23,929 bases of DNA from a virus. Below are positions 1 through 23,929 of the stretch, piece by piece (position 1 is the first letter of the stretch; the number at the start of each line of letters is the position of its first letter). The notes under the pieces were generated by a model, which had not been told where the DNA came from, ran no database searches, and saw only the letters and a program-made list of their open reading frames with translations. Both the position numbers and the translations under genes were made by a program. The stretch covers positions 1-23,929 of IMG/VR virus record IMGVR_UViG_3300025889_000944. One strand, 5' to 3'.

Positions 1-363
1 ACCACTATTAGGTTCTCCATCTTTCCAAAATTCTAATATTAATTGGTCAAAATCACAATGGTTCTGAATCCACAAAGCTACTTCAAGATTTGATACACCA
101 GCTATTTCAAAGTCTGCGGCTTCTCCTAAACAATGTTGTGATGTTGCTTTTGAACCTATTGCTTCTGATAATTCTGGGCTTCTATAACCAGATGTAATTG
201 TAACAGGCTTATCAAACTTAACTCTTACAGGCTCTAATACCTCATAACAAAGATCGCCTAGATTTTTAATCTCTCCACTACCAGCTTTATTAGTTATACC
301 TTTTCTTGTAGCAGTTTGTGATTTTTCAAATTCTTCTAATGTAAAATGTTTTGATAATTGCAT
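1..363 (-). CDS. M15-family zinc peptidase, probable endolysin (3' end missing)
   Basis: The first 121 codons of a gene that runs off the left edge; the ATG is at 363, preceded by an AAAGGA-type ribosome binding site in the 13-base gap. Seen: near residues 58-85 the protein has SGYRSPEL, then SQHCLGEAADFE, with H77 and D84 spaced as in the zinc site of the Peptidase_M15_3 / D-Ala-D-Ala carboxypeptidase fold. The third ligand, a late His, would lie beyond the window. Known of the family: these enzymes cut peptidoglycan peptide cross-links, and phages use them as endolysins. There is no signal peptide, so it would need a holin or pinholin to reach the wall. It follows the fibre genes and is the last gene seen in the operon, a usual place for a lysin. 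A virion-associated muralytic enzyme is the alternative. Confidence 0.85.
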   Translation of the reverse strand, partial: MQLSKHFTLEEFEKSQTATRKGITNKAGSGEIKNLGDLCYEVLEPVRVKFDKPVTITSGYRSPELSEAIGSKATSQHCLGEAADFEIAGVSNLEVALWIQNHCDFDQLILEFWKDGEPNSG

Positions 364-376
364 AAATTATTCCTTT

Positions 377-1459
377 CTATCTGGCACAAGCTGGTACACC
401 AGTTGATGTTACGAATGGATTCTCTGCAAATGCCATGTAGATGTATGTTTCATTATTGTAATTTGCATCTCCAAAAGTATTTCTCATTTTAATTCCATTA
501 GAAAGAAAATCCATACCTTGTGAGTTTGTCCCTGATGCATTACTGGAATCAGGATATAAATATTCTGCCATTTGATTATATAAATCTCTTTTGTTATCAT
601 ATAACATCCAATTTGAATTACTAAATGCACTATTCGATGTACATTTAGTTATAAGAAAAGCTGGTTTAAATCCTGTATAAACAAATGTTCCATCAGCATT
701 TCCATTCCCTGTGTAGCTTCCAAATTTTGAGTAGCCTTTTTTTTCTGCGAAGCAGTAGGCTATGTAAGTTTTACTACTTCCATTTGAACCAGCATCAGCA
801 CCTACTGAAAATACAGAAGATGTTGGTGCAGTATTATTCCACATAGTTGAAGAACTTTGTTGTGCGTTAGTTAAATTTAGCATTATAGTTATACCAGCAC
901 CTAAACTTTGATGAAAATTATTCCAAGATTCTCCAGATGCACCTCTTTCTTTTACTAAAACCCAAGCTGGTGTAGTTCCCAAACCATGACCAACTGTAGC
1001 ATTACTTCCTGTACCTGTATAAGACACAATACTAAATCCACTTGTAGTATTAGCAGATACAGTTGAGGTTATGCTTCCATCAGTATTACTAGTTGTGCCA
1101 TTAGCACCTAACCAGTTCCATGCTACATATGTAACTCCATTTTCATTACAATTATTTGTATTTGATGTTCCATTTTTACATACATAACCATCTGAATTTA
1201 ATGCTGAAATCCAACCAGCACCACTAGGTGTTTCATCTGCGGCAGATGAAGAAGAATCTAATTTTAAATATTTAGATGCACCACTATCGTATCTAATAGC
1301 ATCAATAATATAATGTGAAAATGCACTACTTCTAGCTTTTACCCAAGTCCAATCAGATTGAAATCCAACTCCTGTTATAGTTCTTCCATCTGTATCATTT
1401 CCTGTGTAGGTAATAGTATTAAAATAATCTGTTGGTTTATCTATTGTAGTGTAAGCCAT
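377..1459 (-). CDS. Tail fibre/adhesin with three internal repeats (DUF7483-like)
   Basis: A 360-aa protein starting with ATG that overlaps the stop of the upstream LamG gene (TAATG). Seen: three copies of one module, each opening with YTG followed by a Gly-rich turn and a [GF]-x-[PS]-x-[FW] strand. These are near residues 18-56 (ITGVGFQSDWTWVKARS), 147-186 (HGLGTTPAWVLVKERG) and 249-292 (YTGFKPAFLITK). Each closes with a TY[IV]-aromatic strand (109-116, 231-238, 338-345). The first module carries DYFNT just before it. I recall this arrangement from a marine-phage family, DUF7483, that sits beside LamG proteins. No catalytic motif is visible. By position, downstream of protein J and the LamG gene, it is probably a receptor-binding fibre part; that role is inferred. 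Confidence 0.7.
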   Translation of the reverse strand: MAYTTIDKPTDYFNTITYTGNDTDGRTITGVGFQSDWTWVKARSSAFSHYIIDAIRYDSGASKYLKLDSSSSAADETPSGAGWISALNSDGYVCKNGTSNTNNCNENGVTYVAWNWLGANGTTSNTDGSITSTVSANTTSGFSIVSYTGTGSNATVGHGLGTTPAWVLVKERGASGESWNNFHQSLGAGITIMLNLTNAQQSSSTMWNNTAPTSSVFSVGADAGSNGSSKTYIAYCFAEKKGYSKFGSYTGNGNADGTFVYTGFKPAFLITKCTSNSAFSNSNWMLYDNKRDLYNQMAEYLYPDSSNASGTNSQGMDFLSNGIKMRNTFGDANYNNETYIYMAFAENPFVTSTGVPACAR

Positions 1460-2850
1460 TATCCATACTCCGCTAGGTTTTTTGTGTTAAGTGCATAATA
1501 TCCACTAGGAACTGCATACTCAAAGTTTCCATAGCTATTACCATCTGTGTTGCCTGATGAGATTGTGAATGGTGGAGAGCCAAAATTAAATTGATAATTT
1601 ATACTACCACTTTCACTTTCAGCATAAGTTGCTATTGCTGGAAAGATAGTTCCAGTTATTCCTGTATGTGCTGGACTTGAAGATGTTGCTGGATTACCAC
1701 TATCAAACCAAGAATTATTTTTACCCATATACCACTTACCATTATCCATATCCAAAGCGACCATTAATATATCTCCATCACTAAAAGCTGCACCACCATA
1801 AGATGATTGAGATAAATTATGAAGTCTATTTCCACCAATTGAAATAACAGACCAACCTTGACTTGTTTTACCTAGTTCTGCATTTGGATAACCAATATTT
1901 CCACCACCTTGAAAAATACCAACTTGAATATCTGATCCAGCATCAACTACTTTTACTTCCCAATACCATTTTCCACTAGATAATCCAAAAGTACCAACCG
2001 TTCCATATCTATTATTAGATGTAAATTGTAAATTACCCTCTGTTAAAGTTACATTTGCACCTTTTGCTAAAGGATTTAATGTTGCAAAATTATTTGTGCA
2101 AGTATCAGTAGATTGATCTATTGCTGTAAGGTTATTAACTGTGAAGTTATTTCCATTACCTGATACATCTGCACCTAGACTACCAGAGTTTTCAAAGTCT
2201 AAATAAAATCCATTAGTACCAAAGGTTAAACCAGATACATCTATTGGTTTCCATATTCCACTATCTTCGTCAAATTCTCCAAATGATGTTGGTGCTAATG
2301 CTGTTCCATCAACAGATACTACTTCTGCTATATAACCATCAAAATAATGACCATTATAACTTCTTCCAACCCATAAAGCACTTGTATCATTATATTCTAA
2401 ATCTGCATTTAATGATGGATAGTTTGCTGTACTAAATGAAGTTTCTTGAACACCATTAACATATAATTTTATTCTGTTGCTTGATGTTGCTTGTGTTGTA
2501 TCTACTGCAAGTACAATATGAAACCATGCACTTGGATCTCTAAATTTTCTGTTTGTTGATAAAGTAAATTGTTCTGATGAACTAGACCAACTAAATATAT
2601 TTATTGTATCTACTGATTCAAAATATATTGCAAAGTCATCATTTCCTGTATTAACACCTTGTAATAATAAACCATTTGTTGAACCTAATTCTCCTCTTTT
2701 AACCCACATACTAATAGTAAATGTTTTTTGATTTGTTGCACTACTTGGTGTTCTATTTAGATAATCACTACTGCCATCATTTAATCTAACAGAGTTAGCT
2801 ACATCATAGCCTGTGTCTTTTATGGAGTTAGTTCCAAGTATTAATGGCAT
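1459..2850 (-). CDS. LamG/concanavalin-like plus SPRY-like fibre protein
   Basis: A 463-aa protein with ATG overlapping the previous stop (TAATG) and a GGAG ribosome binding site. Seen: residues about 18-185 look like a LamG/concanavalin A-like jelly roll (FTISMWVKRGELGS; WFHIVLAVDTTQ; RIKLYVNGVQE; GYIAEVVSVDG). A linker follows around 205-260 (GFYLDFENSGSLGADVSGNG, then NFATLNP). A second beta-sandwich of SPRY type spans about 285-430 (SSGKWYWEVKV; VGIFQG; DMDNGKWYMGKNNSWF). Known of the families: LamG and SPRY folds bind glycans or proteins. No signal peptide. It lies between the DUF4376-like protein and the triple-repeat protein, so I infer a virion adhesin for the host surface. Confidence 0.78.
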   Translation of the reverse strand: MPLILGTNSIKDTGYDVANSVRLNDGSSDYLNRTPSSATNQKTFTISMWVKRGELGSTNGLLLQGVNTGNDDFAIYFESVDTINIFSWSSSSEQFTLSTNRKFRDPSAWFHIVLAVDTTQATSSNRIKLYVNGVQETSFSTANYPSLNADLEYNDTSALWVGRSYNGHYFDGYIAEVVSVDGTALAPTSFGEFDEDSGIWKPIDVSGLTFGTNGFYLDFENSGSLGADVSGNGNNFTVNNLTAIDQSTDTCTNNFATLNPLAKGANVTLTEGNLQFTSNNRYGTVGTFGLSSGKWYWEVKVVDAGSDIQVGIFQGGGNIGYPNAELGKTSQGWSVISIGGNRLHNLSQSSYGGAAFSDGDILMVALDMDNGKWYMGKNNSWFDSGNPATSSSPAHTGITGTIFPAIATYAESESGSINYQFNFGSPPFTISSGNTDGNSYGNFEYAVPSGYYALNTKNLAEYG

Positions 2851-3470
2851 TAAATCTCCAATGTTGGAAGTTCGCCTAATGGTCTTGATTGAACACCATC
2901 ACTATCAGTAGTGTAAGTGTATAAAGTTTCTAATGCTGGAGTATCACTTGCATTTGTTATTGCAGTTTCCATTTCTGCTTGTTTAGTTCTAACAGCATCT
3001 CTGTAAGTAGATATTGAAGATGGTATAGCAGTAGATTTTTCTGTGTTTCTAGTTATGTACCAATCAGTATTAGATAATATTCCAGCTACTTGTGATTTTA
3101 AAGTTCTAATTAATTGTGTTTTTAAACCCTCAACTTTTACATCTCCAACTTCTTTGTCATCTGGTAAATCTCCATCATCTGAATCTGCTTGTGTCCATAA
3201 AGTATCTGCGTGTGCTTTAGGTGTAGCAGTTCCCCATGATCTAGTAACTTGATTGTCTGCAAAAGCATAAGATTCATTTGTGTTGATGTACCATTTCTCA
3301 TCTTTAAAATTAGATGAGTTAGTTACTACTTCATAAATACCTATTGCATTTAATTCTGACCCTGACCATAACTGAAATATTTTAGCTGGGTATCTTACAT
3401 CTCCTATAACCATAGTTTTAGGATTTGTAATTAATTTTGATATTGAGCCATCTTCTACTAATGCGTACAT
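2850..3470 (-). CDS. Tail fibre-associated protein, DUF4376-like
   Basis: A 206-aa protein. Seen: the N-terminus has a segment resembling fibre-assembly proteins (MVIGDVRYPAKIFQLWS). A central helical segment near 105-175 has NTDWYITRNTEKSTAIP followed by a long helix (ISTYRDAVRTKQAEMETAI). That matches what I recall of the DUF4376 'DW...R' helical domain found at the ends of tail-fibre and fibre-assembly genes. The C-terminus ends in a short Pro/Leu-rich piece. The gene starts four bases after the stop of the upstream fibre gene and has no clear ribosome binding site, so translational coupling is likely. Function as chaperone or structural fibre part is inferred from position. Confidence 0.65.
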   Translation of the reverse strand: MYALVEDGSISKLITNPKTMVIGDVRYPAKIFQLWSGSELNAIGIYEVVTNSSNFKDEKWYINTNESYAFADNQVTRSWGTATPKAHADTLWTQADSDDGDLPDDKEVGDVKVEGLKTQLIRTLKSQVAGILSNTDWYITRNTEKSTAIPSSISTYRDAVRTKQAEMETAITNASDTPALETLYTYTTDSDGVQSRPLGELPTLEI

Positions 3471-3473
3471 ATT

Positions 3474-4295
3474 TTAACTTTCACTTAAATTTAATGTTCT
3501 ACCTACTTCTTGCCAAATAGCACCATTGTATTTAAAAACTAATATATCAGTTTTACCATCTGCCGAAGTAAATGTTGGTGCAGTTGAAGCCGCAAATTCA
3601 AATACTGTATTAAAAGCGATTGTGTGTGAACCATTATAGTTAATTTCTACACAAATAAAAGCACCCTCAACAGGATTAGTTGGTGCAGAGAAAGTAGTGT
3701 TTTCTGTTGTTAGATGATATGCGTTTGGTTTAGCTTGTGTGTCCCAAGCAACTGCGTTTGAAGATGATGTTAATGCTTGTTGAGGAATATAAGCTAGATC
3801 GTTAAATTTAATTGTTCCTGTACCTTTTGTAGTAAATTCTATTCCAACATTAGTATCTCCCCCTGTTGCAGATAAGACAGGGTTATTTCCTGTTGAAGCA
3901 TTTGCGATTGTAAATTCATTAACTGCACTTCCTGTTTCTGAAAATTTTAGTAATTCTAAAGTACCATCTCCAATAGCATTACCATTAACATCTAATTGAC
4001 CACCTAATTGTGGAGAGGTATCATTTACTAAATCTGCTACAACTGAACTATCTAACCAATTAACTGTGTTTGCTGAATGGTCTAAAGTTGCAAGAGATAT
4101 ATCTCCAGCACCATCATAATATTTTAAAGTAGGAGTAGTTGCTGATGTAGTATCTAGCCAAATCGTTCCTGTTACTGCACCACTTGGTCTTGATGTACCT
4201 GAATTAGATGTATTTATAGCTTCAAGAACACCATTTAAGTCTGTTCTAAAAGCTGGGAAAGATTGGTTCGCTATATCGTAATCGTGTTGTGCCAT
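3474..4295 (-). CDS. Tail fibre protein
   Basis: A 273-aa Ser/Thr/Asn/Gly-rich protein beginning MAQHDYDIANQSFPAFRTDL. Seen: residues about 1-60 resemble the head-binding segment of many marine phage fibres (a DIANQ...FR.DLN motif, then SGTIWLDTT-like text followed by LKYYDGAGD). The centre is repetitive beta-rich sequence (SPQLGGQLDVNGNAIGDG; GDTNVGIEFTTKGTGTI), and the C-terminus has a small globular region (ILVFKYNGAIWQEV). Such text is typical of trimeric beta-helical fibres. A GGAG ribosome binding site lies about 13 bases upstream of the ATG. It follows protein J directly. Role in adsorption is inferred; no enzymatic motif is seen. Confidence 0.75.
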   Translation of the reverse strand: MAQHDYDIANQSFPAFRTDLNGVLEAINTSNSGTSRPSGAVTGTIWLDTTSATTPTLKYYDGAGDISLATLDHSANTVNWLDSSVVADLVNDTSPQLGGQLDVNGNAIGDGTLELLKFSETGSAVNEFTIANASTGNNPVLSATGGDTNVGIEFTTKGTGTIKFNDLAYIPQQALTSSSNAVAWDTQAKPNAYHLTTENTTFSAPTNPVEGAFICVEINYNGSHTIAFNTVFEFAASTAPTFTSADGKTDILVFKYNGAIWQEVGRTLNLSES

Positions 4296-4313
4296 AATTG
4301 TTTTATACTCCTT

Positions 4314-7190
4314 TTAAAACCCTTTTGCAATAAAATCAAATGTTTTAGATATTGCTGTTCCACCTGAATTTTTAAACGTAACGTTAAATCCATTAATAGT
4401 TTTACTTTCTACTAAAAAGAAATCTCCTGTTGCCATTCCTTGTCCTGTAATTCCAACTGCATAATTATCACTTTTAAATGGGTTTGTAAATGTAACAGTT
4501 TTAGTTCCAGCACCAGATGTTATATCATTTCCACTAAATATTCTATCTTCCATATCTATTGAAATTGATACTTCTTGAACAACAGGAGTTGAAGCTAAAT
4601 CAGTTGAAGTTAAAACAACTCTAAATTTATAATATCTAGCTGTATAATTTCCTATTACAAAGTTTTGAAAAGCAGTAAAAGTAGAGTTATCATCACTTGT
4701 AGCAATTTCTAAATGTGCATTAGAGTTAGCTGGTGTATCTCCGTCAAAGCTAGAATTTTGTGCATCGAATAATCCTGTTCTATTATCAAATAAATCATCT
4801 GGGTCATCAGAAGTTTGTTTTAAAGTTGCTGTAATTCTTACAGTATGTTTAGCACCTATATCTACTACATCTGCAAATAAATAATTACCAGATGCTTTAA
4901 AGTCAGCATTAGCAACACCTGAATCAAAAAATCTAGTTGTTTCTGTATCAAAGTTTCCAGAAGCTGAATCAAATAATTCTGATGAATCTAGTCTTAAAGT
5001 GTCATCTACTATTGCTGTATCTGTTAATGTTCCATTAAAGTCAGGGTGTTCAGATACAGTAGTTATTGCATTAAAATTTAATGTGCTAGTTACATTAGAA
5101 ACTATTGCAGTTGCATTAGAACTTGCATTCCCTAATTTATCAAATGCTTTTATAAGATAAGTTCCAGCCCTAGCAACTGTACTAATACTTGTAGCTGGTC
5201 TTGATACTTTTTCTATTAAAGATACAGAGTTTGCCCATTCTCCAGTTCCATCTGTTAATGTTGAATATCTAATTTGATAAAAAGCTAAATCTAAATCTGG
5301 TATTTGTGTCCAACTTAAATGTGCTTCTTGTCCTAATATATTACAAGAAAAATCTGTAACATCACTTGGTGGCTCAATAGCACCTACTATTGTTCTAGTT
5401 GCTGATACATAAGTTGACGATACCCCTAAACTATTTACAGCTTTAACTCTTACATTATAAATCTTTTGGTCAATTACATTTAAGACTCTGTGATTTAATC
5501 CTGAACCTTGTGCATAAATAATATAATCTGAATCTGTGCTTAACTTGTATTCTACTTGGTAATAATCAACAAAGTTATCAGGAGAAGCACCTATCGCTAT
5601 ATCTAAAGCTACAATTACAGTTCCATCATTATATTCAACTAAAGTATCATCTAGTGTTACACTAGCTGGTGGTTGGATAGTAAATGGATTAGGTAAGTTT
5701 GTTGATGGTGTAGAACTAACTTGTGCTTTACTTGCCCAAGTATAATGACTAGCCTGATACTCAACAAGAGATAATCCTATCGTATAATCTTCGTTAAAGG
5801 TTAAACCCATAACTCTAAATGCTTTTGCAGAAAAACCTAATGAACTATGTGTAATATTGACTATATCTCCTATGGCTAAATCATAAGCATCAAAGCTAAC
5901 ATTAATACCAAGTGTTAATGCTTCTCTACTTCTTCTTAAAATAACTTCTGCCATTTCTTCTGCTTGATATGCAGAGGTTAAAGTTTTAAATGTAAATCTA
6001 CCCTCTAATAAAAATCCACCATCAGCAGTTTTCATAGTTGCGTGTTTATCTGCTGTTGCATATCCACTATCATCTATGGCTGGGTACTGAACTTCATTAA
6101 CTTGATAATTTCTAGCTGGGTCAACAAAACCAACTATAACTCTGTTATATCTTTCATTCTTTGTTGGAATAGATAAATTATATCCACCTATAATATCATC
6201 TTCTGTTAATGTGATACTTGCACTTCCTGTTGTTTCAATAATTAAACTATACTTACCTTGTGTGTATGGAAGATAACCTCTACAACCTTTTAACATTTCT
6301 CTAACATTATCTATAATCTTTTGTGATGTATCTAATGCAGTATTTGTATCAAAAATATTTATATCACTTGCACCTGAATAGGGTGTTACTTGTGTTACGC
6401 AAACTTGTGAAGCATCATAAAAACTTTGTAAATTTATTTCTGAAATTGCTACACCTTTTCCATATCTTTCATTTGTTAAGTAATCTAATAAACACCAAGC
6501 TGGATTAGTTGAGTAAGACGCAGTTTGTGCTTCTAAACTAGAATTATATGCTACTACTTTTTTACCTTGTATCTTTGCTTGTACTTTTGGAATCCCTGTA
6601 AATGCGTCTTGATTCCATTTAAATCTTAATGCTAAATAACATAAACCAGATAGTTTATGGTTACTTCCCCAAGATGATAATGTTGATAATATAGATGATG
6701 CTGATTGACCATCTGTTCCAAAATGAGGTTCTACTTTAATTAAACTTTCTGAATTTTTATAGAAATTACTATCTCCACTTCCTACTTCTACCTCTGTTCC
6801 ATCTGATAATGCACTTGCCCAAGTAACAACTTTATCATCTACTCTTATTTCTTCTATATCGTTTATCTCTCCCTCTGCCATAACGATTGCCATATATAAA
6901 TAAGTATTATCTGTGCCTGATGTTTCCATAAAGACTCTAGTTCCACCAACAAGTCTTTCTCCAAATATAACAGGAATGTTTGAGTCATTAGATTGTTTAT
7001 TAACTAATAAACCTCTTTCAAAATCATCAAATTCATTTGTACCAAAATCTTCTATTTCAGGAACTTTTGGTCTTAATATCCAAGCTAAAAATAATGTAAC
7101 ACCTAATTGAACCAAAGGATTTGCACCTTTAAAAAATGATACTGCTTTTGTTACTGCTTTTACTATTCCACCAAATCCACCAAAACGCAT
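4314..7190 (-). CDS. Tail tip / host specificity protein J-like
   Basis: The largest protein of the window, 958 aa. Seen: residues 1-45 hold a Gly-rich start and one hydrophobic segment (VQLGVTLFLAWIL), then PKVPEIEDFGTNEF and SNIPVIFGERLVGGTRVF, the N-terminal signature of lambda J-like and GTA gp15-like tip proteins. The middle carries hub domains (about 200-490). About 500-710 has two fibronectin type III-like repeats (YYQVEYKLSTD; YNVRVKAVNSLG; FYQIRYSTLTDG). The C-terminus is beta-rich with LFD...FD repeats and an H-type-lectin-like end (TNPFKSDNYAVGITG). Known of the family: it closes the tail tip and contacts the receptor. The ATG overlaps the stop of the upstream gene (TAATG). Assignment is confident; the C-terminal lectin idea is inference. 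Confidence 0.88.
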   Translation of the reverse strand: MRFGGFGGIVKAVTKAVSFFKGANPLVQLGVTLFLAWILRPKVPEIEDFGTNEFDDFERGLLVNKQSNDSNIPVIFGERLVGGTRVFMETSGTDNTYLYMAIVMAEGEINDIEEIRVDDKVVTWASALSDGTEVEVGSGDSNFYKNSESLIKVEPHFGTDGQSASSILSTLSSWGSNHKLSGLCYLALRFKWNQDAFTGIPKVQAKIQGKKVVAYNSSLEAQTASYSTNPAWCLLDYLTNERYGKGVAISEINLQSFYDASQVCVTQVTPYSGASDINIFDTNTALDTSQKIIDNVREMLKGCRGYLPYTQGKYSLIIETTGSASITLTEDDIIGGYNLSIPTKNERYNRVIVGFVDPARNYQVNEVQYPAIDDSGYATADKHATMKTADGGFLLEGRFTFKTLTSAYQAEEMAEVILRRSREALTLGINVSFDAYDLAIGDIVNITHSSLGFSAKAFRVMGLTFNEDYTIGLSLVEYQASHYTWASKAQVSSTPSTNLPNPFTIQPPASVTLDDTLVEYNDGTVIVALDIAIGASPDNFVDYYQVEYKLSTDSDYIIYAQGSGLNHRVLNVIDQKIYNVRVKAVNSLGVSSTYVSATRTIVGAIEPPSDVTDFSCNILGQEAHLSWTQIPDLDLAFYQIRYSTLTDGTGEWANSVSLIEKVSRPATSISTVARAGTYLIKAFDKLGNASSNATAIVSNVTSTLNFNAITTVSEHPDFNGTLTDTAIVDDTLRLDSSELFDSASGNFDTETTRFFDSGVANADFKASGNYLFADVVDIGAKHTVRITATLKQTSDDPDDLFDNRTGLFDAQNSSFDGDTPANSNAHLEIATSDDNSTFTAFQNFVIGNYTARYYKFRVVLTSTDLASTPVVQEVSISIDMEDRIFSGNDITSGAGTKTVTFTNPFKSDNYAVGITGQGMATGDFFLVESKTINGFNVTFKNSGGTAISKTFDFIAKGF

Positions 7191-7756
7191 TACGCTCTAC
7201 CCCATTTAATATCTTGAACTGTTTGAGATGCAAAGTCCATTCCAACATCTGTACTAAAGAATCTTTGTTGAGATGTATTATTAGTTTTACGACCATTCTT
7301 TTTTTCAAAGTCTGCCCAATGTGATACGATTGATAAACCAACTGTACTATCTTTTTCTCCCTCTTGTATTTCAAAACTTTCTATCTTTCCTCTATAAAGT
7401 AAAAATGGGTCAGCAATTATAGCATTAGAATCATTTAAAAAACCTCTATAAATATCTACATTATCATTAACTACATTTTCATTTAATACTGTTGAGATAA
7501 ATGTTTGGTCTGCACCAGATAGATTAATAGTTACACTTGATTTAGTAATATCTGTTTCTTCTGTATGATTAGATATACCTAATATAAAATCACTAGCTGA
7601 ATATGTAACTGATGAACCTGATACTGATGATGTTAATGGAAATGAACAATCTGTAATATTAACAGGAGTACCAAAGCTAATAGTGATAAGATGTACTGGT
7701 CTAATATCATTTGTTGCTAGTTCGTTCTTTACTGCTGTTGTCAGGCTTCTCGTCAT
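7190..7756 (-). CDS. Minor tail protein, DUF2163-like / GTA gp13-like
   Basis: A 188-aa protein starting MTRSLTTAVKNEL. The frame can be extended three codons to a TTG, but GAGGA lies a few bases before the ATG at 7756, so I chose the ATG. Seen: HLITISFG near the start, a beta-rich body (VTYSASDFILGISNHTEE; VDIYRGFLND; LLYRGKIESFEI), and a C-terminal NGRKTNNTSQQRFF...WGRA segment that is common in tail hub proteins just before protein J. Known: the DUF2163 family in alphaproteobacterial phages and GTAs is an iron-sulfur hub component; here I see no Cys cluster (one Cys only), so cluster binding is unlikely. It overlaps the 74-aa gene by 50 bases. Confidence 0.68.
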   Translation of the reverse strand: MTRSLTTAVKNELATNDIRPVHLITISFGTPVNITDCSFPLTSSVSGSSVTYSASDFILGISNHTEETDITKSSVTINLSGADQTFISTVLNENVVNDNVDIYRGFLNDSNAIIADPFLLYRGKIESFEIQEGEKDSTVGLSIVSHWADFEKKNGRKTNNTSQQRFFSTDVGMDFASQTVQDIKWGRA

Positions 7757-7931
7757 GTTCCTCAAATGTTCGTCTGTTTATTTTTATTGCATCATTGACC
7801 ATATAACTAGCATTTTTAGATGGTTCGCTATACTTACCCTGATTAAAGGATTGAGAATTAAAATCATCAGCTTCAATTATTTCTTCTGCCAAAAAATCAA
7901 CACTAATCCAATATTTTACTTTGTATTTCAT
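7707..7931 (-). CDS. Small hypothetical tail-region protein (74 aa)
   Basis: I do not recognise this gene. It encodes 74 aa, MKYKVKYWISVDFLAEEIIE followed by a polar, charged tail without Cys or hydrophobic segments. Its ATG directly abuts the stop of the distal tail gene, and its last 50 bases overlap the DUF2163-like gene in another frame. In the GTA/rhizobiophage-type tip operon (hub protein, DUF2163, NlpC/P60, J) the genes here are packed similarly, but no peptidase is found. An MKYKVKYW-type start also appears in small marine phage ORFs that I recall only vaguely. It may be a chaperone or a small tip component. Coding is supported by the abutting start and a full open frame; function is unknown. 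Confidence 0.55.
   Translation of the reverse strand: MKYKVKYWISVDFLAEEIIEADDFNSQSFNQGKYSEPSKNASYMVNDAIKINRRTFEEHDEKPDNSSKERTSNK
7759..7763 (-). promoter_or_regulatory. Ribosome binding site deciding the start of the DUF2163-like gene
   Basis: GAGGA on the minus strand, two bases before the ATG at 7756. It overlaps the upstream TTG reading-frame extension and argues against a TTG start at 7765. The spacing is short but usable. Confidence 0.5.
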
Positions 7932-8552
7932 CTATAAGGTTTCTTCAACATCAAATTCAAATTGATATAAAAATGCACCATCTTTTGCTGTTCCTACTGC
8001 ACCAAATTCTTGAATATCATTTGTTAAGTGTACTGTAAAAGGAACATTATCATAAGTAACTACTGAATTATCTGCAAGTGCTGTAAGTAAAGGTGGCTCT
8101 ATTGTAACTGTTGAAGCATTACTAGATGCTTGAACATCTGCGACTACCATATAAACTTTATTGTGTGATGCAAACTTAATAAAATCTCCAGCTTTAAATG
8201 CGTGTGGATTATCGTTGTGGTGTCCGTCCATAGCAATCGTTGTATCTCCAACTGCGTGAACACCATTAACTAAAACAGTTCCTGATTCATTACCTCTAGC
8301 ATCTTCTATTTCAGGTGGGATTATTGTAAAGTTTTCTTTGCCTGATCTTTGTTTTATTATAAAAGCCATTAACTCTCCATAAACATCTGATCTAGTTCCT
8401 GTAACTATTCTAACTGTAAATCCAAATCTTTGATTGTCTATTTGTCTTGCAAGTTTCTTACCAGATACAGATTTAGATATAATAGTATTTTGAATAGACT
8501 TTATTCCTAAAGTTTCAAATTTCGCAGAAGATATTGGAAAAGCACCAGACAT
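7932..8552 (-). CDS. Distal tail / hub-like minor tail protein
   Basis: A 206-aa protein whose ATG comes right after the tape measure stop. Seen: the N-terminus (FPISSAKFETLGIKSIQNTI, then SGKKLARQIDNQRFGFTV) has the look of distal tail (Dit) proteins, with an arch of beta strands. GELMAFIIKQRSGKENF is a helix seen in such proteins. A beta-rich insert follows (AGDFIKFASHNKVYMVVADV; STVTIEPPL), which resembles the small barrel domain seen in tail proteins that carry an inserted carbohydrate-binding-like domain. In operon order it sits where lambda gpM or GTA gp12 lies, between tape measure and DUF2163-like hub protein. Role inferred from position and fold hints; alternative is a fibre-anchoring adaptor. 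Confidence 0.62.
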   Translation of the reverse strand: MSGAFPISSAKFETLGIKSIQNTIISKSVSGKKLARQIDNQRFGFTVRIVTGTRSDVYGELMAFIIKQRSGKENFTIIPPEIEDARGNESGTVLVNGVHAVGDTTIAMDGHHNDNPHAFKAGDFIKFASHNKVYMVVADVQASSNASTVTIEPPLLTALADNSVVTYDNVPFTVHLTNDIQEFGAVGTAKDGAFLYQFEFDVEETL

Positions 8553-10348
8553 TATATTAAGTTTCTACTCCCTCTTTCATTAACAGCACTATTAATTAAT
8601 TGTGTAATAGTTCCTCTTGATCTAACTAATAATTCTTCAAAGCCAGAAGCATCTACTGTATTAATATTAAAATTAACTGTTGTTGCACTACCACCATTAC
8701 CACCTCTTGCTGATTGTTGTATCTGACCAGATTGGTTTGGTATAAATAATTCTGCACCTCTTTCGCCTACCATGTATGGTTGTCCTTTTTGTACTGAACC
8801 ACCTGATGCTCTACCACTAAAGAAACTTCCTATTGTGCTAAATATACTATTACCACCACTTAAAGCCGCTTGTTTTTGTTTTTCTTTTGTAATTAATTTT
8901 TCAATAGCAAGTTCAACTCCTTTTCTTGCAACAATTTCTATTAAAGCACTTAAAACATTTACTAATAATGATCTTGCCATATTTTTAAATGTATCTGATA
9001 ATTTTTCTCCAAATACAAATGCTCTTGCAAGACCCTCTGACATTTTTGTTATTCCATTATTAATACTTTCAGCAATAGTCATTCTTATATTTTTCATTTT
9101 ATCTTCTAATGTTTTTAAACTACCACTATTTAGTTCTCTAAATTTAGATATAGCTTTTTCTGTTGCAGTTGGTATTTTAACAGATAATTCATGTTCAAAA
9201 TCATGTATAATTTGTAAAGCTGATTCTACTGGTTCTACAAAACCATCATTAGCATCTGCACCACCTAAAATATCTTTTTGTACTTTATATGCTTCATTGT
9301 TTTGATTAATTTTTTCTGTAATTTTATCTATTTCTTTTCCTAACAATTTAAAAGTTGCAATAGATGCCGCAACAGATGCGGCAACTAATGGTATTCCAAC
9401 TCCTGATAAACTTACCATAGCCCTTAATCCAGCAACAACAGGAACAATGGCTCTAGCCATGTTTATAAACATATTAGCAATCTTTAAAGATATAATTGCT
9501 TTTAATGCTAAAAATAATTTATCTGAATGTTGAGCCATAAAGGCAATTCCTTTACCAACTTTTTCTACAACAGTTGCTAATACAGTTCCTAAAGTTACAG
9601 CAATCTTATCTAATGTTTCTTCATTCTGTCCTAATGTTTTGTCTAATGCTTTAAATTGATCTTTTAATGTTTCAAAAAAACCAGCTTCTAATAATACTTT
9701 TTTAAAGTTAAATATTTTATCTCCAATCATTGATAAAGTACCCTCAAAAGTATTTGCTAATTGATCTGTTGCTTTACCAAATCTTCCCTCTTTTCCAAAT
9801 GTTTTTTCAAATGCTTCTACTGTTGCTTCAATAGATACAGTTGCACCAGCTTGGAAACCAAGCATATTTCTAACACCTTTTTCTCTAAATAAATCTGCCG
9901 CACCTATACCAGCACTAAATGATCTCTGTATTTGTTCTGCTGTTGTTCTAAAATCTAATCCTGTAACTGCCGCAACATTACCAGTAATTTCTAACATTTG
10001 TTTTAAGTCTTTAGCATTGTCTGTAACAGTTGCTAAAATACCAGAACCTGATTGTATTTCTTCAAGAGAGAATGGAACTTTAGATGCAAACTTAACCATA
10101 TTGTCAAAGGCTTTTGCACCCTCATTTGTATCTTTAAGTAAGAATTTTAATCTAACTCTTAAATTTTCTAATTCTTTACCTGTATTAACTAAATTTCTAA
10201 TTACTAATCCAGCACCTAAACCAATAAAAGCATTTTGTAAATTAAACACAGCACCTTTAACTTTAGATAAAGCACCTTGAACATTGTTTAATGCTTGTTT
10301 GGATTTATCTCGTGCTACAATGTCTATATTAAGTCTTTGATTTGCCAT
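8552..10348 (-). CDS. Tail tape measure protein
   Basis: A 598-aa protein starting MANQRLNIDIVARDKSKQAL, with ATG overlapping the chaperone stop (TAATG). Seen: an amphipathic N-terminal half with Lys/Ala-rich helices and an early hydrophobic segment (NAFIGLGAGLVIRNLV). The middle, about 280-345, has several hydrophobic stretches (IVPVVAGLRAMVSLSG; IPLVAASVAASIATF). The C-terminus carries GGSVQKGQPYMVGERGAELF, the familiar end of many phage tape measures, followed by a Gly/Ser linker. Known: the protein fixes tail length at about 0.15 nm per residue, which gives roughly 90 nm here, a short to medium siphovirus tail. The middle hydrophobic region probably enters the host membrane at DNA injection. 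The position after the chaperone gene is diagnostic. Confidence 0.9.
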   Translation of the reverse strand: MANQRLNIDIVARDKSKQALNNVQGALSKVKGAVFNLQNAFIGLGAGLVIRNLVNTGKELENLRVRLKFLLKDTNEGAKAFDNMVKFASKVPFSLEEIQSGSGILATVTDNAKDLKQMLEITGNVAAVTGLDFRTTAEQIQRSFSAGIGAADLFREKGVRNMLGFQAGATVSIEATVEAFEKTFGKEGRFGKATDQLANTFEGTLSMIGDKIFNFKKVLLEAGFFETLKDQFKALDKTLGQNEETLDKIAVTLGTVLATVVEKVGKGIAFMAQHSDKLFLALKAIISLKIANMFINMARAIVPVVAGLRAMVSLSGVGIPLVAASVAASIATFKLLGKEIDKITEKINQNNEAYKVQKDILGGADANDGFVEPVESALQIIHDFEHELSVKIPTATEKAISKFRELNSGSLKTLEDKMKNIRMTIAESINNGITKMSEGLARAFVFGEKLSDTFKNMARSLLVNVLSALIEIVARKGVELAIEKLITKEKQKQAALSGGNSIFSTIGSFFSGRASGGSVQKGQPYMVGERGAELFIPNQSGQIQQSARGGNGGSATTVNFNINTVDASGFEELLVRSRGTITQLINSAVNERGSRNLI

Positions 10349-10877
10349 TATTTAAATTTCCTTGCTTCTGCTAATGATTGTTTTGTTTTATACTCATCTT
10401 GCTCTTTTTTCAAGTATGCTAACCAAAGATTATAATGGCTAACAGGCATATCAAGAACTTGTTGTATTGTAAGGTGTAATCTCTCTGCAACGACTAAAAG
10501 CGACCTGATGTCAGGGTCGCTATCTACTTTTTTTCGGCTTCCTCGTAATTAGTGTCTAAAAGTATTTGATTGGCAACAGTAGATATAACATTTGAGTCTG
10601 CTTTTTTTCTTAATGCAAATTTATCTTCTGGGCTAAAGGCTTTAATCATTTCTCCTTTGTCATTTTTGACTTGGAGTTTCATTATAAGCAAATCAACAAG
10701 AACAGTTAAATCTTGAAAGTTACTAGACTTCTTAAAGATAATGTTTTTTTCTTCAAGAGTTAATGGTTCTGAATAAAAGACACTTGGTTTCCCATGTTCG
10801 TCTTTCCATTGTTCCACCTCAATAGTGATAGTTTTAAGAGTTTCAAAATGAGTTTTAACTCTATCAATAACTGACAT
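10348..10877 (-). CDS. Tail assembly chaperone frameshift product (G-GT type)
   Basis: A 176-aa product that I infer is made by -1 frameshifting. Residues 1-117 come from the short chaperone frame. At A AAA AAG the ribosome slips back one base and reads GTA GAT AGC instead of the stop TAG. The extension adds 59 residues, VDSDPDIRSLLVVAERLHL... , and ends in a TAA that overlaps the tape measure ATG. The extension has the GT look (VLDMPVSHYNLWLAYL, then charged helix KKEQDEYKTK). Its frame has no good start codon or ribosome binding site of its own except an internal ATG, and it fills the only gap between the chaperone and tape measure, which supports fusion. Known: G and GT proteins chaperone the tape measure in long-tailed phages. 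Confidence 0.85.
10499..10533 (-). promoter_or_regulatory. Programmed -1 frameshift signal: slippery heptamer and hairpin
   Basis: On the minus strand the heptamer A AAA AAG lies at 10533-10527, in the chaperone frame, immediately before the zero-frame stop TAG (10526-10524). Five bases further comes an inverted repeat at 10521-10499 (AGCGACC, one bulged C, TG / CAGGTCGCT, ACAT loop) with a stem of about nine pairs, GC-rich against a very AT-rich background. A AAA AAG is the E. coli dnaX slippery sequence, and a stem-loop 5-8 bases downstream is the usual stimulator. The -1 frame stays open to the tape measure start. Confidence 0.85.
10524..10877 (-). CDS. Tail assembly chaperone, short form (gpG-like)
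   Basis: A 117-aa protein, MSVIDRVKTHFETLKTITIE..., ending EEAEKK followed at once by TAG. Seen: the N-terminal beta-rich piece (ITIEVEQWKDEHGKPSVFYS) and LTLEEKNIIFKKS match the general shape of phage tail assembly chaperones that lie between tail tube and tape measure. The stop codon sits directly after the slippery AAAAAAG, so this short form and the long frameshifted form would be made in a fixed ratio. The upstream ribosome binding site is weak; the start is the first ATG after the tail tube stop. It is not expected in the finished virion. Confidence 0.82.
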   Translation of the reverse strand: MSVIDRVKTHFETLKTITIEVEQWKDEHGKPSVFYSEPLTLEEKNIIFKKSSNFQDLTVLVDLLIMKLQVKNDKGEMIKAFSPEDKFALRKKADSNVISTVANQILLDTNYEEAEKK

Positions 10878-10886
10878 AAATTAGGA

Positions 10887-11273
10887 TTATACAGTTCCTA
10901 TTGTTAATGCACCAGTTCCTTGAAAAGTAACAGTTCTTGAAATAATTGCGTCCATTGAGTTATTTACAGACATACCAGTTACAATTCCTGTACCTGAAAA
11001 ACTTCTGTCGCCACTTGCATTACCCTCTGGGAGTAAAATAAAAGCGAGTGAAGCACCAGCTACCATATTTGTTTGTGGTGTATCAGTTTCGTCAAAGTGC
11101 ATTTCTAAAGTACCAGAGAATGAAGTTCTACCAGCAACAAAAGATTTAGTTGCATCTGTTAAAGCTGTGTCCTCTACTACATCTCCAGTTGTTTCTAGTG
11201 TAAAGCCTGTAAGTTCGCCACAAGCAGTTCCACCAACTGTTACAACTCCTTCTTTTCCGTGATGTGTTGCCAT
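10887..11273 (-). CDS. Major tail tube protein
   Basis: A 128-aa protein beginning MATHHGKEGVVTVGGTACGE. Seen: a beta-rich, Gly/Thr-rich sequence with strands LTGFTLETTGDVVEDTAL, SFSGTLEMHFDETD and SRTVTFQGTGALTIG. This is the text of small tail tube proteins of siphoviruses, with the VEDTALTD loop common in them. It is small for the family (often 140-250 aa) and lacks an added Ig-like domain. It lies between the tail terminator group and the chaperone gene, the standard place. Its ATG overlaps the end of the upstream 55-aa frame by 34 bases. High expression is expected, but no special promoter is seen. Confidence 0.85.
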   Translation of the reverse strand: MATHHGKEGVVTVGGTACGELTGFTLETTGDVVEDTALTDATKSFVAGRTSFSGTLEMHFDETDTPQTNMVAGASLAFILLPEGNASGDRSFSGTGIVTGMSVNNSMDAIISRTVTFQGTGALTIGTV

Positions 11274-11407
11274 TTTTTATCCTTTTTACTTTTAGATTGT
11301 TGTTCTTGTTTTTGTTCCTTATAACCTAAACTTAAAAAATGTTCAAGATTAGATTCATTAATAATTATCTCTGAATTATCTTTATATAATTTAATGTCTT
11401 TAGCCAT
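11240..11407 (-). CDS. Small basic protein overlapping the tail tube gene (55 aa)
   Basis: A 55-aa frame starting MAKDIKLYKDNSEIIINESN, with AGGA five bases before the ATG. The middle reads LEHFLSLGYKEQKQ, and the end is Lys/Gln-rich. Its last 34 bases overlap the tail tube start in another frame. The 'x-Y-K-D-x-x-x-I-x-I-N-E ... HFLSLGY' pattern resembles small phage proteins placed next to tail or head genes, often with 'GY' or 'GW' after a short helix; I recall the pattern but no function. It fills the otherwise empty gap 11274-11418. Coding is supported by ribosome binding site and amino acid make-up; function unknown. Confidence 0.6.
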   Translation of the reverse strand: MAKDIKLYKDNSEIIINESNLEHFLSLGYKEQKQEQQSKSKKDKKWQHITEKKEL

Positions 11408-11418
11408 AAGTCCTTTTA

Positions 11419-11631
11419 TTAGTTTTCTTCTTCTTCGTCAATATCTTCCTCATCTTCGTCAAAATTATCATCATCTAAATCTTCTTCCCAATCTTGACTA
11501 TCTTCTTCTTGGTTTTCTTTTAATTCTGCTAATAAGTCTTTTACTTCTTCACATAACATAGACTCTTTATCGTGCATTTTTTCTATTTGGTCTATTTTCT
11601 TTTCTATTCTATTTATAATTTTAGTTGTCAT
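11419..11631 (-). CDS. Small acidic coiled-coil protein (70 aa)
   Basis: I start this gene at the ATG at 11631, because GGAG lies just upstream and an earlier start would run 34 bases into the tail terminator gene. It encodes MTTKIINRIEKKIDQIEKMH..., a short charged helix, then a tail made almost only of Asp and Glu (about residues 41-70). No homolog comes to mind. Very acidic small proteins occur near tail genes as assembly factors or DNA mimics; neither can be claimed here. It lies between the tail terminator and the tail tube group. Confidence 0.65.
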   Translation of the reverse strand: MTTKIINRIEKKIDQIEKMHDKESMLCEEVKDLLAELKENQEEDSQDWEEDLDDDNFDEDEEDIDEEEEN

Positions 11632-11636
11632 ATTAT

Positions 11637-11640
11637 CTCC
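11637..11640 (-). promoter_or_regulatory. Ribosome binding site deciding the start of the acidic protein
   Basis: GGAG on the minus strand, five bases before the ATG at 11631; it begins on the last base of the tail terminator stop codon. It favours this ATG over the upstream in-frame start at 11673. Confidence 0.6.
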
Positions 11641-12080
11641 TATGGTGTTCCAGATTGATATTCGTACATACATCTGATTGTCATTCTTATTCCACCAACA
11701 GGAAATAAACTTCCCTCATCAGTTTCTACTTGTACGACTTCCGAATCAAGTGCATTACCATCTCTTGTAATATCAGTTTCTATTGCAGTTTCAATAGCTG
11801 TGATTAGTTGGTTTCTTTTAGTATCTATATTAGCTTCTGCACCTTTAACGAATCCTAATATTAAAAAATCAATCGTACCATGCCTTGTTTTAGCACCACT
11901 TCCTAATTCTGAATCATCTCTATTTTCTTCTGATGTTTGTACTATTACTGCTGGATATTGTTGCTCTGATAATTCGTCTAATAAAAAAGGTTGTCTAGTA
12001 GCTTTCTTAATTGTTATCGGACTAGATATACCAGATATTACTGTTAATAAATTAGATGCTATATTTTCTCTTACACTCAT
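11640..12080 (-). CDS. Tail terminator-like protein
   Basis: A 146-aa protein, MSVRENIASNLLTVISGISS..., whose ATG overlaps the gp10-like stop (ATGA). Seen: an N-terminal helix followed by strands typical of tail terminators (QYPAVIVQTSEEN; HGTIDFLILGFVKG; then the helix RNQLITAIETAIETDI and the C-terminal strand GGIRMTIRCMYEY). This helix-strand order resembles lambda gpU and the DUF-type 'minor tail' neighbours of HK97 gp10. Known: the terminator caps the tail tube and joins it to the head connector. The position between gp10-like and tail tube genes agrees. Confidence 0.75.
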   Translation of the reverse strand: MSVRENIASNLLTVISGISSPITIKKATRQPFLLDELSEQQYPAVIVQTSEENRDDSELGSGAKTRHGTIDFLILGFVKGAEANIDTKRNQLITAIETAIETDITRDGNALDSEVVQVETDEGSLFPVGGIRMTIRCMYEYQSGTP

Positions 12081-12556
12081 ATTCTAAACTTTCTTAATTC
12101 TTTTTCTACAAATCGGTTGAACTGTTTACTTATAATCTTTTCTGTTCTATTGTTAAAGCCAAAAAATTCTCTTTTCGGATTACCAAGAACTTGATTCCAT
12201 AATGCTTTATCTCTTTCTTCTGCTCTAGCAAAACCTATTGATATTTTATGTTTTCCTGTTTTTTTAATAGAAGAACTTGGAGTTAATGAACCCATCATAT
12301 CTCCTGTATAATGTAAATCTACTTTTGTTGGATAACCTATTTTATTAAGATGTTTTAAATAACCCTCTGAATAAGGTGCAAATGGTCTATCGTTAAAATT
12401 AATACCTTTTTTAGTTTTAGTTCTAATAATATCTAGTAATTGGAATCCAGCTTGTTTAATACCTTTATCAATTATTCTAGGTAATACAGATTGAAACTTT
12501 TTAAATTTTTTAGATACTTGTTTTGAATTAGATTTAATCTTTAAATCAACAGCCAT
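12077..12556 (-). CDS. HK97 gp10-like / virion morphogenesis neck protein
   Basis: A 159-aa basic protein beginning MAVDLKIKSNSKQVSKKFKK. Seen: an N-terminal helical region with FQLLDIIRTKTKKGINF, FAPYSEGYLKHL, then HYTGDMMGSL and, near the end, NPKREFFGFN before a basic helix. The TGDMxxSL and R-x-FFGF signatures are those of phage virion morphogenesis proteins (HK97 gp10 and Mu gpG-like families), which help join tail to head. The ATG overlaps the upstream stop (TAATG), and its stop overlaps the terminator ATG (ATGA), which suggests coupled translation at near-equal levels. Confidence 0.82.
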   Translation of the reverse strand: MAVDLKIKSNSKQVSKKFKKFQSVLPRIIDKGIKQAGFQLLDIIRTKTKKGINFNDRPFAPYSEGYLKHLNKIGYPTKVDLHYTGDMMGSLTPSSSIKKTGKHKISIGFARAEERDKALWNQVLGNPKREFFGFNNRTEKIISKQFNRFVEKELRKFRI

Positions 12557-13041
12557 TATCTAGTCAATCTTCTAAATCCATGTAAAGGCTCTCTCTCGTT
12601 AGATATGATAGTTCCATCAGCATCTACATCATATTCTACACCATCTTCTAATATCATTCTCCATTCAATATTGTACTGGCTCATATAATATTCTGCCATT
12701 CTTTCAAATCTATCTTTTTCTGTTTCTGGTCTAAATTTAGTTAATGCTGGTAAAAAGAATCTTCCAAGAAATAAATAAACACCAGCACGTTCAAACTGAT
12801 CTAAATTAACTTTTGTATTAACCATTTCTGCTGTGTTTAAAACTGTAATGTCTGTAAATATATTTGTTTTATATACAGGCCACCATTCTATTCTTAATTG
12901 TCTTAAAATATCATTAGTTGTTTGTGCAAAGAAATTAGTTGCTTCTGTTGCATTATTTGCAATACCAAAATCAAAAGCATCAGGTTGATACTTTGTTACA
13001 TCTCCAGCTACTATTACATTTGCACCAGTATAATTAGCCAT
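12556..13041 (-). CDS. Head-tail connector protein
   Basis: A 161-aa protein, MANYTGANVIVAGDVTKYQP.... Seen: a segment rich in aromatic residues (LRIEWWPVYKTNIFTDI), NLDQFERAGVYLFLGRFFLP, then ERMAEYYMSQYNIEWRMIL and a short Asp-rich beta end. I do not know a named family with certainty, but a mostly helical protein of this size between capsid and gp10-like genes is what head-tail connectors look like in other phages, and YNIEWRMI and the helix before it are often present in marine phages. A weak GGAA-like sequence lies near the ATG. Alternative: head completion protein. Confidence 0.6.
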   Translation of the reverse strand: MANYTGANVIVAGDVTKYQPDAFDFGIANNATEATNFFAQTTNDILRQLRIEWWPVYKTNIFTDITVLNTAEMVNTKVNLDQFERAGVYLFLGRFFLPALTKFRPETEKDRFERMAEYYMSQYNIEWRMILEDGVEYDVDADGTIISNEREPLHGFRRLTR

Positions 13042-13044
13042 AAT

Positions 13045-13167
13045 TTAGTTCCAAATTAAATAAACAATTAGCAAAGCTAAAGGTATTGAATACATTGGAT
13101 TATTTTTAGATTTAATCCAAACCCATTTTGACCATTTTCTAGCTTTCATTATAATTATTTGATTCAT
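13045..13167 (-). CDS. 40-aa single-membrane-segment peptide in the neck region
   Basis: A 40-aa frame that starts with an ATG sharing four bases with the stop of the upstream gene (ATGA) and ends three bases before the connector ATG. It fills the gap exactly. Seen: MNQIIIMKARKWSKWVWIKS, then a C-terminal hydrophobic stretch (YSIPLALLIVYLIW) ending with Asn. Positive charges precede the hydrophobic part, so the N-terminus would stay inside. A membrane peptide among head-tail joining genes is unusual. No homolog recognised; a holin-like or superinfection role is possible but unproven. Confidence 0.55.
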   Translation of the reverse strand: MNQIIIMKARKWSKWVWIKSKNNPMYSIPLALLIVYLIWN

Positions 13168-13397
13168 TTCTTTTTCCTTGTTTTTCTTTTCTTTTTAAGA
13201 GGTATTACTTTTGCTTCGTTTTCAAAAGTCTGATCTACTTCTTTAATATTTTCTTTTACATCATCTGAAGCAACTTTAAAACCTCTAAAATCATACATAA
13301 CTTTATTTGTTTCGTAATCTAATTCACTTCTAGTGATTGTTTTATTACCTCTGGTTAGGGTAATCATTTTCTCATTTGATAATACTAATTTAACCAT
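13164..13397 (-). CDS. Small basic-tailed protein next to the capsid gene (77 aa)
   Basis: A 77-aa protein starting MVKLVLSNEKMITLTRGNKT with AGGAG before the ATG. Seen: a short beta-rich start, YETNKVMYDFRGFKVASDD, and a very basic end from about 66 on (KKKRKTRKKK). No family recognised. It is the first gene downstream of the major capsid gene, beyond a strong hairpin. Proteins at this place are often capsid decoration or head-completion factors; a basic tail could touch DNA or the acidic capsid inside. Function is unknown. Its stop overlaps the start of the 40-aa membrane peptide. Confidence 0.7.
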   Translation of the reverse strand: MVKLVLSNEKMITLTRGNKTITRSELDYETNKVMYDFRGFKVASDDVKENIKEVDQTFENEAKVIPLKKKRKTRKKK

Positions 13398-13423
13398 TTT
13401 ATTCTCCTATTTGGTTTGATGTA

Positions 13424-13441
13424 AGGGGGATTTCTCCCCCT
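13424..13441 (-). terminator. GNRA-capped hairpin after the capsid gene
   Basis: On the minus strand the RNA reads AGGGGGA-GAAA-UCCCCCU, a perfect seven-pair stem with a GAAA tetraloop, 14 bases after the capsid stop. Very stable and GC-rich in an AT-rich genome. No U-tract follows, so a classical rho-independent terminator is not supported. A partial terminator, attenuator, or 3' protection and processing site keeping capsid mRNA abundant fits better. Confidence 0.65.
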
Positions 13442-13455
13442 CACAAAGTATCCTA

Positions 13456-14298
13456 TTATTGGATAGATGAATCGTAATGTAGTTCTACTCCGTAAGAGTC
13501 ATGGATTTCTCCGACTCCGTACACAGAAGTTGCTACAATCTCATCAGCCCGTAAACTCGCATCTCTTTGAGTTTCGATTTTAACATCTTGCATCATAGCG
13601 ATTGCTAATGCGTCTTTATGGAACGCACCACCTTTATAATCACCAGCATTACCAGTATTAGCAATATTTGAAGTTTCAAATATATTTAATCCAGCTAACT
13701 TACCAACAAAGCCTGATCTTAATGCTTCGTTAGAAGTTTCAGTATCTAAACCAGCAAAAGTATTAGTTAAGCCAGATTTTAGATCGTAAGCGATTTTAGG
13801 GTGTAGTACAACTGCACTTTCGTTAGCTGGTAATGCGTTTGCTCTTAAAGTTGAAAGAGCATTAAAGATTACAGCTGGAGAAATAGCCGCTGACCCATCT
13901 CCTGAAGTAACACTAAAGCCATCAAACAATGCAGTTAAATCTGCGTCTTGTTTTCTTGCTAGTGCTTCCCCAAATAATTTACCAATATCAGCCGCAACAT
14001 TTCTTGGTGCAGAGTTTCTTGCTAAATCAGTTAGAGTAGTCATAACACCAACTTCACTTGCTGTTATAGTAACAGAAGTAGGGTTGATTGCTGTGTTTGC
14101 TAGATCAGTTGCATCTGCTACTGCCGCCGCACTTACTTGTGCATAGACAGGAACTTCAACAGCTTTTCCACCACCAGAGATCGCATAGTTTTTAACTAGG
14201 TTTCTCATAATGGATTTTTCTGAAGCAACAAATTGTGCTTCTGCAACAATTTCAGTATATAGTTCTGATATTGTTGACGACGTTGTTTCGTTAGCCAT
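13456..14298 (-). CDS. Major capsid protein
   Basis: A 280-aa protein, MANETTSSTISELYTEIVAE..., with AGGA upstream of the ATG. Seen: an N-terminal helix, then AISGGGKAVEVPVYAQVSAA, VGVMTTLTDLARNSAP, ADIGKLFGEALARKQDADLT, NALSTLRANALPAN and the terminal beta strands (VATSVYGVGEIHDSYGVELH). This is the text of HK97-fold coat proteins with a small P-domain and an A-domain of Gly/Ala-rich turns. It is less AT-rich than its neighbours and has more GCA/GCT Ala codons, as expected for the most expressed gene. It follows the scaffold gene, and a stable hairpin follows it. No delta-domain-like propeptide or protease is seen; assembly depends on the separate scaffold. Confidence 0.9.
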   Translation of the reverse strand: MANETTSSTISELYTEIVAEAQFVASEKSIMRNLVKNYAISGGGKAVEVPVYAQVSAAAVADATDLANTAINPTSVTITASEVGVMTTLTDLARNSAPRNVAADIGKLFGEALARKQDADLTALFDGFSVTSGDGSAAISPAVIFNALSTLRANALPANESAVVLHPKIAYDLKSGLTNTFAGLDTETSNEALRSGFVGKLAGLNIFETSNIANTGNAGDYKGGAFHKDALAIAMMQDVKIETQRDASLRADEIVATSVYGVGEIHDSYGVELHYDSSIQ

Positions 14299-14316
14299 TT
14301 TATTATCCTATTAAGT

Positions 14317-15012
14317 TTATTTGTTTAAGTTAATCTCAACAGCACCTGAATCTCGTTTTGCTCTATATTCTTGATAGGCTTTACGATCTTCTGGCTTTGT
14401 TAAGTCCAAGTCCTGTAAGTTAAAGGGTTTAACAGTTTTGCCACCAATAGCACTCTGGCTTCCTGAACCAGACAATGACCCTTGACGGAAGTGTGGGTTA
14501 CTATCTAAAAACTCCTTAACACGATCTTCAATTGTAAGTAGTTCTCCATTTGAGTTATATCTTACATTAGAATTATTATCAACTACTTCTATTCTACCAT
14601 CATCATTATATTTAACTTCGTTCTTTAACAAAGCTACTACTTGCTGTGCATTGATAGATTTCTCTTTGTTAGCAATAGATAAAATAGAATTATCAACTTT
14701 TTCTTTTTTGATTTGATCTTTTACCTTTTGTAACTCCGAGTCTTTTTCAGATAATCTTTCTTGCATAATCTTCTCAATTTCAGATTTAGATTTAGCTTCT
14801 TTTAATTGCTGTTCTTTTAATAGTTCAGCTTTTTGAGATTCTTCTTCTTGAAGTTTTTTCTCATACTTATTTTTTTCAGCTTCTAGTCTTGATTTGATTA
14901 TGTTATCTAATTGTTCTTGTGTAAAAGTTTGTTGTTTTGGTGTTTCTACTTTTACTTCTTCTTTTACTTCAGTTGCAACTTCTGGTGCAACATTTTTGTT
15001 TTCTTCAGACAT
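14317..15012 (-). CDS. Capsid scaffold protein (DUF4355-like)
   Basis: A 231-aa protein rich in Glu, Lys and Gln. Seen: an acidic N-terminus, then TFTQEQLDNIIKSRLEAEK, which is the classic opening of phage minor structural GP20/DUF4355-like scaffolds. A long coiled coil runs from about 38 to 110, a middle region (NAQQVVALLKNEVKYNDDG) follows, and the C-terminus is Gly/Ser-rich with a final helix (PEDRKAYQEYRAKRDSG). Known: such proteins drive procapsid assembly and leave before DNA enters. A GGAG ribosome binding site precedes the ATG. The order portal, Mu F-like, scaffold, capsid is usual. Confidence 0.87.
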   Translation of the reverse strand: MSEENKNVAPEVATEVKEEVKVETPKQQTFTQEQLDNIIKSRLEAEKNKYEKKLQEEESQKAELLKEQQLKEAKSKSEIEKIMQERLSEKDSELQKVKDQIKKEKVDNSILSIANKEKSINAQQVVALLKNEVKYNDDGRIEVVDNNSNVRYNSNGELLTIEDRVKEFLDSNPHFRQGSLSGSGSQSAIGGKTVKPFNLQDLDLTKPEDRKAYQEYRAKRDSGAVEINLNK

Positions 15013-15023
15013 TGTTTCTCCTA

Positions 15024-16046
15024 TTATATTATTAGTTCGCCTTTGCTGTCATACCAATCAGGATTGACATAAGACCATTGATGACGACAATTATAACCAC
15101 CTCTGACAACTAAAGGATTTCCAGACTTCTTGCCTTTCCAGCTTCTACTTGTCCAAAGTGAGTTGACTTCATCAATTGTGAAAAGTCCACTTTTCCTCTT
15201 GTTATATACACCAGATATTAAATTTCTGCAATGATCTCTGGTTGTTGGAATTACATCTCCATAGTATTTAACAAAAGTTAGTCCAGCATCTTTAGACTTA
15301 TTAAAGTTTAAAGTTGCATCAAAATCTCTTAATGAGTCGTTTAATATCTGTCCAGCATACCTTTTCATGTTTTCTCCAGCCCTATCTCTAGCAAATTTAG
15401 ATTGTAATGTTTGTATAGACTTATCAACTTGTGATTGTTTTGATTTATCAAACTTATTATCATTTATATAATCAACTAATCTTTGAATCTCTGGGTCATC
15501 TGAACTAGCATAAATACCATTTATAGTTTGTCTTAATTCTTTTTCTAATACAGTAAATTCAGTTCCAACTAATGTATTCTGATAAACCTTTTCTGATAGT
15601 CGTCTGGTAAAAGTGTTTGATACATCTTTAAACTGCGTAAAATATTGTTGTTTAAGATTCTGTATTAATGCTTTATCGCCTTTAGTAAGTTCTGAAAACT
15701 TTGCTAAATCTTCTGCTGAAAGTTTATTTCTTATTCTAGCTTTTTCTAAAACAGCTTTAAATGATTTTTCAACTCTTTTAGCTTGTTTATTAAAACCTTT
15801 TCTAACAACTGTATCTGACCATTTGAGATATTCTTTTTCAAGAATAGCTTTTATCTGTGGTCTAATAGCAATAGCCGCTTGTAGTTCTATTAACTTACCA
15901 TCTGTTAAAGGTAATCTACTAGCAAGAGATACTACTTCTCGTTCTATTCTATCTAATGTTTTAATTAATGTTTTGTAATATTCTGCTTCAGCAAGTTCTA
16001 TTTGTTTAATTCTGTAAAGTGTTGAATCTTTTACTATATCTGACAT
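15024..16046 (-). CDS. Mu gpF-like minor head / head morphogenesis protein
   Basis: A 340-aa protein. Seen: a long helical N-terminal part (residues 1-240; IKQIELAEAEYYKTLIKTLD and other charged helices). A C-terminal domain has the Mu F / SPP1 gp7 pattern: TRDHC near 268, then VYNKRKSGLFTIDEV, a basic stretch, and GGYNCRHQWSYVNPDW with C320 and H322. The D-x-C ... C-R-H set resembles a metal-binding site in this family. Known: these proteins attach to the portal or travel with DNA into the procapsid. The ATG is at 16046 with a GAGGA about ten bases upstream. An earlier out-of-frame ATG four bases upstream is ignored. It directly follows the portal gene. Confidence 0.86.
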   Translation of the reverse strand: MSDIVKDSTLYRIKQIELAEAEYYKTLIKTLDRIEREVVSLASRLPLTDGKLIELQAAIAIRPQIKAILEKEYLKWSDTVVRKGFNKQAKRVEKSFKAVLEKARIRNKLSAEDLAKFSELTKGDKALIQNLKQQYFTQFKDVSNTFTRRLSEKVYQNTLVGTEFTVLEKELRQTINGIYASSDDPEIQRLVDYINDNKFDKSKQSQVDKSIQTLQSKFARDRAGENMKRYAGQILNDSLRDFDATLNFNKSKDAGLTFVKYYGDVIPTTRDHCRNLISGVYNKRKSGLFTIDEVNSLWTSRSWKGKKSGNPLVVRGGYNCRHQWSYVNPDWYDSKGELII

Positions 16047-16049
16047 TCA

Positions 16050-17462
16050 TTAAATTTCCTCTTGCTCTACTTCTTGATCTTCTTGCTCTGGTTCGTCTTG
16101 TGTAAATTGACCTACTTCTGCTTGTGCATCTATCTCGTCAAAGATTTCGTTTAATTTACTATCATCATCTACAACTGCTCTAGCAATTTCTTTATCAACT
16201 TCTTTAGTAAATGTTGCAGAACCAATATTTAATGATTTTGCTTGTTGGAAATAAACTAGATCACTTGCATAATCTCTAATGTTAAATGAATCAGGATAGT
16301 TAATTTCTCCATCAAATTCTACATTTTGAAACATAGCATATAGTTTAAATAATTGTTCTTCTGCTAATTGTAAGTTATCTGCTTTTTCGGATAATCTAGC
16401 ATTAAGTAATTCAAATTCTGTTTGTAGTGCTACACCAGATGATATGTTTGTCTTTTCAGTTCTTACTGCCCCTGTGTGTGCAATTCTATTTATAGATTGT
16501 ACTTTGTTGTTAATAGAATCCATAATAGCTTGTAAGTTTTGACCAGATGGTTGAAGTAAATATGGTTTTAAGTTTGGTTCTAATTCATCAGGCATTTCTA
16601 TAACTGCACCAGCACCAGCACTTGCATTTACACTTGGTGTTTTAACTAATGATGGGTGGTTAGTTAATCTAATTAACTGTTCCATTTCAGAGTATTCGTT
16701 GTAGATAGATTTTTGCAGATCAGCTATATCAGTTAAATCAGATTGACCAATTCCTCTTTTGTGAGATTTAGAATTGTATAAAATAACTGCTGGTATTTTG
16801 CCAATCATATTAGGTACAGTATCTGTCAATTTAGGTTCTTCTCTATCTGGCATATACACAGTATCTATTCTATCACGATACCAAATTCTCATGTATGTAC
16901 CACCATCTCTATCAACTTCTTCTCTTACTTTTAAATAATTAAGTTCATACTTACCATTAGGCATTCTTTCATAATTCCAATCTAATACATTTTCAGGAGT
17001 AACGATTGAAACATATGGTCTTATATCTTGATCTAATTCTTCTGCTTTTGTTTCTGTTTGGATATTAGGTTTATCTAAAACCATAAAACAATGACCATAG
17101 ATTGATGCGTAATTTTGTGCTTGTTTAACTACTGAATTTAAATTGTTACCCTCTAAATCAGCATCTTTTAAAAATGATTCTAAACTAGCTTCATCTTGCA
17201 TAGAACCAAAATCTCTACTCGGTCTAACTCTAAATAAAAATGATGAATAAATTTGTATAATATTTTTACAATGATTATCGCATGGAGTATTAGCAAGTCT
17301 TTGATTAAACTCGTTATCTAATTCTAAATTATATCTGTTAAGATATTGACCTATCATATAGTCATAGCCACCATTATATGATCTGATGTAATATTCCCAA
17401 TTATTAATTGTTTCTGAATAGTCTTTGTGGGTTTCTATTGCTTGATCTCTAGTGTATGCCAT
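16050..17462 (-). CDS. Portal protein
   Basis: A 470-aa protein, MAYTRDQAIETHKDYSETIN..., between large terminase and Mu F-like protein. Seen: the early tract YDYMIGQYLNRYNLELDNEF, then NIIQIYSSFLFRVRPSRD and the LEGNNLNSVVKQAQNYASIY helix. The wing strands are EVDRDGGTYMRIWYRDRIDT, then IGKIPAVILYNSKSHKRGIG and SDLTDIADLQKSIYNEYSEM. A helix ELLNARLSEKADNLQLAEEQ leads to the crown, and the C-terminus is Glu/Gln-rich. These are typical of SPP1 gp6/DUF4055-like portals. Known: twelve copies form the DNA-packaging vertex. The start has no clear ribosome binding site; it lies three bases after the terminase stop, so coupling is likely. Confidence 0.88.
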   Translation of the reverse strand: MAYTRDQAIETHKDYSETINNWEYYIRSYNGGYDYMIGQYLNRYNLELDNEFNQRLANTPCDNHCKNIIQIYSSFLFRVRPSRDFGSMQDEASLESFLKDADLEGNNLNSVVKQAQNYASIYGHCFMVLDKPNIQTETKAEELDQDIRPYVSIVTPENVLDWNYERMPNGKYELNYLKVREEVDRDGGTYMRIWYRDRIDTVYMPDREEPKLTDTVPNMIGKIPAVILYNSKSHKRGIGQSDLTDIADLQKSIYNEYSEMEQLIRLTNHPSLVKTPSVNASAGAGAVIEMPDELEPNLKPYLLQPSGQNLQAIMDSINNKVQSINRIAHTGAVRTEKTNISSGVALQTEFELLNARLSEKADNLQLAEEQLFKLYAMFQNVEFDGEINYPDSFNIRDYASDLVYFQQAKSLNIGSATFTKEVDKEIARAVVDDDSKLNEIFDEIDAQAEVGQFTQDEPEQEDQEVEQEEI

Positions 17463-17465
17463 AAA

Positions 17466-18704
17466 TTACTTCATTGTCCATCTTGTAGGAGAATTAAATC
17501 TTGCCTGTGTGGTTAATGGTTTTAAATAATCAATCATGTAACCAAGTGCGTCGTTCATATGATCGAATCCATCTTCCTTATCAGGAATATTTGTATTCTC
17601 CTTGTATATTTGTCTAGTAAGTCCTTTTATCAGCACTTTTAAATTATTACAAACAAAAATATGACGATCTCCTTTAGAATCTTTAAGCCTACTATTAACT
17701 GCATTCACTCTATCTCGTATAGCTGGGTGTTTGTGTTTTACCTTAACTTTAAATCCAGCATTTTGTAAAATAGATAAATCAGTTCTACCACCAGCAGAAG
17801 TTTTACGTTGTTTAGAAGCTGGGTCAGGGTAAGCAATTATTTGTGCTTTACTTCCATATCTATCTCTAATCTCTTGTACTAATTCATCAGTATTACTTCC
17901 ATAAATAACTATCTCATCTATAAAATATAATTTTTCTTTTTCTATTTGAGCAACACAACACGACATGGGATCGACATTAAAATCGACCCCAAGATGAAAG
18001 GGTTTAGTCCAATCAATTTCTCTTGGCTTAACAACATTATCAACAGGGTGGAAATTATAATAAACACTACCAGCATAGTTTTCAAATGTACCCTCAAACT
18101 CTTGTCTAAAAGTTCTAATATCAATATCTTGTTTAGCTTGTTCTATTTCTTCTGGTGTAACCATACCACCTTGAATAGTAGTGAATTGGTAACTATCCCA
18201 TTCATCATCTTGCTTACCTTTAAGATACATTTCATAACTCCAATTACCATAACCTTTAGGAGTACCACACATTAAAACACTTCCTAATGTATCAGCAACA
18301 CTAGCACGTAAAACTTCAAACCATGCTCGTTTATCTATATCTGCAAACTCATCTAATATTAAAAAGTTAATTCCTGAACCTCTTAATGAGTCATAATTAT
18401 CTGCACCTTTTAATGAGATTGTACTATTAGATTTTCTTATCGTAATAGTCATAGTGGTTTCGTTAATATCTTCTATCCAATTAAATTGATTAAGCATTTC
18501 TTTTAAACTAGCCCATGCAATCTCTTTAGCCATTTTAAACGTGGGTGCTACATACCATATTTTTTGTTTAGTTTTAGATGCGTACTTCATCATCTCTGTT
18601 ATACAAAGATAAGTTTTACCAAATCTACGACCTGATATTAAGACTCTAAATCTAGCTTCTGAATTACTTACTTTAAGCTGGGGTTTTGTCAGGGATATTT
18701 TCAT
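17466..18704 (-). CDS. terL: Terminase large subunit
   Basis: A 412-aa DNA packaging motor with intact motifs. Seen: Walker A SGRRFGKT at 24-31; an adenine-contact region around 50-55 (WYVAPT); Walker B FLILDE at 114-119 with D118 and E119; motif III GTPKG at 147-151. In the nuclease half are D241 and D245 (LGVDFNVDP), YPDP at 292-295 and D381 (FDHMNDALGY). These fit the Terminase_6N plus RNase H-like nuclease layout. The ATG overlaps the end of the 73-aa exported gene by 32 bases, and no strong ribosome binding site is visible, so the start is the only ATG that keeps a normal N-terminus. The small terminase lies over 3.5 kb upstream, which is unusual. Confidence 0.93.
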   Translation of the reverse strand: MKISLTKPQLKVSNSEARFRVLISGRRFGKTYLCITEMMKYASKTKQKIWYVAPTFKMAKEIAWASLKEMLNQFNWIEDINETTMTITIRKSNSTISLKGADNYDSLRGSGINFLILDEFADIDKRAWFEVLRASVADTLGSVLMCGTPKGYGNWSYEMYLKGKQDDEWDSYQFTTIQGGMVTPEEIEQAKQDIDIRTFRQEFEGTFENYAGSVYYNFHPVDNVVKPREIDWTKPFHLGVDFNVDPMSCCVAQIEKEKLYFIDEIVIYGSNTDELVQEIRDRYGSKAQIIAYPDPASKQRKTSAGGRTDLSILQNAGFKVKVKHKHPAIRDRVNAVNSRLKDSKGDRHIFVCNNLKVLIKGLTRQIYKENTNIPDKEDGFDHMNDALGYMIDYLKPLTTQARFNSPTRWTMK

Positions 18705-18894
18705 TACAGAAATAAGTAATATATAGTTTATCCTTATTTATTTTTTCTTCCTGTCTTGTTGCATATTCAATAGTTAATTGACTTCCACCTATAACACATT
18801 CTGTCCATGTATTAAATTCTTTATCAACTGTCATTGTATTGTTACAATAGCCTGTAATTGCTGAACAGATACTAAAAGCTAATATAAATTTCAT
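18673..18894 (-). CDS. Small exported Cys-containing protein (73 aa)
   Basis: A 73-aa protein whose ATG overlaps the stop of the TM-coiled-coil gene (TAATG). Seen: MKFILAFSICSAITGYC, a short hydrophobic signal-like start. The mature part is charged and has two more Cys (TECVIGG; YITYFCNE). A lipobox is not clear, although a Cys near 10 follows a hydrophobic run. The gene end overlaps the terminase large subunit. No family known to me with a function; similar small exported proteins occur in marine phages. Overlapping the TM-coiled-coil gene, it could be the outer partner of a spanin-like pair. That is inference only. Confidence 0.65.
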   Translation of the reverse strand: MKFILAFSICSAITGYCNNTMTVDKEFNTWTECVIGGSQLTIEYATRQEEKINKDKLYITYFCNENIPDKTPA

Positions 18895-19166
18895 TAACCT
18901 AATGGGTTCTTATTAGATTCTTTTAACTCTTGTATCTCTAATTTTAATACTTCTATTTCTTTTTGCATTATAGCAATCTCTTTGTCTTGATTTGTTATTG
19001 CAGAAGCATTTGTTTCTATTCCAGATATATCAGGTGCAGTAGCAGTTGATAATTGTTCTATTGTAGATTCCATCTTTGCAAACTTTGTAAATCCAGCACC
19101 AATAGATGCAATAAGACCTAGTATTACAACTATGTTTGTTAGATTGTCTTGTATTTTTTTAACCAT
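18894..19166 (-). CDS. Membrane protein with periplasmic coiled coil (90 aa)
   Basis: A 90-aa protein with a GGAG ribosome binding site before the ATG. Seen: MVKKIQDNLTNIVVILGLIA, with a hydrophobic segment at about 11-27, basic residues before it, and then a long coiled coil from about 55 to 84 (KEIAIMQKEIEVLKLEIQEL). The short N-terminus, single TM and outward coil match the layout of inner-membrane spanin subunits and of some holins, but they are also common in small anchors. It overlaps the 438-aa gene by eight bases and the 73-aa exported gene by one. Function unproven. Confidence 0.68.
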   Translation of the reverse strand: MVKKIQDNLTNIVVILGLIASIGAGFTKFAKMESTIEQLSTATAPDISGIETNASAITNQDKEIAIMQKEIEVLKLEIQELKESNKNPLG

Positions 19167-20475
19167 TTTTTAACTCCTGTAATTCTAAAAGTAATAGCCT
19201 TTTTTTAGACTTAATTTCATTTAGTTTTTTTATCTTAACTTCCATTATATCATTAGCAATATATTCTACTAAATCAACATTAGTATATATAGACCTATTA
19301 TCAAATATCTCTATCTGATTCAAATAAATATCTTTAGGCTTGTAAAACTCGGTATTATTATAAGCAGATAATGATACTTGGTCATTCTGCATAGCATCTA
19401 ATTTAATAATGTTTTTAATAGTTAAGTTTTTTGCACTATCTTTAATCTGTTCATCTACTTTAGCCATAATCTTGTCTATTTTAGGTTTCTTTGTTTTCTT
19501 CTTTGCTACCTTTGTTTTAATCTCTTTTTTAGGTGCTTCTTGACTAGATTCTTCAACAATTTCTTCCTCTTGTATTTCTTCCTCTTTTTCCTCAACAGCT
19601 TCTTCCATAATTTCTTCGGTAATCATTTCTTCTTCTAGCTTTTCCTCAATCATAGTTTCTTCCATAACCTCTGGTTTTTTCTCTATAATTTCTGGTTCTT
19701 TTTCTGGCATAGATACAATCTCAATAGATTCTTCTACTTCAAATACTTCTTCTAGTTTAGGTTCTTCTTTAATCTCAAATGTAAATTCTTCTTCTAATTT
19801 TATTTCTTTAAATGTTTCTTCTTGTAATTCCTCAAAGACATTGTTTATTTCTTCTATTATCTCATTAGATATAACTTCATCATCATAAGTCATAGTAACA
19901 ACAATATTATCTACATTAGCACCACCTAGATTAGAGGGTGCATTAGCATCTGTACCAGCTATATTTAGATTACCAAGATTAGAATCTTGTCCATTGTATA
20001 TAAGTCTATCTGTAAAGTTAGCACCATTGATTCCTGTAACATCAGTTCTAATAGTAGTGTTTGTAGCTAATACATTGCCATCTGAATCTTTTATTTTTAA
20101 TGTAATTGTAAATGTGTCTGCATTACCACTACCACCCCAACAACCAGCTACTCCACATTCTCCATTTTGTACTTCTACTGTGCTGTTAAGAGTTATGCCA
20201 TTATTAAGCATAGTTTGATTTATAGAATCAGTAGTTAAATTAAACTGTTGTTCTATTGAGCCACTATCTCCAAACTCTAAATCATAATTTGATGATACAC
20301 CATTAAGTTCACAGCAATCATTTAATACTTGGACATCTCCATTAGTAGTCCAACCATTAGCATTTCCTGTTTCAAAGTTGCCGTTAGTTATTAAATTATT
20401 TGTCGTCTTTTCTTCTGCTAAAGAAGTTGTAAGGGTTAACATCATCAACAAAACGATTGATACGATATACTGCAT
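19159..20475 (-). CDS. Exported Glu-rich protein with jelly-roll-like N-terminal domain (438 aa)
   Basis: I recognise the type from marine phage contigs but not a function. Seen: a signal peptide with probable cut after SLA at residue 20. A domain at about 25-200 starts NLITNGNFETGNANGWTTNG, like carbohydrate-binding jelly rolls, and has C54-C55 and C107/C112, possible disulfides. A Glu-rich low-complexity stretch at about 205-315 follows, then a Lys-rich patch (KTKVAKKKTKKPK) and a helical end with KKRLLLLELQELKNG. This is a periplasmic layout: folded head, long charged spacer, basic part. AGGAG lies nine bases before the ATG. The first 80 bases overlap a 38-aa frame. It sits in the membrane cassette. 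Spanning of the periplasm or binding of cell-wall sugar is possible; both are guesses. Confidence 0.72.
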   Translation of the reverse strand: MQYIVSIVLLMMLTLTTSLAEEKTTNNLITNGNFETGNANGWTTNGDVQVLNDCCELNGVSSNYDLEFGDSGSIEQQFNLTTDSINQTMLNNGITLNSTVEVQNGECGVAGCWGGSGNADTFTITLKIKDSDGNVLATNTTIRTDVTGINGANFTDRLIYNGQDSNLGNLNIAGTDANAPSNLGGANVDNIVVTMTYDDEVISNEIIEEINNVFEELQEETFKEIKLEEEFTFEIKEEPKLEEVFEVEESIEIVSMPEKEPEIIEKKPEVMEETMIEEKLEEEMITEEIMEEAVEEKEEEIQEEEIVEESSQEAPKKEIKTKVAKKKTKKPKIDKIMAKVDEQIKDSAKNLTIKNIIKLDAMQNDQVSLSAYNNTEFYKPKDIYLNQIEIFDNRSIYTNVDLVEYIANDIMEVKIKKLNEIKSKKRLLLLELQELKNG

Positions 20476-20512
20476 ATGCCATTACTCCTATAAAAATTAC
20501 TAACCAAATCAT
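20396..20512 (-). CDS. Nested 38-aa membrane peptide overlapping the 438-aa gene
   Basis: A 38-aa frame whose ATG overlaps the stop of the 60-aa membrane gene (ATGA). Its last 80 bases lie inside the signal peptide region of the 438-aa gene in another frame. Seen: MIWLVIFIGVMAYAVYRI, a clear hydrophobic segment, then NRFVDDVNPYNFFSRRKDDK, a polar charged end. This is a hydrophobic head with a short cytoplasmic or periplasmic tail. It is too short for standard gene finders. Support: exact stop-start coupling, hydrophobicity and charge layout, and it fills the otherwise empty gap 20476-20508. It could be a holin, antiholin or small regulator; unproven. Confidence 0.5.
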   Translation of the reverse strand: MIWLVIFIGVMAYAVYRINRFVDDVNPYNFFSRRKDDK

Positions 20513-20691
20513 TTACTCATTAACCTATCCATATGAGCATAGATTCTACCAATTACTTTATCCATACCTAATATCTCTTGTTGTAGCATAGCCACTAATG
20601 ATTGTAACTCAACTAATGTAATTAAAACCCATGTAGATAATCCCATTAGTATTGTGCCTAATAATGGTACTATCCATTTATTGTTTTTCAT
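20509..20691 (-). CDS. Single-TM, coiled-coil protein, holin or spanin-like (60 aa)
   Basis: A 60-aa protein, MKNNKWIVPLLGTILMGLST.... I use the ATG at 20691, which overlaps the upstream stop (ATGA); the frame also opens at TTG 20706, but coupling favours the ATG. Seen: one hydrophobic segment at about 7-27 after a basic start, then a helix with heptad-like leucines (VELQSLVAMLQQEILGMDKV), which ends basic. Size and topology fit a small class III-like holin or an inner spanin part. Known: holins are diverse and cannot be called by sequence alone. Neighbours are other exported or membrane genes, which supports an envelope role. Confidence 0.65.
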   Translation of the reverse strand: MKNNKWIVPLLGTILMGLSTWVLITLVELQSLVAMLQQEILGMDKVIGRIYAHMDRLMSK

Positions 20692-21332
20692 TTTGGTTCT
20701 GTCCAAATAATAGGTTTTTTCTTCGGTAAAATCATTTGCTCTTTTTCTAATCTCTTATCTATCTTTTCTCTTTTTTTAATTCGTTTTACATATGTTTCAA
20801 AGTCTGGTCTTTCAAATTCATATTTATTCCATATAGCAAGTGCTTCTTTGCCAATCTTTCCATCTACTGGACAAGGAGTTCCAGCATTAATCATAGCTTC
20901 AAAGACTCGTTCATCTTGGCATAATAAAGCAACAGAGCCTACTTTCATTCCAAAGTCATATAATACTTTAGCTAATTTAATTCTTTCACAGTTCATATCT
21001 CTATTAGTTTTACCACCAGAGAATCCTGTACCAAATGTTTGAATACCTACTGATACTCCTGTTGCACAGACATCTTGGCTTTGTGCAGAGAATGATGGTG
21101 CAGACGCAGTAGGTGGTGCTGATCTAATGTTAGAGTTAGAGGTAGAGTTCGTTGTAGTATTTGATGATGACCCTGATTGGTAAGTAGTAGTCGCAGTAGA
21201 TTCATAGCCACCCTCGATTGCAGTATTTGACCCTGATACATTTGATTGAGTAGAACCTGAATGTGCTGGTCTAACAAATAAAGCTAATAAGCACATAAGA
21301 ACAATTAATATTCCTGTAAAATAATAGTTCAT
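20688..21332 (-). CDS. Exported Ser/Thr-rich protein with C-terminal four-Cys domain (214 aa)
   Basis: The start at 21332 follows a GAGGA ribosome binding site eight bases upstream; an ATG at 21347 in the same frame lacks one. Seen: a hydrophobic signal segment at about 5-20, a probable signal peptidase site near AHS-G, then a Ser/Thr/Asn-rich linker to residue 80. From about 85 on is a folded domain with four cysteines (C89, C115, C138, C154) and text such as TNRDMNCERIKLAKVLYDFG, ALLCQDERVFEAM and PCPVDGKIGKEALAIWNKYE. This domain is familiar to me from many marine phages, where it is called hypothetical. The C-terminus is very basic. A periplasmic role is inferred from the signal peptide and possible disulfides. 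Confidence 0.72.
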   Translation of the reverse strand: MNYYFTGILIVLMCLLALFVRPAHSGSTQSNVSGSNTAIEGGYESTATTTYQSGSSSNTTTNSTSNSNIRSAPPTASAPSFSAQSQDVCATGVSVGIQTFGTGFSGGKTNRDMNCERIKLAKVLYDFGMKVGSVALLCQDERVFEAMINAGTPCPVDGKIGKEALAIWNKYEFERPDFETYVKRIKKREKIDKRLEKEQMILPKKKPIIWTEPK

Positions 21333-21340
21333 AGTTGTTA

Positions 21341-21345
21341 TCCTC
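21341..21345 (-). promoter_or_regulatory. Ribosome binding site deciding the start of the four-Cys exported protein
   Basis: GAGGA on the minus strand lies inside the first codons of the longer frame and eight bases before the ATG at 21332. It supports the shorter protein, since the ATG at 21347 has only AT-rich sequence before it. Confidence 0.55.
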
Positions 21346-21350
21346 ATAAA

Positions 21351-21458
21351 TTACTTTTTCTTTTTCTTTTTAGGTACATCTGAAATAAATCTATCAAATA
21401 AATAACCCATACAATTATCTATCATTCCAAATAATCTATAAAAAAATTGATCTATCAT
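21351..21458 (-). CDS. Small protein, 35 aa, poly-Lys end
   Basis: A 35-aa frame starting with an ATG that overlaps the upstream stop (ATGA). Seen: MIDQFFYRLFGMIDNCMGYL, an amphipathic aromatic helix, followed by FDRFISDV and six lysines at the end. It fills the gap 21351-21454, ending 18 bases before the next start. No homolog recognised. An amphipathic helix with a basic end could lie on a membrane. Coding is likely from the coupled start and composition, but not certain. Confidence 0.5.
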   Translation of the reverse strand: MIDQFFYRLFGMIDNCMGYLFDRFISDVPKKKKKK

Positions 21459-21727
21459 ATCTTAAATCCTTTTTTCCATGATTGTATTGCCCAATAAGCT
21501 GGAGATAAATTCTTCTGACCTTTTACTTTAGCAAGTATTGGTCTAAATCTTGCCATAAATGATCTTTGTCTAGCTGGTATATTCTTTTTGATAGACATAG
21601 TTTTAGAGCCAAAATTAACTTTCTTAACTCTGCCTGTACTTCTGTCTTTTACAAATACTTTAAACTTCTTAACATCTCCACGAGATGGTTTATTAAGTTT
21701 TACAGTTCTATTTTTATATTTAGCCAT
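21455..21727 (-). CDS. Basic protein of a marine-phage family lacking its usual Cys
   Basis: A 90-aa very basic protein. Seen: KKFKVFVKDRSTGRVKKVNF, then GSKTMSIKKNIPARQRSFMA, and at the end SPAYWAIQSWKKGF. This resembles a small family that I remember from many marine phages (KKFKVYVKD ... VNFG ... MSI ... P.R.KSF.AR ... YWSC..W), usually with Cys/His near the end that could bind zinc. Here those positions are hydrophobic or other residues, so metal binding looks lost. Function of the family is not known to me; a nucleic-acid or structural role is only inferred from the charge. No good ribosome binding site. Confidence 0.6.
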   Translation of the reverse strand: MAKYKNRTVKLNKPSRGDVKKFKVFVKDRSTGRVKKVNFGSKTMSIKKNIPARQRSFMARFRPILAKVKGQKNLSPAYWAIQSWKKGFKI

Positions 21728-21747
21728 GTGGCATAAATATCACAAAA

Positions 21748-21957
21748 CTATCTCTTAAAGAACCTTTTTCTCCATTCGTGGCAAACGTAAGTATCTTTAA
21801 CCCCTTTACTTCCCCACCTACCACAGAATGATCTTTTGTTAGAATATAAACCACAGTTACCACAGGCTTCTGGCTTCATACTTTTATGAAAAGATTGTGG
21901 TAGAGAATAATCTATTATCTCTCCATTAGGATAAAAATTACTTCGTTTCTGTTCCAT
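21748..21957 (-). CDS. Small four-Cys protein, HiPIP-like motif (69 aa)
   Basis: A 69-aa protein, MEQKRSNFYPNGEIIDYSLP.... Seen: cysteines 32, 35, 45 and 59 in the order C-x2-C-x9-C-x13-C-x2-W (ACGNCGLYS; SFCGRWG; VCHEWRKR). High-potential iron-sulfur proteins have a similar C-x2-C-xn-C-xn-C-x2-W layout around a 4Fe-4S cluster; a zinc ribbon is the alternative. No signal peptide is visible, so if it holds an iron-sulfur cluster it would be made in the cytoplasm. It lies between the coiled-coil 61-mer, which it overlaps by 20 bases, and the basic 90-mer. Confidence 0.65.
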   Translation of the reverse strand: MEQKRSNFYPNGEIIDYSLPQSFHKSMKPEACGNCGLYSNKRSFCGRWGSKGVKDTYVCHEWRKRFFKR

Positions 21958-22123
21958 GCTCTATTAGCTTTCTTAAATCTTTTGCTATTTGTAATGCTTT
22001 GTTTAATTTTCTTAAAGCTATATCTCGTTGTATCTTAACTTGTTCACACTCTGCTCTTGCTTGATCTCTCTCTTGTCTTAATTTTAAAAAAGTATTCTCT
22101 CCTATTTTATTTACCTTGTCCAC
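21938..22123 (-). CDS. Small coiled-coil protein (61 aa, GTG start)
   Basis: A 61-aa frame without any later Met, so the start is the GTG at 22123; an AGGA-type ribosome binding site lies about eight bases upstream. Seen: the whole chain is one charged helix with heptad character (LKLRQERDQARAECEQVKIQ, then RDIALRKLNKALQIAKDLRK), with one Cys. No family recognised. It overlaps the upstream 51-mer by 17 bases and the downstream four-Cys gene by 20. It may be a dimerising partner of a small packaging or regulatory protein; function unknown. Confidence 0.6.
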   Translation of the reverse strand: MDKVNKIGENTFLKLRQERDQARAECEQVKIQRDIALRKLNKALQIAKDLRKLIEHGTETK

Positions 22124-22262
22124 GATCTTTTCCTTTCCCTCGTTGTCTGCGTTTATTTTTATTCATTGTACTTGTTATTGGTTTTCTACCAATAGAAGTT
22201 CCTTTTACAGTTTTAGTGTATTCAACAGTTGCACCAAATAAATTACCTTTTTTTTTTGCCAT
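22107..22262 (-). CDS. Basic 51-aa protein overlapping the small terminase end
   Basis: A 51-aa frame starting MAKKKGNLFGATVEYTKTVK and ending in Arg/Lys/Gly-rich text (NKNKRRQRGKGKDRGQGK). It overlaps the terminase gene by 20 bases, where a run of ten A codes for Lys in both frames. GAAGA in the terminase codons may serve as a weak ribosome binding site. The composition and the tight fit into the gap support coding. No homolog known; a basic peptide next to the small terminase could touch DNA. A slip on the A run would fuse it to the terminase. Confidence 0.55.
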   Translation of the reverse strand: MAKKKGNLFGATVEYTKTVKGTSIGRKPITSTMNKNKRRQRGKGKDRGQGK

Positions 22263-22629
22263 CTTCTATTTCTTCAGCTTTAGCATCTATTATTAATGGT
22301 AATGGTTCAACAATAGACTCGGTTTGTGTTCTATCTTTCATGCCTAGATAGTTTTTACTTAACCAAATCTGCATATGGGTATTATCTTTTTTAACAGCCT
22401 TATCCCACATCTTCTTTCTTAAACTAGCTTTACCCTTTTCTTTAAACTGCTCTACAATATCTGCATAATTTCGTTTAAGTGTTTTAGCTGATATATTTAA
22501 TACACTAGCAATTTCATAGTCTGGACAGCCAATAGATGCTAGATTCTTTAAGATTTCTATATCGACCACTATTTTGGGTCTACCAGCACCTTGCCTCTTT
22601 ACTGTCTTATTTGCCTTAATTTTGTCCAT
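22243..22629 (-). CDS. terS: Probable terminase small subunit (HTH protein)
   Basis: A 128-aa protein. Seen: a basic N-terminus KRQGAGRPKIVVDIEILKNL, then a helix-turn-helix CPDYEIASVLNISAKTLKRN (about 35-55), helices KGKASLRKKMWDKAVKKDNT and MQIWLSKNYLGMKDRTQ, and a charged end. GRP-K, the HTH and WLSKNYLGM are common in phage small terminase and DNA-binding packaging proteins. Known: TerS recognises the pac or cos site and feeds DNA to TerL. Unlike most phages, it is not next to terL; eleven small genes lie between. Its start overlaps the methylase end by 14 bases. A related transcription regulator is the alternative. Confidence 0.78.
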   Translation of the reverse strand: MDKIKANKTVKRQGAGRPKIVVDIEILKNLASIGCPDYEIASVLNISAKTLKRNYADIVEQFKEKGKASLRKKMWDKAVKKDNTHMQIWLSKNYLGMKDRTQTESIVEPLPLIIDAKAEEIEDGKKKR

Positions 22630-23734
22630 TTTCCAACTCTGCTTTCATTCCTGTAAAGTTCTCCCATCTCTTAATTATAATATCACAGTATATAGGGTCA
22701 AACTCCATAATAAAACAATCTAAATTATGTTTTTCTCCAGCAATTAATGTACTTCCTGAACCACCAAAATAATCAGCTATTGTTTTAGATGTTAAATTAA
22801 ATCTTTTAATAATCCATTCCATTAATGATACTGGTTTTTGGGTTGGGTGTACTCTATTTTTCTTCTCTGATGATTGAGTAAATTGTCTAACAACAGATCT
22901 AAAATTACCCCATGCTAACTCACAATCGGTTTGATCGGATTGTCCATTGTTTTTATCCCATACAAGCCAACATTCACTGTCAGGTAAAACAGAACAATAA
23001 TAATTTGCACCCCACCATATTTGCTTTGCGTTAGGATATAAACCATATATTAATTTAAAAGAGTCTTTTGCAATTTCATTATTATCATCTCCCAAAATAT
23101 CTTTTTTATAATTTTTAGATAAAACACCACTTTTTGATACTGCGTTCATTCCATAAGGAGGGTCAGTATGTATTAAATCAGGATATACTCCATTCATAAG
23201 TTTATCAACATCTGTTAAATTTGTACTATCCCCACACATAACTCTATGATTACCAAGTTTCCAAATATCTCCTAGTTTAGATATAGGTTCTTCAGGTGCT
23301 TCAGGAACTTCATCTTCATCAGTTAAACCTTGTTTCTCGTCAAATAATATATCATTTAATTGATCTTCGTTAAAACCTAATAAGTCTAATTTAAAATCTT
23401 TAGCTTCTAATTCTTTTATTTCCATTTTAAGTAATTCACTATCCCACTCGGATTCTTCAGCAGTTCTATTATCAGCTATTCTATATGCGTTTATCTGTTC
23501 AGGTGTAAGATTGTCAGCAATAGTTATTGGTACTTCTTTCAGACCCAATTTTTTACTTGCTCTATACCTAGTATGTCCAACAACAATAATTCTATCCTTA
23601 TCAATTACAATCGGTTGTCTAAAGCCATATTCTTTTAAAGACATAGCCACCTTTTCAATAGCTGAATCTTTTAATTTTCTTGGGTTATTTTCATAAGGTT
23701 TAATTGTATTTATATCGGCTGTTTCTATCTTCAT
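22616..23734 (-). CDS. ParB-like domain fused to N6-adenine/N4-cytosine DNA methyltransferase
   Basis: A 372-aa protein with two parts. Seen: residues 1-115 are ParB/Srx-like (IKPYENNPRK, SLKEYGFRQPIVIDKDRII, GHTRYRASKKLGL, LTPEQINAYRIADNR). Residues about 150-360 are an MTase in beta-class order: target/catalytic motif DPPY at 191-194 comes first, then HPTQKP at 296-301, then the AdoMet motif DYFGGSGST at 321-329. Known: such ParB-MTase fusions occur in phages and plasmids, usually near packaging genes; methylation can protect DNA from host restriction or mark it. The target sequence cannot be read from the gene. It overlaps the small terminase start, suggesting a link to packaging. Confidence 0.88.
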   Translation of the reverse strand: MKIETADINTIKPYENNPRKLKDSAIEKVAMSLKEYGFRQPIVIDKDRIIVVGHTRYRASKKLGLKEVPITIADNLTPEQINAYRIADNRTAEESEWDSELLKMEIKELEAKDFKLDLLGFNEDQLNDILFDEKQGLTDEDEVPEAPEEPISKLGDIWKLGNHRVMCGDSTNLTDVDKLMNGVYPDLIHTDPPYGMNAVSKSGVLSKNYKKDILGDDNNEIAKDSFKLIYGLYPNAKQIWWGANYYCSVLPDSECWLVWDKNNGQSDQTDCELAWGNFRSVVRQFTQSSEKKNRVHPTQKPVSLMEWIIKRFNLTSKTIADYFGGSGSTLIAGEKHNLDCFIMEFDPIYCDIIIKRWENFTGMKAELENGQN

Positions 23735-23735
23735 A

Positions 23736-23929
23736 TTATCCTTTTAGTAATTTAGTTAGTAAAGTCCATAGTTTAGGGTTTTGTTTAAATACTTTCTCGT
23801 AACCATCTCCCACAGCTTGTGCAATAGGTTCTTCTCCTCGTTTATTTACATCTATGTCGGCATGATTAATAATTATATGAAATAACTCGTGCATTATCGT
23901 ATTGAATAGCTTTAATCCTTTTACCCTTT
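23736..23929 (-). CDS. HExxH metallopeptidase-like protein (5' end outside window)
   Basis: The last 64 codons of a gene whose start lies beyond the right edge. Seen: TIMHELFHIIINHADI, an HExxH zinc-binding helix, then KRGEEPIAQAVGDGYEKVFK and QNPKLWTLLTKLL to the stop. The EE...A.A.GDG...VF..NP pattern resembles a small putative metallopeptidase that lies upstream of terminase genes in many phages (HELLHA ... EE ... LANGL...V..DNP). The third ligand may be one of the Glu residues after the helix. Substrate is unknown. One base separates its stop from the methylase ATG, so they are coupled. Confidence 0.75.
   Translation of the reverse strand, partial: RVKGLKLFNTIMHELFHIIINHADIDVNKRGEEPIAQAVGDGYEKVFKQNPKLWTLLTKLLKG

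What the first reader, a model, noticed from the sequence alone, without database searches (positions are those of the whole stretch)
10348..10877. dnaX-like -1 frameshift signal makes a G-GT tail chaperone in an AT-rich phage
The slippery heptamer A AAA AAG (10533-10527) is followed at once by the zero-frame TAG, and five bases later by a GC-rich hairpin (10521-10499). The -1 frame continues 59 codons and ends in TAATG at the tape measure start. The stop is placed directly after the slip site, so only ribosomes already in the -1 frame go on. All parts of a textbook programmed frameshift are present although no gene finder would show the second frame.
Basis: partly seen in the sequence, partly recalled or inferred. 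Interest (0 to 1): 0.72.

Follow-up and report, generated by a model that had tools for sequence, protein, structure and literature searches.

The report
Frameshift-made tail chaperone in ocean phages
A phage whose nearest named relatives infect the ocean bacterium Pelagibacter appears to make two versions of one tail-building helper protein by letting ribosomes slip back one base at a set place, a known trick of tailed phages; hundreds of relatives keep the slip site, and a sister group seems to do the same job with a different signal.

Summary
On the minus strand, A AAA AAG (10533-10527) is followed at once by TAG and, five bases later, by a stable hairpin (10521-10499). The -1 frame runs 59 codons to TAATG at the tape measure start. 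A slip heptamer is present in 361. The -1 frame is open in 360, has no ATG, GTG or TTG ahead of the slip site in 361, and is under protein-level selection. In the window's branch all 233 keep A7G or A8, an adjacent stop and a stem starting at the same base; its 3' arm exists in two positions (214 compact, 19 extended) and the extended form covaries. G has the fold of the HK97 tail assembly chaperone. So this is a new, well-supported member of the lambda-type G-GT frameshift class. New, as far as my searches reach, is the sister branch (128 relatives, among them Pelagibacter phages HTVC026P and HTVC202P): it keeps the same second frame but has an invariant A9C and no stable hairpin, so ribosomal and transcriptional slippage both stay possible there.

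The parts
10524..10877 (-). zero-frame gene G, 117 aa, tail assembly chaperone
   Evidence: open reading frame; AlphaFold2 model matches HK97 tail assembly chaperone 2ob9
10541..10544 (-). GAGG, Shine-Dalgarno-like, 7 nt ahead of the heptamer; possible helper only
   Evidence: present in 189 of 208 compact A7G, 6 of 6 A8, 5 of 19 extended relatives; dependence on stem type not significant on the tree
10527..10533 (-). slippery heptamer A AAA AAG
   Evidence: slip heptamer kept in 361 of 361 distinct relatives
10524..10526 (-). zero-frame stop TAG directly after the heptamer
   Evidence: adjacent in 233 of 233 of the window's branch, 120 of 128 of the sister branch
10499..10521 (-). stimulatory hairpin, compact form
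   Evidence: fold; rare codons fixed in both arms; 233 of 233 of the branch have a stem from this base; covariation in the extended form
10348..10527 (-). -1 frame, T domain, 59 aa and stop
   Evidence: open in 360 of 361, pN/pS 0.21, no start codon ahead of the slip site; model pLDDT 92.9
8552..10348 (-). tape measure gene, overlapping the T stop (TAATG)
   Evidence: PF20155 below its cut-off
10887..11273 (-). major tail protein gene
   Evidence: phrog_10528 E 1.1e-8

Best explanation
A programmed -1 ribosomal frameshift at A AAA AAG makes a minority G-T fusion from a tail assembly chaperone gene. Most ribosomes read G and stop at the TAG beside the slip site. Some, held up by the hairpin that begins 5-6 nt downstream, re-pair the two Lys tRNAs one base back, pass the stop and add the 59-residue T domain, which ends in an overlap with the tape measure start. 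As in lambda, G would coat the tape measure protein and T would bring in the tail tube protein. Shown here: anatomy, conservation, protein-level selection on the -1 frame, a covarying stem, the chaperone fold of G. Inferred: slippage in the cell, its rate, and the roles of G and G-T.
For: Heptamer in 361 of 361 distinct relatives. -1 frame open in 360, no ATG/GTG/TTG ahead of the slip site in 361, pN/pS 0.21 in the window's branch against 0.93 and 4.50 in the other frames. Stem from the same base in 233 of 233 of that branch, extended form 98.1% paired with 9 cells changed on both sides, 0 of 500 shuffles as high on pairing and covariation score. Ser TCG 213 of 213 and AGC 208 of 208 in the stem arms against 1.2% and 3.5% usage. 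Fusion matches phrog_16513 tail assembly chaperone at 5.5e-7. G fold: HK97 chaperone first by two methods; both halves match the RcRhea chaperone model. A downstream hairpin is not yet made when RNA polymerase passes the run, so its conservation points to the ribosome (inference).
Against: No expression data. The sister branch has no stem. The compact stem hardly varies, so its pairing is supported by codon choice more than by covariation. The stem with longer flanks is not exceptional in single-sequence folding. Host tRNA-Lys content could not be checked. Foldseek E-values are weak taken alone.
Confidence: 0.9

Rival explanations
1. RNA polymerase, not the ribosome, slips on the A7 run and adds one A to some mRNAs, so that standard translation makes the fusion.
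For: The sister branch has an invariant A9 run without a stem. PMC3711429 lists runs of more than seven A as transcriptional slip sites and reports 10% frameshifting at a seven-A cassette of another gene (passages).
Against: The window has only A7. The conserved, covarying stem lies downstream of the run and its codons are fixed. Within the branch A7G, A8 and C-A7G all keep an X XXY YYZ heptamer.
Confidence: 0.06
2. T is a separate gene started anew behind G (re-initiation), not a fusion.
For: The second frame follows the stop closely, as in coupled genes.
Against: No ATG, GTG or TTG in that frame ahead of the slip site in 361 of 361, and none in the first 15 codons after it in 330 of 361. In the window the first ATG is codon 27, inside the conserved domain.
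Confidence: 0.01
3. The hairpin is an intrinsic terminator or attenuator between G and the tape measure gene.
For: T-rich stretch after the compact stem: at least 5 T in the next 8 bases in 175 of 214.
Against: The T run is interrupted in many compact relatives and absent behind all 19 extended stems; the pattern scan finds a terminator-like site only on the other strand; the sister branch lacks the hairpin.
Confidence: 0.02

Closest known systems
Lambda G/G-T tail assembly chaperone pair and its frameshifted relatives (Xu, Hendrix and Duda 2004, recalled and as cited in PMC5009743)
   Same: Gene order, two products from one start, -1 shift near the 3' end of G, T frame without its own start, overlap with the tape measure start; HK97-like fold of G.
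   Different: Heptamer A AAA AAG with stem and adjacent stop instead of lambda's G GGA AAG (lambda motif recalled). Rate and ratio unknown here.
E. coli dnaX -1 frameshift signal
   Same: A AAA AAG with a downstream stem-loop at short distance.
   Different: In E. coli dnaX the shifted product is the shorter one; here the longer. The Shine-Dalgarno-like GAGG is 7 nt ahead of the heptamer; the 10-nt spacing in dnaX is recalled. PMC5009743 (passage) notes rarer dnaX genes with the stop directly after the shift site and the longer product shifted, which is closer.
Rhodobacter phage RcRhea tail assembly chaperone
   Same: Annotated as a joined product; matches both halves of the window's fusion; its stop also directly follows a heptamer, G GGA AAC TGA (read).
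   Different: 22.6% identity; no A run at the overlap.
Thermus thermophilus dnaX transcriptional slippage
   Same: Only the sister branch resembles it: run of nine A, no stem.
   Different: The window has A7 and a stem; slippage of RNA polymerase not tested.

Membership tests
Lambda-type G-GT frameshifted tail assembly chaperone | Gene lies between the major tail protein and tape measure genes | tested here: met
   phrog_10528 upstream, tape measure PHROGs downstream; same order in HTVC112P, 111P, 202P, 026P
Lambda-type G-GT frameshifted tail assembly chaperone | Second frame in -1, without its own start, conserved as protein | tested here: met
   open in 360 of 361, no ATG/GTG/TTG ahead of the slip site in 361 of 361, pN/pS 0.21 and 0.39 in the two branches
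Lambda-type G-GT frameshifted tail assembly chaperone | Slippery heptamer in the overlap | tested here: met
   361 of 361 distinct relatives
Lambda-type G-GT frameshifted tail assembly chaperone | Chaperone fold of the G part | tested here: met
   2ob9 (HK97) first by Foldseek (E 0.027, probability 0.99) and by VIA (Z 9.2, 100 residues)
Lambda-type G-GT frameshifted tail assembly chaperone | Fusion made at a low, set ratio; absent from the virion | not testable with these tools
   needs proteomics
dnaX-type bacterial -1 ribosomal frameshift signal | A AAA AAG heptamer | tested here: met
dnaX-type bacterial -1 ribosomal frameshift signal | Stem-loop 5-8 nt downstream | tested here: met
   starts 5-6 nt downstream; range 5-8 nt as stated in PMC4066793
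dnaX-type bacterial -1 ribosomal frameshift signal | Upstream Shine-Dalgarno stimulator | tested here: inconclusive
   GAGG at 7 nt, common but not fixed
Transcriptional slippage site (Thermus dnaX type) | Run of nine or more A or T | tested here: not met
   window has A7; met only in the sister branch, 128 of 128

The most novel reading that the evidence does not exclude
One homologous phage gene has switched its recoding mechanism. The window's branch slips ribosomes (A7G with a hairpin whose 3' arm can move), while the sister branch (HTVC026P, HTVC202P and other contigs, 128 distinct sequences) slips RNA polymerase on an invariant A9C without a hairpin. This would repeat, inside one tail-chaperone family, the E. 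coli/Thermus split of dnaX. For it: in the sister branch only 5 of 51 conserved codon columns never change synonymously and 4 of them are GTA AAA AAA AAC of the run; GTA lies outside the A AAA AAC heptamer, and three other Val columns changed 18 to 26 times; no stable structure. Against it: the invariant C, and that A9 also offers the ribosome a second heptamer, A AAA AAA, which would need the A of GTA.
Probability: 0.35. Interest if true: 0.62.

Novelty: new member of a known kind. Interest (0 to 1): 0.42.

Why it matters
Frameshifted tail chaperones are known from many tailed phages, so the window's case is expected. It is useful for two reasons: the second frame is missing from the four Pelagibacter phage records examined, and 361 distinct relatives give a deep comparative record of one signal. 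Within it a stimulatory stem changed the place of its 3' arm repeatedly (8 changes on the best tree) while keeping its 5' arm, and the sister branch has a longer run and no stem. That makes it possible to ask, in one gene and with cultured phage-host pairs, how such signals are exchanged and whether the slip can pass from ribosome to RNA polymerase.

Tried and rejected
Single-sequence folding with long flanks gave no clear signal; comparison across relatives was used instead. A first fold survey with 34-nt windows suggested that a few relatives had lost the stem; longer windows showed that their 3' arm had moved. Profile searches of G and T against solved structures by sequence gave no chaperone (none; designed helical repeats and an effector protein, short helical matches, not followed). 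Pfam gave only sub-threshold, unrelated matches for the window's G and none for T. The genome-contig scan gave one relative, on a contig binned with a Campylobacteraceae MAG, taken to be a stray phage contig. Avoidance of A9 runs in the sister phages is not clear: 6 runs of nine or more A against 7.2 expected in HTVC026P, 2 against 7.2 in HTVC202P. A trade-off between GAGG and the extended stem looked strong in raw counts but has at most 4 well-supported independent pairs, so no claim is made.

Rows dropped: of 650 sources (649 loci and the window) 9 had no G match and 15 sequence rows were cut by a contig end. Of the 365 distinct rows left, L358 (two rows) and L518 have G broken by indels and were left out of the counts; both still hold slip site, stop and stem. 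Sinorhizobium phage phi3LM21 (A AAA AAC, stop one codon later) was kept apart as outgroup. Trees used one row for each distinct G stretch and signal type: 346 rows without the outgroup. In the alignments for structure prediction I used a reduced set of relatives (36 of 361 for G, 72 of 361 for T, window included), and L480 was left out of the T set.

Full report
What the sequence shows. The window is a 23,929-base IMG/VR virus record, 31.6% G+C; the genes examined lie on the minus strand. ORF 10877-10524 (117 aa) ends GAA AAA AAG TAG. The heptamer A AAA AAG is at 10533-10527, the stop at 10526-10524, and a stem-loop at 10521-10499. From 10527 the -1 frame reads 59 residues and stops at TAA 10350-10348, sharing one base with the tape measure ATG.

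Surroundings. Upstream lies a major tail protein gene (10887-11273, phrog_10528, E 1.1e-8); downstream the tape measure gene and a distal tail protein gene (phrog_1302, E 8e-23). Portal and terminase genes lie further along. The 176-aa fusion matches phrog_16513, tail assembly chaperone, at E 5.5e-7; G alone does not match it and T alone reaches only 0.075.

Named relatives. tblastn in the phage collection finds Pelagibacter phages HTVC112P (86.5% over the fusion), HTVC111P (80.9%), HTVC202P (43.2%) and HTVC026P (42.5%), then Sinorhizobium phage phi3LM21 and Rhodobacter phages. In the four Pelagibacter phage records the -1 frame is not annotated; HTVC112P and HTVC111P carry an antisense 'hypothetical protein' there. 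RcRhea's chaperone is annotated as a joined product. That the window infects Pelagibacter is an inference from these relatives.

Large comparison. Eight scans of viral contigs and one of genome contigs, pooled with GenBank records and the window, gave 365 distinct G-to-T stretches; without three rows with broken G and the phi3LM21 outgroup, 361 remain. Signal types: A7 then G, 227 (222 preceded by G, 5 by C); A8, 6; A9 then C, 128. The -1 frame is open in 360; L480 lacks one base of the stem and stops after 10 codons. In the -1 frame there is no ATG, GTG or TTG ahead of the slip site in any of the 361, and none within 15 codons after it in 330. In a 96-nt stretch past the hairpin, pN/pS is 0.21 for the -1 frame of the A7/A8 branch (0.93 and 4.50 for the other frames) and 0.39 for the A9C branch (0.72 and 1.67), from 1500 random pairs each. 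So the second frame is a protein that can only be reached by shifting.

The stem. In the A7/A8 branch all 233 have a stem whose 5' arm starts at the same base (GCGA in 232, GCAA in one). In 214 the 3' arm is the nearby GGTCGC type (compact). In 19 it lies 13 nt further on, in the codons for Leu-Val-Val-Ala (extended). On the 14 distinct extended forms 98.1% of cells pair, 9 cells are changed on both sides (for example U-A to C-G, G-C to A-U), and the covariation score 0.242 is above all 500 shuffles and above the slid controls; the number of pairs with a change on both sides (3) is reached in 33 of 500 shuffles. The compact arms hardly vary, so they say little by covariation (L474 shows one C-G to U-A change, read), but their codons are telling: Ser TCG 213 of 213, Ser AGC 208 of 208 and Arg AGG 209 of 210 (L480 left out), against 1.2%, 3.5% and 6.0% usage in the window's ORFs. 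Compact and extended forms need 8 changes on the best G tree; strongly supported branches alone force 4 for the extended group. In 34-nt windows the stem is the most stable of its own gene in 202 of 222 of the G-A7-G type (207 with a slightly different background); at 48, 60 and 80 nt this falls to 148, 85 and 75 of 222.

The sister branch. The A9C type is one side of a single, fully supported branch of the tree. It has no stable structure: median -0.6 kcal/mol in the 34-nt window against -2.5 for the same genes elsewhere, and never the most stable window of its gene at 34, 48, 60 or 80 nt. Its stop is adjacent in 120 of 128, one codon later in 5, four codons later in 3; in the window's branch adjacency is strict, 233 of 233. 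Of 51 conserved degenerate codon columns only five never change synonymously on the tree, and four of them are GTA, AAA, AAA, AAC of the run. Asn is AAC in 128 of 128 there against 17.4% in the rest of these genes, although both frames would allow T. The run is nine A in 128 of 128, which speaks against phase variation. In the window's branch the same test gives 6 of 66 columns without change, among them the GAA and AAA of the slip site; the AAG column has two changes, to AAA.

Protein. AlphaFold2 models with relatives as alignment: G pLDDT 78, T pLDDT 92.9, three helices. The best solved match of G is 2ob9, the HK97 tail assembly chaperone (Foldseek E 0.027, probability 0.99; VIA Z 9.2, rmsd 3.3, 100 residues). 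The E-value is weak by itself; the match counts because it is first by both methods and fits the gene order. Among viral models both G and T match RcRhea's chaperone.

Mechanism. The best reading is programmed -1 ribosomal frameshifting: tandem Lys tRNAs re-pair at A AAA AAG while the ribosome meets the stem. [quoted passage not shown] coli than A AAA AAC, describes lambda G/G-T (ratio 30:1) and its conservation among long-tailed phages, and reports polymerase slippage at nine A or T. PMC3711429 (passages) measured 6% and 7% for two tail chaperone genes of an HK97-like cluster. Transfer of these figures to this phage is inference. A strong stem with A7G and no stem with A9C would fit two ways to reach a suitable level, by the ribosome in both branches or by RNA polymerase in one.

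Novelty. The window's signal is a new member of a known kind. The searches (tail assembly chaperone, frameshift, slippage, slippery, stem-loop, covariation, pelagiphage and the HTVC names in several combinations) list no paper on this gene's signals; of these I saw listings and starts of abstracts, plus passages of PMC5009743, PMC3711429, PMC4066793 and PMC10885494. Xu et al. 2004 was not looked up and is cited from the passages and from memory.

Noticed in passing
window 10416-10387 (- strand), inside the T frame: A second block of fixed rare codons: TAC TTG AAA and, 15 nt later, TATAAA never or hardly change in the A7G branch (TTG 204 of 204 in compact relatives; TTG is 3.9% of Leu). It looks like a promoter (TTGAAA-N15-TATAAA) ahead of the tape measure gene; absent from the A9C branch. 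The consensus scan, which asks for spacers of 16-18, does not list it.
   Followed up: partly
HTVC112P 19123-19269 and HTVC111P 18179-18331 (L082, L083): Annotated antisense 'hypothetical proteins' that lie over the T frame; probably not genes.
   Followed up: partly
HTVC026P gp47 (L651:21400-21813), HTVC112P gp46 (L653:22452-22838): Genes annotated as toxin-activating lysine acyltransferase stand among the tail genes, ahead of a large tail protein; a possible lysine acylation of a tail protein.
   Followed up: no
L358, L518, L480: Three contigs have indels that break G (L358, L518) or T (L480) while keeping the slip site; assembly errors or dead copies.
   Followed up: partly
L087:2824-2833 (Rhodobacter phage RcRhea): The chaperone gene of RcRhea also ends with its stop directly after a heptamer (G GGA AAC TGA), as in the window's branch.
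   Followed up: no

Follow-up and report, generated by a model that had tools for sequence, protein, structure and literature searches.

Between the terminase small and large subunit genes (terS and terL) of a pelagiphage lies a block of minus-strand genes whose three-gene core (A, C and D) is, from comparison of its sequences across relatives, a real unit that travels as a whole. We give even odds to the reading that this block supplies the envelope-disrupting part of a swappable lysis cassette, in which A-C-D would carry out the spanin step without homology to spanins. The window (the whole stretch of DNA analysed, 23,929 nucleotides, IMG/VR record IMGVR_UViG_3300025889_000944) is a fragment from a phage related to HTVC202P, its nearest complete relative, and the host group is SAR11. 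These are the ocean's most abundant bacteria, and their phages are among the most abundant marine viruses. In cultured SAR11 phage genomes an endolysin is annotated and the remainder is 'hypothetical protein'; in the literature, no account of how these phages open the host outer membrane and no description of the A-C-D module were found.

Gene content of the terS-terL block

The open reading frames (ORFs) listed between terS and terL in the initial annotation were all present and tightly packed on the minus strand, which is also the strand of terL and the structural genes. The features referred to below are as follows.

1..363, minus: M15 endolysin, incomplete at the record end (ORF; homologue of the HTVC202P peptidase M15; family Pfam PF08291)
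17466..18704, minus: terminase large subunit, downstream flank (ORF; HTVC202P orthologue so annotated)
18673..18894, minus: E, 73 aa, four invariant Cys in alignment (phrog_19893, PHROG E 3.8e-27)
18894..19166, minus: D, 90 aa (family alignment, NPL count, profile matches to D')
19159..20475, minus: C, 438 aa (AlphaFold2, Foldseek, homologues)
20396..20512, minus: 38-aa ORF with a single TM, nested across the 5' end of C (ORF; HTVC202P homologue)
20509..20691, minus: B, 60 aa, TM and short coil (phrog_33111)
20688..21332, minus: A, 214 aa from the second ATG (phrog_20531); 219 aa from the upstream ATG, ending at 21347
21351..21458, minus: P, 35-aa amphipathic peptide with poly-Lys tail (conserved family)
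21455..21727, minus: 90-aa basic protein, upstream flank of the slot (phrog_7595)
22243..22629, minus: terminase small subunit, terS (phrog_309, E 9.3e-8)

A, B, C, D, E and the 38-mer are conserved in relatives and are therefore genes rather than chance ORFs; the conserved P had been left out of the original list. The phrog_7595 protein, which occupies the same flank in HTVC202P, HTVC111P, HTVC112P and 026P, is not obviously a member of the module. Of the at least six proteins with TM segments or signal peptides that had been counted, A, B, the 38-mer, C and D each have one N-terminal hydrophobic segment, while E is doubtful. In E all four Cys are invariant in eight diverse members, including Cys10 within the hydrophobic N-terminus, which makes cleavage and secretion improbable; E is probably a small disulfide-type protein and not the exported 73-mer first proposed. 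It is near-universal among cultured pelagiphages, beside terL or near M15 (37 phage records). B is optional, and was found also in HTVC112P (in the same slot) and in Greip, and HTVC202P has a 37-aa homologue of the 38-mer in the same place.

Structure prediction, which had been suggested for the two largest proteins of the block, was informative for C only. Behind its signal peptide, C has a jelly-roll of galactose-binding/CBM type at about residues 22-198 (AlphaFold2, Foldseek), a disordered acidic linker at about 222-330 and a conserved helical C-terminus. Linker length did not correlate with the length of D (Spearman 0.19, p 0.13). Profile comparison of two C clades gave only a short match of 31 columns, so it is chiefly by gene position and domain layout that the diverged C proteins are judged homologous; the TonB kinship annotated in MW202481 was rejected, as the diverged C set had no Pfam match. 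A consists of a signal peptide, a disordered Ser/Thr/Asn-rich region and a helical domain with four invariant Cys, and its AlphaFold2 model was poor (pLDDT 52) and unsuited to fold search. Solved structures gave only chance and coiled-coil matches to A and D. A was absent from convincing bacterial chromosomes; its occurrences in MAGs were all on phage-like contigs, which speaks against a bacterial origin, and kinship of A with curli proteins (CsgF/CsgG) was dropped for lack of a family match in Pfam or PHROGs. D has an N-terminal TM segment at 8-28 (by hydropathy), a periplasmic-type coil with coil-type heptads (Pfam coiled-coil matches are weak only) and a C-terminal NPL tail, which is present in 66 of 67 D sequences, the lone exception being a truncated gene. 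The D model picks up a protein, D', in whole genomes of other pelagiphages (E 3e-7 to 2e-5; hhalign 94%), and by these profile matches D' is a homologue of D. The GenBank labels 'lysozyme' for CRP-810 gp51, which is D, and 'OmpA family' for gp53, which is A, are without Pfam or PHROG support.

Inheritance and gene neighbours of A-C-D

The proposed gene-neighbourhood search showed that A, C and D do not occur independently of each other in relatives. Of the 64 loci that extend far enough downstream to be informative, 52 have the order A-C-D, and in 48 of these 52 D immediately follows C. Distance matrices of the three proteins correlate with each other at 0.64-0.72, and that of A with those of pol, g216 and M15 at 0.34-0.47 (the subsets differ). 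The trio occurs in podoviruses, siphoviruses and myoviruses as well as in roseophages, strongly diverged versions being found in the roseophages and in other marine contigs. The block could alternatively be a set of unrelated small membrane genes gathered in a permissive terS-terL insertion site and forming no single system, as suggested by B, the 38-mer, P and E, the presence of which varies between relatives; but the constant order of the trio and its recurrence in diverged form in unrelated phages make this highly improbable for the block, and largely refute it for A-C-D, while it holds for the small companions. The block as a whole is thus not one inseparable unit, its constant part being A-C-D only.

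Five unrelated endolysin families (M15, Amidase_2, T4-type lysozyme, the phrog_873 endolysin and GH19) were found beside the trio, and differing holin-like proteins also adjoin it across lineages. A recognised endolysin or holin-like gene was present in 20 of the 35 fully visible contexts of A, recognition being by models from the analysis's own clusters only, and the other 15 contained no recognisable lysis gene. Among 69 informative M15 loci, D' lay at most four genes upstream in 48 (4 of which also have D), and the others mostly had a small coil-TM protein in its stead; in HTVC010P the order is M15 - holin-like - D' - x - E'. Adjacency to endolysin or holin genes, as expected of a lysis cassette, was thus seen in most genomes overall and not in the window itself, where, as in HTVC202P, the trio is distant from the endolysin. 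In some genomes the trio follows the tail-fibre genes, and the jelly-roll of C is similar to tail fibre and tailspike domains (Foldseek), so that the proteins might belong to the virion or to particle release at the surface, for example as an exported lectin-type receptor-binding or glycan-decoration system. We regard this as very improbable: Sec-type N-termini (A, C) and a membrane-anchored D are ill-suited to such a role, and D-type TM-coil proteins track endolysins rather than tails.

Exchange at the terS-terL slot and searches for spanins

Between the same flanks (phrog_7595 on one side and E-terL on the other), the slot of the window and of HTVC202P is filled by A-(B)-C-D, that of HTVC111P and 026P by D'-E' and that of HTVC112P by a small coil-TM protein with B; it was occupied in all five HTVC202P-type genomes examined. 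T7 carries lysis genes between its tail fibre and terS-terL, and T7-like SAR11 phages have D'-E' or A-C-D in this interval. Among isolates, A-C-D and D'-E' are mutually exclusive except in HTVC115P and perhaps 023Pt_psg01, but strict exclusion fails in environmental contigs: many environmental HTVC023P-type genomes carry both, and the two are therefore not simple alternatives.

A replacement involving a recognised spanin was found in HMO-2011-type roseophages. CRP-345 has the order holin-like - u-spanin - endolysin - terS, its u-spanin (gp68) having a lipobox and C-terminal TM and belonging to the Rz-like phrog_1804, and thereby serving as positive control for the u-spanin layout. CRP-207, of the same group, lacks this u-spanin and has A-C-D beside a homologous holin-like gene (1.7e-25). 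In one contig, a u-spanin-like protein lies directly upstream of A, and the trio is therefore no spanin replacement there.

The initial annotation had found no holin or spanin candidate elsewhere in the window. Outside the block, membrane-protein scores on the minus strand were reached only by the tape-measure ORF and by a pair of short ORFs overlapping other genes; the endolysin gene is itself cut off by the end of the record, so the absence of a holin says little, and in HTVC202P a pair of holin-like proteins lies immediately downstream of the M15 endolysin. A normal holin-spanin set elsewhere in the genome, which would count against the cassette reading, was seen in its holin-like half only: the complete HTVC202P and Baldr genomes contain no lipoprotein spanin candidate (one 32-aa antisense ORF in HTVC202P aside), and no lipobox ORF of at least 30 aa was found near the window cassette in any frame. 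None of A, B, C, D and E has the u-spanin combination of lipobox and C-terminal TM, and in PHROGs the cassette showed no spanin-family homology (best, D to the Rz-like phrog_739, E 0.029), which is weak evidence because spanin families are very diverse.

Compared with Rz/Rz1 of lambda, D and D' are laid out like an i-spanin (by hydropathy, a single TM behind a short N-terminus, followed by a periplasmic-type coil) and lie near endolysin or holin-like genes; in contrast, the window has no lipoprotein o-spanin adjoining, overlapping or embedded in D, and the cassette adds the large carbohydrate-binding-type C and the disulfide protein A. Lipoproteins are present in some other versions, and in CRP-207 and CRP-810 one with the A-type Cys domain adjoins A. 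Unimolecular spanins include the T1 gp11 type and those of roseophage cobaviruses (PMC6775973); the cassette resembles them in that the CRP-345 u-spanin sits beside the same holin-like gene, and differs in layout, as above.

Possible roles at the host envelope

The proposal of a new lysis or envelope module is thus supported by comparative genomics for A-C-D, which co-travel, adjoin unrelated endolysin and holin-like genes in many lineages and occupy the place that in a sister phage holds a u-spanin; the small companions (B, P, E and the 38-mer) are not constant members. In the scheme that we favour, we infer the topology as far as it goes beyond hydropathy, the formation of a complex, the rupture of the membrane and the timing. 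The inner membrane and the wall would first be opened by a separately encoded holin and by the M15 endolysin. D would be anchored in the inner membrane, with its coiled coil extending into the periplasm and the NPL tail as docking end. C would be secreted, its carbohydrate-binding-type domain holding a glycan (of peptidoglycan or the outer membrane), its acidic linker spanning the periplasm and its C-terminal domain engaging D or A. A, secreted and disulfide-bonded, would act at the outer membrane, a placement suggested by the lipoprotein that shares its Cys domain in the roseophage versions. A, C and D may then pull together and fuse or rupture the outer membrane, which is the job of spanins, done here by unrelated proteins. 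More tentatively, and with somewhat less than even confidence, A-C-D with P could represent a third kind of machinery, besides spanins and disruptins, for disrupting the outer membrane, namely a glycan-binding, periplasm-spanning complex of three proteins; that it is widely used by marine phages, including SAR11 phages without a canonical spanin, we consider conceivable to the same limited degree. As a transferable three-gene module at the position of a spanin, it offers concrete candidates (the NPL tail, the lectin-like fold, the Cys domain and P). If it does break the outer membrane, this spanin-independent lysis would be of broad ecological importance, and the module would be a source of proteins active on that membrane.

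The periplasmic A and C and the anchored D might instead guard the envelope against superinfection, blocking DNA entry or receptor use by competitors. Secreted and membrane-anchored proteins without an enzymatic domain, the lectin-like fold of C, the movement of the module among unrelated phages in the manner of an accessory cassette and the missing spanin homology all agree with this, and such an exclusion system would be among the most widespread in marine phages. Exclusion genes, however, are usually optional and expressed early, whereas the slot is filled in all five HTVC202P-type genomes examined and the genes adjoin endolysin, holin-like and terminase genes; we consider exclusion rather unlikely. 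The cassette matched no named exclusion family in Pfam or PHROGs. In the main text of the transcriptome paper on the related HTVC027P (PMC12753301), the cassette genes are unnamed.

A role in lysis timing, with D or D' as single-TM holin, A (or E) as disulfide-bonded periplasmic antiholin and C sensing the state of the periplasm or surface, also fits the endolysin and holin neighbourhood. A single-TM membrane protein with a small secreted Cys protein presumably resembles T and RI of T4, a likeness that we take as a lead only. This role is unlikely, since many of the genomes concerned (HTVC202P, HTVC033P, HTVC010P and CRP-207) also have separate multi-TM holin-like proteins, C is far too big and elaborate, and no T or RI family match was seen in PHROGs. 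Phage CsgG/CsgF pores have been proposed as lysis regulators in Melnitz (PMC9004378), a similar case in which marine phages of streamlined hosts carry envelope proteins suggested to act in lysis, but no cassette protein matches curli families.

Within the envelope-disruption scheme, P may assist as a cationic membrane-active peptide. Disruptins are cationic phage peptides that disrupt the outer membrane (PMC9239132); P is likewise short, amphipathic and poly-Lys and lies within the cassette; P is perhaps cytoplasmic, and A-C-D are unrelated to disruptins. In pelagiphages the P family is found immediately upstream of A or D': across 114 loci, 24 matches were near A and 1 elsewhere, and P precedes D' in M15 loci and in isolates. 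The poly-Lys peptide family marks the terS-terL slot.

Gene content between the terminase genes

The window spans the entire virus record (23,929 bases), and the cultured pelagiphage HTVC202P matched positions 18400-22000 with 81% DNA identity across 86% of the stretch; on sequence grounds the window is a pelagiphage fragment close to HTVC202P. Overlapping and tightly packed genes filled the terminase interval, in this order:

terS (small terminase), minus strand, phrog_309; one flank of the block
Basic protein of 90 aa, minus strand, between the terminase genes, phrog_7595
P, minus strand, between the terminase genes, 35-mer
A, minus strand, between the terminase genes, 214 aa
B, minus strand, between the terminase genes, 60 aa
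38-mer, minus strand, between the terminase genes
C, minus strand, between the terminase genes, 438 aa
D, minus strand, between the terminase genes, 90 aa
E, minus strand, between the terminase genes, 73 aa
terL (large terminase); other flank of the block

The initial annotation had listed these reading frames correctly overall, except that P was omitted and E was taken for an exported protein. All four Cys residues of E are invariant and one lies inside the hydrophobic N-terminal start, which makes a cleaved, secreted protein unlikely. P (MIDQFFYRLFGMIDNCMGYLFDRFISDVPKKKKKK in the window) is one of a family of poly-Lys-tailed amphipathic peptides and is, by its conservation, a genuine cassette component. 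Across 114 loci, 24 matches to this family fell within -500/+700 bases of A, against one elsewhere in those loci and one in antisense. The family was found before A in HTVC202P and HTVC023P, and upstream of D' (a D homologue of other pelagiphages) in M15 endolysin loci, HTVC022P, HTVC111P and HTVC103P. Just upstream of terS, a 372-aa ORF (22616-23734) showed by eye a ParB-like N-terminus and a DPPYG-type DNA methyltransferase motif.

Unity and anatomy of the A-C-D module

At least 600 stretches in viral contigs were matched by a profile of A. Among 64 loci with at least 3.5 kb downstream of A, C was present in 54 and C followed by D in 52, with D immediately after C in 48 of the latter. Pairwise distances among A, C and D correlated at 0.64-0.72, and those of A with DNA polymerase, g216 or M15 at a lower 0.34-0.47, computed on different subsets. 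Judged from order and distances, A-C-D is a unit, to which B, the 38-mer, P and E may or may not be added. Strongly diverged versions, found in CRP-207 and CRP-810 (phages of Roseobacter) and in several contigs that binning assigned to other marine bacteria, have an unchanged layout: A, a large C-like protein that is secreted, and a protein with TM and coil that has a terminal NPL. No convincing case of A was found in bacterial chromosomes, the bacterial matches being phage-like contigs binned in MAGs.

In A, a signal peptide is followed by a disordered region rich in Ser/Thr/Asn and by a helical domain in which four Cys, none of them in the signal, are invariant. The predicted structure of C comprised a signal peptide, a jelly-roll (about 22-198, pLDDT near 90), a disordered linker (Asp/Glu about one third of residues in 65 C/D pairs) and a conserved helical C-terminus. 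The jelly-roll falls in the galactose-binding/carbohydrate-binding class, with the Fbs1 sugar-binding domain, CBM61, CBM22 and domains of tailspikes; because this fold is widespread, it suggests glycan binding and goes no further. D has a single TM and a coil with a highly variable, often His-rich middle, and ended in NPL in 66 of 67 members, the sole exception being a gene cut short. Many D middles in the D alignment (A6; for example, L072:12222-12584 and L077:12562-12897) contained His-rich segments of variable length, HTHEVGEHKHDTEHGHT, for which metal binding is possible.

Families from the cassette region are already listed in PHROGs with function unknown (phrog_20531, 19893, 33111 and 7595), and C is annotated as 'putative carbohydrate-binding protein' in two records. 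For A and D, Pfam and PDB gave no informative match and PHROGs only families of unknown function. GenBank names on A- and D-type proteins ('OmpA family protein' and 'lysozyme' for CRP-810 gp53 and gp51, 'putative lysozyme' for CRP-207 gp73) found no support in Pfam or PHROGs. No paper describing the module was found in a search of mostly open-access literature.

D' (phrog_20984, 44 phage records) and its partner E' (phrog_24646, 43 records) occurred exclusively in pelagiphages or marine fosmid/single-cell phages. The D profile matched D' in whole genomes (E-values 3e-7 to 2e-5), profile-profile comparison gave 94%, and by these profiles the two are homologous across the TM and early coil. D'-E' was absent from isolates with A-C-D, HTVC115P excepted; in environmental HTVC023P-type contigs the two often coexisted, with D'-E' between A and C. 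HTVC027P gp14 (L096:2801-3334, 177 aa), immediately before D'-E'-M15, has an A-like N-terminus and a different Cys/coil C-terminal part, and is possibly a diverged A.

Genomic neighbourhood and slot replacement

A-C-D occupied the terS-terL interval in the window and HTVC202P, lay between polymerase/g216 and the M15 endolysin in the HTVC023P type, downstream of an amidase and a holin-like protein in HTVC033P, and between a holin-like protein and terS/terL in Votkovvirus AP013540; it was also present in myovirus Mosig and one 328-kb contig. The adjoining endolysins were of unrelated families (M15, Amidase_2, T4-type lysozyme, phrog_873 endolysin and GH19). Where both flanks of the module could be seen (35 contexts), 20 contained an endolysin or holin-like gene; the figure is a minimum, as the models, built from our own clusters, missed the GH19 locus. 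D' lay at most four genes upstream in 48 of 69 informative M15 loci (D too in four of these), a small coil-TM protein replaced it in 19, and two had none. M15, a holin-like protein, D', a 123-aa protein and E' are consecutive in HTVC010P. In loci lacking D/D' (L114, L118, L121, L128, L145 and L160), a coil-then-TM protein of 58-73 aa (MAKKSALQKIESHEKLCRIMQKQ...), with a topology resembling XhlA/holin, directly preceded M15; HTVC202P gp57 is a member of this family.

Five HTVC202P-type genomes shared identical slot flanks, with the phrog_7595 protein at one end and E plus terL at the opposite end, around three alternative fillings: A-(B)-C-D (the window, HTVC202P), D'-E' (HTVC111P, HTVC026P), and a 78-aa coil-TM protein with B (HTVC112P). 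The most direct evidence, from sequence comparison, that A-C-D takes a spanin's place came from two HMO-2011-type roseophages. CRP-345 carries a 2-TM holin-like protein, a u-spanin, an endolysin and terS, the u-spanin, which is annotated spanin2 and matches the Rz-like phrog_1804, being canonical in having both a lipobox and a TM at the C-terminus. In CRP-207, which lacks the u-spanin of CRP-345, A-C-D adjoins a protein homologous to the holin-like one of CRP-345 (42.5% identity, 1.7e-25). In one phage contig binned in a MAG, a 139-aa protein of u-spanin topology (lipobox and C-terminal TM; L184:7370-7789) lies immediately before A, which counts against a simple replacement rule. A lipobox search of the window and the complete HTVC202P and Baldr genomes gave no convincing spanin candidate; other marine alphaproteobacterial phages, the cobaviruses, have canonical spanins according to PMC6775973.

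Proposed role in lysis

The evidence best supports a lysis cassette, in our view built from unrelated parts, in which A-C-D would perform outer-membrane disruption; superinfection exclusion, the barrier function that the initial annotation had offered beside a lysis/envelope module, is a rival for the same exported and membrane-anchored proteins. Further rivals are timing control of the holin/antiholin type and a place among the virion proteins. In the lysis reading, A-C-D would be made late and would form a complex rupturing the outer membrane once holin and endolysin have acted: D would be the inner-membrane anchor, C would span the periplasm and grip glycan, and disulfide-bonded A would lie on the outer-membrane side. 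The main text of an HTVC022P/HTVC027P transcriptome study that bears on timing (PMC12753301) does not name the cassette genes. Tests for both spanin classes placed the cassette in neither, so it is not classed as a spanin, and what is proposed to be shared with spanins is their action. That A-C-D represents machinery of a new kind for disrupting the outer membrane is put forward tentatively, as less likely than not.

A small lipoprotein (LSAC lipobox) adjoined A in about a dozen SAR11-type loci. In CRP-207 (L010:1731-1940) and CRP-810 (L201:2897-3157), an unannotated small lipoprotein overlaps the start of A and is homologous to the Cys domain of A (17-20 bits), which indicates that this domain can ride on a lipoprotein, presumably sited at the outer membrane. 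P may resemble the disruptins, the outer-membrane-disrupting cationic peptides mentioned in PMC9239132. A second companion peptide, MPRPVRKWIVRLRMWYADIRGHHGKRWDYEPSKHYMRKK, strongly cationic and Trp/Arg-rich, directly followed A at L021:1680-1799, L045:4116-4244, L079:1733-1855 and about nine other loci.
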